A stretch of DNA of 64,000 nucleotides, from contig NZ_AP018725.1 in NCBI RefSeq assembly GCF_003967195.1, positions 3,034,001 through 3,098,000 on the forward strand, given 5' to 3'. The notes beneath the pieces were generated by a model. It saw only the letters and a list, made by a program, of their open reading frames with translations. It had not been told where the DNA came from and did no database searches. The position numbers and the translations under genes are program-made. Source of the stretch: Sulfuriflexus mobilis (GTDB lineage Bacteria; Pseudomonadota; Gammaproteobacteria; AKS1). Shown here piece by piece: positions 1 to 64,000 of the stretch; the first letter of the stretch is position 1, and the number at the start of each line of letters is the position of its first letter.

Positions 1-613
1 GATCCACTAAATTTTCTTCATCGGTAATAATGACATGGTCTGCCCCGGCATCAATCAAAAAAGCCTTTTTATCGGCTCCGCGTGTAGCCGCAATCACTGT
101 CGCCGATGAGGCTTTAGCAATCTGAATCGCAGCAAGGCCGACACTGCTACTAGCTGCTGTAATGAGTAAGGTGTCGCCTTGCTTTAGTTTTCCAAATTCA
201 ATCAACGCGCCAAAAACGGTTATATACTGCATCCAAATCGCCGTTCCTTCTGCAGCAGTTAAATTATCAGGATAGGGTGCAACCGCATACCCGGGTACAA
301 CGGGATTTTCACCGTAAACGCCATATTGTCCCATTGAAAATGCCGGCACAGTGCTAACCCTGTCGCCGACCTGAAGACCATTATTATCAGGGCCGACTTC
401 TTCGATAATTCCGCTCGCCTCATAACCAAGTCGACAGGGTGGTTCGGGGACCTCAAGATACTGTCCCTCGCGGAACATTACCTCCGCCCGGTTGAGGCCA
501 ATTGCCTCCACTTTAAGTCGCACTTCACCTTTGCCAGGCTTGGCCTTTGCTACCTCTTCCACCTTAAGCACATCAGCATTTCCTGTTTCATAAAAACGAA
601 TAATTTTTGGCAT
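1..613 (-). CDS. Zinc-independent MDR oxidoreductase, quinone reductase-like (3' end outside window)
   Basis: The reverse strand from the ATG at 613 stays open to the window edge and encodes about 204 residues beginning MPKIIRFYETGNADVLKVEE, the N-terminal GroES-like fold of medium-chain dehydrogenases/reductases. A nucleotide-binding turn of the type AASSSVGLAAIQIAK follows near residue 170. Zinc-dependent alcohol dehydrogenases carry a GHE motif; here it is GYEASG, so the enzyme is probably a zinc-free NAD(P)H:quinone reductase or enoyl reductase. It is transcribed away from a LysR-type gene at 732, the usual arrangement for a regulator and its target. The C-terminal part of the Rossmann domain is missing, so the substrate cannot be judged. 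Confidence 0.85.
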   Translation of the reverse strand, partial: MPKIIRFYETGNADVLKVEEVAKAKPGKGEVRLKVEAIGLNRAEVMFREGQYLEVPEPPCRLGYEASGIIEEVGPDNNGLQVGDRVSTVPAFSMGQYGVYGENPVVPGYAVAPYPDNLTAAEGTAIWMQYITVFGALIEFGKLKQGDTLLITAASSSVGLAAIQIAKASSATVIAATRGADKKAFLIDAGADHVIITDEENLVD

Positions 614-731
614 TATGGACCTCACTTTTTTCATGGTCTGCGGCAAAAACTGGCGAATTTGTAGTAACTGTCTCCGGTTACGCTGTTATAAACTGTATAT
701 AAGTCTATAATACTTAACAATTCATATATTA
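614..731. promoter_or_regulatory. Divergent intergenic region between the MDR gene and the LysR gene
   Basis: This AT-rich spacer separates the divergent starts. A good -10 hexamer TATAAT lies at 706-711 for the rightward LysR gene, with only a weak -35 (CTGTTA at 683-688, 17-bp spacing). LysR proteins usually bind such spacers at T-N11-A motifs, but no single site stands out. Confidence 0.35.
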
Positions 732-1649
732 TTGACTTACTGTTTAGTGAAAATTAACAAACTTCGACAACTTCCCAGGCTTTTGGCTTTCGCGGCTGTA
801 GCGGAAAAGGGCTCCTTTACACGGGCTGCCGAGGTACTCGGCGTCACCAAATCGGCTGTCAGTCAGCAAATTAGCTTGCTTGAGGAGGAGTTAGGTATAC
901 GAGTGTTAAATAGGACCACTCGAGGTGTATCTTTGACCGCCCTCGGTGAAAGCCTGCTGTCACAGTGCCAATTGCTTCAGGATCAGACTAACCGAATATT
1001 CACGGATGTTGTGAATGCAGGAGCCAATCCCCAGGGGCGTTTTGCAGTAACTTTCCCTCATGCATTTGAATCAAATATTGTAATTCCGGCTATAGAACAA
1101 CTATGCCTCGAGTTTCCAGGACTTGAGCCTGAGCTCATTGTTAGTGATAAGGCTCTGGATATTGTTTCAAACAACCTCGACGTTGCCATCTATTCAGGTG
1201 AGCTTCCTGATAGCAGCTACCGTGCATTACCCATTGGCGCCATGACAGAAATATTCTGCGCAACACCGCTCTATTTACATCGCGCTGCCAGCCCGGTAAC
1301 ACCAGAAAGCCTTGGTGAGCATCGATGGCTGGCAACAAGCTGGCAACAGCAAAAAATGCCTATATGGCATGTAGACTGTAACAAAAGCGATGTTATCCAA
1401 CTAAACCCGTTCGCCCGTGCTAATACCTTGGCCTGCGCATTAAAGATGGCCCTACGACACATGGGAGTAGTATTGTTAGCAGATGTGGTCGCCAAACCTT
1501 ATTTAAAGACGGGAGAACTGGTACATATCGCCCATCGTATTAGCGGGCCTCACTGGCCCGTTTATACCCTGCACGCCTATCATGGAGAAAAACCTGTCCA
1601 TCTGACGCGCTTTCACCAGTTAGTGAGCCGGTTCTTTATGGCATTATAG
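732..1649 (+). CDS. LysR-family transcriptional regulator
   Basis: The N-terminal winged helix-turn-helix (LLAFAAVAEKGSFTRAAEVL, then TKSAVSQQISLLEEELG) is a textbook LysR DNA-binding domain, followed by a linker helix and a periplasmic-binding-protein-like effector domain to residue 305, the normal family length. There is no ATG at the start. Either TTG at 732 or GTG at 747 (giving MKINKLRQLPRL) could be used and neither has a clear Shine-Dalgarno, so the start is uncertain by five codons. The divergent quinone-reductase-like gene is its likely target. LysR proteins of this subgroup often respond to electrophiles or aromatic compounds, but the inducer cannot be inferred here. Confidence 0.88.
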   Translation: MTYCLVKINKLRQLPRLLAFAAVAEKGSFTRAAEVLGVTKSAVSQQISLLEEELGIRVLNRTTRGVSLTALGESLLSQCQLLQDQTNRIFTDVVNAGANPQGRFAVTFPHAFESNIVIPAIEQLCLEFPGLEPELIVSDKALDIVSNNLDVAIYSGELPDSSYRALPIGAMTEIFCATPLYLHRAASPVTPESLGEHRWLATSWQQQKMPIWHVDCNKSDVIQLNPFARANTLACALKMALRHMGVVLLADVVAKPYLKTGELVHIAHRISGPHWPVYTLHAYHGEKPVHLTRFHQLVSRFFMAL

Positions 1650-1665
1650 AAATATATATTCTGAA

Positions 1666-1686
1666 TCAAGTGTTCTGCCCCCTTGA
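1666..1686. repeat. 21-bp repeat, left copy
   Basis: This 21-base unit begins TCAAGTGTTCTG and ends CCTTGA, so its ends (TCAAG/CTTGA) are complementary. A second copy with two mismatches lies at 2561-2581, and a more diverged version (GCACTGACCCCCTTT) lies near 2166-2180. The two good copies bracket two small membrane-protein genes. Confidence 0.6.
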
Positions 1687-1726
1687 TGACCTTGATTAAT
1701 GATTAATATAGCCGCATTTTACGACT

Positions 1727-2128
1727 CTAAAGCCGAGCCCGTTTCGATTTTGATGAAAGAATCGAAATGATAATTCCGAGTATCAGCCCAAACAAAGCAT
1801 CACCGATATATACCATTAGGGGAAGCCCACTTGTGAACCCCAGCATCAACGCCAATAGGCCAAACAGTATTAGTCCATACGCGCCCAGATCCAACATGGG
1901 TCCATAACCTAGAGGATTCCGTGCAAGAATAATAAAAAAAATGCCTATCAATCCAAAGACACCACAGACCACTCTAACAAAATAGACTACAACCGGTACA
2001 TTAGGCAGTGGCTCGATGCCGAACCACGAAATAAGATTTTCCAAAATTGCCCAAGGCAAAAAAATAAAAGGAACCGCTGTCAAGCATCCAAGAGCCGTTA
2101 CCCAGAGTGCAACTTTAAGACTTTTCAT
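1727..2128 (-). CDS. Small four-helix membrane protein of unknown function
   Basis: This reads MKSLKVALWVTALG... and encodes 133 residues with four hydrophobic segments and a basic C-terminal tail (SSKSKRARL). A start 21 codons upstream (2191) is possible in frame, but ATG 2128 is preceded by AAAGGAGCTAACA, a strong ribosome binding site, and gives a signal-like N-terminus. I do not recognise a named family. The gene follows another small membrane protein on the same strand, and both are more AT-rich than the core genes around them. They may be co-transcribed; function is unknown. Confidence 0.7.
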   Translation of the reverse strand: MKSLKVALWVTALGCLTAVPFIFLPWAILENLISWFGIEPLPNVPVVVYFVRVVCGVFGLIGIFFIILARNPLGYGPMLDLGAYGLILFGLLALMLGFTSGLPLMVYIGDALFGLILGIIISILSSKSKRARL

Positions 2129-2191
2129 ATTGTTAGCTCCTTTTAAATATACAAAAATAAAAGAGCACTGACCCCCTTTATTGCTTTTCAT

Positions 2192-2542
2192 TTACCCTCC
2201 CAGTTCGAATGTAGGAGTGTAAGTGCCAACTACAACATAAAAGTTTATTAGAATCGTTGCGACGATAAGACACCCAACGACTGTAATGGTATTAAGAATT
2301 AGAACCTCCTTTCTTTTCCATATGTCATAGGCGGTGAGCGCTGTCATAGCCATGAAAATATATATTAGTGGTTGTGCGTATGACAGTAGGGTTATTAGCG
2401 GGTGATCCTCTCTAAATGCTTTAAACATTGTGGAAAACTGTAGAGAAACCCTCGCCAGTAATATTTGCCAAATACACAATGCCACGAGAATGAAGCATGC
2501 TATATATTTAATTACGTTATATTTTCTATTCATGGCACACAT
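2192..2542 (-). CDS. Small three-helix membrane protein of unknown function
   Basis: This encodes up to 116 residues with three predicted membrane segments (CFILVALCIWQILLA, AQPLIYIFMAMTALTAY and ITVVGCLIVATILINFYVVV) and the basic loop DIWKRKE between the last two. The start may be ATG 2542 or ATG 2533 (MNRKYNVIKY); neither has a clear Shine-Dalgarno. It lies directly upstream of the four-helix protein, whose start is 64 bases past this stop. I recognise no family. The gene is AT-rich and lies between two copies of a 21-bp repeat, which suggests acquired DNA. Confidence 0.6.
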   Translation of the reverse strand: MCAMNRKYNVIKYIACFILVALCIWQILLARVSLQFSTMFKAFREDHPLITLLSYAQPLIYIFMAMTALTAYDIWKRKEVLILNTITVVGCLIVATILINFYVVVGTYTPTFELGG

Positions 2543-2560
2543 TATCTAACTGTAGTGATG

Positions 2561-2581
2561 TCAAGCGTTCTGACCCCTTGA
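2561..2581. repeat. 21-bp repeat, right copy
   Basis: This matches the unit at 1666-1686 at 19 of 21 positions (TCAAGCGTTCTG ... CCCTTGA) in the same orientation, 895 bp away. It lies just upstream of the small membrane gene pair, in an otherwise gene-free stretch (2543-2731). Confidence 0.6.
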
Positions 2582-2731
2582 TTCGTTTTGGTAAGGACTT
2601 TGCGTCTCTGTATATCCACACAAATCCAACTATTCCCGGCACTGCCCATGCGGAATAGTAAATGTAAAGAAAAAAGTTAGCGAAAAGGCAAAAGGTCCTG
2701 GTTACATATTTTCAATATTCCTTCTATTAAC

Positions 2732-2821
2732 AACTAACGGCAAACTAAGGGACCAATCTCCGTTTACCTGGTCCCAGTGTGTGATGCTTGTTCACGCACG
2801 AACCTTACCGCCTTGTTATAT
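2732..2821 (-). other. attC-like recombination site following the DUF1272 gene
   Basis: Read on the minus strand, the DUF1272 stop codon is followed within five bases by TATAACAAGGCGGTAAGG (2820 to 2803). About 90 bases on comes CCTTAGTTTGCCGTTAG (2750 to 2734). The outer TAAC/GTTA, then GGC/GCC, then TAAGG/CCTTA pair with unpaired spacers between them, and an inner GGGACCA/TGGTCCC pair adds to the fold. Terminal R boxes, offset L boxes and an imperfect hairpin just after a small ORF are the hallmarks of integron attC sites. The R' box (GTTAGTT) departs from the GTTRRRY consensus, so the site may be degenerate. Confidence 0.5.
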
Positions 2822-2824
2822 GCT

Positions 2825-3133
2825 TTAGCGTTCATAAGGTTTTCGACCATTTACAACATTAATTAATGTTTGATGATTCAGTTCATCTACTGGCTTGTGT
2901 ATTATTTTAACTGATGCAGGATGAGCGCCTAAGTAGTTATTGTTCTTTAGATTATTTTCTGGCCTTATTGGCCTGTGACAAAAGCCACCACCACAATTTG
3001 GGCAAACATTTTGAAGAATTTCATCAACGCATTTTTTACAGAATGTACACTCATATGAACATATCATTGCTTCTTGAGAATTAGGTGGCAATTGCTTATT
3101 ACAGTTTTCACATGTTGGGCGTAATTCAAGCAT
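2825..3133 (-). CDS. DUF1272 domain cysteine-rich protein
   Basis: This 102-residue protein begins MLELRPTCENCNKQLPP and carries four cysteine pairs or triplets (CENC, CSYECTFCKKC, CPNC) in about 50 residues, ending in the PIRPENN segment characteristic of the DUF1272 family (PF06906). The cysteine spacing implies one or two bound zinc ions. The C-terminal 35 residues extend beyond the usual domain. It is AT-rich, faces leftward, and its stop codon is followed at once by an attC-like site, so it may be a captured gene cassette. The biochemical function of the family is unknown. Confidence 0.85.
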   Translation of the reverse strand: MLELRPTCENCNKQLPPNSQEAMICSYECTFCKKCVDEILQNVCPNCGGGFCHRPIRPENNLKNNNYLGAHPASVKIIHKPVDELNHQTLINVVNGRKPYER

Positions 3134-3229
3134 TGTAATTCTCTTTTTCTTCCCTCACATAACTATAACTAGATGCTTGCACCTATAACAACCGCCCTGC
3201 ATAGATTATAGACTCACTTTCTTCACTGT

Positions 3230-4495
3230 CTATTCGCTCATCAGCTTATCCAGCACTGCAAGCACATCCGGCTCATCCCACTCGCGACTGCCAAACAGGG
3301 CATAGCGGATCTTGCCCTGCTTGCCGATCACATACGTGGTCGGGAAGGCGAACACACCCCAGTTTTTCAGCGCGGTGCCATCGCTGTCAAGCATGATGGG
3401 GAAATCGACCTGCACGGTCTCGGTGACAAAGCGCTGAATGGTTGCCTTATCTTCGGCCATGTTGATGGCGAGGATCTCAAACGGCTTGTCACGCAGTTTA
3501 TCCGCGAGCCGCTGCATGGAGGGCATTTCGTATACGCAGGGCGGGCACCACGAGGCCCAGAAATTCACCAGTACGACCTTGCCCTTGTAATCCGCCAGCG
3601 ACAGGCGTTTATCAAACAGGTCCAGCAGGCTTAATGGAGGTGGGGTGGGATTGCCGCCGTAAACTTTCAGTTCGCGCTCTTTCTTCGTGACCGCAATCTT
3701 GTCTTCCAGTGGCTGTTTGCTTAACACTGCCTGGCGTTTCGGCTCGAGGGTACTGACCAGTTTTGCCGCCTGCAACAACAGGCTCGGCAGCTTTTCGGCA
3801 AGCGTATCTTCAAAGGCCGTGGCATCGGGCCGGTAGTAAAAACGATCCCGCACACCGTTCAGGGCCCGCACAAAGACCTCGCTACCACCTTGCTCCAGGG
3901 CGGGGATGGTCTGCTCCAGCTTCCACCACCACGGCGACTTGTCTGGTTGCATGACAAAGATCGGCAGGTTGCTGGCCTTAACCACCGGCATGATCTCGGC
4001 GGCCTGACCCGGTTCCGGGGTTTCCAGAAAGAACTTCGGGCTTATGAGGATAAGGCCACGCAGGCTGTCACTTGAGGGGTGTTGTGTTTGCCATTGGCGC
4101 AGGCCACGCAAGACCGGGATCACACCACGGCCACTGGTTACCACATACACCTGCTTGCCGGTTTTACTCGCGGCCTCGACCAGACCCGCCAATTGTTCCG
4201 CCGGAATCTTATCCATACTGCTGGCAACCACGGGTAAAAAATTGGCCTCAAACAGATCCGGGTACCAGACCTCGATACCACTCTCTGCCAGCCGGCTTGC
4301 GGTATTCCGCTCGGCCTGCTGCAAACCCGCTTCAGGTGCCAGCCAGATAAACAACTGTTCACCCGCTGCCATGTAACGTTCGATTAACAGTTCACTGCCA
4401 TCCGACAACGTCAGCGGATATTCACTGGCCGCCTTCACTGACTGACAAAACAACAAAAGAAAAAATAAACTGTATTCAGGAAATCGTTTGATCAT
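3230..4495 (-). CDS. Secreted protein: hydrolase-like N-domain fused to a TlpA-type thioredoxin domain
   Basis: This 421-residue protein starts with a signal peptide (FFLLLFCQSVKAA, about residues 10-23). Residues 25-250 resemble an alpha/beta-hydrolase fold protein, but the nucleophile elbow reads TSGRG rather than GXSXG. Residues 285-421 are a TlpA/ResA-like thioredoxin domain with active-site WCPPC at 316-320, the cis-proline region FAFPTTYVI and the strand VVLVNFWASWCPPC. It probably acts in the periplasm as a thiol-disulfide reductase, for example in cytochrome c or disulfide maintenance. The fusion is unusual, since most TlpA proteins are 150-200 residues. No operon partner is evident: the nearest genes are over 60 bases away. 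Confidence 0.8.
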   Translation of the reverse strand: MIKRFPEYSLFFLLLFCQSVKAASEYPLTLSDGSELLIERYMAAGEQLFIWLAPEAGLQQAERNTASRLAESGIEVWYPDLFEANFLPVVASSMDKIPAEQLAGLVEAASKTGKQVYVVTSGRGVIPVLRGLRQWQTQHPSSDSLRGLILISPKFFLETPEPGQAAEIMPVVKASNLPIFVMQPDKSPWWWKLEQTIPALEQGGSEVFVRALNGVRDRFYYRPDATAFEDTLAEKLPSLLLQAAKLVSTLEPKRQAVLSKQPLEDKIAVTKKERELKVYGGNPTPPPLSLLDLFDKRLSLADYKGKVVLVNFWASWCPPCVYEMPSMQRLADKLRDKPFEILAINMAEDKATIQRFVTETVQVDFPIMLDSDGTALKNWGVFAFPTTYVIGKQGKIRYALFGSREWDEPDVLAVLDKLMSE

Positions 4496-4562
4496 AGTAG
4501 ATAATGGATAGGGATTACGATGAAAAATACTGCGTAGTCAGTATTTTCATGGCTACGTCTTG

Positions 4563-5786
4563 TTAATGCAATACTTCACTGCTGATATATTCACGTACAT
4601 CGATGCCATAAGTATTGGGCTCCAGTACCCGGCAGATTTCCAGTGACTGTGCGCTCTCGTCGCTTTTGAACCGTGACAGGTCAATCACCTTCGGTGGCAT
4701 CATGACTCTCTTTTCAGCATTACGCACCAGCATGATCATTGGCGTCAGACGTCGGCCTTGCGCTACCGAAATCACAATACCTACTTCTTCGCTATTCAGC
4801 TCCACCAGACTGCCAATCGGGTAAATACCCAGGCATTGAATGAATCGCTCAACCAGTTCACTATCCAGATCGGTCACACGCCACTCAAACATATTCTTCA
4901 ATGCATCAAGCGTATTCATGCCATGGTGATAAATACGGTCACTGGTAATCGCGTCATAGATATCGACAATCGAAACTACCCGTGCATACAGGTGTATCTC
5001 TTCTTCTTTCAGGCCGCGAGGATAGCCTTCACCATTCTTTCGTTCGTGATGCGAACGGGCAATCTCAGCCGCACTGGTAGGCAGGCCAATGGTCTTTTTA
5101 AGAATCTCATGGCCGTAGCTAGCATGGCTGCGCACCACAGTATACTCTTCATCGGTAAGCTTGCCTTCCTTGTTAAGGATCTCTAATGGCACACGCATCT
5201 TGCCGATGTCGTGCAGCAGGGCACCGATACCAAGCTCGTTCAGTTCTTCTGTGGTCAGGCCGAGATAACGACCGAAGGTCAAAGAAAAAATACAGACATT
5301 CATGCTATGAATGGCCGTGTACTCATCCCGCTTCCTCAAGTTGGTCAACCACTGCATGGCATCCGGATTGCGGACAATACTGTCCACCATATCGGACACC
5401 ACTTCCTTGGCCCCGCTAACATCGAGATTTTTTCCCATGCGCACATCAAGAAACATCGTATCTATTTGCATCCGGGTTTGTTCATGAACCTCGCGTGCCT
5501 TGGCTATCTCCTGTTCAAAACCAATCATGATTTCCGGGCGGCTACGTTGCTTCAGGTCAATCAGTTTTTTGTTTAACGATTGAGCATGAAGAATGGAAAC
5601 GTCAACATCGTCTCCCTTCTCCAGGTCGATGTGAACATACTCACATAATGATTTCAGCGTTTGCAGGTCTTCGTCTGAATCAACAACAAAACCCTGAAAT
5701 AGAAACGGCGACTCCAGCCATGGCCGATCCAATTCGGCCACGTACATCCCCTGTTTCAGGTGCATGATGTCGATTTGTCTTTTCAT
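4563..5786 (-). CDS. HD-GYP domain phosphodiesterase with N-terminal DUF3391
   Basis: This 407-residue protein has an N-terminal DUF3391 domain (about residues 4-130, starting QIDIMHLKQGMYVAELDRPW) and a C-terminal HD-GYP domain (about 150-340). The metal-binding signature HDIGK is followed by HHERKNGEGYP, the GYP motif with N where D is usual. HD-GYP proteins hydrolyse cyclic di-GMP to pGpG and GMP, so this is a likely cytoplasmic c-di-GMP phosphodiesterase affecting motility or biofilm. It stands alone between the thioredoxin fusion and a carrier gene. No receiver domain is present, so the signal input is probably the DUF3391 part. Confidence 0.9.
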   Translation of the reverse strand: MKRQIDIMHLKQGMYVAELDRPWLESPFLFQGFVVDSDEDLQTLKSLCEYVHIDLEKGDDVDVSILHAQSLNKKLIDLKQRSRPEIMIGFEQEIAKAREVHEQTRMQIDTMFLDVRMGKNLDVSGAKEVVSDMVDSIVRNPDAMQWLTNLRKRDEYTAIHSMNVCIFSLTFGRYLGLTTEELNELGIGALLHDIGKMRVPLEILNKEGKLTDEEYTVVRSHASYGHEILKKTIGLPTSAAEIARSHHERKNGEGYPRGLKEEEIHLYARVVSIVDIYDAITSDRIYHHGMNTLDALKNMFEWRVTDLDSELVERFIQCLGIYPIGSLVELNSEEVGIVISVAQGRRLTPMIMLVRNAEKRVMMPPKVIDLSRFKSDESAQSLEICRVLEPNTYGIDVREYISSEVLH

Positions 5787-5850
5787 TTATTTACGATGCC
5801 CGAACCCGTGACAGAAGAAATACCCCATGCCTGAAATCTAGCAGTGGAGA

Positions 5851-6813
5851 TTATGCACTACCTCTCTCATTTGTATTATTTACTGCCGTATTTCGGCGTA
5901 ACCAGGCTGAGGCACCCGCCGCAGTGAGGATGCACCAAACGGCAAACAGTGCACCCGGCAGGGCGGTGATGGGTGAAAAATGTGCAAGCGCCAGCGCCAC
6001 CCCCAGACCGGCATTTTGCATGCCTATTTCAATCGCCAGGGTCAGCTGATGCCGGGCATCAAAACCATACCACCTCGCCAGTAACCAACCCACAAGATAA
6101 CCAAGGGCGTTGACGAGGATAACTAGTAGAATTACTAGTATGCCGACCTCGGCGATGCGGGCCTGGTTCTTGGCCACGGCAAAGCTGCAGATGATCACAA
6201 TCGCGATGGCCGCCGCGGCCGGGGCAATCTGGCCGGCCTGCTGCAGGGTGCCACCCAGAAAACGCCTCACCAGCATGCCCAGCAACAGTGGCAACAGCAC
6301 GGTCAGTAATATGGTCTTCATCAGCGGCCAGAATTCAATCGGCAGGAAGGCCCCGCCCAGCCATTGCACCAGTGCCGGGGTCAGCAGCGGCGAGAGGATG
6401 GTGGCAACGGTGGTCAGGGCGATGGAAAAGGCCACCGCGCCACCGGCCAGGTAGACAATGACATTGCTCGCCATTGCACCGGGGGCACAGCCGACAATAA
6501 CAAAGCCGAGTGCCAGTTCCGGTGGCAGGTTACCCAACCAGGCGGCGGCGAAGCCCAGCAACGGCATGACCGTATACTGGGTCAGCACGCCGAGGCCAAT
6601 CTGCCCGGGGTGGCGCAAGGTTTCTTTCAGCTCGGTAGGCTGGAGGACAATGCCGAGTGCAAACATGGTGATGGCAAACAGGGCCAGAAAGACCTTGATG
6701 CCGAGGATCGAGCCATCAAAAATCAGAAAGGCCGCGGGTTGGAAATAGGCCCAGATGGCAGCTATCAGGGTCAGCGGCGCGAGGTTATTGGTGATCAATC
6801 TGGGAATGCCCAT
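5851..6813 (-). CDS. Bile acid:sodium symporter (BASS/SBF) family carrier
   Basis: This reads MGIPRLITNNLAPLTLIAAI... for 320 residues with about nine hydrophobic segments. It contains the family signature around VIVGCAPGAMASNVIVYLAGG and, later, EIGMQNAGLGVALAL, which form the crossover sodium and substrate sites in SBF proteins. A GTG start at 6885 would add 24 polar residues with no membrane function, so ATG 6813 is preferred. Relatives transport bile acids, pantothenate or other organic anions with sodium; the bacterial substrate cannot be named from sequence. The gene is monocistronic, with the next gene in divergent orientation. Confidence 0.88.
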   Translation of the reverse strand: MGIPRLITNNLAPLTLIAAIWAYFQPAAFLIFDGSILGIKVFLALFAITMFALGIVLQPTELKETLRHPGQIGLGVLTQYTVMPLLGFAAAWLGNLPPELALGFVIVGCAPGAMASNVIVYLAGGAVAFSIALTTVATILSPLLTPALVQWLGGAFLPIEFWPLMKTILLTVLLPLLLGMLVRRFLGGTLQQAGQIAPAAAAIAIVIICSFAVAKNQARIAEVGILVILLVILVNALGYLVGWLLARWYGFDARHQLTLAIEIGMQNAGLGVALALAHFSPITALPGALFAVWCILTAAGASAWLRRNTAVNNTNERGSA

Positions 6814-6951
6814 ATTCAATAAGTCTTTATGATCATTAGTCTTTATTCTTTTTGTGATGGCCGTCGCAAGGCAATTGCCAAGCACTGCCCGGAATTTTTC
6901 CGCTGAAAACCGATAATAGCACCGTCTTTACCGCATTACGGAGCCACGACC

Positions 6952-7110
6952 ATGCTGAATAAAATCATTTTGTTTGCCGCCCTGCTGATCCTTGGCCAGC
7001 AGGCACTGACCTGGCTGATGCAGTTCGACACCAACCTGCTGCGCGAGGTCGCCACCTCGATCCTGATCGCCCTGTTCCTGCAACCCGTCATCATGCACCA
7101 ATTCCGCTAA
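6952..7110 (+). CDS. 52-residue membrane peptide
   Basis: A short ORF begins MLNKIILFAALLILGQQALT and ends PVIMHQFR. A purine-rich ribosome binding site (ACGGAG, 6939-6944) lies 7 bases before the ATG. Two hydrophobic stretches (residues 5-15 and 34-48) flank a polar middle (QFDTNLLRE), suggesting a one- or two-pass inner-membrane peptide. Codon use and GC content match the neighbouring core genes. It lies between the SBF carrier and hemB, 66 bases ahead of hemB in the same direction, so it may share a transcript with hemB. I recognise no family. Confidence 0.6.
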   Translation: MLNKIILFAALLILGQQALTWLMQFDTNLLREVATSILIALFLQPVIMHQFR

Positions 7111-7142
7111 GTGGAGTTTGATTAACCGCCCGTCTCGGGTAC

Positions 7143-8193
<1,051 letters not shown>

Positions 8194-8239
8194 GGCCTTT
8201 GCAAGGGTAATACTGGCGGCTTTAAAACATAAAAATTGC

Positions 8240-8292
8240 TTGTCATAAAAATGTCATAAACTATTTGCAATCGGTCTTTCAGCCGATATACT
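8240..8292 (+). promoter_or_regulatory. PhoB box and promoter for the DUF47-pit operon
   Basis: TTGTCATAAAA (8240-8250) is followed immediately by ATGTCATAAAC (8251-8261): two TGTCATAAA repeats spaced 11 bp apart, as in the Pho box read by PhoB. Three bases further on is a -35-like TTGCAA (8265-8270), a 16-bp spacer and a -10 TATACT (8287-8292). The box lies just upstream of -35 rather than replacing it. The downstream genes are phosphate-related, which supports PhoB control; whether it activates or represses is not visible. Confidence 0.75.
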
Positions 8293-8327
8293 GCGCGCGA
8301 AACGAGCACACCATTACTATTAACGCT

Positions 8328-8371
8328 GATACTGAAAGCAGTATCGGGAAGCCGTACCGAATGGCGGTACG
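8328..8371 (+). promoter_or_regulatory. Two tandem hairpins in the leader of the DUF47-pit mRNA
   Basis: GATACTG-AAAG-CAGTATC (8328-8345) and CGTACCG-AATGG-CGGTACG (8353-8371) are two perfect 7-bp stems between the predicted promoter and the DUF47 start at 8387. The ribosome binding site GAAGAGG follows the second stem directly. They may stabilise the 5' end or mediate post-transcriptional control; no known riboswitch class is recognised. Confidence 0.5.
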
Positions 8372-8386
8372 AAGAGGACATCTACC

Positions 8387-9064
8387 ATGGCCCGATCCAC
8401 GATCTCCAGTCTGTTTGGCAGCTCCCCCGTAAAACCGTTGCAAACCCACATGGCCAGCGTACAGGCATGTGTCGTCGAACTCATACCATTCTTCCAGGCG
8501 GTGATTCAGGAAGACTGGAAAGGGGCGCGCGCGCAACAGAAAAAGATTGCCAAACTCGAAGGCGAGGCCGACAAGCTCAAACGTCAACTACGTTTGCACC
8601 TGCCAAAAAGCCTGTTCATGCCCGTATCACGCCGTGACCTGCTTGAGGTCCTGACCATGCAGGACAAGATTGCCAACAAGGCCAAGGATATCGCCGGCCT
8701 GATCACCGGCCGCAAGATCATCCTCCCCGAGACACTGCATGAAGCCTTTATCGAATACGTTCAGCGTTGTATCGATGCCTCCGCACAGGCCCAGAAGGCT
8801 ATCAATGAACTCGATGAACTCATAGAAACCGGCTTCGGGGGTAAACAAATGGATCTGGTAGAGTCGATGATTACTACCCTCGACTCCATCGAAGGCGATA
8901 CGGACAAGATCCAGGTCAAGATCCGGACAACAGTCTTTGCAAAAGAGAAAGACATGAACCCCGTTGAAGTTATGTTTCTCTACAAGGTCATCGACTGGGT
9001 CGGTGACCTGGCAGACCTGGCACAGCGTGTCGGTAGTCGTCTTGAATTAATGTTGGCACGCTAA
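8387..9064 (+). CDS. DUF47 / PhoU-like phosphate transport regulator
   Basis: This 225-residue all-helical protein matches the TIGR00153/DUF47 family (PF01865): an N-terminal amphipathic helix, then PhoU-like helical repeats (PFFQAVIQEDWKGARAQQ, later YKVIDWVGDLADLAQRVGSRLE). Members are nearly always encoded with a PiT phosphate transporter and are thought to control its activity. Here pit begins 12 bases after the stop, so the two form an operon. The upstream Pho box ties the pair to phosphate starvation. It is cytoplasmic and probably associates with the transporter. Confidence 0.9.
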   Translation: MARSTISSLFGSSPVKPLQTHMASVQACVVELIPFFQAVIQEDWKGARAQQKKIAKLEGEADKLKRQLRLHLPKSLFMPVSRRDLLEVLTMQDKIANKAKDIAGLITGRKIILPETLHEAFIEYVQRCIDASAQAQKAINELDELIETGFGGKQMDLVESMITTLDSIEGDTDKIQVKIRTTVFAKEKDMNPVEVMFLYKVIDWVGDLADLAQRVGSRLELMLAR

Positions 9065-9076
9065 GAGGGTTTACAC

Positions 9077-10336
9077 GTGGTATTAGAATTCGGTATTACC
9101 TTTATTGTCCTCGCCTGCGCCTTCGGTTTCTTCATGGCCTGGGGTGTAGGCGCCAACGATGTGGCAAATGCCATGGGCACCTCGGTCGGCTCCAAGGCAC
9201 TGACCATCAAACAGGCGATTATCATTGCCGCCATCTTTGAATTTGCCGGTGCCTACCTCGCCGGTGGTCAGGTAACCTCGACGATCCGCAAGGGCATGCT
9301 TGATGCCAACTTGTTATCCGGTCAACCCGAGTTGCTTGTCTACGGCATGCTGGCCTCGCTGCTTGCCGCCGGCATCTGGTTGATGGTTGCCTCCCGCGCC
9401 GGTTGGCCGGTCTCGACGACGCACTCGATTGTCGGTGCCATCGTCGGTTTTGCCGCGGTCGGTATCGGCATTGACGCCGTGCAGTGGGGCAAGGTTGGCA
9501 AGATCGCCATGAGCTGGGTGATATCACCTGCCATAGCCGGCATTATCGGTTACTGGTTGTATATGAGTGTGCAGCGCCTGATCCTGAATACCAGTGAGCC
9601 CTTGAAGAACGCAAAAATTTACGTGCCGTTCTACATCTTCCTGGTCGGTTTCGTTATTGCACTGGTGACCCTATTCAAGGGCCTCAAACATATCGGCCTC
9701 GAACTCAGCACGACACAAAACTACATTATCGCCCTGATCATCGGTTTTATTTCCATGCTCATCGGCATAGTCGCTATCCGTCGCATGCACTTTGACCCGG
9801 CCGCTGATAAGGACTTTCACTTTACCAATGTTGAAAGGGTCTTCGGCATCCTGATGATGTTTACCGCCTGCGCCATGGCCTTTGCGCACGGTTCCAACGA
9901 TGTCGCCAATGCCGTTGGTCCGCTTGCCGCTGTTGTCAGTATCGTTGAGAGCGGTGGTGAAGTTGCGCAGAAATCTGCTCTACCGGTCTGGATCCTGTTG
10001 CTCGGTGGCACCGGTATCATCATCGGCCTGGTCACCTATGGTCACAAGGTGATCGCTACCGTCGGTACCGGCATTACTCAGCTGACCCCGAGTCGCGGCT
10101 TTGCCGCCACGCTGGCTGCGGCCATGACCGTTGTTATCGCCTCCGGTACCGGCCTGCCCATCTCCACCACGCATACCCTTGTCGGTGGCGTCCTCGGTGT
10201 GGGCCTGGCGCGTGGAATGGATGCCCTCAACATGAACGTGGTGCGCACCATTTTCCTGTCATGGATTGTGACCCTGCCGGCCGGGGCGATTCTTTCCATC
10301 CTGTTCTTCTTTACCCTTAAGGGCATGTTCTCATAA
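9077..10336 (+). CDS. Inorganic phosphate transporter, PiT family
   Basis: Low-affinity phosphate (or metal-phosphate) symporter of the inner membrane. The 419-residue protein has about ten membrane segments and the two inverted family signatures: GANDVANAMGTSVGSKALT near residue 25 and HGSNDVANAVGPLAA near residue 275, each followed by a second repeat motif (GWPVSTTHSIVGAIVGF and GLPISTTHTLVGGVLGVG). It starts at GTG 9077, 12 bases after the DUF47 stop. The cytoplasmic loop between the halves is short, as in bacterial Pit. Expression probably follows the PhoB-box promoter at 8240. Confidence 0.93.
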   Translation: MVLEFGITFIVLACAFGFFMAWGVGANDVANAMGTSVGSKALTIKQAIIIAAIFEFAGAYLAGGQVTSTIRKGMLDANLLSGQPELLVYGMLASLLAAGIWLMVASRAGWPVSTTHSIVGAIVGFAAVGIGIDAVQWGKVGKIAMSWVISPAIAGIIGYWLYMSVQRLILNTSEPLKNAKIYVPFYIFLVGFVIALVTLFKGLKHIGLELSTTQNYIIALIIGFISMLIGIVAIRRMHFDPAADKDFHFTNVERVFGILMMFTACAMAFAHGSNDVANAVGPLAAVVSIVESGGEVAQKSALPVWILLLGGTGIIIGLVTYGHKVIATVGTGITQLTPSRGFAATLAAAMTVVIASGTGLPISTTHTLVGGVLGVGLARGMDALNMNVVRTIFLSWIVTLPAGAILSILFFFTLKGMFS

Positions 10337-10338
10337 GT

Positions 10339-11163
10339 ATGACTGCGCACTATGCCGTCATGGGTAACCCGATTGCCCACAGTAAATCGCCGCGTATCCA
10401 CGCGGCGTTTGCGTCTCAGACGCATCAGGACCTCGATTACACCGCGATCCTCGTTGAGCCGGGTCAACTCAAACAAGCTGTAGAGGATTTTCGCCGACAG
10501 GGCGGGCTGGGGCTCAACATTACCGTGCCTTTTAAAACCGATGCCTTTGCACTCGCCGACCAGCATAGTGAACGTGCCCTCAAGGCCGAGGCGGCGAACA
10601 CACTGGTACTGAATAAAGACGGCAGTATCCTTGCCGATAATACCGATGGTGTTGGCCTGGTCCGTGACCTGACACAGAACCACGGTTTCTCACTGCAGGA
10701 TAAACGTATTCTTATCCTCGGTGCCGGGGGCGCCGTGCAGGGCGTATTACTGCCCTTGCTCATGGAAAAACCGCAACGGCTGGTGATCGCCAACCGTACC
10801 GCCGACAAGGCCGTGGCCCTGGCGAATAAGTTTGCCGCGGCAGGAAATGTTTCTGGTGGCGGCTTTGAGACCCTGGCAGGTGAAAAGTTTGACCTCATCA
10901 TTAACGGCACCGCCGCCAGCCTGAAGGGTGAAGTACCGGCCATCCCTGATGATGTATTGTTTAAAGAGGGTGTCTGTTACGACATGATGTATGGCAATGC
11001 GCCGACGGCCTTCGTTCGCTGGGGGCTGGAACACGGTGCCAGCCAGTCACTCGATGGCCTGGGAATGCTGGTCGAACAGGCGGCCGAATCGTTCCGCCTC
11101 TGGCGCGGCGTACAGGCGGATACCTCACCGGTGATACGGCTGCTGCGCGAATCTGCCCAGTAA
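10339..11163 (+). CDS. aroE: Shikimate dehydrogenase
   Basis: AroE reduces 3-dehydroshikimate to shikimate with NADPH in aromatic amino acid synthesis. The 274-residue protein starts MTAHYAVMGNPIAHSKSPRIH, the substrate-binding signature. It has the catalytic lysine in NITVPFKTDAF and the catalytic aspartate in ADNTDGVGLV, then a Rossmann GAGGAVQGVLLPL and the NRT motif of NADP binding. The start codon lies 2 bases after the pit stop, so aroE is probably the third gene of the operon. It converges on the RRM gene with a single base between the stops. Confidence 0.96.
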   Translation: MTAHYAVMGNPIAHSKSPRIHAAFASQTHQDLDYTAILVEPGQLKQAVEDFRRQGGLGLNITVPFKTDAFALADQHSERALKAEAANTLVLNKDGSILADNTDGVGLVRDLTQNHGFSLQDKRILILGAGGAVQGVLLPLLMEKPQRLVIANRTADKAVALANKFAAAGNVSGGGFETLAGEKFDLIINGTAASLKGEVPAIPDDVLFKEGVCYDMMYGNAPTAFVRWGLEHGASQSLDGLGMLVEQAAESFRLWRGVQADTSPVIRLLRESAQ

Positions 11164-11164
11164 G

Positions 11165-11548
11165 TCAGCCCAGATTAAAAACGGCGGCACCTTGTTTCGC
11201 CGTGCTACCCATCTGCGTTTGCATCCCACGACGATTCCGTCCACGCCGTTCCATCTTCGCCCAACCCCGTTGTCGCCAGTCCAGGGCGCGACGATCATTA
11301 CTGTAATTGCGGTAATTAAACTCTCTGACAATGAGACGCTTGTCCCTGAAGGGGCGGCCATGAAATTGTTTCATGATTTTCCGGGCGAGCTTGTCTGATT
11401 CGACACTGACCAGTCCGTAACGATGGGCCTTGTCAGCGCCATCATGATTGACGATCTTGAAGCTAAGCTGCCCGCCTGTAATCGAGAAGAACTTGCGCAG
11501 GTCATAATCTTCGGTATCGTCTGGAATATTACCAATATAGAGTTCCAT
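11165..11548 (-). CDS. RRM-domain RNA-binding protein
   Basis: This 127-residue protein opens with an RNA recognition motif: RNP2 is LYIGNI at residues 3-8 and RNP1 is HRYGLVSV near residue 43, followed by the beta-alpha-beta pattern to about residue 80. The remaining 45 residues form a basic, glycine- and arginine-rich tail (ERRGRNRRGMQTQ). Small RRM proteins of this kind are typical of cyanobacteria and some proteobacteria, where several are cold-induced. The start ATG 11548 has the ribosome binding site GGAGATATGTC. It is monocistronic; the RNA targets are unknown. Confidence 0.88.
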   Translation of the reverse strand: MELYIGNIPDDTEDYDLRKFFSITGGQLSFKIVNHDGADKAHRYGLVSVESDKLARKIMKQFHGRPFRDKRLIVREFNYRNYSNDRRALDWRQRGWAKMERRGRNRRGMQTQMGSTAKQGAAVFNLG

Positions 11549-11692
11549 GACATATCTCCATATAGAGGTCTATTTAATCATGCCATGTCCGATCAGGATT
11601 GCAAGTGAGTAATGTCACGTATTCAAGGGGTTTTAAGCACGTCGTCCACGTAAATATACAGGTGGCAGCGCAATCACCCGCTAACTGTGTTT

Positions 11693-12223
11693 TTATTCTG
11701 CCAGGTAGCGGTTTTTCAAGACGACATAATGGGCCGCGGAGTATTCCAGCCACGCCAGCTCACCGGCCTTGAGGGGGCGAACCTTTTGTGCCGGGCTGCC
11801 CAGGTAAAGGTAGCCGCCCTCGAGGACCTTGCCGGGCGAGACCAGGCTGTTGGCACCGAGCATGACCTTGTCTTCGAGCACCGCACCATCGAGCACGGTT
11901 GAACCCATGCCGACCAGACAATAATCGCCAATCGTGCAGGCATGCAGAATAACCTTATGTCCGACCGTGACGCCCTCACCTATCTTTAGCGAAAATCCAC
12001 CCGGGGCATGCTCACTGTCGTGTGTCACATGCAATACCGAGCCGTCCTGGATGTTGGTCCTGGCACCAATGCGAATGGGGTTAACATCGCCACGGATCAC
12101 TGTCGTCGGCCACACCGAGACATCTTCACCCATCTCGACATCACCAATGACCACGGCCATCTCATCGACGTAGGCGCTGGCCGCGATCTTCGGGGTATGT
12201 TTTTCAAAACGACGTATTGTCAT
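11693..12223 (-). CDS. Gamma-class carbonic anhydrase family protein (YrdA-like)
   Basis: This 176-residue left-handed beta-helix hexapeptide-repeat protein runs RTNIQDGSVLHVTHDSEHAP, then VTVGHKVILHACTIGDY and CLVGMGSTVLDGAVLEDKVM. The histidines in LHVTHD and GHKVILHA match the zinc ligands of gamma carbonic anhydrases such as Cam and YrdA. Whether these short homologues hydrate CO2 is uncertain. The start lies 13 bases after the glutathione reductase stop, so both are probably one transcript. It is likely a cytoplasmic trimer. Confidence 0.88.
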   Translation of the reverse strand: MTIRRFEKHTPKIAASAYVDEMAVVIGDVEMGEDVSVWPTTVIRGDVNPIRIGARTNIQDGSVLHVTHDSEHAPGGFSLKIGEGVTVGHKVILHACTIGDYCLVGMGSTVLDGAVLEDKVMLGANSLVSPGKVLEGGYLYLGSPAQKVRPLKAGELAWLEYSAAHYVVLKNRYLAE

Positions 12224-12236
12224 GATCGTCGCGCGC

Positions 12237-13586
12237 CTAGCGCATGGTCACCAGTTCTTCGGCGCTGCTTGGGTGGATGGCGACCGTATCATCGAGGTCT
12301 TTCTTGGTCGCGCCCATGCGCAGCGCCACGGCAAAACCCTGCAGCATTTCATCGGCACCAAGGCCGATAATGTGGATGCCGACGACCTTTTCCTGCGCGC
12401 CGACACAAACCAGCTTCATTGCCGTCTGAGTCTTGTGCTCGGTAAGGGCGTGATACATCGGCGTAAAGCGCGAGCTATAGACCTTCACCGCATCGCCATG
12501 CAATGCCCGCGCCTCGTCTTCACTCAGGCCAACAGTACCGATCGGCGGGTGACTGAAGACTACGGTAGGGATATTTGCATAATCCAGTTTGCGCTCGGTC
12601 TTGTTATCAAACAGACGGTCGGCCAGGCGACGCGCGGCACCGATCGCCACCGGCGTCAGGGCCGCACGACCGGTAACATCACCCACGGCATAGACACCGG
12701 CCACATTGGTATTCTGAAAGTCATCCGTAGGGATGTAACCGGCCTTGTCGACCTCGACACCGGTGGCGGGCAGATTCAGTGCCGCCGTATTCGGTTCACG
12801 ACCGATCGCCCACAACAGGCTGTCGAAACCGCTCAGGCTGTGGCCACCGCTGCATTGCAACGTCAGGCTGCCATCGGCGGCCTTTTCAACCTGCTCGATC
12901 TCCATGCTCGACATAATATTGATACCGGCACTGAGCATCTCTTCCATAAGTACCTCACGCAGCATGGCATCGAAGTTACCCAGCACATGCTGGCGGCGGA
13001 TGATTAAGGTCACTTCAGTACCCAGGGCGCGCATGAGGCCGGCGATCTCAACGGCGATGTAACCGGAACCAACCACGGCCATACGCCGCGGCTGTTCCTT
13101 GAGGGCAAAAAATCCGTCCGAGTCGATGCCCAGTTCTGCACCCGGGGTCGCGGGCACAACCGGCTGCGTTCCCGGCGCGATCACAATGTGTTCAGCCGTG
13201 TACTGCTCGCCGTTAACCTCAACCGTGTGGGCATCAATAAAGGTTGCGGTACCGACGATCTCATCAATATTCGAGTCGGCCAGGTAGGTGTGATACCAGT
13301 CATTGATACCCTGAATGTAACCCTGGCGACCCTTGACCAGGGTGTCCCAGTCCAGCGCCCCCGTCTTGGCGTCAAAACCATAACCCTTTGCGTCTTCCAC
13401 GGCATGGGCGAGCATGCCCGCATACCACATGACCTTTTTCGGCACGCAGCCGACATTCACGCAGGTGCCACCCATCGGGCCGCTTTCGATCACCGCGCAC
13501 TTGGCGCCATACTTCGCGGCCCGCTCGGCGGCCGACAAACCACCGGAACCGCCGCCGATGGCAATAAGATCATAGTGTTTGCTCAT
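12237..13586 (-). CDS. gor: Glutathione-disulfide reductase
   Basis: This 449-residue flavoprotein disulfide reductase reduces GSSG with NADPH. It has the FAD motif [17 protein letters not shown] at the N-terminus, the redox disulfide in [16 protein letters not shown], an NADPH-binding [11 protein letters not shown] followed by the arginine pair of LIIRRQHVL that favours NADPH, the second FAD motif VYAVGDVTG, and the C-terminal [12 protein letters not shown] with the catalytic histidine. Length and motifs fit glutathione rather than lipoamide or mercury reductases. It is co-directional with the gamma-carbonic anhydrase gene, and its promoter region faces the FNR-box promoter at 13688. Confidence 0.94.
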
Positions 13587-13687
13587 GTTGTACCTGTTTA
13601 CTTACTTAAAGACGAAAAGGGATTCTAACAAGCTGGCTAATATATTGTTATATCAGAATATAATAACCTTGTAGATCGCGCGTGAAT

Positions 13688-13729
13688 TTGATCGAGATCA
13701 ATTTTCTCCGGCCCCGGTGTGGTTAGCAT
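13688..13729 (+). promoter_or_regulatory. FNR/ANR box and class II promoter
   Basis: TTGAT-CGAG-ATCAA at 13688-13701 is a perfect match to the FNR consensus TTGAT-N4-ATCAA. A -10-like TAGCAT lies at 13724-13729. A transcript starting near 13736 would place the box centre at about -41.5, the classic position for FNR activation. The only gene downstream on this strand is the 36-residue peptide at 13774, which should therefore be induced at low oxygen. Confidence 0.75.
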
Positions 13730-13773
13730 TAGCCCCCATGTTCCACCCACAGAAGAAAACAGGAGAGACCGAT

Positions 13774-13884
13774 ATGATGATGCAGGCAGGCGATTCCGAC
13801 GCACTCGGCAATGTGGCCAAGGCCGTCGCCATACTGGCGGCCATTACCTTCGTCCTGATCTGGCTGGCCAACGCGATAGGCTAG
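13774..13884 (+). CDS. 36-residue single-pass membrane peptide under FNR control
   Basis: A micro-ORF starts MMMQAGDSDALGNVAKAVAI and has a strong ribosome binding site, AGGAGAG (13761-13767), seven bases before the first ATG. After a short polar segment, residues 17-36 form one hydrophobic helix (ending LIWLANAIG). The FNR promoter about 40 bases upstream and the good ribosome binding site argue that it is real. I recognise no family; it does not resemble CydX or CcoQ closely. A role as a small subunit or regulator of a respiratory complex is possible, but this is inference from the promoter alone. Confidence 0.65.
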   Translation: MMMQAGDSDALGNVAKAVAILAAITFVLIWLANAIG

Positions 13885-13936
13885 AAGACCCACATACGCC
13901 CGCAACGGGCCCGACCCCATCCGGCCAGCGCCGTTG

Positions 13937-14935
13937 TCAGTTCCATACCAGCGGCGGCTCGTCGAGCAGGGCAAACTGCTCACGCAGGGCGAGGATCTGT
14001 TGCTCCCAGTACTGCTGGCTATTGAACCAGGGGAAATTCCTCGGGAAGGCCGGGTCTTCCCAGCGCCGACCTAGCCAGGCCGAGTAAAACAGCATGCGCA
14101 GGGTGCGCAGTGCCTCGACGAGGTGCAGTTCGCGAGGGTTGAAGTCGCAAAACTCGGTATAACCCTCGAGCAGGTCGCCGATCTGCATCGTCATATCGGC
14201 ACGCGAGCCGTTCAGCAACATCCACAGGTCCTGGATCGCCGGGCCCGTGCGGCAATCATCCAGGTCGACAAAGTGTGGCCCCGTGTCCGTCCACAAGACA
14301 TTACTCGGATGACAATCGCCATGCAGGCGGATCTGTGCCACCTCACCTGCCCGCGCAAAACAGGCCTCGACCACCGGCAGGATATCCTCGACCAGACTGC
14401 GGTAGGGCAGGCTCAGCTCCGACGGCAGCAGGCCCTTTTCGAGCAAAAATTGATACGACTCACGTCCATAGCTGTCGATCGTGATCTGCGGACGGTGGGC
14501 GAAGGGACGTAAACGCCCGACGGCATGGATGCGGCCGATAAAACGCCCGAGTATCTCGTAGTCCTCACCACCACTGAGCTCCGGCATACGCCCACCCTGG
14601 CAGGGGAAGACGGTAAAACGGTGGCCACCATGGTGAAAGAGGGTCTCGCCCTTCGCATTTCTGAGCGGGGCGACCACCGGGATATCGGTCTCGGCCAGCT
14701 CGAGGGCGAAGGCGTGTTCCTCGAGGATGGCCTCATCACTCCAGCGCCCCGGGCGATAGAACTTCACCACCACCGGTGCCGACTCCTCAACACCCAGGCG
14801 ATAAACACGGTTTTCGTAGCTGTTCAGGGCCAGCATGCTGCCGTCCGGCCACAGGCCAAAGGCCTCCAGCGCGTCGAGGATGGTATCCGGGTCGAGGTCG
14901 TAAAAACCCTGTTGTGCTGTATGGTTACTATCCAA
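13937..14935 (-). CDS. srkA: Stress response kinase A (YihE/RdoA family Ser/Thr kinase)
   Basis: This 332-residue aminoglycoside-phosphotransferase-fold kinase phosphorylates proteins on serine or threonine and protects E. coli cells under envelope stress. Visible kinase features are the nucleotide-binding lysine in APVVVKFYRPGRW, the helix DEAILEEHAFALELAE, the catalytic loop RLHGDCHPSNVLW and the metal-binding FVDLDDCRTGPAIQDLW. The length fits E. coli SrkA (328). In enterobacteria srkA is followed by dsbA; no dsbA is present here and the gene stands alone, divergent from prlC. Confidence 0.93.
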   Translation of the reverse strand: MDSNHTAQQGFYDLDPDTILDALEAFGLWPDGSMLALNSYENRVYRLGVEESAPVVVKFYRPGRWSDEAILEEHAFALELAETDIPVVAPLRNAKGETLFHHGGHRFTVFPCQGGRMPELSGGEDYEILGRFIGRIHAVGRLRPFAHRPQITIDSYGRESYQFLLEKGLLPSELSLPYRSLVEDILPVVEACFARAGEVAQIRLHGDCHPSNVLWTDTGPHFVDLDDCRTGPAIQDLWMLLNGSRADMTMQIGDLLEGYTEFCDFNPRELHLVEALRTLRMLFYSAWLGRRWEDPAFPRNFPWFNSQQYWEQQILALREQFALLDEPPLVWN

Positions 14936-15056
14936 TGTTGTAATTCCGGCTGACGGCTATATATAAGGTGTGCATAATAGATTAAATAGACGGCGCACGC
15001 TGCCGCTAAACTGAACTCATCGCGTATTATCGTGTATTAAAGGGTAACTAATTCGT

Positions 15057-17096
15057 ATGTCCAATCCTCTGCTCGAAATGACCGGCCTGCCACCATTCTC
15101 GCAAATCAAACCCGAACACGTTGAGCCGGCCATTGACCAGTTACTGGCCGAGAACCGTCGGCACATCGTAGAACTGCTGGCGGCCAACAGCCATTACAGC
15201 TGGGACAACCTGGTGGCCCCGATCGAAGCGATGGAAGAGCGCCTCAGCCGCACCTGGTCACCGGTCAGCCACATGAACTCGGTGGTGAATTCAGATGCCC
15301 TGCGCGAGGCCTATAACAAGTGCCTGCCGAAACTGAGTGAGTACGGCACCGAGATGGGACAAAACCAGGCACTGTTCCGTGCATACCAGCAGATCGCCGA
15401 CAGCGAAGAGTACACACAGCTCGACACGGCACGGCAAAAGATCATCGACAACGACCTGCGCGACTTCCACCTCTCCGGCATCGCCCTCAACGAGACCGAC
15501 CAGGCCCGCTTCAAAACTCTGAAACAGGAACTCTCGACCCTGACGTCAAAATTTGAAGAAAACGTCCTCGATGCCACGCACGGCTGGGAAAAATATATCG
15601 ACGCCGAGACACAACTGGCTGGCCTGCCGGAATCGGCGATCGCGCTGGCGCGTCAGCATGCCAAGCAGACCGGTAAGTCAGGCTGGTTATTCACACTCGA
15701 GTTTCCGTCTTATTACCCGATCATGACCTATGCCGATGACGCGACACTGCGCGAAGAGATGTACACGGCGTATGTCACCCGCGCCTCCGAACATGGCCCG
15801 AATGCCGGCAAATGGGACAATGCCCGCAACATGCAGGAAATCCTCAAGCGTCGCCACGAGGTCGCACAACTGCTCGGTTATAAGAATTATGCCGAGCGCT
15901 CGCTGGCAACGAAGATGGCCAGCTCTCCCGATGCCGTGCTCGGTTTTCTGCACGACCTCGCTGAACGTTCCGTGGACATGGCGCGCAGGGAATTTTCCGA
16001 ACTGCAACAATTTGCCACGGACGAGTTTGGCGTTGAACAACTGAATGCCTGGGATATCGCCTACTACAGTGAAAAACTACGACAGCGTCGTTATGCCATC
16101 ACCCAGGAAGAGGTCAAACCCTACTTCCCGGAAGACCGCGCCCTCGAGGGCCTGTTTATCGTTATTGATAAACTCTATGGTATGCACGTCAGCGAACGCC
16201 ATGACATCGATACCTGGCACAAGGATGTTCGCTTCTTCGAGATTGTCGACAACAATAACGAACTACGCGGCCAGTTCTATCTCGACCTCTATGCACGCAA
16301 CAAGAAACGTGGCGGCGCCTGGATGGACGAGTGCATTGTGCGCCGACGTCTCGACGGGGGCGTGCAAACACCTGTCGCTTACCTGACCTGTAACTTCTCA
16401 CCACCCGTCGGTGACTCACCGGCACTGTTTACGCATGACGAAGTCATTACCCTGTTCCATGAATTTGGTCATGGCCTGCAACACATGCTGACCCAGATCG
16501 ACTATGCCGGTGTCTCCGGCATCAATGGCGTGGAATGGGATGCGGTGGAACTACCCAGCCAGTTCATGGAAAACTGGTGCTGGCAACCTGAGGCACTGAA
16601 CCTGTTCGCCCGTCACTATCAAACCGGCGAGGTCATGCCCGAGGAATTATTTAACCGCATGAATGCAGCGAAGAACTTCCAGGCCGGCATGCAGATGGTG
16701 CGCCAGCTGGAGTTCGCCCTGTTCGATTTTCGTCTGCACCTTGAATACAGCACCGAGGTCGAAACTGATATCGACCAACTGCTTCAGGATGTGCGCGAGA
16801 AGGTCGCCGTGTTCTTCCCACCGGAGTACAACAGCTTCCCGAACAGCTTCACACATATCTTTTCCGGCGGTTATGCCGCGGGTTATTACAGCTATAAATG
16901 GGCAGAGGTGTTATCCAGTGATGCCTTTTCTGCCTTTGAAGAAAGCGGTATCTTTGACCGCGATACCGGGCTGCGATTTTTAAACAGCGTCCTCGAGCAA
17001 GGTGGTTCACGCGAGGCCATGGAGTTGTTTATCGAGTTCCGTGGTCGTGAACCCGACATTGATGCACTGTTGCGTCATAGTGGCATCGCCGCCTGA
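15057..17096 (+). CDS. prlC: Oligopeptidase A (M3 zinc metallopeptidase)
   Basis: Cytoplasmic endopeptidase that degrades short peptides, including cleaved signal peptides. The 679-residue protein has the zinc motif HEFGH at residues 468-472 with the third ligand in the downstream VEWDAVELPSQFMENW, plus the conserved N-terminal opening MTGLPPFSQIKPEHVEPAI. Length equals the E. coli enzyme (680). It is the first gene of a rightward run that continues with the SH3 protein 29 bases downstream and ubiD. Confidence 0.95.
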   Translation: MSNPLLEMTGLPPFSQIKPEHVEPAIDQLLAENRRHIVELLAANSHYSWDNLVAPIEAMEERLSRTWSPVSHMNSVVNSDALREAYNKCLPKLSEYGTEMGQNQALFRAYQQIADSEEYTQLDTARQKIIDNDLRDFHLSGIALNETDQARFKTLKQELSTLTSKFEENVLDATHGWEKYIDAETQLAGLPESAIALARQHAKQTGKSGWLFTLEFPSYYPIMTYADDATLREEMYTAYVTRASEHGPNAGKWDNARNMQEILKRRHEVAQLLGYKNYAERSLATKMASSPDAVLGFLHDLAERSVDMARREFSELQQFATDEFGVEQLNAWDIAYYSEKLRQRRYAITQEEVKPYFPEDRALEGLFIVIDKLYGMHVSERHDIDTWHKDVRFFEIVDNNNELRGQFYLDLYARNKKRGGAWMDECIVRRRLDGGVQTPVAYLTCNFSPPVGDSPALFTHDEVITLFHEFGHGLQHMLTQIDYAGVSGINGVEWDAVELPSQFMENWCWQPEALNLFARHYQTGEVMPEELFNRMNAAKNFQAGMQMVRQLEFALFDFRLHLEYSTEVETDIDQLLQDVREKVAVFFPPEYNSFPNSFTHIFSGGYAAGYYSYKWAEVLSSDAFSAFEESGIFDRDTGLRFLNSVLEQGGSREAMELFIEFRGREPDIDALLRHSGIAA

Positions 17097-17125
17097 TACA
17101 ATAATAAAAACTAACGGGGTAGGGC

Positions 17126-17962
17126 ATGAAAAAAATTCAATGGTTAGCCTTTATGTCTGCAGTACTGGCTTCTGCGCTGGTACAGGCACAGACCTATTAT
17201 GTGACAGACAAAATACTGGTCGGTGTGTATGAGGAGGCCAGTGCAGAGAGCATCCTGCTTACCACCCTGCCCACCGGTACGCCGCTGGAAGTCATCGATC
17301 GCAGCGGTAACTTTGTCCAGATACGCAGCCCGGATGGCAGCAGTGGCTGGATCGAAAAGTCCTATATGATCGAACACAAGCCGGCGCAACTGGTTGTGCT
17401 CGAACTCACCGACAAGCAAAAACAGGCCGACGAACAGCTGACCCTGGCACAGGCTGAGCTGCGTGCCATGCGCGATCAGGTAAAAAAACTCAAAGACAGT
17501 GTCAATGCCAGTAACCAGTCAGACCTCCGCGATGAAATCAAAAACCTGACCCAGCAACGCCGGGAACTGGGCAAGCAACTGGATACCGTCAATAACCAGC
17601 TCAGCGATGAGACAAAACGCCGCACCGCCGCCGAGGCCAATATCGCTGCCCTGCAACAGCAGATCGCCACACTGAAAAAACAGGCCCCCGCCCCTGACGA
17701 TGACGCCCTGCAGGAAGCTGATGCCGATCACGAGCGCCTGCTCGCCGAAAACCAGCAACTCTCAACGGCACTGGAACGTGTCCGCGAGGCCTTGCAGCTG
17801 CCCGCCGCACCGGCACCCGGTGTCGTGGAGAATGGTGGCCTACAGGTGAAGATGATCTGGTTATGGCTTGGCATCGGCCTGCTGATCGTGGTCGGCTTCA
17901 TCGCCGGTGTGAAATGGCTGGATTGGCGTAACCGGCAGCGCCACGGCGGTTTCAGAATCTAG
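17126..17962 (+). CDS. TIGR04211-type SH3 and coiled-coil membrane protein (YgiM-like)
   Basis: This 278-residue protein has a signal peptide (residues 1-22, ending VQAQT) and a bacterial SH3 domain (about 24-85: YYVTDKILVGVYEEASAES, then GWIEKSYM). A long coiled coil (about 95-230, rich in Q, L, E and K heptads) and one C-terminal membrane helix (IWLWLGIGLLIVVGFIAG) with a basic tail complete it. This architecture matches E. coli YgiM. It is probably anchored in the inner membrane with the SH3 domain in the periplasm, perhaps bound to cell-wall peptides. ubiD starts 3 bases after its stop, indicating co-transcription. Confidence 0.88.
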   Translation: MKKIQWLAFMSAVLASALVQAQTYYVTDKILVGVYEEASAESILLTTLPTGTPLEVIDRSGNFVQIRSPDGSSGWIEKSYMIEHKPAQLVVLELTDKQKQADEQLTLAQAELRAMRDQVKKLKDSVNASNQSDLRDEIKNLTQQRRELGKQLDTVNNQLSDETKRRTAAEANIAALQQQIATLKKQAPAPDDDALQEADADHERLLAENQQLSTALERVREALQLPAAPAPGVVENGGLQVKMIWLWLGIGLLIVVGFIAGVKWLDWRNRQRHGGFRI

Positions 17963-17965
17963 CCT

Positions 17966-19444
17966 ATGAAATATAAAGACCTGCGTGACTTTATTCGCCT
18001 GCTTGAAGAACGCGGTGAACTGCTGCGCATTCAGCACGAGGTCGACCCGTATCTCGAAATGACTGAGATCTGTGATCGCACCCTGCGGGCCGCCGGCCCG
18101 GCGCTGCTGTTTGAAAATCCCAAGGGCTTTACTACCCCGGTTCTCGGTAACCTCTTCGGTACCCCTGAACGCGTCGCCCTCGGCATGGGCGAGGAATCCG
18201 TCAGCGCCCTGCGCGAGGTCGGCAAGCTGCTCGCCATGCTCAAGGAACCCGAGCCACCCAAGGGCATGAAGGACGCCTTTGAAAAACTGCCTGTCTTCAA
18301 ACAAGTGCTGAACATGTCACCGAAGGTCTTGAAAAAGGCCGCCTGCCAGGCGCACGTGCTGGAGGGCGATGAGGTTGACCTCTCCAGGCTACCCATACAG
18401 ACTTGCTGGCCCGGTGACGCCGGGCCGTTGATCACCTGGGGGCTCGTGGTCACCAAAGGCCCGGACAGGGAACGCCAGAACCTCGGCATCTACCGCCAGC
18501 AGGTCATCGGCAAGAACCGCGTCATCATGCGCTGGTTGGCCCACCGCGGCGGGGCACTCGACCTGCGCGACTGGCAGGCCAAGCACCCTGGTGAACCCTT
18601 CCCCATTGCCGTGGCACTGGGTGCCGACCCGGCGACCATACTCGGTGCCGTGACCCCGGTGCCCGACACACTCTCCGAATACGCCTTTGCCGGTCTGTTA
18701 CGCGGCGGCAAGACCGAGGTCATCAAATGCCTCGGCTCCGGGCTGCAGGTCCCGGCCAGTGCCGAATTTGTCCTCGAGGGCCACATCCACCCGGACGACA
18801 TGGCCGAAGAGGGCCCGTTTGGTGACCACACCGGTTACTACAACGAAGTCGATAGCTTCCCGGTCTTTACCATTGACCGCATCACGCACCGCCAGAATCC
18901 GATTTATCACAGCACCTATACCGGTCGGCCGCCCGACGAGCCGGCCGTGCTCGGCGTGGCCCTGAATGAGGTCTTTGTGCCGATCCTGCAAAAGCAGTTT
19001 CCCGAGATCACCGACTTCTACCTGCCGCCCGAGGGCTGTTCCTACCGCATGGCCTGCGTGAGCATGAAGAAGCAATATCCCGGCCACGCCAAACGCGTCA
19101 TGCTCGGGGTTTGGTCATTCCTGCGCCAGTTTATGTACACAAAATTCGTCATCGTCACCGATGATGACGTCAACGTGCGCGACTGGAACGATGTCATCTG
19201 GGCCATGACCACGCGCATGGACCCTGGTCGCGATACCACCATTATCGACAATACCCCGATTGATTACCTCGACTTTGCCTCACCGGTCTCCGGGCTGGGC
19301 TCAAAGATGGGTTTTGATGCCACCAACAAATGGCCCGGCGAGAGCACGCGTGAATGGGGTAAACCCATCGTCATGGACGAAGCCGTAAAAAAACGTATTG
19401 ATAATATCTGGTCGGAACTTAATATTGATACAATAGACAAATAG
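17966..19444 (+). CDS. ubiD: 4-hydroxy-3-polyprenylbenzoate decarboxylase
   Basis: UbiD is a prenylated-FMN-dependent decarboxylase of ubiquinone biosynthesis. The 492-residue protein matches the E. coli length (497) and has the N-terminal [19 protein letters not shown]. It also carries the substrate and cofactor motifs [22 protein letters not shown]-type and [11 protein letters not shown], with the conserved glutamates of the active-site ERE triad region (FVLEGHI, EEGPFG). It needs the flavin prenyltransferase UbiX, not seen in the window. Translation probably couples to the upstream SH3 gene (3-base gap). Confidence 0.95.
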
Positions 19445-19472
19445 GTCATAAGCAAAAAAACTGAGCGCCATT

Positions 19473-20144
19473 ATGAGACTTACTTTAAACCTGACTATTT
19501 ATCCCCTTGTCCTCCTTGCCTCACTTGGCATGCTGGCCAATATCGCCGTCGCCGCACCGGAAGATGCGCAGGCGCTGATCGTTGAACACTCCAATCAACT
19601 GGTCGACGCATTAAAGGCACAAAAAACGGCGATCAAGGCCGACAAACAGATCGCCTACAAGCTGGTCGATGATATCGTGCTGCCACACGTTGACTTTAAC
19701 CGTGTCGCCCGCCTGGTGCTGGGCAAGTACTGGCGATCGGCCAACGAGGAACAACGCCAGCGTTTTACCAGCGAGTTCCGTGCCTTTCTTGTGCGTACCT
19801 ATGTCACTGCCATGATCGAGTTTTCCGATCAAATCGTCTCACACGCCGATAGTGTGAAATACCTGCCATTCCGTAACAGTGACCCGAACGATGTCTCTGT
19901 GCGCATGCAAATCACCCTGCCGGACCGCCCACCGGCACAGATCAACTACAGCCTCTACCAGGACGGTGCTGGGAGTGAGTGGAAGATCTATGACCTGGCC
20001 GTGGAGGGCATCAGCCTCGCCACGACCTACCGCAGCTCGTTTGCCAGCCAGATCCGCCGCGAGGGCCTTGATGGCCTGATCAACAAACTCGCTGAGCGCA
20101 ACGCCACCGCCGACCCGAATCCCACTGGTACCGCCACAAATTAA
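19473..20144 (+). CDS. MlaC-family periplasmic phospholipid-binding protein
   Basis: This 223-residue protein has a cleavable signal peptide (residues 1-26, ending AVAAPE) and the MlaC/Tgt2 domain, including DIVLPHVDFNRVARLVLGKY, FTSEFRAFLVRTYVTAMIEF and the C-terminal WKIYDLAVEGISLATTYRS. MlaC shuttles phospholipids between the outer-membrane MlaA complex and the inner-membrane MlaFEDB transporter. Here it lies 28 bases after ubiD and not with mlaFEDB, so it may be a stand-alone paralogue. Confidence 0.88.
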   Translation: MRLTLNLTIYPLVLLASLGMLANIAVAAPEDAQALIVEHSNQLVDALKAQKTAIKADKQIAYKLVDDIVLPHVDFNRVARLVLGKYWRSANEEQRQRFTSEFRAFLVRTYVTAMIEFSDQIVSHADSVKYLPFRNSDPNDVSVRMQITLPDRPPAQINYSLYQDGAGSEWKIYDLAVEGISLATTYRSSFASQIRREGLDGLINKLAERNATADPNPTGTATN

Positions 20145-20262
20145 GCCTTCACGACTGGCATTTCTGCCCTACCCACGGTAAGTTTATGGCCTGCCCGGCT
20201 GGGACAGCGGGCGGGTAAAAGCCGTTATTAACGCGCATTCTAATAAGAATAGGGAGGCCGCT

Positions 20263-20901
20263 ATGCGCACGATCATGGTCATTAATGCAAAGGGCGGTTG
20301 CGGCAAGACCACCCTGTCTACCAATATCGCCGGCTTTTACGCCAGCAAGGGCCACCAGGTGGCCCTCGCCGATTTCGACCCGCAGGGCTCCAGTCTCGAC
20401 TGGCTCAAGGCCCGCCCCGAAGACCGCGCCCCCATTCACGGCATTGCCGCCTACGAAGGCACGCTGCGGCCGCCCCGTGATACCGATTACCTGATCCTCG
20501 ACGTACCCGCCGCTGTCCACGGCAAAATCCTCACCCAGCTCGTGCGCCGTGCCGAATCGCTGATTATCCCCGTGCTGCCGTCACCCATCGACATGCGCGC
20601 CTGTGCCCACTTTATTGAAGAGCTGCTGCTGGTCGGCAAGGTCAACCGTGACGAGGTCAAACTCGCCGTGGTCGCCAACCGCGTGCGTGAAAACACCCTC
20701 ATCTATCACAGCCTGGAAAAATTCCTCAAACGCCTGAAGATCCCACGCATCGCCACCCTGCGTGAAACCCAGAACTACATCCGCGCCGCCGAACGTGGCC
20801 TGAGCATTTTTGAAATGGCACCCTCACAGGTCGAGCAGGATGTCGAACAATGGAAGTCGCTGACGAGGTGGCTGAACAGCAAGCGTAGTGTTGTGGAGTA
20901 G
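20263..20901 (+). CDS. ParA/MinD-family ATPase without a ParB partner
   Basis: This 212-residue P-loop ATPase has the deviant Walker A motif KGGCGKTTLSTNIAG at the N-terminus, the Walker A' segment ALADFDPQGSSLDWL, and YLILDVPAA as Walker B. It is short, like orphan ParA proteins that position cell structures such as chemoreceptor arrays or carboxysomes. A good ribosome binding site (AGGGAGG) precedes ATG 20263. No parB or obvious cargo gene is adjacent; mlaC lies upstream and the AT-rich accessory block begins just after it. The cargo is unknown. Confidence 0.85.
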   Translation: MRTIMVINAKGGCGKTTLSTNIAGFYASKGHQVALADFDPQGSSLDWLKARPEDRAPIHGIAAYEGTLRPPRDTDYLILDVPAAVHGKILTQLVRRAESLIIPVLPSPIDMRACAHFIEELLLVGKVNRDEVKLAVVANRVRENTLIYHSLEKFLKRLKIPRIATLRETQNYIRAAERGLSIFEMAPSQVEQDVEQWKSLTRWLNSKRSVVE

Positions 20902-20987
20902 GTTCATTATAAAAGGATACTAACTCCTTTTATTTCTAGTCCGTTTTTTTGCAGCCTTTTTCCGATGGATTAAAAGCAATAATGGTA

Positions 20988-21077
20988 GCTAACATATTGT
21001 ATTTTTTGAATATAACCTCGCAATAGACGAGAAACACAAATGTAATAGACTGCATGCGGTCTAAATCACTGTTAGCG
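20988..21077 (+). other. attC-like inverted repeat at the left edge of the accessory block
   Basis: GCTAACA (20988-20994) pairs with TGTTAGC about 80 bases on, with an inner stem TAGAC/GTCTA. The outer boxes resemble the R''/R' boxes of integron attC sites, but no clear L boxes are present. It separates the parA-like gene from the first small ORF of the block, whose start follows within about 35 bases. Confidence 0.3.
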
Positions 21078-21108
21078 TCACAATAAGAAATATAGGTATT
21101 CATACACA

Positions 21109-21423
21109 ATGGATTTTCTTACGTTTAAAAGTTTTATTAGCACTGAGGCTCTAATAATATTTTATTACCTTGGCGCAATTATAATGCCTGTTGGGATATG
21201 GCTCTTACTTACCTGGCTTCTGCGCAAATATAAATTATTTAATACTGCATATGAAAGCGGGAAGGAAATAATATGGAAATCATTGAATAGAAAACAACAA
21301 ACTAAACTCGTAGCATTTTTCGTAACTTCATTTATGTTTATGGAGTTATTTTGGCGAATGTTTTTTGAATTTCTAATTGCCTACATGCAAATGCGGGATG
21401 CGTTATTACAAACTCAACTATGA
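21109..21423 (+). CDS. Small membrane protein, possibly DUF4282-like
   Basis: This 104-residue AT-rich ORF begins MDFLTFKSFISTEALIIFYY. It has two hydrophobic segments (about 14-38 and 66-90), and the ending RMFFEFLIAYMQMRDAL resembles the C-terminus of DUF4282 proteins, though I would not press the assignment. The stop at 21423 is followed 17 bases later by the best attC-like site in the window, the position expected for a cassette-borne gene. No strong ribosome binding site precedes the ATG. The GC content is clearly below that of core genes. Confidence 0.65.
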   Translation: MDFLTFKSFISTEALIIFYYLGAIIMPVGIWLLLTWLLRKYKLFNTAYESGKEIIWKSLNRKQQTKLVAFFVTSFMFMELFWRMFFEFLIAYMQMRDALLQTQL

Positions 21424-21440
21424 ATAAATCAAAGAAATAC

Positions 21441-21503
21441 GCTAATAAATCGTTCAATCAGACCGGCAAAAGACGCGTCTTCTGGGTAATTCAAGCGTTA
21501 GAG
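21441..21503 (+). other. attC-like site (best example)
   Basis: A 63-bp element starts GCTAATAAATCGTTCAATCA and ends ATTCAAGCGTTAGAG. The ends pair (CTAAT/GTTAG), and ACC/GGGT plus the palindrome AAGACGCGTCTT (21469-21480) form the inner stem. The half-sites closely resemble mobile-integron 59-base elements (…TCGTTCAAG… / …TCAAGCGTTAGA…). It lies 17 bases after one small ORF and 10 bases before the next, exactly like a cassette junction. Confidence 0.65.
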
Positions 21504-21513
21504 AAAATAAAAT

Positions 21514-21870
21514 ATGACAAGAGAATTTGCTAATCAGTTTGCATTAGAGTGGATTCAGGCCTGGAACAGTAAAGACATAAATACAATCATGTCACATTAT
21601 GCAGAAGATTTTGAAATGACATCTCCCATTATAATGAGTCTTGTCAATGAGGCAAGTGGCACTATAAAAGGCAAAGACGCTATAACAAAATATTGGTCCA
21701 AAGCCATTAAAACAAATCCTAATTTACACTTCACATTAGTAAATGTATTTATCGGTGTTACTAGTATACTTATTAATTACAAAGGTCATAGAGGTCTATC
21801 TTCTGAGGTTTTACATTTCAACGCAAACAATAAAGTTAACCGGGCATATGCGCACTATATTCAGGAATAA
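21514..21870 (+). CDS. NTF2-fold (SnoaL-like) protein
   Basis: This 118-residue protein shows the SnoaL/NTF2-like pattern: an N-terminal helix ALEWIQAWNSKDINTIMSHY, then YAEDFEMTSP, an insertion, GTIKGKDAITKYWSKAI and C-terminal beta strands ending KVNRAYAHYIQE. These cone-shaped proteins bind small hydrophobic ligands or act as isomerases and cyclases; the aspartate in the YAEDF element is often functional. The start lies 10 bases after the attC-like site, as in integron cassettes, where NTF2-fold genes are common. It is AT-rich and its substrate is unknown. Confidence 0.8.
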   Translation: MTREFANQFALEWIQAWNSKDINTIMSHYAEDFEMTSPIIMSLVNEASGTIKGKDAITKYWSKAIKTNPNLHFTLVNVFIGVTSILINYKGHRGLSSEVLHFNANNKVNRAYAHYIQE

Positions 21871-21875
21871 TTACT

Positions 21876-21963
21876 TTAATAAGGCAATAAACATAGGCCA
21901 CCTAGAGCCAGGGCCTATAATATAGGCTTCCACCCTAGACAGATGTTTATCGCAACATTATAC
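21876..21963 (+). other. Degenerate attC-like inverted repeat
   Basis: TTAATAAGGCAATAAACAT (from 21876) faces ATGTTTAT (21943-21950) and ATTATAC (21957-21963). ATAAACAT/ATGTTTAT is a perfect 8-bp pair and the outer TAAT/ATTA add four more. Inner GCCTAT/ATAGGC pairs lie between. The terminal box has ATT where active attC sites need GTT, so recombination activity is probably lost. Confidence 0.35.
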
Positions 21964-21978
21964 GCATAAGAGAACATC

Positions 21979-22656
21979 ATGGAATTATCCAATGTAATCC
22001 CCTGGGGGAGGTCATTTAAAGAATACAGGGAAATGTTTTCGTTATCTGACGATGATCTTGAAAAAAAACTACTAGGTTGTAGTGATGGGCCAGCTTGCTT
22101 TAATGCAGAGCTGACAAAAATTGGCGGCAGCATCGTATCCGTTGATCCAGTATATCAATTCAACGCTGAGCAAATTCGATCAAGAATTGATGAGGTTTAC
22201 CCTCAAGTAATGGAGCAAATGTCAAAAAATAAAGGTAACTATGTATGGAAAACTATCAGTAGTATTGAGGATTTGGGGCAAGTACGAATGAAGGCCATGG
22301 AAAAATTCCTGAGTGACTATGAAATAGGAAGGGAATCAGGAAGATATATTAATGCATCACTGCCAGTATTGCCGTTTGAAAGTGACGCATTTGATTTGGC
22401 CTTGTGTTCGCACTACTTATTTCTTTATAGTGAGCATATAAATCAAGAGCAACATATTTCCGCTATGAAAGAATTATGTCGTGTAGCCAACGAGGTTCGA
22501 GTTTATCCATTGTTATCACTTGATGGAAAAAAATCAAAGCATCTCCAGCCAGTGATCTCTGCTCTCAGGAAAAACGGTATTGATGTTTCGTTAAGGTCCG
22601 TGAAATATCTATTTCAAAAAGGCGCTACTGAAATGTTGGTGGCGAAATGCGTATAA
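21979..22656 (+). CDS. Class I SAM-dependent methyltransferase-like protein
   Basis: This 225-residue protein has a degenerate class I methyltransferase core. LLGCSDGPACFNAEL replaces the usual glycine-rich motif I, and GSIVSVDPVYQF gives the acidic residue at the end of strand 2. LPVLPFESDAFDLALCSHYL corresponds to motifs II-III with the familiar LPF..DAFDLAL pattern. It may have lost or shifted specificity. The stop codon overlaps the first box of an attC-like site (TATAAC, 22652-22657), a feature of cassette ORFs. It is AT-rich and not related to the TPMT gene nearby. Confidence 0.75.
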   Translation: MELSNVIPWGRSFKEYREMFSLSDDDLEKKLLGCSDGPACFNAELTKIGGSIVSVDPVYQFNAEQIRSRIDEVYPQVMEQMSKNKGNYVWKTISSIEDLGQVRMKAMEKFLSDYEIGRESGRYINASLPVLPFESDAFDLALCSHYLFLYSEHINQEQHISAMKELCRVANEVRVYPLLSLDGKKSKHLQPVISALRKNGIDVSLRSVKYLFQKGATEMLVAKCV

Positions 22657-22778
22657 CAAGGCAAATACACTCTAATCATAAATAAACTACGCGCCTTCGT
22701 CGCCCCACTTTTACTCGCCAGAGACTTGCAACATTAACCCTTTTGCGCACTTTGCACGCAAAAGGGTTAACGTTATAG
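22652..22778 (+). other. Possible long attC-like site overlapping the methyltransferase stop
   Basis: TATAACAAGGCAAATACAC (from 22652) and GTTATAG (22772-22778) are complementary over six bases and are 127 bp apart, a length seen in large attC sites. The first box contains the stop codon of the preceding ORF. The TATAACAAGGC string also begins the site after the DUF1272 gene. Against it, a strong 14-bp hairpin at 22734-22770 occupies the place where the L' box should be. Confidence 0.35.
22734..22770. repeat. Perfect 14-bp inverted repeat
   Basis: TTAACCCTTTTGCG (22734-22747) and CGCAAAAGGGTTAA (22757-22770) are exact complements around the 9-base loop CACTTTGCA. No T-tract follows on either strand, so it is not a clean intrinsic terminator. 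It could be an operator, a transcript-end hairpin for the methyltransferase gene, or part of the attC-like site it lies in. Confidence 0.7.
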
Positions 22779-23231
22779 TTGAGTATTACTCAGACGTCAT
22801 GTTGCCTTGCGCGCATAGTGCGAGTCCACAGATAGGCGCTATGCAGACAACATTGATAATCTCATATGGGCACAGTAGTTAGCGATTGTGTCATATCACT
22901 ATTAATTAATTTATCTTAACTTAATTATTCGTTGCTTCTTGTCCATCGCTATTTTGGTTAAAGCTACTGGTTAACCTACGGTGCTTGTAGGCACTTTGGT
23001 GCTGGCGCGATCTACGAAGAGCAAGCAAATTATGAATGAAATTCTCACATCCGGTTATCGGCTTGCAGAATTTTGTATTGGCAGGACTGAGAAATATTAG
23101 GATTATTAGGCGCAGATGAACAATAAAGTATAACCATGGTATTCACCTGTAATTCAAGGAGTCAGTAACAAACACGAATCATTAGTATTTTTATTTATTA
23201 TTTGTTTGTGTTCTGATTTCAGTTTTGTGAA
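22779..23231. other. Gene-free AT-rich stretch
   Basis: No credible ORF was found in these 450 bases. They hold two further short inverted repeats: TGAGT-ATT-ACTCA at about 22781-22793, and GCATAGTGC/GCGCTATGC at 22813-22821 and 22836-22844, the latter enclosed by ATGTTG/CAACAT. The stretch lies between the rightward methyltransferase and the leftward TPMT gene, and may be the remains of a decayed cassette. Confidence 0.5.
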
Positions 23232-23834
23232 TTATTTCTTTTCAAGATTAATAAATAGTTCAATACCCTCCCTGGGCTCAATAGAGTTGTAAGATTCCTC
23301 GAAGACCCGGATGTTGAAATACGGCCTAAAATACGTTTCGTATTCTTCTTTTGTGCCCCCATAAGGTGGGCCACTACCGAGTTCACAATTAAATAATACC
23401 CCGACCAATTTGCCATTGGTCGCCAGGAGTTCATGGGTTTTTTGCGCATAATCAGGCCGCAGACGGGGCTCGATGGCACTAAAAAAGGTTTGCTCTAAAA
23501 TAAGATCATACTGTCCTGCGTGGGCAAAAAAATCTCCATGAATAAGTTGTTGCGTCGGAAAATCCGGCATGCGCCTCAGTAAATTTTCAAAGGGCTTTTG
23601 CGTAAGCTCCATCGCATGGACGTTAGCAAAGCCCTGTTTGTACAAATATTCCACCTCATAGGCATTTCCGCATCCAGGTATCAGGATTTTCAAATCCTTG
23701 TTTTGCAGCTGGTCAATGTACGCCTTTAGGGGCGTGGAAATATCGCCAATATCCCAGCCTGTTTCTCCGGCATTATAGCGTTCTTCCCAATATTGCTGGT
23801 TGTGCTCTGAGTCTGTATTTATCATAGCGGCCAT
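23232..23834 (-). CDS. Thiopurine S-methyltransferase (TPMT) family protein
   Basis: This 200-residue class I SAM methyltransferase of the TPMT family (PF05724) has the N-terminal YWEERYNAGETGWDIG, motif I ILIPGCGNAYEVEYLYKQGF, the acidic strand-2 end VHAMELTQ, and YDLILEQTFFSAIEPRLRP. Bacterial relatives methylate thiopurines, selenium or tellurium compounds, or small thiols. The start may be ATG 23834 or ATG 23825 (MINTD); neither has a strong ribosome binding site. It runs opposite to the other genes in the AT-rich block. Confidence 0.87.
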   Translation of the reverse strand: MAAMINTDSEHNQQYWEERYNAGETGWDIGDISTPLKAYIDQLQNKDLKILIPGCGNAYEVEYLYKQGFANVHAMELTQKPFENLLRRMPDFPTQQLIHGDFFAHAGQYDLILEQTFFSAIEPRLRPDYAQKTHELLATNGKLVGVLFNCELGSGPPYGGTKEEYETYFRPYFNIRVFEESYNSIEPREGIELFINLEKK

Positions 23835-23903
23835 TTATTTATGATGTTCTGCTTATATTTCAAGGTATGCTCATGCATAGTATATAGAGACCCTATGTAA
23901 TAT

Positions 23904-23960
23904 CCTAAGCGATCAATACTTTTATTTACACTATAATATTTATCTTCTCAAGCGTTAACG
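23904..23960 (+). other. Partial attC-like site
   Basis: CCTAAGCGATCAATAC (from 23904) and CTTCTCAAGCGTTAACG (to 23960) resemble the two half-sites of a 59-base element. The string CTCAAGCGTTA matches the 3' half of classical mobile-integron sites as I remember them. The R boxes pair imperfectly (CTAAG against GTTAA). The next ORF starts 26 bases downstream, consistent with a cassette junction. Confidence 0.4.
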
Positions 23961-23985
23961 CCCGCTAGAATTCAAAGGAAAGATT

Positions 23986-24519
23986 ATGGGTTATTTTGAT
24001 AAAATTGCTGCGACTGCATTTAAAGAAGGAAAAAATGGTGAAACCCTTTACTTCCCGAATGGGATATTGGGTAAAGGCCGTTTAGTTGAAGACCCTGTCC
24101 GAAAAGAAAAGCTGTTTAAATTCCATAAGCGCTTAAATAAGTATTTCTTACCCTTGTGTATCCTATACGGGTTGCTGTTAGGTTTGAGCGGCGGAGTTTC
24201 ATTAAACGGTTTTATGCCTATTATAATAATCGGCCTGGTGGTAATAATGAGACAGCAGATTCTCATTAGAGGACTACCTGTTAAAAATGAGAAGCTGTCC
24301 GCAAAAGAGGCCATGACCTCGACATCTAAAGCGCTTCACCCTGCATGGGTACCCGTTATGTTTGTAGCCGGGATAATAGGAATACTTCTTTCCCTGTCTA
24401 TTCCGTTCTTTTTCGAAAAATCATTCAATGAGCTGCTTGGCTTAGTCGTTATTACCCTGACGCTTGGTATCGTTTCACTTGGAATCAGCTTGTATTTATA
24501 TAAAATACAAAAAATTTAA
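23986..24519 (+). CDS. Four-helix membrane protein of unknown function
   Basis: This 177-residue AT-rich ORF begins MGYFDKIAATAFKEGKNGET and has ribosome binding site AAGGAAAG. A soluble N-terminus of about 50 residues (YFPNGILGKGRLVEDPVRKE) precedes two paired membrane helices (about 54-86). A polar loop follows, then two more helices (about 116-138 and 148-173). The N-terminal phrase resembles small membrane proteins with a YFPNG...GRLV segment found in many bacteria, but I cannot name a family. It is the last gene of the accessory block and converges on the cydA-like gene. Confidence 0.7.
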   Translation: MGYFDKIAATAFKEGKNGETLYFPNGILGKGRLVEDPVRKEKLFKFHKRLNKYFLPLCILYGLLLGLSGGVSLNGFMPIIIIGLVVIMRQQILIRGLPVKNEKLSAKEAMTSTSKALHPAWVPVMFVAGIIGILLSLSIPFFFEKSFNELLGLVVITLTLGIVSLGISLYLYKIQKI

Positions 24520-24559
24520 TAAAGCCTTCAGTAAACAGGCAATAAAAAGAAGCTAACAT

Positions 24560-24584
24560 ATTATTGAAGCATTACTTCAATAAT
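24560..24584. terminator. Possible bidirectional terminator
   Basis: ATTATTGAAG-CATTA-CTTCAATAAT is a perfect 10-bp stem between the converging ends of the membrane-protein gene (24519) and the cydA-like gene (24604). It is AT-rich and the flanking T-tracts are broken, so termination may be weak. Confidence 0.45.
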
Positions 24585-24603
24585 TAATTCAATCTAATTA
24601 CCC

Positions 24604-25935
24604 TCAGGCGCAGGCCTCTCTCAGAATTGGCAGGCGTGATCGCCCGAGCAGCACCTGCCGGATGGCGATTAAGGCTAGTATTCCCAGCGCCGTATAACTG
24701 ACACTGAAGATTAGCAGTGAGGCAATAACCTGTTCATTGGACTGGGTGGTGACGGTCTGTACGGTTTTCACTATGCCGTAAATCGTCCAGGGCTGTCTGC
24801 CTGCCTCTGCCGCGGACCAGCCTGCGACAACGGCGATCAGGCCTGCCGGGGCGGTCAGCATGGCCAGGCGCAGGTACCAGGTCTTGCTTTCTATTTCAGC
24901 GCGTCTTCGTATCCATACGCCGATGACGGCGGTCACTAACATTATTATTGCCATGGCGATCATGATGCGGAATGAAAAAAATGTCATTGCCACATTAGGG
25001 CGTTCTGCTGGTGGCAATTCCTTCAGGCCCCGCACTTCACCGTCTGGATCGTGTTTGATGACCAGACTCAGTGCATACGGTATTTCAACTTCATAGCGAT
25101 TGCTTGCATTTTTTTGATCCGGAAGGGCAAACACCTTGAAACCTGCACCGCGCTCCGTTTCCCATTGCCCCTCGAGGGCGGCTATTTTCATGGGTTGGTG
25201 CTGGTAAACATCAAGCCCATGCAGGTCGCCGATAACAAACTGGGCAATAGAAAAAATCAGCCCGGCCGTCATGCCTATGTGCATACCTTTTCGCGCAACC
25301 CGATCGCCTTTGTGACGCAGCAACCGATAAGCAGAAAGCCCCATGATAAAGAAACTGCTGGCCATGAGCCCTGCCGTTATCATATGCAGATAGCGCAATG
25401 GAAAGGAGGGATTGAGTAACACCTGCAAGGCGGAAAAGACTTCGGCATGATCACCATTCCAGGTAAAACCCGCCGGCGTATTCATCCATGAGTTACGGCT
25501 GACAACAAAAAAGGCGGTCAGAAAGATGCCGAACGTAAACAGGAGTGTCGCCGCAAAGCGTTTGTAAGATCGCTGATTTTGCGTACAGAGCAGCATGACG
25601 CCAATGCAACCCCCTTCAAGCAGGGTGGCAAAGATCAATTCATAGTTACGGAAGGGAACCAGCGTATCTTCAAGCCGCCGATAAAAGCCGCCAAACAGGT
25701 TGTCGAGCTGCGCAGAGAGCGCCACGCCGGTTATGGCCGCCACGACATAGATGATCAGTAACAGTCGCAGCCATAAATTATAGCTATCCAGATAGACTCT
25801 GTCATCGGTGCGTAGCCAGCGCCAGTATAACAGGCAGAGATAGGTGGACAGGCCTATCAATAGCGTTGGAAAGATAATGTGAAAGCCTGCTGTCAGACCA
25901 AATTGCAGGCGGCTCAGGTTTGCAACCAAGTCCAT
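24604..25935 (-). CDS. Cytochrome bd-type quinol oxidase subunit I (CydA-like) without a CydB
   Basis: This 443-residue CydA homologue of the short Q-loop (CIO-like) type retains the heme ligands H19 (heme b595), H184 and M325 (heme b558), the proton and heme glutamates E99 and E107, and the AEAGRQPW motif (379-383). It should therefore bind all three hemes. Nine membrane segments are visible. The ATG has ribosome binding site GGGAG. No cydB follows: downstream is a converging unrelated gene, and upstream lie only a 31-residue ORF and a gene-free region. Either the partner is encoded elsewhere or this is a single-subunit bd-like oxidase. Confidence 0.88.
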   Translation of the reverse strand: MDLVANLSRLQFGLTAGFHIIFPTLLIGLSTYLCLLYWRWLRTDDRVYLDSYNLWLRLLLIIYVVAAITGVALSAQLDNLFGGFYRRLEDTLVPFRNYELIFATLLEGGCIGVMLLCTQNQRSYKRFAATLLFTFGIFLTAFFVVSRNSWMNTPAGFTWNGDHAEVFSALQVLLNPSFPLRYLHMITAGLMASSFFIMGLSAYRLLRHKGDRVARKGMHIGMTAGLIFSIAQFVIGDLHGLDVYQHQPMKIAALEGQWETERGAGFKVFALPDQKNASNRYEVEIPYALSLVIKHDPDGEVRGLKELPPAERPNVAMTFFSFRIMIAMAIIMLVTAVIGVWIRRRAEIESKTWYLRLAMLTAPAGLIAVVAGWSAAEAGRQPWTIYGIVKTVQTVTTQSNEQVIASLLIFSVSYTALGILALIAIRQVLLGRSRLPILREACA

Positions 25936-25965
25936 GGTTGATACTCCCGAATTTTAGAAGCACAC

Positions 25966-26061
25966 CTAAAAGGTGACGATAAACGTCATCATTGTTTTGA
26001 GCGTGAGATAGGCCATAAAAAAGGCCATAACGGATAGTAGGTATAGTCTGGTTGCGCGCAT
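25966..26061 (-). CDS. 31-residue membrane peptide upstream of cydA
   Basis: This micro-ORF begins MRATRLYLLSVMAFFMAYLT and ends TFIVTF, one continuous hydrophobic helix after a basic N-terminus. Its stop is 30 bases before the cydA-like start on the same strand, so the two are probably co-transcribed. A modest ribosome binding site (AGGGATG) precedes the ATG. Cytochrome bd oxidases often have a single-helix accessory subunit (CydX, CydS, CydH). This peptide does not obviously match those, but its size, topology and position suggest a similar role. Confidence 0.5.
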   Translation of the reverse strand: MRATRLYLLSVMAFFMAYLTLKTMMTFIVTF

Positions 26062-26532
26062 GATAAAACATCCCTGTGTCGTTATCGTAAGTATCGAGTG
26101 CATGGTAATGCACTGATAGTCCCCGGTATGTAGTAATCTTGTGTAACGATTTGTAGTTATTTGACTACATTATAATAAGTTATGTTGTGAAGAGTTCTCA
26201 CAAAACAGCCGGCGCTAAAATTAACGCCTTTTCTGTGCATTAACAATAAGCATAAAGTACTAGGAAGGACACTGCTCTTACGGACAGTTTGCTCGCCTTA
26301 TCTGTACTGTTAGCATTTATTTTTCAGCAAGACATCGGCCCTGCTCATGCGGAATGGCTACAACAGAAGATATCTCGTCATGATGACAAAATAATGAATT
26401 ATGCGCATCGAGGGATTATTGCCAGTGTAAAAATTGATTAACCCATCATGTTCTTGCATATCCTTGTGTTGCGTACAATACGTACTTGCTACACCTCGCT
26501 GCGGTCATATTGAGGGCAAGGATATAAAACAC
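26062..26532. other. Gene-poor region upstream of the cydA transcript
   Basis: This 470-base stretch has no ORF with a normal start. One frame (about 26249-26441, + strand) is open and reads like a short membrane-plus-polar peptide (LLALSVLLAFIF, then AEWLQQKISRHDD). It lacks ATG or a GTG/TTG near its purine-rich AGGAAGG. It may be a remnant or use an unusual start. Confidence 0.4.
26169..26203 (-). promoter_or_regulatory. Putative promoter and operator of the cydA transcript
   Basis: On the minus strand a consensus -10 TATAAT occupies 26174-26169, with no good -35. Where the -35 should be lies an inverted repeat TTGTGA-N7-TCACAA (26185-26203). It resembles a CRP/FNR-type site but its spacer is 7 rather than 6 bases. 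A second repeat GTAGT/ACTAC overlaps the start region. The arrangement suggests a regulated promoter. Confidence 0.4.
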
Positions 26533-27399
26533 CTAGTCACTGGCCCCCAGGCCAAGCCTCAAGTCGGTATAGGCTAACTCCACCCCCAATTCCTCGATCA
26601 TCTTCCTGTTTGATATCCGCCTCGATTCTTTCAAGTAACCAAGCATCCCGGCAGACACCTGCGTCTCGGCCTCGGTCAGTGAAATCTGTGGCGGCCGCGA
26701 CAGGCCGAGGTGATCGGCGACGGCATTGAACCATTCCGTCATTGTGCCCGGGTGGCCATCGGAAATGTTATACACCGCACCCGGCTGACCACGCTCGGCC
26801 GCGGCGACACAAATGGTGGCGAGGTCTTCACTGTGAATGCGGTTGGTATAACCGGATTCGGTCTCGTTCAGCACCGGCAGGCCCTTTTCCAGCCGCGCAC
26901 GGGGCAGGCGGCCGGGGCCATAGATACCCGGCACACGCAGGATGACGACCGGCACCCCGGTTTGCCCCGACCAGTCGCGTAGGGCCATTTCCGCATCAAG
27001 GCGGCGGCGGCCCCGATCGGTGCCGGGCTGCAGGGGCGATTGCTCAGTGACCCAGTCACCACCGCTATCGCCATAGACGGCCGTGGTACTGATCAGCACC
27101 ACCCGCTGCGGCAGGGAGGTCTTCGCCAGGCTGGCCAGCCAGTTGCGCAGGCGTGTATCCTTCTGGCCCTCACGAGGAGGTGGGGCGAAGTAGTACACCA
27201 GCGCCCCTTTGGCCGATAGGCCACCCAGACTGGCGGGCTCATCGAGGTCGGCACACAGGGGCGTGATACCGGCCCCCTGCAAGGCCTCGCAGGTCGCGGG
27301 ATTACGGGAAAGCCCCGCCACATGGGCCTTTTGTGCCTGCCAGCGGTGCGCGACGCGCTGGCCGATATCCCCACAACCGATAATTACTACGTTTTGCAT
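26533..27399 (-). CDS. NAD(P)-dependent epimerase/SDR family protein (YeeZ-like)
   Basis: This 288-residue extended short-chain dehydrogenase fold starts MQNVVIIGCGDIGQRVAHRW, a Rossmann nucleotide-binding turn. VVLISTTAVYGDSGGDWV corresponds to the catalytic TTxVYG motif, but the YxxxK tyrosine-lysine pair is not obvious (RGRRRLDAEMALRDW follows). RVPGIYGPGR and YTNRIHSEDLATICVAA match YeeZ-type proteins, for which no substrate is established. Divergent from the flavoreductase gene at 27489. Confidence 0.87.
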   Translation of the reverse strand: MQNVVIIGCGDIGQRVAHRWQAQKAHVAGLSRNPATCEALQGAGITPLCADLDEPASLGGLSAKGALVYYFAPPPREGQKDTRLRNWLASLAKTSLPQRVVLISTTAVYGDSGGDWVTEQSPLQPGTDRGRRRLDAEMALRDWSGQTGVPVVILRVPGIYGPGRLPRARLEKGLPVLNETESGYTNRIHSEDLATICVAAAERGQPGAVYNISDGHPGTMTEWFNAVADHLGLSRPPQISLTEAETQVSAGMLGYLKESRRISNRKMIEELGVELAYTDLRLGLGASD

Positions 27400-27488
27400 G
27401 TTTCACTCTGTCGTCAAATCAGGGATAATCCTGAGCCTTTCTGTCAGGTTATCGGGCCATTTTTGCGTGCGCCCACCATGTAGTGGTT

Positions 27489-28508
27489 ATGAATTATAAG
27501 ATCCAAATTGAGCCGGGCGGTGCATCTTTTACCGCCAATGCCGACGAGTCTATCCTCGAGGCCGCACTGCGCCAGCAGGTTGGCCTGAGTTACAGTTGTC
27601 GTGACGGTCTCTGTGGCGTCTGCAAGGCCCACATCCTCGAGGGCGAGGTCACTTATCCTGGCGAGCGCCCCGAGGCACTGACCGTCGCCGAACAGGCCGA
27701 GGGCATGGCCCTGCTCTGCCAGGCCCATGCCGGCTCGGATTGTCGTATCGAGGCCCACGTCGCCGAGGCGATTGCCGGCATCCCGATCCGCAAACTGCCC
27801 TGTCGTGTGATCACCAACGAACAACTGGCCCACGATGTCATACGCCTGGACCTGAAGTTGCCCGAGGGTACCGATTTCAAATTTCTCGCCGGCCAGTATA
27901 TCGACTTTCTGCTTCAAAACGGCCACCGCCGCAGCTTCTCGATTGCCAACGCGCCGCACGATGCCGAACATCTCGAGTTACACGTGCGCCATGCCAAGGG
28001 CGGTGAGTTTACCGACTTTGTCTTTGAACACCTGAAGACCAAGGCATTGCTGCGCATGGAAGGCCCGCTTGGCAGTTTCTATTTGCGCGAAGACACCGAC
28101 CGACCGATCATCTTCATGGCCGGCGGTACCGGCTTTGCGCCAATTAAGGGCATTATCGAACACGCCCTACATGAGGGGATTAACCGCCCCATGCACCTGT
28201 ATTGGGGCGCGCGCAGCAAGCGCGACTTATATATGAATGCCTTGCCTGAGAAATGGGCTGAAGAACACGCGCATATTACCTATGTGCCGGTCTTGTCCGA
28301 CCCGCTGAAAAAAGATAACTGGCAGGGTCGTACCGGTTTTGTACACGATGCGATCATGACCGACTTCGATGACCTCTCCGGCTTTGATATCTATGCCGGT
28401 GGCCCGCCGCAGATGGTGCATGGCGGTTTCGAGGCCTTTGCAAAAAAAGGCCTGACGGAAGAGCACTACTTCTCGGATTCTTTCGAGTACGCCCGCGACA
28501 GCAAATAG
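27489..28508 (+). CDS. Ferredoxin-flavin NAD(P)H reductase (CDP-6-deoxy-3,4-glucoseen reductase type)
   Basis: This 339-residue three-domain electron-transfer protein has a plant-type [2Fe-2S] domain with CRDGLCGVC plus a distal cysteine in LLCQAH (residues 1-90). A flavin-binding barrel (FLAGQYIDFLLQNGHRRSFSIAN) and an NAD domain (IIFMAGGTGFAPIKGII, then YWGARSKRDLY) follow. This order matches AscD/RfbI and oxygenase reductases such as phenol hydroxylase component P5. A GTG at 27483 would add two residues. No oxygenase or deoxysugar genes are nearby, so a general reductase role is likelier. Confidence 0.9.
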   Translation: MNYKIQIEPGGASFTANADESILEAALRQQVGLSYSCRDGLCGVCKAHILEGEVTYPGERPEALTVAEQAEGMALLCQAHAGSDCRIEAHVAEAIAGIPIRKLPCRVITNEQLAHDVIRLDLKLPEGTDFKFLAGQYIDFLLQNGHRRSFSIANAPHDAEHLELHVRHAKGGEFTDFVFEHLKTKALLRMEGPLGSFYLREDTDRPIIFMAGGTGFAPIKGIIEHALHEGINRPMHLYWGARSKRDLYMNALPEKWAEEHAHITYVPVLSDPLKKDNWQGRTGFVHDAIMTDFDDLSGFDIYAGGPPQMVHGGFEAFAKKGLTEEHYFSDSFEYARDSK

Positions 28509-28510
28509 CC

Positions 28511-29686
28511 TTACAGGCTATCGATTAACTTAATGCCCTTGCGGTAACACTCGGCGGCGCGCTCGGGCTCCTCGAGGCGTTCGAGTAATTCACCCAGGGC
28601 GCGGTAGGTGCGCGGCTGCGGTGACTGGCCGATACTGGCCTCGAACCAGGCCCGCGCCTTGCCCCACAGCTGGTTACGCACGGCAAGTCTTCCCAGCACT
28701 TCCAGTAACACCGGGTCCTTGCCATGTTGGGCTGACCATTGCTCGGCCCAACTCAACTGACGGGCAACATCCACCGGCTTGCAGCGCGCATACAACTGCA
28801 ACAAGCCATGGTCCCATTGTTTTTTCAGTGCATCATGTAATACGGTCACGGCCGTTTCGTCGGCATTAAAACGCAGCAGCCCTTTAACATAGGCCTGTAA
28901 CAGTGACACGTCGTAACGCAGGCGCCGTGGCACCTCCTGCCAGACCTGTTGCAGACGTGCCTGCTCGCGGGTCGCGTTGAGTAATTCACCGTATACACGT
29001 ACCTCCACGGCATCGAGGGTCGCCTCGTCACTGACCTTGCGCTTGCGCAATTCCGGCAGCAGCTGGTGCAGCCTTTCCCAGTCACGCAACTCGCTATACA
29101 GGCGCATTAATAATTTCAGTACATGCGGGTGTTTCGGCGCCAGTGAGCGCAGGTGCGTGAGGGTAGCGAGCGCCTGTTCCAGCTGGCCGTGGCGCAACTG
29201 CAGGTCGGCCTGCGTCAGGCCCACCGCCACGTCGGCGCCCGGCACACTCTCATGTGCCTTGGAGAGGAACTGATCACGGCGAACATCGGCACCCTGTTCC
29301 TGTGCGGCACTCGCTGCGGCGAGGTAATTCAACAAGGGCGACTCGCTGTGCTCGACATGCTGAATGAGCAGCTTCTCGGCCTTGTCCCAGTGGCGTTGTG
29401 CCAGTTCCAGCAGACCCCGGTTGAGACTGCGCCGCGCCTTTTGCACATGGCGCCGTTCCTGCCAGTCGTGCATGCGCCGCGACAGACCCCAGCTATTGAC
29501 GAGAAAACGGATCAGATAATAGGCCACCACAAAACCGGCAAACAGGGCGACGATAAACAGGGTCAGGCTGATCTCGATCGCCCACGGCGAACGTGCGATC
29601 AATACGTAACCGGCGTCCTGCTTGGCAAGCAACGCCAGGGCGACACCGAGCAGGGCAATAAAGAGGATCTTGATAAGCAGCTTCAT
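28511..29686 (-). CDS. hemY: HemY protein of the heme biosynthesis operon
   Basis: This 391-residue protein has two N-terminal membrane helices (residues 4-22 and 40-62), the HemY_N domain, and TPR repeats to the C-terminus (for example LLNYLAAASAAQEQGAD, QPRTYRALGELLERLEEPER). It is not a protoporphyrinogen oxidase; the gammaproteobacterial HemY of the hemCDXY cluster is a membrane TPR protein of uncertain biochemical role. Its start overlaps the hemX stop by 4 bases, so it is translated in the hemC-D-X-Y operon. It converges on the flavoreductase gene. Confidence 0.93.
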   Translation of the reverse strand: MKLLIKILFIALLGVALALLAKQDAGYVLIARSPWAIEISLTLFIVALFAGFVVAYYLIRFLVNSWGLSRRMHDWQERRHVQKARRSLNRGLLELAQRHWDKAEKLLIQHVEHSESPLLNYLAAASAAQEQGADVRRDQFLSKAHESVPGADVAVGLTQADLQLRHGQLEQALATLTHLRSLAPKHPHVLKLLMRLYSELRDWERLHQLLPELRKRKVSDEATLDAVEVRVYGELLNATREQARLQQVWQEVPRRLRYDVSLLQAYVKGLLRFNADETAVTVLHDALKKQWDHGLLQLYARCKPVDVARQLSWAEQWSAQHGKDPVLLEVLGRLAVRNQLWGKARAWFEASIGQSPQPRTYRALGELLERLEEPERAAECYRKGIKLIDSL

Positions 29687-30822
29687 GGTGTCGGCTCACC
29701 CTGCTTGCCCGACGTCTTGGCCTCCAGCCTTTCCAGTTCGACCAGTGAGGCGCTGATATCGGGCAGGGCGGGTTGCAGTTCCAGCGTCGCGAGTTTGCTG
29801 ATTTGCTCGAGCAAGGCCTTGACCGGTGTCGACTCAGCATTGAAATAGGCCGCGACCCATTCGCTCACCTCGGCGAGGCTGGCCTGGTAGACCGCGGTAT
29901 CTTTTTGTAACAGGGCCAGGCGTGCGGCCTCGAGTTTCAGGCGCAGGTTATGGCGCAGGAAGACCATTTGCTCCGGGGCGAGCAGGGCATCGATCGGCCG
30001 GTCGGTGCGACGGATCGTGACCAAGGTTTTCATCTCGGCCCAGATCGCCGCGGCATGGGCACGCCAGTCCTTGATATCAGCGGCAGCCTTTGCACCGGCC
30101 TGTACCGTTTCCTTTTCGCTGCGCGTCGGCATGATCGTGGGCAGGGCCTCGACCTGTTTGGCAAGGGCGATCAGGCTCAGGCTGGCGCCCTCGATATCGA
30201 CCTCGGGCACGGCCTTGAGCGCGGCGATCTCCTCACTGAGCAGGGCGCGCAGCTTGTGCAGGGCGGGGCTGGCGAGCGCCGTCACCCGGGCATCAGCCAG
30301 CTCCATGGCGCGCAGGGCGCTTGCTACATCACCAAGCAATAACAGGCGTGTATTTGCCAGACGCAGGTAGTAACGCACCTCGGCCAGTGCCCAGGCATTG
30401 CGGTCGCGACCAAGCTCGGTATGTAATTGCTCAAGGGCTTTTGCCAGCTCGGCGCGGGCACTTTGTTCCGCCTGCAGCAGTACCTCGAGTCGCTGGTTCT
30501 GCTCAGTGAGGCTGGCTTGCAGGTCTTGCTTAAGGCCTGCGGCCTGCGCCGCCATCGCCTGCAAGGCCTCTTGGCGTAAACCGCTATCGGCCTGCTGCTG
30601 GGTCCACAGGTAATAACCGCCAGCGGCCGTGCCGATGGCGATTAACAGGGCCAGTACGGCCAGCACTGGCGCCATGCCCGCGCCGCGGCCGTCTGTGGTC
30701 GTGGCGTCTTGTGCCGTCGGTTGCTTTTCTGCCGGGTTTTTCTCAGCCGGCTTCTTCTCTGTCGGCGCCTTCGCCGCGGTCGTTTGTGTTGCTTCTGTTT
30801 TGGCCTTGTCTTGCTCTGTCAT
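29683..30822 (-). CDS. hemX: HemX-family membrane protein
   Basis: This 379-residue protein starts MTEQDKAKTEAT. A long K/E/A/P/T-rich cytoplasmic segment (about 1-50), one membrane helix (VLAVLALLIAIGTAAGGYYL) and a coiled-coil, mostly helical periplasmic domain follow. HemX is annotated as a uroporphyrinogen-III C-methyltransferase homologue, but it lacks the methyltransferase fold. ATG 30822 is chosen over an upstream start because it has ribosome binding site CGGAG and lies 4 bases after the hemD stop. Confidence 0.92.
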   Translation of the reverse strand: MTEQDKAKTEATQTTAAKAPTEKKPAEKNPAEKQPTAQDATTTDGRGAGMAPVLAVLALLIAIGTAAGGYYLWTQQQADSGLRQEALQAMAAQAAGLKQDLQASLTEQNQRLEVLLQAEQSARAELAKALEQLHTELGRDRNAWALAEVRYYLRLANTRLLLLGDVASALRAMELADARVTALASPALHKLRALLSEEIAALKAVPEVDIEGASLSLIALAKQVEALPTIMPTRSEKETVQAGAKAAADIKDWRAHAAAIWAEMKTLVTIRRTDRPIDALLAPEQMVFLRHNLRLKLEAARLALLQKDTAVYQASLAEVSEWVAAYFNAESTPVKALLEQISKLATLELQPALPDISASLVELERLEAKTSGKQGEPTP

Positions 30823-30826
30823 GAGG

Positions 30827-31600
30827 TTACTCCGTTTTGGCCTTGTGCCACTGACTAATGGCCTCAACCATGCCGTTGTCGCTGGGCTTTGTGGCAATAA
30901 TAACAGTGTCGGTGAATCCCCGTTCGCGCGCAAGCGCGGCCAATCGCTCGCTCATTACCAGCAACGGTAATGGCGTCAGATCACAGTGTTCCTCTGCCGC
31001 CATGGCCATCAGGTTATCCAGTGTTTCACCACTGGCGACGGTCAGCAGGTCGATACCGGCATCCAGCAGACGCGACAATTCACCGGCAGGGGTATCGGCG
31101 CGAACACGACGGTACAGCTCGGCATGGTCGACCTGAGCCCCGCGTTCGCACAATGCTTCGGCCAGCCGCTCCCGGCCCCCCTCGCCGCGCAGGATGAGTA
31201 CACGCCGGCCGTCCATATCGGCCAAGCACCGCTCAGTGAGTAAAGACTCACTTGTACCTGGCCCCTCAGCCACCAAGGCAACATGGATGCCCGTCGCGGC
31301 GAGGGCCGCGGCCGTGGCCCGGCCTATCGCCGCGACCTTGACTGTTGCCGACAGTGGCCTGGGCAGGCAGGCCCGGGCCTGCTCGACGGCGTTGCGACTG
31401 ATAAAGATCAGCCAGTCATAGTCCGTGGCCGACTGGCAGCGTTGTTGTGAGGGGGGGTCGTCGACGGCCTCAATGGCCAGTGCCGGCAGGCGAATCGCTA
31501 TGCCACCGGCCTCGGTGATGCCTTCACAGAGGGCCTCGGCCTGCGCCGCCGGACGGGTAACTAGGACACGGCACCCCTGTAAGTCGTCGGCTGGCGGCAT
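30827..31600 (-). CDS. hemD: Uroporphyrinogen-III synthase
   Basis: HemD closes hydroxymethylbilane to uroporphyrinogen III with inversion of ring D. This 257-residue protein shows the two-domain HemD pattern: CRVLVTRPAAQAEALCEGI at the N-terminus, WLIFISRNAVEQARACL and the strongly conserved LLTVASGETLDNLMAMA near the C-terminus. The family is weakly conserved, and the operon position between hemC and hemX settles the call. Its ATG directly follows the hemC TAA (TAAATG), implying translational coupling. Confidence 0.94.
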   Translation of the reverse strand: MPPADDLQGCRVLVTRPAAQAEALCEGITEAGGIAIRLPALAIEAVDDPPSQQRCQSATDYDWLIFISRNAVEQARACLPRPLSATVKVAAIGRATAAALAATGIHVALVAEGPGTSESLLTERCLADMDGRRVLILRGEGGRERLAEALCERGAQVDHAELYRRVRADTPAGELSRLLDAGIDLLTVASGETLDNLMAMAAEEHCDLTPLPLLVMSERLAALARERGFTDTVIIATKPSDNGMVEAISQWHKAKTE

Positions 31601-32533
31601 TTACTTGTCCGCGTACAGGGCCTCAAGGATGACATCGGCACCACGGGCGAGCAGTTCTTCGGCCAGGGCCTTGCCCATCTCGGCGGCCTCATGTGGCGGA
31701 CCAAAGATGGCGCTGCGCAGGATCTCGCTGCCATCGGTACGACCGACCAGGCCACTTAGGTGTATCTGCTGGCCATCGAGTACGGCAAAACCGGCAATCG
31801 GCACCTGGCAACCGCCCTCGAGGCGGTTGTTCATGGCCCGCTCGGCCTCGACACAGACATGGGTATCCGGGTCGTCGAGGGTGGCGATGAGGGCATTGAT
31901 GTGTGGGTCATTCGCGCGGCACTCGATACCGATAGCGCCCTGACCGATGGCCGGCAGACTGACCTCCGGGGGTAGGGCGACACGGATACGGTCTTCGAAG
32001 CCGAGACGCTTGAGCCCGGCAGCGGCGAGGATAATGGCATCGTAGTCACCGGCATCGAGCTTGGCCAGGCGCGTATTGACGTTACCGCGCAGGTCTAGGA
32101 TCTCCAGATCGGGCCGGCGTTCACGCAACTGGCACTGGCGACGCAGGCTCGAGGTGCCGAGCCTCGCGCCTTGTGGCAACTCATCGAAACTGGCGTAGTG
32201 ATTGGAGACAAAGGCATCACGCGGGTCTTCGCGGTCCATGATCACCGGCAGGTGCAGGCCCTCGGGCAGGTCTACCGGCACGTCCTTCATCGAGTGCACG
32301 GCGATATCGGCATCACCGTCGAGCATGGCGCGTTCGAGTTCTTTCACAAACAGGCCCTTGCCACCGATCTTGGCCAGTGGCGTATCAAGGATCTTGTCGC
32401 CCTGGGTGGTAAAGGTCACCAGCTCTACCTCCAGCCCCGGGTGGGCGGCCTGCAGGCGCGCGGCGACATGTTCGGCCTGCCAGAGCGCCAGGGGGCTCTT
32501 GCGTGTGGCAATACGTATTTGATTATCTGACAT
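31601..32533 (-). CDS. hemC: Porphobilinogen deaminase (hydroxymethylbilane synthase)
   Basis: HemC polymerises four porphobilinogens into hydroxymethylbilane using a covalently bound dipyrromethane cofactor. The 310-residue protein contains [18 protein letters not shown], the [20 protein letters not shown] segment, the catalytic aspartate in the AVHSMKDVP motif, and the cofactor cysteine in the [21 protein letters not shown] region. It is the first gene of the leftward hemC-D-X-Y operon. The thioredoxin-like gene at 32684 diverges from it. Confidence 0.96.
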
Positions 32534-32656
32534 TTTTTTTGAACCTTGGGCCCCGAGGAGGCTCTAATTGGTTAATCCGGTCTGCAGCAAAAACGACTGC
32601 ACCACGGGGCGTAGATTGAATTTCGGTTATTTTACGGTATCTGCCGCCCAAGGGGC

Positions 32657-32662
32657 TATAAT
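32657..32662 (+). promoter_or_regulatory. -10 element for the thioredoxin-like gene
   Basis: A consensus TATAAT lies 22 bases before the ATG at 32684, in the divergent hemC/thioredoxin spacer. The best -35 (TTACGG, 32632-32637) is 19 bases upstream, longer than ideal. The predicted leader is only about 15 bases. Confidence 0.4.
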
Positions 32663-32683
32663 TCGACCGCAATGGAGTCCGAT

Positions 32684-33190
32684 ATGTTGAAAAAGCTGTT
32701 TACCACCTTGCTCATGGCTGGTTGTGGCCTGTTCCTGCTCTCCAGCCTGCAGGCCGCCGAAGTCGAGATCCCGGTGCTGCATAACCTGCAGGCCGATAGC
32801 CAGATCTCGCAACAAAGGCAGTTACCGATGGTGGTACTGTTCTCGGCCACGTATTGTAGTTATTGCCGCATCATCAAGGAAGAGTTTCTCAAGCCGATGC
32901 TGATCAGTGGCGAGTACACCGACAAGGCCATGATCCGCGTGATTGAAGTCGATAGCAACGATGACCTGGTAGACCTGAATGGCCAGCCGATCTCCGCCGA
33001 GGACTTTGCCTTCCGTTACGATATCTCCCTGACACCGACCCTGGTCTTTTTCGATGCCCGGGGCAATGAGCTGGCGAAACGCATGGTCGGCGTGACCACG
33101 GTGGATTATTACGGTAGCTACCTCGATGCGGCCATTGGTGAGTCGCGCCAGCGCCTGCATGCCACACGGCAACTGGCCTTAAACCCCTGA
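32684..33190 (+). CDS. Secreted thioredoxin-like protein with CSYC motif
   Basis: This protein of about 168 residues has an N-terminal signal peptide (MLKKLFTTLLMAGCGLFLLS..., ending LQAAE). Its thioredoxin fold has the redox motif CSYC in VLFSATYCSYCRIIKEEFLK and the cis-proline in ISLTPTLVFFDARGNELAK. It resembles thioredoxin-fold proteins related to SoxW and DsbC-like reductases. ATG 32684 is preferred to an in-frame ATG 32672 because GGAG sits six bases before it. It probably acts in periplasmic thiol reduction; the partner is unknown. Confidence 0.86.
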   Translation: MLKKLFTTLLMAGCGLFLLSSLQAAEVEIPVLHNLQADSQISQQRQLPMVVLFSATYCSYCRIIKEEFLKPMLISGEYTDKAMIRVIEVDSNDDLVDLNGQPISAEDFAFRYDISLTPTLVFFDARGNELAKRMVGVTTVDYYGSYLDAAIGESRQRLHATRQLALNP

Positions 33191-33193
33191 GAC

Positions 33194-33931
33194 CTAGCCC
33201 CTCGCCTTGAGCAGCTTGCGCAGGGCGGCGAGATGCCGCCGACTGACATCAAGCTTATCGTCAATATTCTTCAGTGTGACCCGTACCCGGCCGAGGCTGT
33301 CCTTTTCCAGGCCGCTGATACACTCAAGCGCGACCAGCGCATTGCGGTGAATACGCACAAACCGTTCGCCAAACTCCTCTTCCAGGGCCTTCAGTGATTC
33401 TTCGATGAGCGCCATGCCGCCAGAATGTCGCAGCTCAACATATTTCTGCTCGGCGCGCAGGTAACAGATCTCGGCTATCGGGATAAGCTGCAGGTCGCCG
33501 CGCGTACGCACACCGATATGGCTGCGTGCCTGCTCTTGCCGGGTTTCCTGCAAGGCCTGTAATTGGCCCTTTTGCAGGCTGTTGGCCTTGTCGAGACTTT
33601 GCTGCAGGCGCGCGGCCTTGATGGGTTTGAGCAGGTAACCGACGGCATTGGCATCGAAGGCGGCCAGCGCATGTTCATCATAGGCCGTGGTAAAAATGAT
33701 CGCCGGGGCCGGTGAGAGGGCGTTCAGGTGGCGCGCCGCCTCAATACCGTCCATGCCCGGCATGCGGATATCCAGCAGGATGGTATCCGGCTGTAACTGC
33801 TGCGCCTGCTCAATGGCCTGCCGACCATTGGCGGCCTCGCCGACCACTTCGACCCCGGCATCGAGCTCGCCGAGCAGTCTGCGCAGGCGTTCACGGGCCA
33901 GGGCCTCATCATCGACGATCAGCAACCTCAT
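33194..33931 (-). CDS. algR: LytTR response regulator AlgR
   Basis: This 245-residue regulator has an N-terminal receiver domain with the phosphoacceptor D54 in LLDIRMPGMDG and conserved lysine in YLLKPIKAARL. A C-terminal LytTR DNA-binding domain follows (about 140-240: IPIAEICYLRAEQKYVELRH, then RFVRIHRNALVAL). AlgR of Pseudomonas controls alginate, type IV pili and virulence. Its gene overlaps algZ by 4 bases, and the pair lies next to argH and hemC, the order conserved in Pseudomonas. Confidence 0.93.
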   Translation of the reverse strand: MRLLIVDDEALARERLRRLLGELDAGVEVVGEAANGRQAIEQAQQLQPDTILLDIRMPGMDGIEAARHLNALSPAPAIIFTTAYDEHALAAFDANAVGYLLKPIKAARLQQSLDKANSLQKGQLQALQETRQEQARSHIGVRTRGDLQLIPIAEICYLRAEQKYVELRHSGGMALIEESLKALEEEFGERFVRIHRNALVALECISGLEKDSLGRVRVTLKNIDDKLDVSRRHLAALRKLLKARG

Positions 33932-34992
33932 GCCTCGACCTCCAGGGGCAGGGTGACCTGCACGACATAGCGGCCATTATGCCGCCTGATCTGCATACTC
34001 GCCTGTCCGGCATAGATCGCCGCCAGACGTTCATGGATATTGGCCTGCGCGATCTGGTTACCGCGTGTATCCCCTTCACAATCACGACAAGGGTTATCGA
34101 CCTCGATTAGCCAGTGTTGGCCGCTTTTATGGATACGGATCACGATCTCACCGCCCTCGGCCAGTGGCTCAATCCCGTGTATGACCGCGTTTTCCACCAG
34201 TGGCTGGATTAACAGGCTCGGCAGCGGCATATCCTCAAGGCCTTTATCCACCTCCCAGCGACACTGCAGACGCTCACCGAGGCGCAATTGCTCGATGTGC
34301 AGGTAGCTGCGGCAGATCTCGAGTTCATCACGCAGGGCCACCTGCTGCCGCGCGCTGGCGAGACTGGCGCGAAATACCTGTGCCAGGTCTTCAATGGCGC
34401 TTTCGGCCAGGGCCGCATTGCGCCGGGTAAGGCTGGCAATGACATTCATGCTATTGAAGAGGAAATGTGGGCGGATACGTGCCTGCAGGGCCTCGATACG
34501 CGAGTTGTTCTCGGCCAGCAGGGCCTGCTGTGAACAATACTGAATATAAAAGTAGCGCAGGCTGATGGCGCTGATGATCGCACTGATAGCGAGGTTGCGC
34601 AGCAGGAAGTCGGCATGTTGCCAGCCGGGGCGTACCGTGGTGACAACAATGCTACCGACAAACTGGTAGGCCAGCTCGCTGATCAGCAGGCAAATCGACA
34701 ATAGCAGGGCATAGCTGGCAAAGGCCGCCCGGGTGTTGTCCAGACGACGTAACAGGGGCCGCAGCAGGCACAGTCCAAGGACACTACACAGGGCCACCCA
34801 CTGTACAAACAGCGAGATCAGACCAAGGTCTTGCCAACGCTGGCCCGGTGAGCTGCCGGCAAGCATAAGCACAAAGGCCAGCAGTTGCGCGATCACTACG
34901 ACCACGAGCAGCATCTGGATACTGCAAAAATCGGGCAGGAACAGGCCGTCGCCGGGGTGTTGTCGTTTGCTCGGGGGGCTGAGTAGCAGCAT
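33928..34992 (-). CDS. algZ: LytS-type sensor histidine kinase AlgZ/FimS
   Basis: This 354-residue membrane kinase has four to six hydrophobic segments (about 30-165), an H-box in ARIRPHFLFNSMNVIASL and the short GHKL ATPase domain (LIQPLVENAVIHGIEPLAEGG). Such HPK8-type kinases lack the usual N-box layout and work with LytTR regulators, here AlgR downstream with a 4-base overlap. The start is taken at ATG 34992 (MLLLSPPSKRQ); the open frame extends 36 codons further upstream, but the extension ([13 protein letters not shown]) is not membrane-like. Divergent from argH. Confidence 0.9.
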   Translation of the reverse strand: MLLLSPPSKRQHPGDGLFLPDFCSIQMLLVVVVIAQLLAFVLMLAGSSPGQRWQDLGLISLFVQWVALCSVLGLCLLRPLLRRLDNTRAAFASYALLLSICLLISELAYQFVGSIVVTTVRPGWQHADFLLRNLAISAIISAISLRYFYIQYCSQQALLAENNSRIEALQARIRPHFLFNSMNVIASLTRRNAALAESAIEDLAQVFRASLASARQQVALRDELEICRSYLHIEQLRLGERLQCRWEVDKGLEDMPLPSLLIQPLVENAVIHGIEPLAEGGEIVIRIHKSGQHWLIEVDNPCRDCEGDTRGNQIAQANIHERLAAIYAGQASMQIRRHNGRYVVQVTLPLEVEA

Positions 34993-35121
34993 ATTGGCTA
35001 TATTATTAAGTTCCCTGTTTTGACACAGTTTAGCAGCCTTTGCCGCTATCTGTAGTAGTCCACGCCGTGGGCGAAATCGTCTATACTGCGCGCATCTCAA
35101 ACCTTATATATCGAAGTGACC

Positions 35122-36510
35122 ATGAGCGAACAGGACAAAAAACCCTGGGGCGGCCGGTTTACGGCGGCGACCAACGAATTCGTTGAAACCTACACGGCCT
35201 CGGTCGGCTTTGACAAGCGGCTGTATCGCCATGACATCAATGGTTCCATTGCCCATGCCACCATGCTGGCCAAGGTCGGCGTGCTGACCGAAGCCGAGTG
35301 CAAGACCATCGTCAATGGCCTTAAGGATATCCTCGCCGATATCGAACGCGGTGACTTTGCCTGGTCAGTGTCACTCGAAGACGTGCACATGAACATCGAG
35401 GCCCGGCTGACTGAGCGTGTCGGCGCGGTTGGCAAGAAACTGCACACCGGTCGCTCGCGTAACGACCAGGTCGCGACGGATATCCGTCTCTACCTGCGCG
35501 AGGAGATCGACGCCCTCTGTGAAGGCCTGCTGGCCATGCAAGCGGCGCTGCTGAACCTTGCCGAGCGCGAGGCTGAGACGATCATGCCCGGCTTCACCCA
35601 TTTACAAACGGCACAGCCGGTCACCTTTGGTCATCACATGATGGCCTGGTTTGAGATGATCGAACGTGACCGCCAGCGTTTTATCGATGCCCGCAAGCGC
35701 ACCAACATTTTGCCACTCGGTGCGGCGGCACTGGCCGGCACCAGTTACCCGATCGACCGTGCCTACACGGCCGAACTGCTGGGTTTTGATAGTGTGGCCG
35801 AGAACTCACTCGATGCCGTCAGTGACCGTGACTTCGCCATTGAATTTACTGCCGACGCGGCAATATTAATGATGCACCTGTCACGCTTTTCGGAAGAACT
35901 CGTCTTGTGGTCGTCGGCACAGTTTAACTTTGTCGATCTCGGTGACAGCTTCTGCACCGGCTCCTCGATCATGCCGCAAAAGAAAAATCCCGACGTGCCT
36001 GAACTCGTGCGCGGCAAGTCCGGTCGCGTCTACGGCAACCTGACCGCCTTGCTGACCCTGATGAAATCGCAACCACTGGCCTATAACAAGGACAACCAGG
36101 AAGACAAGGAACCCTTGTTTGATACGGTCGATACCCTGTTGGCCTCAGTGCACCTGTACACCGAGATGCTCGCCGACATCCAGGTAAATAAAAAATCCAT
36201 GTATGAAGCCGCAGCACGGGGCTTTTCCACCGCCACCGACCTCGCCGATTACCTGGTGCGCAAGGGTGTTGCCTTCCGCGATGCCCATGAGGTCGTTGGC
36301 CTGTCGGTACGTTTTTGTATTGATAACAACAAGGACCTGCCGGATTGCAGCCTTGCCGAATTACAACAGTTCAGCAAGGTCATCGAAGACGATGTCTATG
36401 CGGTGTTAACCCTGGAAGGTTCGGTGTCAGCGCGTAACCATATCGGCGGTACCGCACCGGAGCAGGTGCGCGCGGCCATCGGCCGGGCGCGAGCCCGCCT
36501 TGGGCTATGA
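35122..36510 (+). CDS. argH: Argininosuccinate lyase
   Basis: ArgH cleaves argininosuccinate to arginine and fumarate, the last step of arginine synthesis. The 462-residue protein has [20 protein letters not shown] at the N-terminus, the [13 protein letters not shown] and [15 protein letters not shown] segments carrying catalytic histidines, and the fumarase/aspartase signature [12 protein letters not shown] with the catalytic serine. ATG 35122 is preferred; a GTG six bases earlier is possible. The next gene overlaps its stop by 4 bases, so they form an operon. Confidence 0.96.
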
Positions 36511-36866
36511 GTCAGGATAGCCTCGATAACTTAAGCAAACGCCTCGCGGATTTTGCGCGCGCGCGTGACTGGGAACAATTTCACTCGCCAAAGAATCTTT
36601 CCATGGCCCTGATCGCCGAGGCCGCCGAACTCGTTGAGCACTTCCAATGGCTCAGTGAAGAACAAAGCTACCAACTTGATGAGAGCAAACGTGAAGAGGT
36701 GGCCCTGGAGCTGGCCGATATCCTGATCTATACCCTGCGCTGTGCCGAACGGCTGGATATCGATGTCCTCGATGCCGCCCTACGCAAGGTGGCCATCAAT
36801 GAACAGCGTTACCCGGTTGAGAAGGTACGCGGCGATGCCCGCCGCGCGTCTGAATATGAGGATTAG
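36507..36866 (+). CDS. MazG-like nucleotide pyrophosphohydrolase
   Basis: This 119-residue all-alpha NTP pyrophosphohydrolase is of the MazG-like / RS21-C6 type. The metal-binding glutamates and aspartates are visible in [17 protein letters not shown] (ExxE) and [17 protein letters not shown] (ExxD), as in dCTP pyrophosphatases. It starts [10 protein letters not shown] after a helix typical of the family. Such enzymes cleanse the nucleotide pool of modified or excess (d)NTPs. The ATG overlaps the argH stop (ATGA), giving translational coupling. Confidence 0.9.
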
Positions 36867-36877
36867 TTCACGGCCCT

Positions 36878-37702
36878 TCAGGCCGCGACGAACTGACGGC
36901 CGCCGTTCTCGCGTGCCCGGGCAAGTGCCAAACTGACACGCTCCAGCAACATGTTGACGTCATTACCGCGCTGCCATTGGCTCAGGCCACAATAGACCGC
37001 CGGGGTGGCCTCCATCACTTCAGTTGCCTGCAGCGTGTCGACCTGTTCAAAGATCTTCTCTGCCAGCCCCTGTGTCGCCTCACTATTCGTCTCGGGCAGC
37101 AGTAACAAGAAACTGTTGTCGCTAAAACGTCCGATGATGTCGGCCCAGCGAACCTGGTCACGCAGGCAGCGACTGACCTCGAGGATAAAAGCATCACTCA
37201 GTGCCTCATCCGCAGCATCGAACTCCAGTAACATCACCGATAGTTCGTTGTTATAGCGTCGGCTGCGTGAGACCAGGGTCTCCAGGTCACGGATCAGGCC
37301 CCGGCGGTTAAGGGTGCCGGTCAGTTCATCACTCAGGATCAGGCGTTCAATCCGAGCCTCGAGCATACACTGCTCGGTTTTATCGGTATAAAAGGCCACA
37401 TCCAGCTGGCTGCCATCCGGGCCACTCAGGCGTGCATAATGACACTCTAGGCAACTGACGGCATGACGCCCCATCACCGGCAATTGTAGCTTTTCCGGCT
37501 TTTCGAACAGGGGCTCAAGGCGGTGCTTGGCCGCCGTCTCGCGGTCCAGACTGCACAATTCTTTTACAGACAGCCCGGTAAAATCGCTCATACGGGCATT
37601 GGCCCAGCGGACCCGCCCGGACTCCTCAAACAATATCATCCCCAGCGGGCTGGCCTCGAGCAGGGCCGACCACCACTGGCTATCGAGTGTCTGTGTCATC
37701 AT
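36878..37702 (-). CDS. PAS domain protein with degenerate GGDEF domain
   Basis: This 274-residue protein has a PAS domain (about 10-120: LLEASPLGMILFEESGRVRWAN) followed by a GGDEF fold (about 120-270). The DELTGTLNRRGLIRDLE segment is intact, but the catalytic GGDEF is replaced by SDNSF in GRFSDNSFLLLLPE. It should not make cyclic di-GMP; it may bind GTP or act as a protein-interaction module. A CxxC pair (CLECHY) lies in the PAS domain. It is monocistronic and lies between the argH operon and cyaA. Confidence 0.85.
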   Translation of the reverse strand: MMTQTLDSQWWSALLEASPLGMILFEESGRVRWANARMSDFTGLSVKELCSLDRETAAKHRLEPLFEKPEKLQLPVMGRHAVSCLECHYARLSGPDGSQLDVAFYTDKTEQCMLEARIERLILSDELTGTLNRRGLIRDLETLVSRSRRYNNELSVMLLEFDAADEALSDAFILEVSRCLRDQVRWADIIGRFSDNSFLLLLPETNSEATQGLAEKIFEQVDTLQATEVMEATPAVYCGLSQWQRGNDVNMLLERVSLALARARENGGRQFVAA

Positions 37703-37935
37703 TATTTAGCCTCTCCAACATTTTGTACTTACTATTTGAGTTTGTATCGGACACGGGCTCAATAACTTTAGTAAGAGCCCCTACCTGTATGCAATGAACC
37801 ATGAAATTCAAGAGGTTAAGGCCCGGTTTGCGGCCCGGGGGCAATCTTCTGGCGCTTTTGCGCTGCAACCGGGACTCCAGCTTTGCCTGCAAATGCCGAT
37901 AGGTTAGTAGCGCTGGAGCAAATAAAGTATCCCCC

Positions 37936-40719
37936 ATGGACTGTAATTCGATAAAACGTCGCTTTCTGGCCCTTAACCGAGATCGCCTGCAACGTATTAC
38001 CTCTACCTTGTTGTGGCGGCAACGTGATTTTCTGGACCTACTACCGCTGCTGTTCCATATTAATGACCCCTCTCTGCCTGGTTACGTCACTGACGAGGTC
38101 CCTGCCGGCATCAGTAATTATAGACCCGGTAAACAGACCCTCGAGGCCGCTTGCCGGGTTTACAAACGTTTCAAACATAGCTCGCGGGCACTGTCACGTT
38201 ATGCTATCCAGGCACTGTTCCTGACTGGCAGTAGCGGCACGATTGCCCATGCCAAGAACAGCGACTTTGATATCTGGGTCTGCCACCGCACAGACCTGGA
38301 TGACGCGGCTATCGCCTTGCTTGAGGAAAAGGCCAGCGCCATTAGTCGCTGGTGTACCGAATTAAACCTCGAGGTTCATTTCTTCCTCATGGATGAGCAG
38401 CGGTTTCGGCATCAGAAACATCAAACGCTCAATAAAGAGCACAGCGGCAGCGCACAACACCTGTTACTCCTTGAAGAATTTTATCGCAGCAGTGTCCTGC
38501 TTGCCGGTTGCATGCCGCTTTGGTGGTTTATTCCCCCGGAAGAGGAGCATAACTATACGACCTATGCCGCCGAACTCATCAAGACTGGCCGTGTTGCTGA
38601 ATATGAAGTGATCGACTTTGGCGCGATTCATAATATTCCTGCCGAGGAGTTTTTTGGTGCTTCACTCTGGCAAATCTACAAGGGGATTGATTCCCCCTAC
38701 AAGTCTGTTTTAAAAATTTTGCTCATGGAGGCCTATGCCAGTGAGTACCCGAATATTGATCTTCTGTGTCTGAACCTGAAGCGCGCCATTTATGAAAACA
38801 GGGTCAGTCTCGCCGTGATCGACCCCTATATCATGATTTGTCACAAGGTCGAAGAGTACCTGCTGCAGCGTGCAGAAAAAAAACGCCTTGAGCTGGCCCG
38901 CCGTTGTTTTTACTTCAAGGCCGATATACGTCTGAGTAAAACCGATACAGCAGATGCTGGTACCGCATGGCGACGAGAACTATTACGGACATTGGTTAAT
39001 CAGTGGGGCTGGGATGATGCGCACATGTTAATGCTCGATTCCAGGCCTACCTGGAAGATCCATCGTGTTCTTGACGAACGCAAAAGCCTTGTCGACGAGT
39101 TGACTCGTAGTTACAAGCTGTTATCCGGTTTTGCCCGCGAATATTCCTCTGTTGCCCACATTAACCAGCAGGACATGACCATACTCGGCCGTAAGTTGTA
39201 TGCGGCCTTTGAGCGCAAGGCTGGCAAAATTGAAACCGTTAACCCGGACATCTCAGATAACCTCGTTGAGGAACAGTTGTCTTTTCATGAGTCGACCGAC
39301 AGTTGGTTATTATTCCGCGGCAATGTGACGGCCGCGGATACTCGCCATAATACACCCTTAAAAAGGAGCCGAAGTATTGTTGAGTTGTTATGCTGGTGTC
39401 ACTTTAACCACCTTATTGGTCACGGCACGATCACATCACTGTATCCCGTTTCCAGCCGGCTCGGGCTGCGTGAGCTTAACAATATTCTGGCTACCCTGAA
39501 CAACCATTTCCCTGCCGGCAGACTGCCTGATGCCGATATGTCGAAATTTTCTCAGCCAAGCCATATGACGCATTCGATTATGTTTGTGAATGTCGGCATT
39601 GACCCTGACAAAAGACACTTGTCGCGTGATGTACAAATTATCAGTGACCGTTCAGACGCCTTCAGTTACAGCAGTTTTCTTGAAAATCTCGTAGTAAGTA
39701 TTGATCATGTCTCTATCAATAGCTGGCAGGAAGTCTACACGCAAACCTATCATGGCATTGATCGAATTCTTGAGTGTCTCTGTCATAATGTAAAATTGGC
39801 CACTGTAAAAAATTCCATCATTCAACCTGAGATCCATGCTTACAGTTTTTCTTCGACAAAAGACACCACTGTATCATCGCGGATAGAGAACATTTTTCAA
39901 AATGTGATTAGTTTCTTCCACCGACCGGCTATGCCCGTTGGTGCACGATATATCCTTGGCGTGGAAAACAATTACTATATTCTGCAAAACAATCCCAAAC
40001 GCATCGAGTACCATCGGGTTGGAAATTATGACTGCCTGATTCGAGAGCTTTGTCAGTCACGAGAAGACTATCGCCCGATAATTTTTGACAGCCACACCCT
40101 TGGCCAGCATTTTTTGCCATTACTGTACGCCAAACACGAGCTTGATTCGCTTAACACCTATATACATATTAATGGAAAAACCGCTGATATTTATATCATT
40201 GATGAGCATGGCACGCTTTTTTATCAACAACAGGATTTTTTCAGTCTGGTAGCAACAACCAGCCAGTTCGACAGCTTTTTCTACTCCATCAAGCAGCGTA
40301 TGATTGCAAGCGGACTAAGTAGCCCTGACTGTCAGGTAAATTTTTTTAGCCTGCAGCAACAACAGGGCCAGTGGCATATCAAGGAATACCTAGTCGACCC
40401 ACTTGCCGCGCCGGCTAACGCCCTGCATGTTACTGTGTTGATCGACAATATTAACGAGCCTTTCTCCTACCGTGTCTACTGTGACGACATGGAATTCTCT
40501 TCCCTGCAGTATCAGAAGGATATTTTTGATCGCGTTGCAGATTATATTATTTCCCTACGCCATGAACGGACACCCTATGCGCTGTATATCACCGATATTG
40601 ATATTCCGAGCGGTCTTGAGGAAAATATCCATACTCATCACTACCTGCGTTATAAACAGCAGTTCGAGGTTCAGCTGAATAACGCTCTCGTGCAGGCACA
40701 TCGCCGCAATATTTCGTAA
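37936..40719 (+). CDS. cyaA: Class I adenylate cyclase
   Basis: CyaA makes cAMP from ATP. The 927-residue protein has the class I nucleotidyltransferase-like catalytic domain at the N-terminus, with GSSGTIAHAKNSDFDIWVCH (GSS at 98-100, catalytic aspartates D110 and D112). The long regulatory C-terminal half is typical of enterobacterial and Pseudomonas enzymes. It is about 80 residues longer than E. coli CyaA. The ribosome binding site is weak (CCCCC precedes the ATG), in line with the low expression usual for this gene. It converges on a gene encoding two cNMP-binding domains. Confidence 0.95.
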   Translation: MDCNSIKRRFLALNRDRLQRITSTLLWRQRDFLDLLPLLFHINDPSLPGYVTDEVPAGISNYRPGKQTLEAACRVYKRFKHSSRALSRYAIQALFLTGSSGTIAHAKNSDFDIWVCHRTDLDDAAIALLEEKASAISRWCTELNLEVHFFLMDEQRFRHQKHQTLNKEHSGSAQHLLLLEEFYRSSVLLAGCMPLWWFIPPEEEHNYTTYAAELIKTGRVAEYEVIDFGAIHNIPAEEFFGASLWQIYKGIDSPYKSVLKILLMEAYASEYPNIDLLCLNLKRAIYENRVSLAVIDPYIMICHKVEEYLLQRAEKKRLELARRCFYFKADIRLSKTDTADAGTAWRRELLRTLVNQWGWDDAHMLMLDSRPTWKIHRVLDERKSLVDELTRSYKLLSGFAREYSSVAHINQQDMTILGRKLYAAFERKAGKIETVNPDISDNLVEEQLSFHESTDSWLLFRGNVTAADTRHNTPLKRSRSIVELLCWCHFNHLIGHGTITSLYPVSSRLGLRELNNILATLNNHFPAGRLPDADMSKFSQPSHMTHSIMFVNVGIDPDKRHLSRDVQIISDRSDAFSYSSFLENLVVSIDHVSINSWQEVYTQTYHGIDRILECLCHNVKLATVKNSIIQPEIHAYSFSSTKDTTVSSRIENIFQNVISFFHRPAMPVGARYILGVENNYYILQNNPKRIEYHRVGNYDCLIRELCQSREDYRPIIFDSHTLGQHFLPLLYAKHELDSLNTYIHINGKTADIYIIDEHGTLFYQQQDFFSLVATTSQFDSFFYSIKQRMIASGLSSPDCQVNFFSLQQQQGQWHIKEYLVDPLAAPANALHVTVLIDNINEPFSYRVYCDDMEFSSLQYQKDIFDRVADYIISLRHERTPYALYITDIDIPSGLEENIHTHHYLRYKQQFEVQLNNALVQAHRRNIS

Positions 40720-40820
40720 AAGACTGGGCTTCTTGCTGTTAAACAATGGCCCTGGGCCCTGCTGAAGCCGACACACTTGATCGGGAATCGAATCTCACAG
40801 TGGCCGACAGTGTTGATGAT

Positions 40821-41873
40821 CTACGCTGCGCTGGCCTCGCTCGGAACCGCATTCAAGCCACCCTCCAGCACATACACATCAAAACCTCTCTCAGCCAGCA
40901 AATACGCCGCTGAGGCACTGCGACGGCCGGTATCACAAACCATGATGTAGGTTCGCTCTGCATTGATCTCATCGGCCTTCTTACGCAGGAAGAACAACGG
41001 TAAATTAATACTCCCTGGCAGGCTGCCATTGCTATGTTCACTCGGCAACCGCACATCCAGCCACACGGCCCCGCCTGCAACCCGCTCTGCCGCCGCCTCG
41101 TAGCTTAGCTTGCTATGTAGCGGCTCTTTCATCAGCTCAATGAAATCACTTTTACCCAAACGCATAAGCACACCATCTGTCAGCATGGTGATGGTGGCGT
41201 TACGCTTGTTTTCTGAAATCAGCGCCTCTTCACCAAAGGCATCGCCGCTGTTCAGCTCAGCAAGCACCATCTCTTCTTTTGTTCGCGGTGATATGCGCGT
41301 TACCTGGCAACGACCTTCACTAATGATGTAGTAATAATCGCCTTCGCCCCCCTGACGAATCACGACCTCTCCTGCCTCGACCGGCAACTGCTCGAGCTTC
41401 ATGAACAGGGCCTGGATATTGGCCGCCGGTAACTGCATGATGCTGGGCGTATGCAGCAGGCGTGACATCCAGTCACCATCGCTCTCTTCGACTTCCTCTA
41501 CCTGGTAGCTTGATGACTGATCCCAGGTCAGCAGCACATCCAGCAAGTCACGATCCACGAGGGCAATGGTACAATCGGTTTTCGCCCGCGCCGTCTGCGT
41601 GCGCGGCTGTTGGGGGCTAAGCGGGTGGCGTGCCCCCTGGCTGCCGCCTTTGACTGTACTGGTCTCGCTGCCGTCACTCAGCTCCACCTCACCGGCCAAC
41701 ACATACACGGCGTGTTTATCGTTTTCACCGGCCTTGAAAAGAATACGCCCGGCCTTTATCTGTTCGATACGTGCCTTGCGGGCCAGCTCCTCAAAGTTTT
41801 CATGGGTCAGGGCATTAATAGGCACAAGCGCGGCAAGGGCGCGCCGGTCACTACTGTTCACAGAATTTCCCAT
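40821..41873 (-). CDS. Double cyclic nucleotide-binding domain protein with C-terminal rhodanese
   Basis: This 350-residue cytoplasmic protein has a first cNMP-binding-like domain at about 15-120 (LFKAGENDKHAVYVLAGEVE). A second, better-conserved one at about 155-255 (IRQGGEGDYYYIISEGRCQV, then FGEEALISENKRNATI, the phosphate-binding cassette) follows. Then comes a rhodanese domain at about 260-345 with Cys313 in VCDTGRRSASAA. It has no DNA-binding helix-turn-helix. The cassette arginine suggests cAMP or cGMP may control sulfur transfer or thiol chemistry. ATG 41873 has ribosome binding site GAAGG. It converges on cyaA, the cAMP source. Confidence 0.87.
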   Translation of the reverse strand: MGNSVNSSDRRALAALVPINALTHENFEELARKARIEQIKAGRILFKAGENDKHAVYVLAGEVELSDGSETSTVKGGSQGARHPLSPQQPRTQTARAKTDCTIALVDRDLLDVLLTWDQSSSYQVEEVEESDGDWMSRLLHTPSIMQLPAANIQALFMKLEQLPVEAGEVVIRQGGEGDYYYIISEGRCQVTRISPRTKEEMVLAELNSGDAFGEEALISENKRNATITMLTDGVLMRLGKSDFIELMKEPLHSKLSYEAAAERVAGGAVWLDVRLPSEHSNGSLPGSINLPLFFLRKKADEINAERTYIMVCDTGRRSASAAYLLAERGFDVYVLEGGLNAVPSEASAA

Positions 41874-42055
41874 ACTGACCTTCACCACCAAAGACACAAA
41901 TAGAAATACCCCCGGCCACCAGCAAGGCGACTGATGCGGTATGGCAACGCTTGTGCGACAATCCTGACACAAAAGAGGGCGATCTTGCCGGTTTCATAGG
42001 CGGCATTATCGTTATTTTAACTCAATAATAAGGTCTTACACCCCCAATTTTAATC

Positions 42056-42589
42056 ATGAATCTGCCCGACAAGTCTCAATTACAGTATTTCGTCTCGGGT
42101 ATTGACGCCTTCAGTGATGCCTGTGGCCGGGCCATCGCCTGGCTGACCCTGCTCATGGTCCTGACCCAGTTTGCGGTGGTGGTCCTGCGTTACCTATTCG
42201 ATACCGGCTGGATCGCCCTGCAGGAATCGATCCTGTTTATGCACGCCCTGGTCTTCCTGCTTGGTGCAGCGTATACCCTGCGTCATGAGGGCCATGTACG
42301 GGTCGATATCTTCTATGAACACCTGTCACGGCGCCGACAGGCTCTCGTCGACGGCCTCGGCACCTTGTTCCTGTTATGGCCGGTCTGTGCCTACATCCTC
42401 TGGGCCAGCTGGGGCTATGTGACGAATTCCTGGCAATTACTCGAGGGTTCGCGCGAGGCCGGCGGCCTGCCAGGGGTCTTTCTCCTGAAGACAAGTATCC
42501 TGCTCATGGCCAGCCTGCTGGCCCTCCAGGGTCTGTCTATGTTTTTGAAAAATCTGCTTATTATTTTTGATCGGGGAGAAGGCGACTGA
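42056..42589 (+). CDS. TRAP transporter small permease (DctQ)
   Basis: This 177-residue protein has four membrane helices and the DctQ pattern: an amphipathic N-terminus, LTLLMVLTQFAVVVLRYLF, then ILFMHALVFLLGAAYTLRHEGHVRVDIFYE with the conserved H-V-R-V-D motif. It is the small membrane subunit of a tripartite ATP-independent periplasmic transporter. Its stop overlaps the start of dctM by one base (TGATG), so the two are translated together. The substrate-binding protein lies beyond dctM on the opposite strand. Confidence 0.93.
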   Translation: MNLPDKSQLQYFVSGIDAFSDACGRAIAWLTLLMVLTQFAVVVLRYLFDTGWIALQESILFMHALVFLLGAAYTLRHEGHVRVDIFYEHLSRRRQALVDGLGTLFLLWPVCAYILWASWGYVTNSWQLLEGSREAGGLPGVFLLKTSILLMASLLALQGLSMFLKNLLIIFDRGEGD

Positions 42590-43974
42590 TGCTCGAATAT
42601 ATGGCCCTGTTCATGTTTCTCGTCGCCTGCCTGGTGCTTATGAGTGGTTACCCGGTGGCCCTGTCGTTGGCGGGTACGGCACTGGGCTTCGCGCTGATCG
42701 GTAATGCCATGGGGCACTTTGACGCGGCCTTCCTCGCCGCGCTGCCGAACCGCCTTTTCGGCATTATGACCAATGAGACCCTGATCGCCGTGCCCTTGTT
42801 TGTGTTTATGGGTGTCATGCTGGAACGTTCCCGGGTCGCAGAGAAACTCCTCGATACCATGTCAGCCCTGTTTGGTGCCATGCCAGGTGGCCTGGGCTTC
42901 TCGGTGACCCTGGTCGGTATGCTGCTCGCCGCCAGCACTGGCATTATTGGTGCCACGGTCGTGACCATGGGCCTGCTGTCCCTGCCGACCATGCTCAAGC
43001 GCGGCTACAGCCCCTCGCTGGCCTGCGGCACCATCTGCGCCTCCGGGACCCTCGGCCAGATCATCCCGCCGTCGATCGTCCTGATCCTGCTCGGTGATGT
43101 GCTGTCATCAGCTTACCAGCAGGCACAGTTGGATATGGGCATCTTCTCGCCAGAGACCATCTCAGTAGGGGACCTGTTTGCCGGTGCCTTACTCCCCGGG
43201 CTGATGCTTGTCAGTCTGTACCTGGGCTATTTGCTGATCATGGCCTTGCTCAAACCCGAAACCATGCCGGCCCTAGCCGCCACCGAACGGGCCGAGCAGA
43301 GCCGTGGCCAACTATTCAAACAGGCCATGCTGGTGCTGGTGCCACCACTGGCACTGATCATTGCCGTACTCGGCTCGATCCTCGCCGGTATTGCCACACC
43401 GACCGAGGCGGCCTCGGTCGGTGCTATGGGGGCCATCCTGCTCGCCGTCAGTCAGCGACAATTTAACCTGCAACGTCTGCGCGAAGTCATGCAAAGCACC
43501 ACACGGGTGACCAGTATGGTGTTCCTGATCTTCATTGGTGCCTCGATCTTTTCGCTCGTGTTCCGCGGTTTTGGTGGTGATGAGATGGTAGAGGCATTTC
43601 TAACCGGCCTGCCCGGTGGCGTATTTTCAGCCATGCTGGTGGTGATGCTGTTGATGTTCCTGCTTGGCTTTGTGCTCGACTTTATCGAGATCACCTTTGT
43701 CGTTGTGCCCATCGTCGGCCCAATCCTGCTGACCATGGGCATCGACCCGGTCTGGCTCGGCGTGATGATTGCCATCAACCTGCAAACCTCTTTCCTTACA
43801 CCACCCTTCGGCTTTGCCCTGTTCTACCTGCGCGGTGTGACACCGGCCGAGGTCACCACGGCGCACATCTATAAGGGTGTCATGCCGTTTATCCTTATCC
43901 AGCTGCTGGCACTCGGCATCCTTGCCTTCTGGCCAGATCTGGCGACCTGGCTGCCGGAGCAGATTTACGGCTAG
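42589..43974 (+). CDS. TRAP transporter large permease (DctM)
   Basis: This 461-residue inner-membrane protein has about twelve helices and the DctM/TRAP-M core, including GASTGIIGATVVTMGLLSLPTM-type loops, CASGTLGQIIPPSIVLILLG (the conserved hairpin) and, near the C-terminus, LQTSFLTPPFGFALFYLRG. It catalyses sodium-driven uptake of substrate delivered by DctP. A large central loop near residue 200 (about 25 extra residues) is typical of this subgroup. Co-translated with dctQ. Confidence 0.94.
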   Translation: MLEYMALFMFLVACLVLMSGYPVALSLAGTALGFALIGNAMGHFDAAFLAALPNRLFGIMTNETLIAVPLFVFMGVMLERSRVAEKLLDTMSALFGAMPGGLGFSVTLVGMLLAASTGIIGATVVTMGLLSLPTMLKRGYSPSLACGTICASGTLGQIIPPSIVLILLGDVLSSAYQQAQLDMGIFSPETISVGDLFAGALLPGLMLVSLYLGYLLIMALLKPETMPALAATERAEQSRGQLFKQAMLVLVPPLALIIAVLGSILAGIATPTEAASVGAMGAILLAVSQRQFNLQRLREVMQSTTRVTSMVFLIFIGASIFSLVFRGFGGDEMVEAFLTGLPGGVFSAMLVVMLLMFLLGFVLDFIEITFVVVPIVGPILLTMGIDPVWLGVMIAINLQTSFLTPPFGFALFYLRGVTPAEVTTAHIYKGVMPFILIQLLALGILAFWPDLATWLPEQIYG

Positions 43975-43999
43975 GGCAGTAGACCACTAAGCGCAGGGA

Positions 44000-45087
44000 T
44001 CAGCCTCGTGCATCAAGGTAGGCACGTTCCGAGATATCGTGCCAGGCCTTGGCCTGGTCACGGAAACGCCGGTAAGAGGTAAAGACCTTCTTCGATAGCT
44101 TGTCCTTGGCACCGACTTCGGCGACGACCTCGTCTGATAGCTTGCGCAGAGTAGCCAGGACATCATCGGGGAAGCGACGCAGGTCAACCTTATGTTTGTT
44201 GACCAGTGTATCCAGCGCCAGGTTATTGCGCGCCGTATACTCGGCTAACATATCCTGATTGGCCACACGTGAGGCATTGATGACGATGGATTGCAGGTCT
44301 TTCGGCAGGGCCTCGAGTGCCTTTTTGTTGACAAAACACTCCAGGGTTGTGCCGGGCTCATGCCAGCCCGGATAATAATAATGTTTCGCCGCCTTATAGA
44401 GGCCAAAGGCCAGGTCATTATAGGGGCCAACAAACTCGGTGGCATCGATGGCACCGGATTGCAAAGAGGTAAATATCTCGCCACCCGGCAGACTCACCGG
44501 TGTGCCGCCGGCGCGGTGCAGGACCTCACCACCAAGGCCGGGGATGCGCATCTTCAGGCCCTTCAGGTCAGCGACTGAGTTGATCTCCTTGTTAAACCAG
44601 CCACCCATCTGCACGCCGGTATTACCCGCGGCGGTCGGTACGAGGCCAAAGGGGGCATAGGTCTCCTGCCAGAGCTGCATACCACCACCGTGATACAACC
44701 AGGCATTCATCTCCTGCGCCGTCAGGCCAAAGGGTACCGCGGCAAAAAACTGCGCGGCCTCGCTCTTGCCCTTCCAGTAATAGGCAGCGCCGTGGCCCAT
44801 CTCGGCGATACCGCGTGATACGGCATCAAATATTTCGAAGGCCGGCACCAGTTCCTTGGCACCGTAAACCTTGACCTGGATGCGGCCACCGCTCATCTCG
44901 CCAATGAGTTTGGCGAGATAATTGGCACCTGTGCCCAGACCCGGGAAGTTCTTCGGCCAGGTCGTGACCATCTTCCACTTCACCTGCACCTTGCTGCTGG
45001 CATGGACGATCGCCGGGGAGGCCAGGCCACTACCCGCCAACAGCCCCGTACCACCGAGTTTCTTTACAAAATCCCGCCGTTTCATGC
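44000..45087 (-). CDS. TRAP transporter substrate-binding protein, TakP-like (DctP family)
   Basis: This 362-residue periplasmic protein has a twin-arginine (Tat) signal peptide: MKRRDFVKKLGGTGLLAGSG, ending IVHASSK. The DctP fold shows WKMVTTWPKNFPG, GAKELVPAFEIFDAVSRG, the arginine-containing LKGLKMRIPGLGGEVL that binds the substrate carboxylate, and PGWHEPGTTLECFVNK, which resembles 2-oxoacid-binding TakP. The substrate is probably a 2-oxoacid or related carboxylate. It converges on dctQM rather than lying in one operon with it. ATG 45087 has ribosome binding site AGGGTG. Confidence 0.9.
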
Positions 45088-45285
45088 CGTTCACCCTTTT
45101 AATTTTTTTGTGCCTGACCAGATGGCCGCAATATCGCGCCCAGTCTAGCCGATGCCCATCGGCCCGGCAATTTTCCGCTGCCATGACTATCTTGTCGATT
45201 TTAAAAGTTAGCTAAAATCACAGGCTGTCATGCTAGAATTAGTATAAACGGGAATAGAAAACCATCAGCCGACTGGCGAGTTGCC

Positions 45286-48120
45286 TTGGCAAATCAGAAT
45301 CAATCCCCATTAAAAGCGATTCGCCTTCGCTTCACAGCGATTGTGTCACTCAGCTTTATTATTATGCCGCTTATCGCCCATGCGGCAGCCGTGACGTTTG
45401 GCCTGGCGATCTGGCCAGACCTGCAAGGCGCCTTGCGACAATACTACTTGCTGGCGTTTGTCGGTTTTATGGTGTTCTGGGCCGTATTCTATGCCTGGCG
45501 GCTGTTTACGCCCATCCTGCAATGGCTTGATTCTACCCGGCACAGCCGTTTCGCCCCAGCCGATATTCACATACGCCTGCAAAATTTCAGTCGTGACTAT
45601 TGGGGTTTCTATTTGTGCTATATCCTGGCTGCACCACAGATTTACTACTGGACTAACCATGGCCTGGCCGACTTTGAGCTAGGCCTGTTTGGGCAGCTGG
45701 TCCTCCTGCAACTGGTCGTCGCCATCCTTATAGGTCTGCCGTTCTACCTGTCTGCGATAGATAGCCTCGGCAGGGTCGTTGCCCTGATAGGCATTACAGC
45801 GCCCATCTTCACCATTAAGTCAAAATTAATGCTGGTGGGCGGTTTTGTACCACTACTCACCAATGCCGTGTTAATGCTTTATTTCTGGCACCATACCGGC
45901 TACCAGTCTGTGGGGGCCCTCATATTGTTGGCGATCCTCGGCACCACCAGCCTGACCATTACCCTGCTGAGTATCCGTACTACCACACGCTCGCTGCGAC
46001 CGGTGCAACAGGTATTGAACAGAGACTCCGCAACCAGTTATGAGGAATTGGCAAAATTACGCCCGCAATCCACCGACGAGATTGGTTACCTGACGCAAAC
46101 CCTCTCCACCCTGTTCCAGCACCTGAGTGATCAACGCTCACACACTCGTGCGATCTTCGAGACTGCCTCTGAAGGGATTATCGTCACCAATCAGCATGAC
46201 TTGATTATTACCTTTAACCCGGCAGCTGAAAAACTCTTCGGTTACCGTGCCGTCGAGATCATCGGTCAACCCTTTTCACGCCTGTGCGCTAACATCAGTC
46301 TGCCTCGGCTTGCCGACAACAATCTGGGCGAGCGTGAAATCGAGTGCGTCAATAAGCAGGGCGCAAGCATTACCATCGCCCTGCGTATTAGCGAAATGCA
46401 GCAAAGTGGTATCCGCATGTTTACCTGCATGGTTGCTGATATCTCCGAGCGCAAGGCCGCGGAGAAAAAACTGCGCAATGCCGAGGCGCGTTACCGTGAC
46501 CTCGTCGAAACGGCTCACGACCTGGTGTGGAGTGTTGACGAACAAGGCTACTGGACCTACCTGAATGATGCAGCCAAATCGATTTATGGCTACTCACCGG
46601 TAGAAATGCTCGGCCGACATGTCACAGAATTTTCCAGCCCTGAGTATCTGCAACGCGACCAACAGGCCTTTAAACAAGTCCTCGAGGGTAAGGAGCTGCT
46701 TCAATATGAAACCATACACCTGTGTCGCGACGGCTCTCATCGCCACCTGAGCTTCAATGCCAATGGCCAGGTCAATGTTGATGGCAATGTTACGCATATT
46801 CGTGGTACGGCCCATGATATTACTGAGCAAAAGGCCTATGAAAAACAACTCGCCTACCAGGCCGAGCATGACTCCCTGACCGGCCTGTTCAATCGTCACT
46901 ACTTCCAGGAGGAACTCGAACGCCTGGTCGCACGCATTGCACGCAGTGGCGCAAATGCGGCATTGTTTTATATCGACCTCGATCAATTTAAATATGTGAA
47001 TGACACACTCGGCCACGCCGCCGGAGACCAGTTATTGCTTGAGGTGACGGAACTGTTGCGCAAACATATGCGCGGAGGTGATCTGCTGGCGCGTTTTGGC
47101 GGCGATGAATTTACCCTCCTGCTGTATAACATTGAATATGACGATGTTAAAAAATTAGCCGATAAACTCCGCATGATATTTGAGAATTATCATTTCTTCA
47201 GGGAAAATAATAATTTCAATGTTACCTGTAGTATCGGTGTCGCTATCATCGATAATCATGCCCGCTCTGCCGATGAGGTTCTTGCCCAGGCCGACCTTGC
47301 CTGTAACCTGGCCAAGACCTGTGGCCGTAACCGCACCTACATCTATAACCCGGAAGACAAGGACAAACTCGGCATGGCCGAAGACATGGGCTGGGCCTCG
47401 CGGGTACGTGAGGTGCTGGACAATGACCGCTTTGAGCTGGTCTACCAGCCGATTGTCGGGATTAGTGATGGTAAAATTGAATCCTACGAGGTCTTGCTGC
47501 GCATGCCTTATGATGATGGTCAGACTATCCTGCCGGGTGGCTTTATGCCGGCCGCAGAACGTTTTGGCCTCATCCATAGCATCGACCGCTGGACGGTTGC
47601 ACGTTCCATTCGCACCCTGGCGCAATTACGCAATGACGGTAATCCAGTGCGCTTTGCCATCAATCTATCTGGCCGTGCCTTTGAAGACCACGGCCTGTTA
47701 CCCCTGATCCGCGCGGCCATAAAAGAGACCGGGCTTGAGCCCTCATCGATCACCTTTGAGATCACCGAGACGGCCGCTATCGCCAACCTGAATGCCGCCT
47801 CGCGTTTCATCGAGGCCTTGCGGGATATTGGCTGTCGCTTTGCATTGGATGACTTCGGTAGCGGCTTTTGTTCCTTTACCTACCTGAAACATCTGCCGGT
47901 CGACACTTTGAAGATCGACGGCTCCTTTGTGCAAGGCCTGGCGCATGCACCCGTCGATCAGGCCATGGTGCAATCCATGAATCAGGTCGCGCATGCCCTC
48001 GGTAAACAGACCATTGCCGAGTCCGTCGAAAACGAAGAAACCCTGCTGCTGTTAAAAGAGTTCGGCGTTGATTATGCGCAGGGCCACTTCATGGGTCGGC
48101 CTTCTTCACTGATTAATTAA
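45286..48120 (+). CDS. Membrane-bound PAS-GGDEF-EAL protein (c-di-GMP turnover)
   Basis: This protein of about 944 residues starts at TTG 45286 (GGCGAG five bases upstream; no ATG near). Six to seven N-terminal helices (about 12-235) precede a HAMP-like segment and two PAS domains (about 285-395 and 400-515). The GGDEF domain is intact (ARFGGDEFTLLL), with inhibitory site RGGD exactly five residues before it. The EAL domain reads EVLLR, an accepted EAL variant, with DDFGSG, TETAAI and QGHFMGRP present. Both synthesis and hydrolysis of cyclic di-GMP look possible. It ends in a region of strong inverted repeats. Confidence 0.9.
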   Translation: MANQNQSPLKAIRLRFTAIVSLSFIIMPLIAHAAAVTFGLAIWPDLQGALRQYYLLAFVGFMVFWAVFYAWRLFTPILQWLDSTRHSRFAPADIHIRLQNFSRDYWGFYLCYILAAPQIYYWTNHGLADFELGLFGQLVLLQLVVAILIGLPFYLSAIDSLGRVVALIGITAPIFTIKSKLMLVGGFVPLLTNAVLMLYFWHHTGYQSVGALILLAILGTTSLTITLLSIRTTTRSLRPVQQVLNRDSATSYEELAKLRPQSTDEIGYLTQTLSTLFQHLSDQRSHTRAIFETASEGIIVTNQHDLIITFNPAAEKLFGYRAVEIIGQPFSRLCANISLPRLADNNLGEREIECVNKQGASITIALRISEMQQSGIRMFTCMVADISERKAAEKKLRNAEARYRDLVETAHDLVWSVDEQGYWTYLNDAAKSIYGYSPVEMLGRHVTEFSSPEYLQRDQQAFKQVLEGKELLQYETIHLCRDGSHRHLSFNANGQVNVDGNVTHIRGTAHDITEQKAYEKQLAYQAEHDSLTGLFNRHYFQEELERLVARIARSGANAALFYIDLDQFKYVNDTLGHAAGDQLLLEVTELLRKHMRGGDLLARFGGDEFTLLLYNIEYDDVKKLADKLRMIFENYHFFRENNNFNVTCSIGVAIIDNHARSADEVLAQADLACNLAKTCGRNRTYIYNPEDKDKLGMAEDMGWASRVREVLDNDRFELVYQPIVGISDGKIESYEVLLRMPYDDGQTILPGGFMPAAERFGLIHSIDRWTVARSIRTLAQLRNDGNPVRFAINLSGRAFEDHGLLPLIRAAIKETGLEPSSITFEITETAAIANLNAASRFIEALRDIGCRFALDDFGSGFCSFTYLKHLPVDTLKIDGSFVQGLAHAPVDQAMVQSMNQVAHALGKQTIAESVENEETLLLLKEFGVDYAQGHFMGRPSSLIN

Positions 48121-48135
48121 TTTTAAAGCGTTTTT

Positions 48136-48273
48136 ACCGCAAAGTTCGCGAAGTGACGCGAAGGTAAAAACAATATTTTTAATAATTGGAATAATTATCG
48201 GCAATTGCATAAGCTACTATTAACCCGGTATGGTTTTTAGTTTTACTTTGCGTCACTTCGCGAACTTTGCGGT
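48136..48273. repeat. Long inverted repeat (24-bp perfect arms)
   Basis: The arm at 48136-48159 (ACCGCAAAGTTCGCGAAGTG...) is exactly complementary to 48250-48273 (...CACTTCGCGAACTTTGCGGT). Complementarity continues imperfectly on both sides (GTAAAAAC against GTTTTAC, and AAAGC against GCTTTT), so the whole 48121-48285 interval can fold. Each arm also contains the palindrome TTCGCGAA. It fills the space between converging genes and resembles MITE/REP-type elements. It may also end transcription of both genes. Confidence 0.8.
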
Positions 48274-48282
48274 TAACAGCTT

Positions 48283-50451
48283 TTAAACCGCCTGCAAATT
48301 CGCGTAAGCAATCACCAGCCACTTGCTGCCGTAATCGGAAAAATTCACCTGCACCCGTGCATGCGCGCCATCGCCCTCGCTACTGGTCACCACACCTTCA
48401 CCAAACTTGGCGTGGCTGACACGTTGGCCGAGCTGGAACCCACCGGCGATCTGCTGTGGTGCCGACCAGCCTGTGCTGCTCGTACCGCCCGAATAGACAG
48501 CGGCTGAATGGCTGGCCCTGGCGCGGACCTCGCGCAGGTACTCGTCCGGGATTTCGCTGAGGAATCGTGAGGCCTGGGTGTATTGCTCCTGTCCATGCAG
48601 ACGACGGATCTCGGCATAGCTAATACACAACTGCTGCCTGGCGCGGGTCATGCCGACATAACACAGGCGCCGCTCCTCCTCGAGGCGGCCCGGCTCATCC
48701 AGCGACATGCGATGCGGAAACAGGCCTTCTTCGAGACCCGAGAGGTAGACCACATCGAACTCGAGACCCTTGGCCGTGTGCAGCGTCATTAATTGCACAC
48801 ACTCCTCACCTTCACTACCCTGGCCCTCACCGGCCTCGAGGGCGGCATGGGCCAGGAAGGAATCCAGTTCGGAGAGTTCCTCTTCCTCATTTTCAAACTG
48901 ACGTGCCGCGGTGATCAGTTCCTCGAGGTTTTCCGCACGCATGGCGCCTTTCTCGGTCTTATCGGCCTGGTGCGTGGCGAGCAGGGTGCTGGCCTGCAGC
49001 ATGTGCTCAACTTTTTCGAACAATTCCATCTCCTGGCTAGCCGTAGTCATACCTTCAATCAGGCTTATAAAGGATTGCAAGGCATTGGCGCTCCTTGCGG
49101 CTACGGACTTACTGGCGATCACCTCACCCGCTGCCTGCCACAATGAGCATTGATTCTGTTTCGCCATATCCCGTACGACCTGCACGCTACGCTCTCCGAT
49201 ACCACGTGTTGGTGTATTGACGACGCGTTCAAACGAGGCGTCGTCATGCGGGTTACTCAACAGCCGCAGGTACGCCGTGGCATTTTTGATCTCGGCACGT
49301 TCGAAAAAGCGCTGGCCACCGTAAATGCGGTAGGGGATCTCGGCGCGTTGCAGTGCCGACTCCAGCACCCGTGACTGGGCATTGGAACGATAGAGGATCG
49401 CGATCTCACTCTTTACGGTACCGTGATCAATATGCGTCTGGATATTACTGATGATATAACGCGCCTCTTCAAGGTCATTAAAGGCGGCATATAAAAGGAT
49501 CGGCTCACCCTCACTGCCCTCGGTCCAGAGGTTCTTGCCGAGACGGCCATCATTTTTTGCGATCAGGGCATTGGCGGCACTGAGTATGTTACCGGTTGAA
49601 CGGTAGTTCTGTTCGAGGCGGACGGTTTGTGTGTTGGCAAAATCTTCCGTATAACGCTGGATGTTCTCAATACGGGCGCCGCGCCAGCCATAGATTGACT
49701 GGTCATCATCACCGACGGCAAACATCGGGTTGCCTGAACTGGCGAGCAGTTTCAGCCAGGCATACTGGATCGTATTCGTATCCTGAAACTCATCGACGAG
49801 GATATGCCGGAAGCGTCGCTGATAATGGGCAAGCAGGCCAGGATTCTTTAACAGGGTCTCATGCGTACGTAATAACAACTCGGCAAAATCCACCAGGCCA
49901 CTACGCTTGCAAACCTCCTCATAGGCCGCATAGATCTTCACCATCTGCAGTTCATAGGCGGCATTGTGGTGATCAACATGCTCGGGCCGGCGGCCCTCAT
50001 CCTTTTGTGCATTGATAAACCACTGTGCCTGTTTCGGTGGCCAGCGTGCCTCATCCAGCTCCATGCTGCGCAAGACGCGCTTCACGGTGCGAAGTTGATC
50101 ATCACTGTCGAGGATCTGGAAGCCCTGTGGCAGCCCAGCCTCTTGCCAGTGGGCACGCAGCAGTCGATGCGCGATGCCATGGAAGGTACCGACCCACATC
50201 TGCCGCACGGGCATATCCAGCATGTCCTCAATGCGCTCGCGCATGGAACGGGCCGCCTTGTTGGTAAAGGTCACCGCAAGGATCTCCTGCGGAGACACCT
50301 CGCCGGTGCGGATCAGGTAGGCGATACGGTGTGCGAGCACCCGGGTCTTGCCGCTACCGGCGCCAGCCACAATCAGCATATTTCCGGGTGGCGCGGCCAC
50401 GGCCTCGCGCTGCACATCGTTCAGGTTGTCGAGCAGGTCACTAATATCCAT
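48283..50451 (-). CDS. uvrD: DNA helicase II (UvrD)
   Basis: This 722-residue superfamily 1A helicase acts in nucleotide excision and mismatch repair. Motif I is AGAGSGKTRVLAHR, motif Ia VTFTNKAARSMRERIE, motif II VDEFQDTNTIQYAW, motif III VGDDDQSIYGWRGA, and motif V-VI VQLMTLHTAKGLEFDVVYLSG and YVGMTRARQQL. The C-terminal TUDOR-like segment (GQRVSHAKFGEGVVTSSEGD) binds RNA polymerase in UvrD and is present. Length matches E. coli UvrD (720). Confidence 0.96.
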   Translation of the reverse strand: MDISDLLDNLNDVQREAVAAPPGNMLIVAGAGSGKTRVLAHRIAYLIRTGEVSPQEILAVTFTNKAARSMRERIEDMLDMPVRQMWVGTFHGIAHRLLRAHWQEAGLPQGFQILDSDDQLRTVKRVLRSMELDEARWPPKQAQWFINAQKDEGRRPEHVDHHNAAYELQMVKIYAAYEEVCKRSGLVDFAELLLRTHETLLKNPGLLAHYQRRFRHILVDEFQDTNTIQYAWLKLLASSGNPMFAVGDDDQSIYGWRGARIENIQRYTEDFANTQTVRLEQNYRSTGNILSAANALIAKNDGRLGKNLWTEGSEGEPILLYAAFNDLEEARYIISNIQTHIDHGTVKSEIAILYRSNAQSRVLESALQRAEIPYRIYGGQRFFERAEIKNATAYLRLLSNPHDDASFERVVNTPTRGIGERSVQVVRDMAKQNQCSLWQAAGEVIASKSVAARSANALQSFISLIEGMTTASQEMELFEKVEHMLQASTLLATHQADKTEKGAMRAENLEELITAARQFENEEEELSELDSFLAHAALEAGEGQGSEGEECVQLMTLHTAKGLEFDVVYLSGLEEGLFPHRMSLDEPGRLEEERRLCYVGMTRARQQLCISYAEIRRLHGQEQYTQASRFLSEIPDEYLREVRARASHSAAVYSGGTSSTGWSAPQQIAGGFQLGQRVSHAKFGEGVVTSSEGDGAHARVQVNFSDYGSKWLVIAYANLQAV

Positions 50452-50593
50452 CCGGGTATTTTACCCTATTCGGGCAATCACCATCACATTGGCTTCGGCC
50501 ATTGCCTGAAGCAGCCTGGGCAACACGGCGAAAATAGCACGATCTTACTTCTACACGCGTTTTGTTTAGGTTTTCTGACAGCTTAAGTGTTAT

Positions 50594-50905
50594 TTAACTC
50601 TCAATTCGTATATTCAACAGGGTATGGCCGATTTCCACCTGGATCTCCCGGCTGAACAGGCCGCCCTCGTTAATACACACAACATCCATATAGGCATCTG
50701 TATTACCGCTTTTATCCAGAAATTCCCAGCGGTCTGCGTGGCGGATAAGTTCTATGCACCTTTCCCCTATGATTGGGTCATAATCAATCACAACATCATT
50801 ACTCTGATATTTCCCAATGCTGACCGTTTTACACTTCACGGTAACCGAGCGTCCATCTTCTGGTCCGGTCATAAAAGTAATGACTATTTTTTCTTCTTTA
50901 TGCAT
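50594..50905 (-). CDS. Small FHA-like domain protein
   Basis: This 103-residue protein reads as a compact forkhead-associated-like fold: TVKCKTVSIGKYQSNDVVID corresponds to the FHA SIGR..sNDIvl strand-loop. DPIIGERCIELIRHADRWEF then matches the S..H..i region, though the phosphothreonine-binding SxxH is not intact. FHA domains usually read threonine phosphorylation. Its ATG overlaps the stop of the upstream Clp ATPase by 8 bases, so the two genes must be co-translated. No kinase lies nearby. Confidence 0.7.
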   Translation of the reverse strand: MHKEEKIVITFMTGPEDGRSVTVKCKTVSIGKYQSNDVVIDYDPIIGERCIELIRHADRWEFLDKSGNTDAYMDVVCINEGGLFSREIQVEIGHTLLNIRIES

Positions 50906-53183
50906 TGTCCAATTTTTTTAAAATAACCTCGCCATCCATCAAAGAGCCCTTAAGCCGGTCGCCCGAAACAAAATTTCCCTTAACCATCATATGTGCCAGC
51001 GGTTGTACCAACAATTGTTCAAATGTGCGACGTAATGGTCTTGCTCCATACATAGGCTCATAGCCTTTTTTGACTATGTGATCGACAAGCTCAGTTGACA
51101 AAGTAAGTTCTATGCCTTTTTTCGCCAACTCCTTGCCAAGCTCATTGGTGATATTCATGACTATTTTTTTCAAGGCTGTTTTTGATAATGGTTTAAAATA
51201 TATAATTTCGTCTATGCGGTTAATAAATTCCGGCTTGAAAAACTTTTTACACTCACGCAGAATTTCTTCATTTTGTACTACACTTTTCCGTGAGGTAAAA
51301 CCAATGCTATGGTCATCTTCATAGAGTCCCGAACCAAGATTTGACGTCATAATGAAAATGGCCTCGGTTCCATCAACAGTCTTGCCATGTGCATCAGTCA
51401 GCCGTCCATCGTCAAATAATTGCAAAAAAATATCGAAAACATCCGGATGTGCCTTCTCGACCTCATCCAGTAAAACAACTGAATAAGGTTTTTTTCGCAG
51501 GCTTTCAGTTAGCATGCCTGCTTCCGCATAGCCGATATAACCCGGGGGGGCACCAATGAGCTTCGCCACTTGATGGCGCTCCTGATACTCTGACATATCA
51601 AGGCGAATCATTTCTTTCGCTGAACCAAACAGATTTTCTGCCAGCGCCTTTGCCAATTCAGTTTTACCCACCCCCGTTGGCCCTACAAATAACAGCACTG
51701 CCATTGGCCTGTTTTTGTAGCGCAGACCAGTAAGTGCTGTCTCCAGACTACGCGTGAGAACCTGTATAGCCTCATCCTGACCAATAACCCTTTCCGCCAG
51801 CCTCTCTGGCATTAGCTTCAGCCGCTCTCGCTGTTCACTTGATAACTCAGAGACTGGAAGCCCGGTCCATTCTGTGAGGACAGTAGCGATCTCACTCGCA
51901 TTGATAGTCCGGGGCATCCGCGTAGAGCCAGTTTGGCCGCTCTCTATTTCCCTTATCCGGGCATAAGCACAGGCTTCGTCAAGCAAGTCGATTGCCTTAT
52001 CGGGCAGTTTTCTCTCGGGAAGAAAACGAACAGCGAGCTCGACAGCCGCGTGCAATGCGCTTTCATCAATAATTACATCGTGATGGTGTTGGAAGTGTTC
52101 TTTTATCCCTGCCAGTATCTCAAATGTTTCACTGGGTGATGGTTCACTGACGACGATCGGCTGGAAGCGTCGCTCCAGGGCTGCATCATTCTCTATATAT
52201 TTGCGGTATTCTTCTCGGGTTGTCGCACCAATCAAACGGATATCACCCCGACCCAGCGCCGGTTTGAGTATGTTTGAAACATTCAGACCGCCATCCATTC
52301 CCGCACTACCTACAATTGTATGTATTTCATCTATCGCTAGTATTATATTTTTAGAATTTTTTGCTGCTTTTATTATATTGACGAAATTCTCTTCCAGGTC
52401 ACCACGGAATTTTGTGCCGGCGGTCGCCAATGTCATATTAATTTCTATTATGTGTACATCCTGGAGTTCTTTTATTACCTGATTCCTTGCAATCAGTATT
52501 GCAAGCTTTTCAATGATGGCTGTTTTTCCTACACCTGCCTCACCCAAAAGGACGGGGTTACTTTTTGTTGCCCTCAGGAGCACCTGCTCAAGGTGACGGA
52601 CCTCGTCGTCACGCCCAATAACTTCGTTGAGTTTTCCCTGTCGTGCCATATCAGTAAGGTCGCGACCAAAGCTCAGTAATTCCTTGTATTCATTGTTCCA
52701 GGACTGTTCACCGACTGCCGCAGGCCGTTCGGGAATGTTGTCAGCTGCCAGCGCAGCCTGCACTGCCTCCGCCGAGGTGAAGCCCTGGTCCAGCTTGATA
52801 CCCTGGTCACGCAGTAGCCTGATGGGGAGACTCTCGCCTTCGCTGATGATCGCATTAAACAGGTCAATCTCGGAAATTTCAGCTGTCATTTCCTCAGCGG
52901 CTTCAGCATTAAGCGGTTTTAATATACTCCGTAATCTCGGGGTATAATGGAGACCTGGCCGTTGGCTGGTCTCAAAGCGTCGCTCTATTGCATGCCTGAT
53001 CTCGCGGCGTATCTTCCGTGGGTCGATGCCCTGATTACGCAACAGATGCTCTGTTACCCCGCCAAGTCTGCACAGGGCCATAAACAGGTGCTCCACACCA
53101 AGGTGACTATGCTTTAGCCTGCGTGCCTCTTCACGTGCAGCGAGCATTATCTGAACAAATGAAAGTGATGTTTTTATTTTCAT
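50898..53183 (-). CDS. Clp/Hsp100 AAA+ ATPase, ClpA/ClpC-like without middle domain
   Basis: This 761-residue protein has a double Clp-N domain (about 1-145), AAA1 with Walker A GEAGVGKT (214-221) and Walker B AIDEIH (283-288), and AAA2 with Walker A GPTGVGKT (501-508) and LLDEVEKAHP (571-580). Between them lies no coiled-coil M domain, so it is neither ClpB nor ClpV. It carries SIGF at 626-629, matching the IGL/IGF loop that docks ClpA and ClpX on ClpP, so it may feed ClpP. E. coli ClpA is 758 residues. The partner overlapping its 3' end is an FHA-like protein, and no clpS is adjacent, so this is probably a specialised paralogue. Confidence 0.88.
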   Translation of the reverse strand: MKIKTSLSFVQIMLAAREEARRLKHSHLGVEHLFMALCRLGGVTEHLLRNQGIDPRKIRREIRHAIERRFETSQRPGLHYTPRLRSILKPLNAEAAEEMTAEISEIDLFNAIISEGESLPIRLLRDQGIKLDQGFTSAEAVQAALAADNIPERPAAVGEQSWNNEYKELLSFGRDLTDMARQGKLNEVIGRDDEVRHLEQVLLRATKSNPVLLGEAGVGKTAIIEKLAILIARNQVIKELQDVHIIEINMTLATAGTKFRGDLEENFVNIIKAAKNSKNIILAIDEIHTIVGSAGMDGGLNVSNILKPALGRGDIRLIGATTREEYRKYIENDAALERRFQPIVVSEPSPSETFEILAGIKEHFQHHHDVIIDESALHAAVELAVRFLPERKLPDKAIDLLDEACAYARIREIESGQTGSTRMPRTINASEIATVLTEWTGLPVSELSSEQRERLKLMPERLAERVIGQDEAIQVLTRSLETALTGLRYKNRPMAVLLFVGPTGVGKTELAKALAENLFGSAKEMIRLDMSEYQERHQVAKLIGAPPGYIGYAEAGMLTESLRKKPYSVVLLDEVEKAHPDVFDIFLQLFDDGRLTDAHGKTVDGTEAIFIMTSNLGSGLYEDDHSIGFTSRKSVVQNEEILRECKKFFKPEFINRIDEIIYFKPLSKTALKKIVMNITNELGKELAKKGIELTLSTELVDHIVKKGYEPMYGARPLRRTFEQLLVQPLAHMMVKGNFVSGDRLKGSLMDGEVILKKLDNA

Positions 53184-53277
53184 AATTTTTATTTAACGCA
53201 CATATCACTACGCTTTACTTTATACCTGGCACGACAAGTATCCTGTCGTAAATCCATGCCAGGCTGCACGTGGCTGA

Positions 53278-54156
53278 TTATGTTGATTTCAGGCGCAACC
53301 TATCACCCCACTCGTGCAGGCTCAGACCAAGAATGATCATGGCCGCCCCCATCCAGATATTTGTTTCGATCCGTTCATTGTTCAGCAACTGGCCAAGGGT
53401 CAGCGCGGTTACCGGTGTTATCAGGGTCACCAGCGCCATTTTGCTCGCGCTGACATGACGCAGGGCGTAAAAATACATGGCATAACCCAGTACTGAACCC
53501 ACTACACCCAGATAGACGATGGCCGCCCCGGCACGCATTGGCAAATCGCTGGGCAGCTCCGCACCCATGACCAGCCAGGTCAAAAGGTACAACGGCAGGG
53601 AGACCAACAGGCTACCGGTGGTCAGGGCCATGGCCGACATGCCCTGTGCGGCATGCTTTAACCACACCGCGCTCAGCGAGTGCAGGAATACAGAGGCCAA
53701 AACGCCCGCTATCCCCAGCACCACGGCCTCGCCATGGGTCTCGTGCAAACCAAAAATACTCAGCAGCCCGGCGAGGGCACAACTAAAACCCAGTATACGT
53801 AGCGGACCCGGACGCCTCTCGGTTCCCAGCACCACAACGATGATGCCGGTCATCAGTGGCGTCAGGCCAAAGATCACCGACAACAAACCCGAGGAGATAT
53901 ACTGTGAACCCCAGTATACACACATCATCGCGCCATACACCGCCATCGCCCCGGCCAGATAAGCCTGGCGCGCCTGTTTATGCCACGGCAACTCGATACG
54001 CAGCAGACGAATCAGCAGTAAGCACAATACGGCACCGATCAGCATACGTGCGCTAACCCCGACAATAAAACCCGGTCCCTCTCCACTCCACTTAATCGCC
54101 AGTGGCGTGGTAGACCAGATCACTATAATGGCCAGGTAGGCGGCTGGCACTGACAT
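53278..54156 (-). CDS. EamA/DMT-family transporter
   Basis: This 292-residue inner-membrane protein has ten hydrophobic helices in two EamA repeats: WSTTPLAIKWSGEG and GLTPLMTGIIVVVLGTERR in the first half, VVGSVLGYAMYFYALRHVSA and LVTLITPVTALTLGQLLNNE in the second. This is the drug/metabolite transporter superfamily, whose members export amino acids, nucleobases or other metabolites; substrate not predictable. The strong ribosome binding site AGGAGAACGTT precedes ATG 54156, just after the terminator at 54190. Confidence 0.9.
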   Translation of the reverse strand: MSVPAAYLAIIVIWSTTPLAIKWSGEGPGFIVGVSARMLIGAVLCLLLIRLLRIELPWHKQARQAYLAGAMAVYGAMMCVYWGSQYISSGLLSVIFGLTPLMTGIIVVVLGTERRPGPLRILGFSCALAGLLSIFGLHETHGEAVVLGIAGVLASVFLHSLSAVWLKHAAQGMSAMALTTGSLLVSLPLYLLTWLVMGAELPSDLPMRAGAAIVYLGVVGSVLGYAMYFYALRHVSASKMALVTLITPVTALTLGQLLNNERIETNIWMGAAMIILGLSLHEWGDRLRLKST

Positions 54157-54189
54157 AACGTTCTCCTTTTTTTTTTAATGGTCAAAAAA

Positions 54190-54218
54190 AAGGCCACGGG
54201 GGCGTTGCCCGTGGCCTT
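54190..54218 (-). terminator. Intrinsic terminator
   Basis: AAGGCCACGGG (54190-54200) and CCCGTGGCCTT (54208-54218) form a perfect 11-bp stem with a 7-base loop. On the minus strand it is followed by a run of T (54189-54184), a classic Rho-independent terminator. It ends transcription coming from pfkB or from a small transcript between 54219 and 54375. Confidence 0.85.
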
Positions 54219-54375
54219 GGTGAAAATCTTCTTACTTCGCTAAAATATTAGGTCATTTTCACGTAACACACGGCAGCAGGCAGCATCGGCCAATGGGCTC
54301 GGCGCAGGACTGACATGGCAATGTGTTTAACACAGAAATTCATGGCGCGCATAATGCGCTCGAGGTCGGGGGCTG
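54219..54375 (-). other. 157-bp spacer ending at the terminator: possible 3' UTR or small RNA
   Basis: On the minus strand this spacer between the pfkB stop and the terminator has no gene of usual size. A 34-codon ORF (54352 to 54248, MRAMNFCVKHIAMSVLRRAH...) exists but has no ribosome binding site. The length plus a strong terminator would suit a small RNA or a 3'-UTR-derived RNA; no known family is recognised. Confidence 0.3.
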
Positions 54376-55281
54376 TCAAGCCCATTGCCGCAGCAAGTCC
54401 GCATATACGGATGGCTCGGCGAGGAGTGACCCGCGTTGTTCACAAAGCCTGGCGGCAAATCGGTTGGCCCTAAGCAGGGTTTCGGATATCGGCCACTGGC
54501 GGATCTGACCGAGAATGGTTACAGCAGTGAAGGCATCATCGGCACCGATGTTATCAATATAACGTTGTGTCGGTTGTGCAGAGGCCGTTTGCATGCCCTT
54601 GGCACTGATATGACAGGCACCTTTGTCACCGCGGGTAATGATGACATGTTCAATCTGGTATTGCTGACATAGCCGCGCCGCCGCTTGATGCAAGGTGGAT
54701 TCATTACTAATCCGCTCGCCCGTCTGGCTGGCTAGTTCGGCCTCATTCATCTTTAGATAACTTGCCGCATTCAAGGTCTCGCCGAGACTCCCCTCATCCA
54801 GCCAGGGTGCGCGCCGGTTTATATCAACAAACACGGGTAATCGCTGTCCCCGTATCAGGCTCTGCAAGGTCTGGCGCGATACGGCGTCACGCTGCGCGAG
54901 GCTGCCACAATATAACAGTGAGCAGGGTAGGTCCGAGACAAGGTCATTGACCATGGCACGACTGATCTTGTCATAGGCTTGCTCGAGCGGTATTTGATAG
55001 CGAGGTTTGCCATCCTGCATGGCGATATCGACACGACCGGTAGGATAGGTGGGGTCGATTTGTACCGCCCGCGTATCCATGTCCCATTGCCGCATGCACA
55101 TCAATGCCAATTCACCCTGTTTATCCTGGCCGATACGGCTTATCAGTAATGGCCGCAGGCCAAAGCCTTGCAAGTGCCAGGCAACGTTAAAGGCGGCACC
55201 ACCCAAAACGGTGCCGCCATCCTCAAACACATCAAACAGGACCTCGCCAAAGATAACCGGACGACCGTCTTTTTCAAACAT
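54376..55281 (-). CDS. PfkB-family carbohydrate kinase
   Basis: This 301-residue ribokinase-fold sugar kinase has VIFGEVLFDVFEDGGTVLGGAAFNVAWHL at the N-terminus (the GGA(A/P)xN substrate motif). The C-terminal signature reads DNIGADDAF where most family members have DTxGAGDAF. The aspartate expected to act as base is retained but the GAGD anion hole is altered. The N-terminal pattern is closest to fructokinase-like members. It lies 57 bases after glmS on the same strand, so co-transcription with an amino-sugar operon is possible. Confidence 0.85.
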   Translation of the reverse strand: MFEKDGRPVIFGEVLFDVFEDGGTVLGGAAFNVAWHLQGFGLRPLLISRIGQDKQGELALMCMRQWDMDTRAVQIDPTYPTGRVDIAMQDGKPRYQIPLEQAYDKISRAMVNDLVSDLPCSLLYCGSLAQRDAVSRQTLQSLIRGQRLPVFVDINRRAPWLDEGSLGETLNAASYLKMNEAELASQTGERISNESTLHQAAARLCQQYQIEHVIITRGDKGACHISAKGMQTASAQPTQRYIDNIGADDAFTAVTILGQIRQWPISETLLRANRFAARLCEQRGSLLAEPSVYADLLRQWA

Positions 55282-55337
55282 GTCCGTTCAACCCTGGAGT
55301 TCAGAATTAATGGTGACGAGCTTATTGAATAATATCT

Positions 55338-57170
55338 TTATTCTACAGTGACAGATTTAGCCAGATTGCGCGGCTGGTCAATATCCGTGCCTTTGATAAC
55401 AGCGACGTGATAGGCAAGGAGTTGCAAGGGCACACTGTAGATGATCGGTGATACGGCCTGTTCGGTGGGGGCCACGTGTATGACCTGCATCTGTTCGCCG
55501 CTAACCAGATTATTATCCGCATCAGAGAAAACAATCAGCTGGCCGCCACGGGCACTGACCTCTTCGAGGTTGGCCTTGAGTTTGTCGAGCAAAACATCAT
55601 TCGGGGCCACTGCGATCACCGGCATATTGCCATCAACCAGGGCCAGGGGGCCATGCTTTAACTCGCCGGCCGGATAGGCCTCGGCATGGATATAGGAGAT
55701 CTCCTTCAGCTTCAGTGCGCCCTCCATCGCTACCGGGTATTGCGCGCCACGGCCGAGGAACAAGGCGTGATGCTTGTCCGCAAACTGCTGGGAGAGCGTC
55801 TCGATCTCATGATTTAACAATAAAACCTGCTCGATACGCTCTGGCAGCTGATCCAGTTGTTCAACAATCTTGCGCTCGGTCTCGGCGGTCAGGCCATGAC
55901 GACGCCCTAAGGCGATAACCAGTAACAGGAAGGCCACCAGCTGGGTGGTGAAGGCCTTGGTCGAAGCCACCCCGATCTCGGGGCCGGCCCGGGTCATCAG
56001 GACAAGGTCCGATTCACGTACCAGTGAACTCTCCGGTACATTGCAAATCGCCAGGGTATGAGCATAACCCATCTTCTTTGCCTCCCGTAGCGCGGCGAGG
56101 GTATCTGCGGTCTCACCGGATTGGGAAACCGTGACAAACAGGGTATTTTCGCTGACCACATGACGCCGGTAACGAAACTCACTGGCCACTTCGGCATTAC
56201 ATGGCAGCCCTGCTATTTCCTCAAACCCATAACGCGCCGTCAGACCGGCATGAAAACTCGTTCCGCAAGCAACAATCTGGATCGACTTGATCCCATCAAA
56301 TATTGCTGCGGCTTCTGCACCAAAACACTCTTCCAGTAAACGACCATTACTAATGCGGCCTTCCAGGGTTTGCTGGATGGCGCGCGGCTGCTCGAAGATC
56401 TCTTTTTGCATGTAGTGACGATACTTGCCACGCTCAACCGCATCGACGCTCAGTTCACTCGTACGCGTAGCGCGCTCAACCACATTCGCTTCGCTATCAT
56501 AGATTTTGATGCTGTCACGGCGGATCTCGGCGACATCGCCTTCTTCGAGAATAATAAATTGCTGTGTTACGGGTAACAGCGCCGCAACATCGGAGGCAAT
56601 AAAGTTTTCTCCGATACCCACGCCAATCACGAGTGGGCTACCGCGGCGTGTCACGATCAGACATTCGGGCTCTTTATTACTTATGACAGCAAGTGCATAG
56701 GCACCCTGTAGCAGAGTCGTGGTTTTACGCACCGCCGATAATAGATCGGCCCCTTGTTCAAGATGATCATGAATGGCATGGACGATGACTTCGGAATCAG
56801 TATCCGAGGTAAAGCGGTGACCTGCCTTCAGCTGTTCCGCGCGCAGTGTTTCATGATTTTCGATAATGCCATTATGCACAATCGCTACACTTTCCCGGCA
56901 AACATGGGGGTGGGCATTGTTATCACTCGGTTTGCCATGCGTCGCCCAGCGGGTGTGGGCAATGCCCATCCGGCCGCTAACCGGTACAGACAACAGTGCC
57001 TTTTCCAGCTCTCTTACCTTGCCCAGACTTCGTACCCGTCCCAGGCAACGATCATCATCGATCAACGCCACACCGGCCGAATCATAGCCCCTGTATTCGA
57101 GGCGTTTCAGGCCTTCGATAAGAATGGGCAGGACATCCCGCTCTGCAATGGCACCTACGATTCCACACAT
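55338..57170 (-). CDS. glmS: Glutamine-fructose-6-phosphate aminotransferase (isomerizing)
   Basis: GlmS makes glucosamine-6-phosphate, the first step to UDP-GlcNAc. The 610-residue protein has the Ntn glutaminase domain with the nucleophile Cys2 in [13 protein letters not shown], then two SIS isomerase domains ([35 protein letters not shown]) and the C-terminal [12 protein letters not shown]-type end (here [12 protein letters not shown]). It starts 4 bases after the glmU stop. No glmS ribozyme is expected in this group and none was seen. Confidence 0.97.
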
Positions 57171-57174
57171 GCTG

Positions 57175-58542
57175 CTATTCCTTGGTCTTTGTAGGCCGCT
57201 GCCAGTTTTTCAGGGTTTTTTGCGGGCTACGACTTAAGGTCAGGCCATCGGCCGGTACATCTTTGCTAATCGTCGAGCCTGCACCAATTGTTGCATTTTT
57301 GCCGATTTCCACCGGGGCAACCAGCTGACTGCATGACCCCACAAAGGCGTTATCGCCTATTACGGTCTGGTGTTTGTTGGCACCATCATAATTACAGGTA
57401 ATCGTACCGGCACCTATGTTTACACCCTTGCCCAGGGTCGCATCACCAATATAACTCAGGTGATTAACCTTCGAGCCTTCACCAATAGTTGAATTCTTTA
57501 CTTCGACAAAATTACCGACCCGGGATCGATCAGCCAGCCTTGCGCCCGGACGCAAACGGGCAAAGGGACCAACTGCGCAATGCGCGCCAACTTCGGCCTC
57601 TTCGATGACACAGTTGGCCTCTATATGGGTGCCGTCACCAATGAGACAATCTTTTAGCACGACGTTCGGGCCTATTTTTACCTTATCACCAAGACGCACC
57701 TGACCCTCGATAATGACATTGATATCAATCTGCACATCCTGACCACACTCCAGCTCGCCACGAATATCGATCCGGGCCGGGTCACGCAGGCTCACACCTG
57801 CTCGCATCAAGTCATCTGCTTTCATCATTTGATAATAACGTTCCAGGCGTGCCAGTTGAAGCCTGTCATTAACGCCCTCAACCTCATAACTGTTATTTGC
57901 CTGAACGGTTCTTACCTCAATGCCGTCAGAAACGGCCATGCCGATAATATCCGTCAGATAATATTCACCCTGAGCATTGTCATTTCCCAGCCTGCCCAGC
58001 CAATTCTTTAGCTGCTTGCCCCTGACGGCCAGCATGCCGGTATTCACTTCCTTGATTAGCCGCTCGTCTTCACTGGCGTCCTTGTGCTCAACGATTCGCA
58101 CAACCTTGCCAAGGCTATCACGGACAATCCTTCCATAGCCTGCCGGATCGACAAGTTCAATCGTCAGCAGGCCCATGCTCGTTGCGGCTACCTGCCCCAG
58201 CAAGGCCTGCAGGGTATCTTTCCGGACTAGTGGCACATCACCATACAGGATTAAAACCGTTTCATCGTCTTTGATAAACGGCAGGGCCTGAGCGACGGCA
58301 TGACCGGTACCCAGTTGTTCCGGCTGCTCTATCCAGTTGGCCACCAGGTCGGTGAGCGTGTGTTGCACGATCTCACCCCCATGCCCATAAACAATATTCA
58401 ATTGCACGGGCTCAAGGGCGCTTGCCGTCGCATAGACGTGCTCGAGCAGGCTCTTGTCGGCGAGTTGATGCAGGACTTTGGGCAGGGTTGAACGCATACG
58501 CGTACCCTGACCAGCAGCGAGAATAATTACGTTACAAGTCAT
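57175..58542 (-). CDS. glmU: Bifunctional N-acetylglucosamine-1-P uridyltransferase / glucosamine-1-P acetyltransferase
   Basis: GlmU completes UDP-GlcNAc synthesis. The 455-residue protein has the N-terminal pyrophosphorylase signature [20 protein letters not shown] and the [10 protein letters not shown] metal region. The C-terminal left-handed beta-helix has [20 protein letters not shown] and [19 protein letters not shown], which hold the acetyl-CoA site. Length matches E. coli GlmU (456). It lies in the conserved atp-glmU-glmS order, here with a SlyD-like gene inserted between atpC and glmU. Confidence 0.97.
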
Positions 58543-58587
58543 GGCCTTATTGTTACCAAATTAGCCAGGATGCACAAATGCATTTAT

Positions 58588-59103
58588 TTAGTGGCGGTCT
58601 GATACGGGCGGGGGGTTCATACTATCCAGGGCATAGTCCTGGGAAGGGCGGCCCTCGGCGAGTTCCTGCTCGGAGGCGTCACGAATAGCCATGACCTTGA
58701 CGACGAAGGTCATGGTCTTGCCGGCAAAAGGGTGATTACCGTCAAGGGTAATCTGCTCACCCTCGATCTTGCTGACGGCAAAGGTCTTGGTCTCACCATT
58801 CTCGTTCTGGAACTGGACCTGGGCACCGATCTGACGGTATTCCTGCGGCACATTATCGATATTATCGGTAAAGGTGAGGTCCGGGTCATGTGCACCAAAA
58901 CCTTCGCTGGGTGCTACCACGACCTCAATCGAATCACCGACCTGCTGGCCATCCAGTGCCTCTTCCAGTGCGGGTATCAGGCCACCCTGCACACCGTGCA
59001 GATAGCTGACCGGCACATCATTCTGCTCGATGGCCGTGCCGGATTTGTCTTTGATAAGGTAGGTAATATCGACCACCTTATTCTTTGTAATGCCGTCACT
59101 CAT
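58588..59103 (-). CDS. SlyD-like FKBP-type peptidyl-prolyl isomerase
   Basis: This 171-residue FKBP-type prolyl isomerase has the insert-in-flap domain seen in SlyD. It runs VVDITYLIKDKSGTAIEQ, SYLHGVQGGLIPALEEALDGQ, then VVVAPSEGFGAHDPDLTF, the IF domain with VQFQNENGETKTF, and LDGNHPFAGKTMTFVVKVMAIRDA. It lacks the histidine-rich metal-binding tail of E. coli SlyD and ends SMNPPPVSDRH. Its ATG lies 23 bases after the atpC stop, so it is probably transcribed with the ATP synthase operon, an unusual placement. Confidence 0.93.
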   Translation of the reverse strand: MSDGITKNKVVDITYLIKDKSGTAIEQNDVPVSYLHGVQGGLIPALEEALDGQQVGDSIEVVVAPSEGFGAHDPDLTFTDNIDNVPQEYRQIGAQVQFQNENGETKTFAVSKIEGEQITLDGNHPFAGKTMTFVVKVMAIRDASEQELAEGRPSQDYALDSMNPPPVSDRH

Positions 59104-59126
59104 AGAATAGGGGGGCCGTATCGGAT

Positions 59127-59552
59127 TTAGTGCTTACCCATCTTGCGGAGATGTTCGATGGTTCGCAGCTGTGCAACCGCCTCGGCCAGTTCGGCCTGGG
59201 CCTTGGCAAAATCCATCTTACCGGACTTATCAGTCAGGGCCTTCTCGGCACGCTTTTTCGCCTCAAGGGCCGCGGCCTCATCGATGTCCCTGGCACGTAT
59301 TGCCGTATCGGCCAGCACGGTCACCACATGCGGCTGAACTTCCAGCATGCCACCGGAGACGTAGAAGAACTGCTCTTCCTTGCCTGCCGTTTGCAAACGT
59401 ACTTCACCAGCCTTCAGTGGCGTCAGCATCTGGGTATGACGCGGTGCAATACCGACTTCACCCATAATTGCTGGTGCATAGACCATCTCGGCAGTACCGG
59501 AAAAGATTTCCTCTTCCGCACTAACGATGTCGACATGAATTGTCATTGCCAT
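59127..59552 (-). CDS. atpC: F1F0 ATP synthase epsilon subunit
   Basis: AtpC is the inhibitory epsilon subunit of the F1 central stalk. The 141-residue protein has the N-terminal beta sandwich ([20 protein letters not shown], then [20 protein letters not shown]) and the two C-terminal helices ([20 protein letters not shown] and [18 protein letters not shown]) that regulate ATP hydrolysis. It follows atpD by 24 bases. Confidence 0.96.
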
Positions 59553-59576
59553 GTTTTTTTTGCCTCAGCAGCTAGC

Positions 59577-60980
<1,404 letters not shown>

Positions 60981-60992
60981 TTAGTCCGAAAC

Positions 60993-61856
60993 CTAAACAG
61001 CAGCTGCGCCGCTGACGATTTCAGAAATTTCCTGTGTGATAGCTGCCTGACGCGCCTTGTTATAGACAAGTTGCAGGTCACTAATAATGTCGCCCGCATT
61101 GTCTGATGCGCTTTTCATCGCAATCATACGAGCGGACATTTCACAGGCAATATTTTCGACTACACCCTGGTAAACCAGTGACTCAACGTAACGCATCAGC
61201 AATGCGTCAAGCACATCCTTTGCATTAGGCTCGTAGATGTAGTCCCAGTGGTATTGCAGTTCTTCGTCGGCCTTCTTCTGTTCAAGCGGCAGTACCTGTT
61301 CGATATGCGCTTCCTGGGTCATGGTGTTAACAAAATCATTAAACACCAGGTAAACGCGGTCAATTTTGCCTTCATCGTAGGCATCCAGCATGACCTTGAC
61401 CGAACCAATCAGATCATGGGCACGTGGTGCATCACCAATAGCCGAAAGCTCAGAGACAATATTGGCACTGACTCGCGAGAAAAAGCTGACAGCCTTTTTA
61501 CCAATCGTACAGACATCGATATCGACGCCCTTGTCTGACCATTCTTTCATGGAATTAACGACGGCCTTGAACAGGTTAATATTCAAACCACCACATAGAC
61601 CCCGGTCAGAGGAAACGACGATATAACCGACACGCTTTACATCGCGCTCGATAAGGTAAGGATGCTTGTACTCAGGGTGTGCGTTAGCAAGATGCCCGAT
61701 CACATTGCGCATCTTGTCCGCATAGGGACGTGCAGCCGCCATGCGATCCTGCGCCTTGCGCATCTTGCTCGCGGCTACCATCTCCATTGCCTTGGTGATC
61801 TTCTGAGTGTTCTGAACACTCTTGATCTTGGTGCGTATTTCTTTTGCGCCGGCCAT
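60993..61856 (-). CDS. atpG: F1F0 ATP synthase gamma subunit
   Basis: Central rotor shaft of F1. The 287-residue protein has the N-terminal coiled-coil helix [20 protein letters not shown] and the C-terminal helix ([20 protein letters not shown], then [20 protein letters not shown]), the two most conserved parts of gamma subunits, with a Rossmann-like middle ([19 protein letters not shown]). Length equals E. coli AtpG (287). It starts 21 bases after the atpA stop. Confidence 0.97.
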
Positions 61857-61877
61857 TGCTCTGCTCGCTTATCCTAA

Positions 61878-63422
61878 TTAAAAGGCGTGGTTTGCCTTGA
61901 AGTCCTCAATCGCTGCCTTTAACTCGGCCTCGATCTCGTCGTTCCAGTCACCGGTTTCGTTAATCTTGCCGATCAGTGCGGCCTGGCTGCTATTCATGTA
62001 GCTAAGCAGGGCGGCTTCAAAATCAACAACCTTATTAACGTCAACATCATCAATGTAGCCTTCGTTGGCGGCATACAGGGATGTGGCCATTTCAGCAATC
62101 GATAGCGGGCTGTACTGAGCCTGCTTCATCAATTCTGTAACGCGCTGACCACGGGCAATCTGATTACGTGTGGTTTCATCAAGGTCAGAAGCAAACTGTG
62201 CAAATGCAGCCAGTTCACGATACTGGGCCAGTGCCAGACGAACGCTACCACCAAGCTTCTTAATAATCTTGGTCTGCGCCGCACCACCAACACGTGATAC
62301 AGAAAGACCGGCGTTAATAGCCGGGCGGATACCGGCGTTGAACAAATCCGACTCAAGGAAGATCTGACCGTCAGTAATCGAAATTACATTTGTCGGAACG
62401 AAGGCGGATACGTCACCGGCCTGCGTTTCAATGATTGGCAAGGCGGTCAAAGAACCGGTCTTACCCTTCACTTCACCATTGGTGAGACGCTCAACTTCTT
62501 TATCATTAATACGTGCAGCACGTTCTAATAGACGTGAGTGCAGGTAGAAAACATCACCTGGGTAGGCTTCACGACCCGGTGGGCGTTTCAACAACAGAGA
62601 TACCTGACGGTAGGCCCAGGCCTGCTTGGTCAAATCATCATACACAATCAGTGCATCTTCACCACGGTCACGGAAGTATTCGCCCATGGTACAACCGGAG
62701 TAAGGTGCAATGTACTGCAGGGCAGCGGAATCAGAGGCCGGTGCAGCAACGATGATGGTGTGATCCAGGGCGCCATGTTCTTCCAGCTTGCGAACGACGC
62801 CAGCAATAGAAGAGGCCTTCTGACCAACTGCAACGTAGACACATTTAACACCGGTGCCTTTCTGGTTGATGATGGCATCAATCGCTACAGCAGTCTTACC
62901 TGTCTGGCGGTCACCAATAATCAACTCACGCTGACCACGGCCAATTGGCACCATGGCATCAATGGCCTTCAGACCGGTCTGCACTGGCTGGTCAACTGAC
63001 TTACGTTCAATAACACCCGGGGCAACCTTCTCAATTGGTGCGGTACCGGCAGCAGCGATGTCGCCTTTACCATCGATAGGATTACCGAGTGAGTCAACAA
63101 CACGACCCAGCAGACCCTCACCAATTGGCACTTCAAGAATACGACCGGTGCATTTTACCTTGTCACCTTCAGTGATGTGCTTGTATTCACCAAGCACCAC
63201 GGCGCCGACGGAGTCGCGCTCAAGGTTAAGTGCCATGCCGAAGGTTCCGCCAGGGAACTCGATCATTTCACCCTGCATCACGTCGTCTAGGCCGTGGATA
63301 CGTGCGATGCCGTCAGTCAAGCTAACGACAGTACCTTCAGTACGAGCTTCAGCACTAGCCTCAAATTTCTGGATGCGCTGTTTAATCAGCTCGCTGATTT
63401 CTGATGGATTCAGTTGCTGCAT
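61878..63422 (-). CDS. atpA: F1F0 ATP synthase alpha subunit
   Basis: Non-catalytic nucleotide-binding alpha subunit. The 514-residue protein has the P-loop [20 protein letters not shown], the arginine finger segment ([14 protein letters not shown]), the [20 protein letters not shown] Walker B region and the N-terminal helix [20 protein letters not shown] that binds the delta subunit. Length matches E. coli AtpA (513). It is 63 bases downstream of atpH. Confidence 0.98.
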
Positions 63423-63485
63423 AAGTTTATCCCCACAAGTGCTTGGCCATGCCGCCCACTCGATGCTGTTTCCTTTAAAAAATCT

Positions 63486-64000
63486 TTATACCAATGCGGT
63501 CGTAAATTTCTCGAGACGCCCGCGCATAGAACCGTCAATTACTGTATCGCCAGCGCGGATAATCGCTCCGCCCAACAAACTTTCGTCTGTCTCACACTGT
63601 AGTATTACCTCGCGCTCAAAGCGCTTCTTCAGTGCGGCAATGATCTCAGCTTGCTGTGCATCGTTGAGTGGCTTGGCGGATATAACTCTCGCCTCAATAC
63701 TGCCTTCCTCATCGGCGCGCAATTTTTCAAACAGTTCCGCGATTTCCGGCAGCGCAGCCAGTCGACCATTTTCTGCCAGCAGGCGAATGAAATTGTGACC
63801 ATTGTCATCCAAACGATCGCTACAAACTGCAATAAACAGTTCAGCGCGCTGATCAACTGTCAGGTTTGGATTTTCAATCGCCTCGGCCATAGCCTCGTCG
63901 CCAGCTACGGTGGCGGCGAACGCCAGAGAATCTGACCAGGCCTGTAACGCACCAGCTTCACGCGCCAGGTCAAATGCGGCCTGTGCGTAAGGTCGTGCGA
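63486..64000 (-). CDS. atpH: F1F0 ATP synthase delta subunit (5' end beyond window)
   Basis: The delta subunit connects F1 to the peripheral stalk. The frame is open from 63486 to the window end and reads ARPYAQAAFDLAREAGALQA at its visible start, matching residues about 8-27 of E. coli AtpH, so only a few N-terminal residues are missing. The conserved C-terminal region is visible (VILQCETDESLLGGAIIRAG, then DTVIDGSMRGRLEKFTTAL). An internal ATG at 63890 is not the start. atpF, atpE and atpB should follow beyond the window. Confidence 0.96.
   Translation of the reverse strand, partial: ARPYAQAAFDLAREAGALQAWSDSLAFAATVAGDEAMAEAIENPNLTVDQRAELFIAVCSDRLDDNGHNFIRLLAENGRLAALPEIAELFEKLRADEEGSIEARVISAKPLNDAQQAEIIAALKKRFEREVILQCETDESLLGGAIIRAGDTVIDGSMRGRLEKFTTALV

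Follow-up and report, generated by a model that had tools for sequence, protein, structure and literature searches.

A probable cluster of decayed integron cassettes downstream of parA in Sulfuriflexus mobilis, and two disrupted integrase genes elsewhere in the genome

Described cassette clusters and the locus under study

Clusters of attC sites without a neighbouring integrase (CALINs) have been described with IntegronFinder as attC sites lying between small unrelated ORFs, with no intI nearby (PMC9024848). In Xanthomonas, dispersed CALINs are found in about half of the genomes (PMC12444791), and the ancestral integron of that group neighbours ilvD (PMC12444791). The integron integrase can also insert cassettes at non-classical attG sites, in the account of Loot et al. 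2024 that is cited in PMC12901181, and the loss of a costly IntI through frameshift is a known event (PMC3510236).

We considered that a stretch from 21071 to about 24550, downstream of parA, might belong among these systems. It lies in a window of 64,000 nucleotides (positions 3,034,001 to 3,098,000 of contig NZ_AP018725.1). Our analysis leads us to regard it, with good confidence, as a decayed integron cassette cluster without a local integrase, that is, a CALIN of a known kind. It resembles the CALINs reported with IntegronFinder in that attC sites stand between small unrelated ORFs and intI is not nearby, whereas it differs in that one site is clear by model, the rest are degraded and one gene is oppositely oriented. 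The genome as a whole is reminiscent of Xanthomonas, in which CALINs lie away from intI and intI is often broken and located beside ilvD (PMC12444791); in contrast to that case, a single 3.1-Mb chromosome here has two intI genes together with 13 attC loci lacking an integrase, and both intI genes carry the same insert. The attG insertion cited in PMC12901181 would likewise explain scattered cassettes without an integrase, the junctions at this locus being putative.

Genes and attC sites of the locus

No other 3.5-kb stretch of the window is as poor in GC as this locus, which has 38% GC where the window as a whole has 53%. The first-pass annotation had described five short, AT-rich, unrelated ORFs here; the AT-richness was upheld (32-44% GC each), with the correction that one of the five, at 23232-23834, is on the minus strand. 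Four are on the plus strand: ORF A (21109-21423) encodes a DUF4282 membrane protein of 104 aa (PF14110, E 3.8e-11), ORF B (21514-21870) a SnoaL/NTF2-like protein of 118 aa (PF12680, E 8.3e-11), ORF C (21979-22656) a protein of 225 aa whose relatives, including plasmid relatives, are annotated as SAM-dependent methyltransferases, and ORF E (23986-24519) a membrane protein of 177 aa without a known family. ORF D, the minus-strand gene, encodes a TPMT-like methyltransferase of 200 aa (PF05724, E 4.2e-27), and it gave the sole match in a defence-system library, a weak methyltransferase match that is probably generic.

To locate attC sites, we used two covariance models, neither of which included a site from the window. 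Model R1 was built from the attC sites of the genome's two integron arrays and of three relatives, and model R2 is R1 enlarged to 39 sites; in a control search, a complete genome without intI yielded zero matches. Regex and box-pair scans were not selective and were dropped in favour of the covariance models. An RNAalifold consensus gave no pairs, and the structure was supplied by hand instead. Nothing in Rfam matched in the window or in the two integrons.

All of the box letters named in the first-pass annotation were found where it had placed them. The genome-wide covariance search that it had proposed gave a single match in the window, a complete attC on the plus strand at 21440-21503 (R'' CGCTAAT, 21440-21446; R' GTTAGAG, 21497-21503), which scored 31.8 bits with R1 (E 1.5e-3) and 34.0 bits with R2 (E 1.4e-4) against the 3.1-Mb genome; this is the site that had been likened to a 59-base element. 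It is located 16 nt past the stop at 21423 and 10 nt ahead of the ATG at 21514. No plasmid DNA similar to the attC was found.

A second, divergent attC on the plus strand, at 21874-21963, was not reported by the covariance model. It consists of R'' CTTTAAT (21874-21880), a 6-nt spacer, L'' ATAAACAT, a central part, L' ATGTTTAT, another 6-nt spacer and R' ATTATAC (21957-21963), and its L stem is perfect over 8 bp, a length reached in 0 of 1000 dinucleotide shuffles, the maximum in 517 other window tiles being 5. The single-strand DNA fold of 21878-21973 has a z of -3.0, a type of measure that discriminates poorly, since known attC sites have z values of -0.6 to -1.3. The locus therefore contains at least two attC sites, the default minimum per cluster for a CALIN in IntegronFinder 2, one recognised by covariance model (21440-21503) and the other by its R/L-box structure (21874-21963); by the covariance model alone, it would be left as a single-attC CALIN.

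The remaining sites are poorer. A degenerate attC on the plus strand at 22651-22778 (GTATAAC 22651-22657, GTTATAG 22772-22778) is weak by model R2 (10.5 bits, E 0.3 in a search of 6.4 kb), and its 3' half holds a perfect 20-bp hairpin (fold z -3.4). The stop codon of ORF C (TAA, 22654-22656) falls within the R'' box of this site, in keeping with the stop-codon overlap reported earlier, and the same overlap is seen in relatives. The inverted repeat formed by GCTAAC at 20988 and GTTAGCG at 21071-21077, on the plus strand, is probably not an attC; as an attC, 20987-21077 does not rise above chance (L stem p = 0.09, fold z -1.4, no model match). Of the inverted repeats previously placed at four junctions, the letters are correct throughout, the first is probably not an attC and 22651-22778 is weak. 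Ahead of the last ORF, a vestigial attC can be read from the letters on the plus strand at 23931-23960 (CTATAAT ... TCAAGC GTTAACG, with the centre missing), its R' GTTAACG (23954-23960) standing 25 nt ahead of the ATG of ORF E at 23986; the partial site that had been noted there does have these letters, but, with no match to the covariance model, it is a vestige at best. The same grade applies to the possible attC remnant on the other side of ORF E, at 24530-24562 on the plus strand, which was read from the letters only (AGTAAACAGGCAATAAA). A 12-mer, AGCTAACATATT, is present in single copy close to either end of the array (20987-20998 and 24551-24562). The earlier description of the sites as old and partly degenerate agrees with this picture of weak or vestigial sites beside one clear attC.

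Where integron cassettes stand in a row, the six bases past the crossover G of an attC are part of the next cassette and should hence mirror the R'' of that cassette. Among 40 neighbouring pairs in arrays defined by the models, the match rate at variable positions is 87.5%, compared with 42% in random pairs. Cassettes A, B and C of the window match at 3/3, 2/3 and 3/3 positions (8/9; p about 0.009), a probability that is optimistic because the boxes of the second site (21874-21963) were picked by eye. Cassette A would start at the R'-like GTTAGCG (21071-21077, plus strand), the probable left edge of the array, which is complementary to its R'', the CGCTAAT at 21440.

Do these genes behave as cassettes elsewhere? 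Across one genome per species from 84,980 species, we found 52 loci related to ORF C. The relative is flanked by attC on both sides in three of them (L088, L108 and L114), and an attC abuts one side in a further eight (L085, L092, L093, L099, L102, L117, L118 and L126); the relatives beside or between attC sites are from Marinobacter, Halomonas and other genera. Because its relatives adjoin attC in these loci, gene C is a recurrent integron cassette. For ORF E, 2 relatives were found in 369 genomes, and the nearer one (48% identical) has an attC-like hairpin ending in GTTAGAT directly ahead of its start codon, a feature found by eye and not a model match. ORF D runs in the opposite direction and is not followed by a good attC. 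In the sampled genomes, no attC adjoins the relatives of ORF A and ORF B. A homologue of ORF A that is 70% identical is located beside parA in the congener G002, and one that is 82% identical is located away from parA in the congener G003, in both cases without attC. Because G002 has this gene next to parA without attC, the cassette status of ORF A is uncertain, and it could be a native, non-cassette gene. Taking together the possession of an attC, the mirror rule and recurrence, cassette behaviour is strong for C and uncertain for A, D and E; about three cassettes in the cluster are supported and two are doubtful.

Origin of the cluster

The first-pass annotation had called for a comparison with close relatives. 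The parA gene is conserved in congeners (82-84%); downstream of it, the gene content of G002 and G003 differs from that of the window and between the two, the contig of G001 ends, and no attC was found downstream of parA in the congeners. Because the congeners have parA with differing downstream genes and no attC, the comparison favours insertion downstream of parA over the loss of a resident integron. The GTTAGCG at 21071 on the left edge fits the G|TT junction, in host DNA lacking an attC half, that attG insertion would give, but the exact junctions of the insertion are unreadable, as no congener offers a clean empty site.

We infer that the likeliest origin is attG-type insertion by an IntI that was then active. 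Gene cassettes, each a gene with its attC, would have been placed downstream of parA while the lineage had a working IntI, their attC hairpins recombining with secondary chromosomal sites of the attG type, as presumably happened at a dozen further sites of this chromosome. After insertion, the attC sites would have degraded and both intI genes would have been frameshifted just ahead of the catalytic tyrosine. Because the genome has no other integron integrase and both intI genes are disrupted, the array would no longer be mobile on its own, unless an integrase arrived from outside.

It is improbable, in our judgement, that a complete integron once stood here and lost intI and attI by deletion, so that just its tail remains. 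Degradation of integrons is a common proposal for the origin of CALINs (PMC9024848), and two arrays bearing intI exist elsewhere in this genome; however, the window contains no intI or intI remnant, and 13 dispersed loci would demand many separate losses. The earlier statement that intI is absent holds for the window (3.03-3.10 Mb), but the genome has two disrupted intI genes, at 0.237 and 2.30 Mb. Another possibility, AT-rich genes of ordinary horizontal origin that are separated by terminator hairpins merely resembling attC, would account for two strong terminator-like hairpins, one in the third spacer and one downstream of ORF E, and for the first repeat, 20987-21077, which is not significant. 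Such genes would not be expected to give a model match with a genome-wide E of 1.4e-4 (21440-21503), an 8-bp L stem with attC-like spacers (21874-21963) or gene C relatives that lie between attC sites, and we give this explanation very little credence. The earlier reading of an attC cluster without a neighbouring integrase is thus borne out by the covariance models, the L-box statistics, the mirror rule and the relatives of gene C, and insertion by a formerly active IntI is the account that we prefer.

Two intI genes with the same insert

The genome holds two integrons with intI (TIGR02249, 457 and 421 bits), which are the only places with strong intI matches. Its phage-integrase-family proteins number only four, the two IntI and two proteins of about 305 aa that are taken to be XerC and XerD. 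With models R1 and R2, 13 attC loci without intI were found in the 3.1-Mb chromosome, the window locus included; the 12 others comprise anything from one site to an array of about seven, the latter at 660-665 kb. The larger arrays are L063 (G000:C1:657800-665000, about seven attC) as well as L060, L062 and L068.

A 50-bp insert, identical between the two copies at 48/50 bases, interrupts both intI genes at the same nucleotide, AT(T/G)^TATACCCATG. The inserts are located near C1:236848-236897 (L005, G000:C1:227000-246999) and C1:2300950-2300999 (L006, G000:C1:2291000-2310999), directly before the catalytic tyrosine codon, where they shift the reading frame; the codons downstream are otherwise preserved in both genes. 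In the congeners G002 and G003, intI is intact and full-length through the tyrosine. The insert is a member of a dispersed repeat family of ~50 bp that is present in other gammaproteobacteria; in this genome, no copies beyond the two in intI were found, and searches of plasmids, phages and viral contigs found none. A group II intron as the cause of the breaks was rejected, with no Rfam match in the two integrons, and translational bypassing of 50 nt was rejected by inspection, because no take-off codon has a matching landing codon in the correct frame.

A single insertion predating the divergence of the two intI genes seems hard to reconcile with such nearly identical inserts. We tentatively raise a doubtful but specific scenario, in which the ~50-bp interspersed repeat (GTCGCTCCCGGCGTCCTGCC...ACTAGTACATCCTGTACGTCG) entered two intI genes of only ~66% identity, each time at the same nucleotide, a site-specific silencing that would have frozen two arrays and about 13 CALINs, including the one in the window. 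The identical insert raises the question of whether integrases are singled out as targets or have come under repeated counter-selection. Taken alone, the locus illustrates integron decay on a modest scale; the surprising part is the twin disruption of intI, which, with the scattered attC loci, deserves more attention than the locus does. Since both of its intI genes are broken, 13 orphan attC loci are present and two congeners offer an intact intI for comparison, the genome is a useful case for studying how cassettes scatter over a chromosome and what follows the death of the integrase.

Two further features of the integrons were observed. The second integron (L006 9048-12098, 2.30 Mb) adjoins ilvD. 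An IS3-family element is present in two copies that are 99.7% identical over 1313 bp (L005 about 13170-14480; L006 about 6035-7346), each located within an attC, one per integron.

Follow-up and report, generated by a model that had tools for sequence, protein, structure and literature searches.

Among the double-ring Clp ATPases, ClpC works with dedicated adaptors, namely MecA or McsB, and one of these routes depends on phosphoarginine. To our knowledge, phosphoarginine and ClpC provide the main case in which phosphorylation is known to control protein unfolding or degradation in bacteria. A Clp class outside ClpA, ClpB and ClpC has been described as ClpI in Actinomycetota, some of whose subtypes possess the ClpP loop while others lack it (PMC10149685), and in the type VI secretion system (T6SS) a single system unites the Clp ATPase ClpV with the FHA protein and the Ser/Thr kinase of the PpkA/Fha pathway (PMC10482370). 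The cytoplasmic FHA domains of YscD/PrgH from the type III secretion system (T3SS) show a poorly conserved phosphothreonine (pThr) site and persist as protein-interaction modules (PMC3635987).

The locus described here lies in a stretch of 64,000 nucleotides of Sulfuriflexus mobilis DNA (the window) and comprises the gene of a Clp/Hsp100 ATPase and that of a small FHA protein. Neither a Clp protein without M domain that has an FHA partner nor an FHA protein acting as Clp adaptor was found described in the open-access papers that were searched. With a probability of roughly 0.55, it is assumed that the pair is a horizontally acquired cassette of an undescribed class of Clp/Hsp100 proteins without M domain, which is equipped with a dedicated single-domain FHA partner.

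Setting of the gene pair in the genome

The two open reading frames on the minus strand and their overlap, as reported in a sequence-only reading of the window, were recovered (Table 1). The accompanying statement that both genes are forced to be co-translated was too strong, since an overlap of 8 bases is ordinary.

Table 1. Features of the clp/fha locus in window coordinates
Feature	Position	Strand	Basis or remark
clp, Clp/Hsp100 double AAA+ ATPase without M domain, 761 aa	50898..53183	-	ORF; Pfam AAA_2 1.9e-63, Clp_N 3.7e-12
SIGF, ClpP-docking-type loop, residues 626-629	51297..51308	-	resembles the gammaproteobacterial ClpA loop (S-I/M-G-F)
Site of the missing M domain, residues 408-428, about 20 aa	51900..51962	-	span comparison with ClpC
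Overlap ATGCATAA with the clp stop and the fha start, 8 bases	50898..50905	-	sequence
fha, single FHA-domain protein, 103 aa, degenerate pThr site	50594..50905	-	Pfam PF16697; AlphaFold2 model; GPxDG and GxTx[LMI] motifs
FHA residues G31-K32, instead of canonical GR	50810..50815	-	G kept, R replaced by K
FHA residues G47-C50, instead of canonical SxxH	50756..50767	-	S replaced by G, H by C
FHA residues T69-D70, instead of canonical NG	50696..50701	-	N replaced by T/D
Insertion compared to same-genus genomes, uvrD start to eamA stop	50452..53277	-	about 31 bp there instead

In two genomes of the same genus eamA and uvrD adjoin, being about 31 bp apart, and orthologues of the window FHA or Clp were found in none of three same-genus genomes. 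The GC content of the pair amounts to 0.47 and 0.44 (GC3 0.45 and 0.47), compared to 0.51-0.58 in the flanking genes. Either the pair was inserted here or it was lost in the same-genus genomes, and the composition favours an insertion. We infer that the pair was laterally acquired, and the direction of the transfer is likewise deduced. An imperfect direct repeat of 20 nt is present at both ends of the pair (window 50584-50603 and 53183-53202) with the shared core GTTAAATAA; it may be a target duplication, or a chance occurrence in AT-rich DNA.

The foreign composition and the empty locus in two same-genus genomes, together with the degenerate FHA signature, would also fit a decaying or idle insertion, in which two neighbours without joint function in this host have been retained and the role of the FHA protein has been lost. 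Since both frames and the Clp motifs are intact, the overlap is kept and the fold-defining as well as the family-specific FHA residues are preserved, this explanation is regarded as very improbable.

The genome possesses its own clpA, with a ClpS-like gene just before it, and also clpB. Several Ser/Thr kinases are encoded elsewhere in the genome, and no kinase gene adjoins the window pair. At the clpB locus (L228:976-5928; G000:C1:730475-735427), the genes after clpB comprise a thioredoxin/HEAT-like ORF and those of a Ser/Thr-kinase-like protein of 245 aa (Pkinase 53 bits) and of a PP2C-like phosphatase, the latter two being a possible kinase/phosphatase pair beside clpB.

Class assignment of the ATPase

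Both Walker A/B pairs, the pore loops (GTKFRG and GYIG), the arginine fingers and sensor 2 are intact in the two rings of the Clp product, and since the catalytic motifs are preserved, it would be expected to be a working machine. The description as a double AAA+ Clp/Hsp100 protein with a ClpP-type loop and without M domain was borne out. SIGF sits at the position expected for the ClpP loop, which makes an interaction with ClpP plausible, and the M-domain region spans only ~20 residues compared to 71 in ClpC, ~130 in ClpB and 14 in ClpA. The comparison with ClpA in size needs a correction as regards the sequence: among solved structures ClpC is closest (609 bits), followed by ClpB, whereas E. 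coli ClpA reached 488 bits. The NCBIfam model of ClpA was matched with 692 bits, under its cut-off of 993, and that of ClpV with 640 bits, under its cut-off of 885. Matches obtained with PADLOC were partial, concerned the AAA+ domains and do not indicate a defence system.

A search of 369 genomes of the class and 398 of the phylum revealed no orthologue of the window Clp, the matches being at the level of ClpA/ClpB. The best 80 Clp matches in GTDB showed an identity of at most 44%, and three of them, from animal-gut or unlabelled metagenome-assembled genomes (MAGs), pointed to another phylum (that of genome G747) as carrier of the clade. Of 149 genomes of this phylum, 25 yielded a relative at a cut-off of E <= 1e-160. 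A first tree, which carried a long-branch warning, had joined the window Clp to three Clps from gut MAGs. The maximum-likelihood tree used here leaves out very long rows, with which the window Clp was placed unstably; in this tree it joins the clade of the other phylum with a support of 100/99, apart from ClpA, ClpB and ClpC, on a long branch of its own and with 40-49% identity to the clade members. ClpA forms a separate clade (100/100).

An assignment to ClpA was rejected, since the ATPase lies outside the ClpA clade (100/99) and below the respective NCBIfam cut-off. The same holds true for ClpC, because of the span of ~20 aa compared to ~71 aa and the position outside the ClpC/ClpB group in the tree, and for ClpV/T6SS, with a score below the ClpV cut-off and no TssB/VipA in the window genome. 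The earlier statement that the ATPase is not ClpV-like and that no T6SS genes lie nearby is thereby corroborated.

The M domain is absent in all 25 Clps of the clade. An IGF/LGF-like motif is missing in 22 of them, and the remaining three carry VGF. Since most relatives do not possess such a loop, the Clp family may work without ClpP altogether. For the coupling to Clp proteolysis proposed in the sequence-only reading this means that the SIGF motif of the window copy speaks for it, whereas the relatives leave it uncertain.

The FHA protein and its likely counterparts

The small protein, described at first as FHA-like, matches the FHA-type family PF16697 of Pfam with an E-value of 3.9e-7 (30.7 bits, just under the cut-off of 33.2) and the FhaB model of NCBIfam with 1.9e-5. 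Its alignment to a profile from 31 other FHA domains spans 89 positions and is in register. The AlphaFold2 model based on a 7-row alignment showed a pLDDT of 78 and a pTM of 0.73, and a Foldseek search with this model ranked FHA domains first in the PDB (OdhI with 8.4e-6, GarA, ArnA and YscD). Since the other rows of the alignment are FHA domains themselves, the model represents a consistency test and no independent proof; the model calculated without alignment was useless (pLDDT 37). Altogether, judged by profiles and model, the small protein has an FHA beta-sandwich fold. Searches with its sequence yielded three weak FHA-like matches in the 369 genomes of the class; plasmids and viral contigs gave no match, and the sequence is too divergent for the detection of homologues in this way.

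In the other phylum, an FHA ORF of ~97 aa was found downstream of the Clp gene on the same strand in 18 of the 25 clade loci. In most of these the two genes overlap or lie no more than 4 bases apart; in two of the 18 they are separated by 237 and 505 bases. The ORF is missing in the other seven loci, one of which is cut by the contig end. No FHA ORF was detected near 80 other Clp relatives (1.4 Mb), at 32 ClpA/ClpB loci or beside five paralogues of the G747 phylum. The Clp/FHA pairing is no accident and is conserved in another phylum. Because order and overlap are conserved, clp and fha would appear to form a joint product.

The linked FHA proteins carry an N-terminal GPxDG (16/18, compared to 0/31 unlinked FHA domains) and a C-terminal GxTx[LMI] (18/18 compared to 2/31), which read GPEDG and GHTLL in the window FHA. 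The profile of the linked FHAs gave no higher score (22.5 bits) than the general FHA profile (24.6 bits). Based on the two short motifs and the synteny, the window FHA is likely the counterpart of the linked FHAs. With an M-domain-less Clp of the clade, an FHA gene directly downstream and both FHA motifs, the window pair shows the two features by which the Clp/FHA clade is defined here.

Differences become apparent at the pThr site. The residues R, S, H and N of the signature (G-R, S-x-x-H, N-G) are present in all 18 linked FHAs. In the window FHA four of the five signature residues are replaced and only G31 is kept. Furthermore, a protein kinase bearing TPR repeats in its C-terminal part (TPR-STPK) follows in four loci of the relatives (G759, G751, G755 and G879; assigned by Pfam for three of them). 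The sequence-only reading had suggested looking for a conserved pairing and for a Ser/Thr kinase near the pairs of relatives, and both were encountered. Compared to its relatives, the window pair thus represents the reverse case, with the ClpP-type loop present, the pThr pocket lost and no kinase nearby.

Some loci of the relatives comprise additional genes. In G879 (L225:6057-14429) a second Clp with an RIGF loop lies between the FHA gene and the TPR kinase, so that two Clp genes flank the FHA gene, possibly an unfoldase pair sharing one FHA protein. A TRAM-domain RNA methyltransferase (PF05958) is located directly upstream of Clp in five loci (L214:5904-7340, L217:6142-7557, L220:6005-7495, L224:5088-6923 and L226:6345-7751). 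Upstream of methyltransferase and Clp, a conserved protein of ~140-162 aa without Pfam match was found in four relatives (L212:5021-5449 in the reverse-complemented locus, L214:5450-5938, L224:4658-5083 and L225:4710-5132).

A phosphothreonine switch had been proposed for the window pair. In the form of a pThr-gated ClpP protease, pThr on substrates or on Clp would be recognised by the FHA protein, which would deliver them to Clp-ClpP. The FHA fold, the SIGF loop and the several Ser/Thr kinases encoded at other places in the genome are consistent with this, as are the relatives with intact pThr site and kinase neighbours. However, the linked FHAs possess R, S, H and N without exception, whereas the window FHA has K, G, C and T/D at these positions, which makes a phosphorylation-dependent switch unlikely for this genome. 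No kinase adjoins the pair, and the ClpP loop is missing in most relatives, and a pThr-gated protease is therefore considered improbable.

Alternatively, the FHA protein may replace the M domain, with a structural role in the hexamer or in its assembly, and the complex would then act as an unfoldase or disaggregase without ClpP. This would agree with the absence of the M domain throughout the clade and of IGF/LGF loops in 22 of its 25 members. However, ClpA hexamerises without M domain or FHA protein, and the intact SIGF motif of the window copy matches ClpA, both of which argue against it. In its favour, FHA domains without pThr site as parts of rings are known from PrgH/YscD of the T3SS (PMC3635987). 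On balance, this explanation is rated as rather unlikely.

Proposed role and comparison with known systems

For the transferred cassette, it is proposed that the FHA protein binds the ATPase hexamer, plausibly at the N domain or at a surface bared by the missing M domain, and that it would control hexamer assembly or bring substrates, as MecA does for ClpC. Since the FHA pocket is kept in the G747 phylum and a TPR-Ser/Thr kinase can follow, recruitment is probably controlled by phosphorylation in that phylum. In the window genome, where the pocket is lost, the interaction would probably be constitutive or phospho-independent, and the ATPase with its SIGF loop may feed the ClpP of the host. There is a fair chance that a new Clp class, of which the window pair shows only the edge, lies behind these findings. 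The more far-reaching assumption is a new Clp class in which a dedicated FHA subunit and a TPR-type Ser/Thr kinase gate the machine, so that protein unfolding is under phosphothreonine control; the window pair would be a transferred derivative with the phospho-reading lost and a ClpP-docking loop present. This assumption is put forward tentatively, at somewhat less than even odds. If true, Hanks-type signalling would be coupled directly to an unfoldase through the genetically linked phosphothreonine reader and kinase of such a class. The window copy would then offer a natural comparison (pocket lost, ClpP loop present), by which the contribution of the FHA pocket could be told apart from that of ClpP docking.

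Among the known systems, ClpC of Bacillus subtilis and relatives shares the double AAA+ ring with Clp_N and is the closest solved relative (609 bits), but the window Clp has no M domain (about 20 compared to 71 aa), lies outside ClpC at 100/99 and is partnered by an FHA protein. Gammaproteobacterial ClpA resembles it in the absence of the M domain, the length of 750-760 aa and the SIGF-type loop. However, the window Clp is only 36-40% identical to ClpA and falls outside its clade, and the genome holds a separate clpA after clpS.

In contrast to the ClpV system of T6SS, the ATPase is not ClpV, the FHA protein comprises only ~100 aa and TssB is absent from the genome; around those loci of the relatives that were inspected by eye, no T6SS genes were recognised. 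The degenerate FHA domains of YscD/PrgH, which lack the pThr residues, belong to the same Pfam family as the window FHA (PF16697, E 3.9e-7). While they are parts of membrane ring proteins, the window FHA is a free protein of 103 aa paired with a Clp ATPase. ClpI differs by an M domain of ClpC length, which the window Clp does not possess, and FHA proteins do not appear in the account of ClpI; as an extra Clp class, it nonetheless represents the nearest precedent for the one proposed here (PMC10149685).
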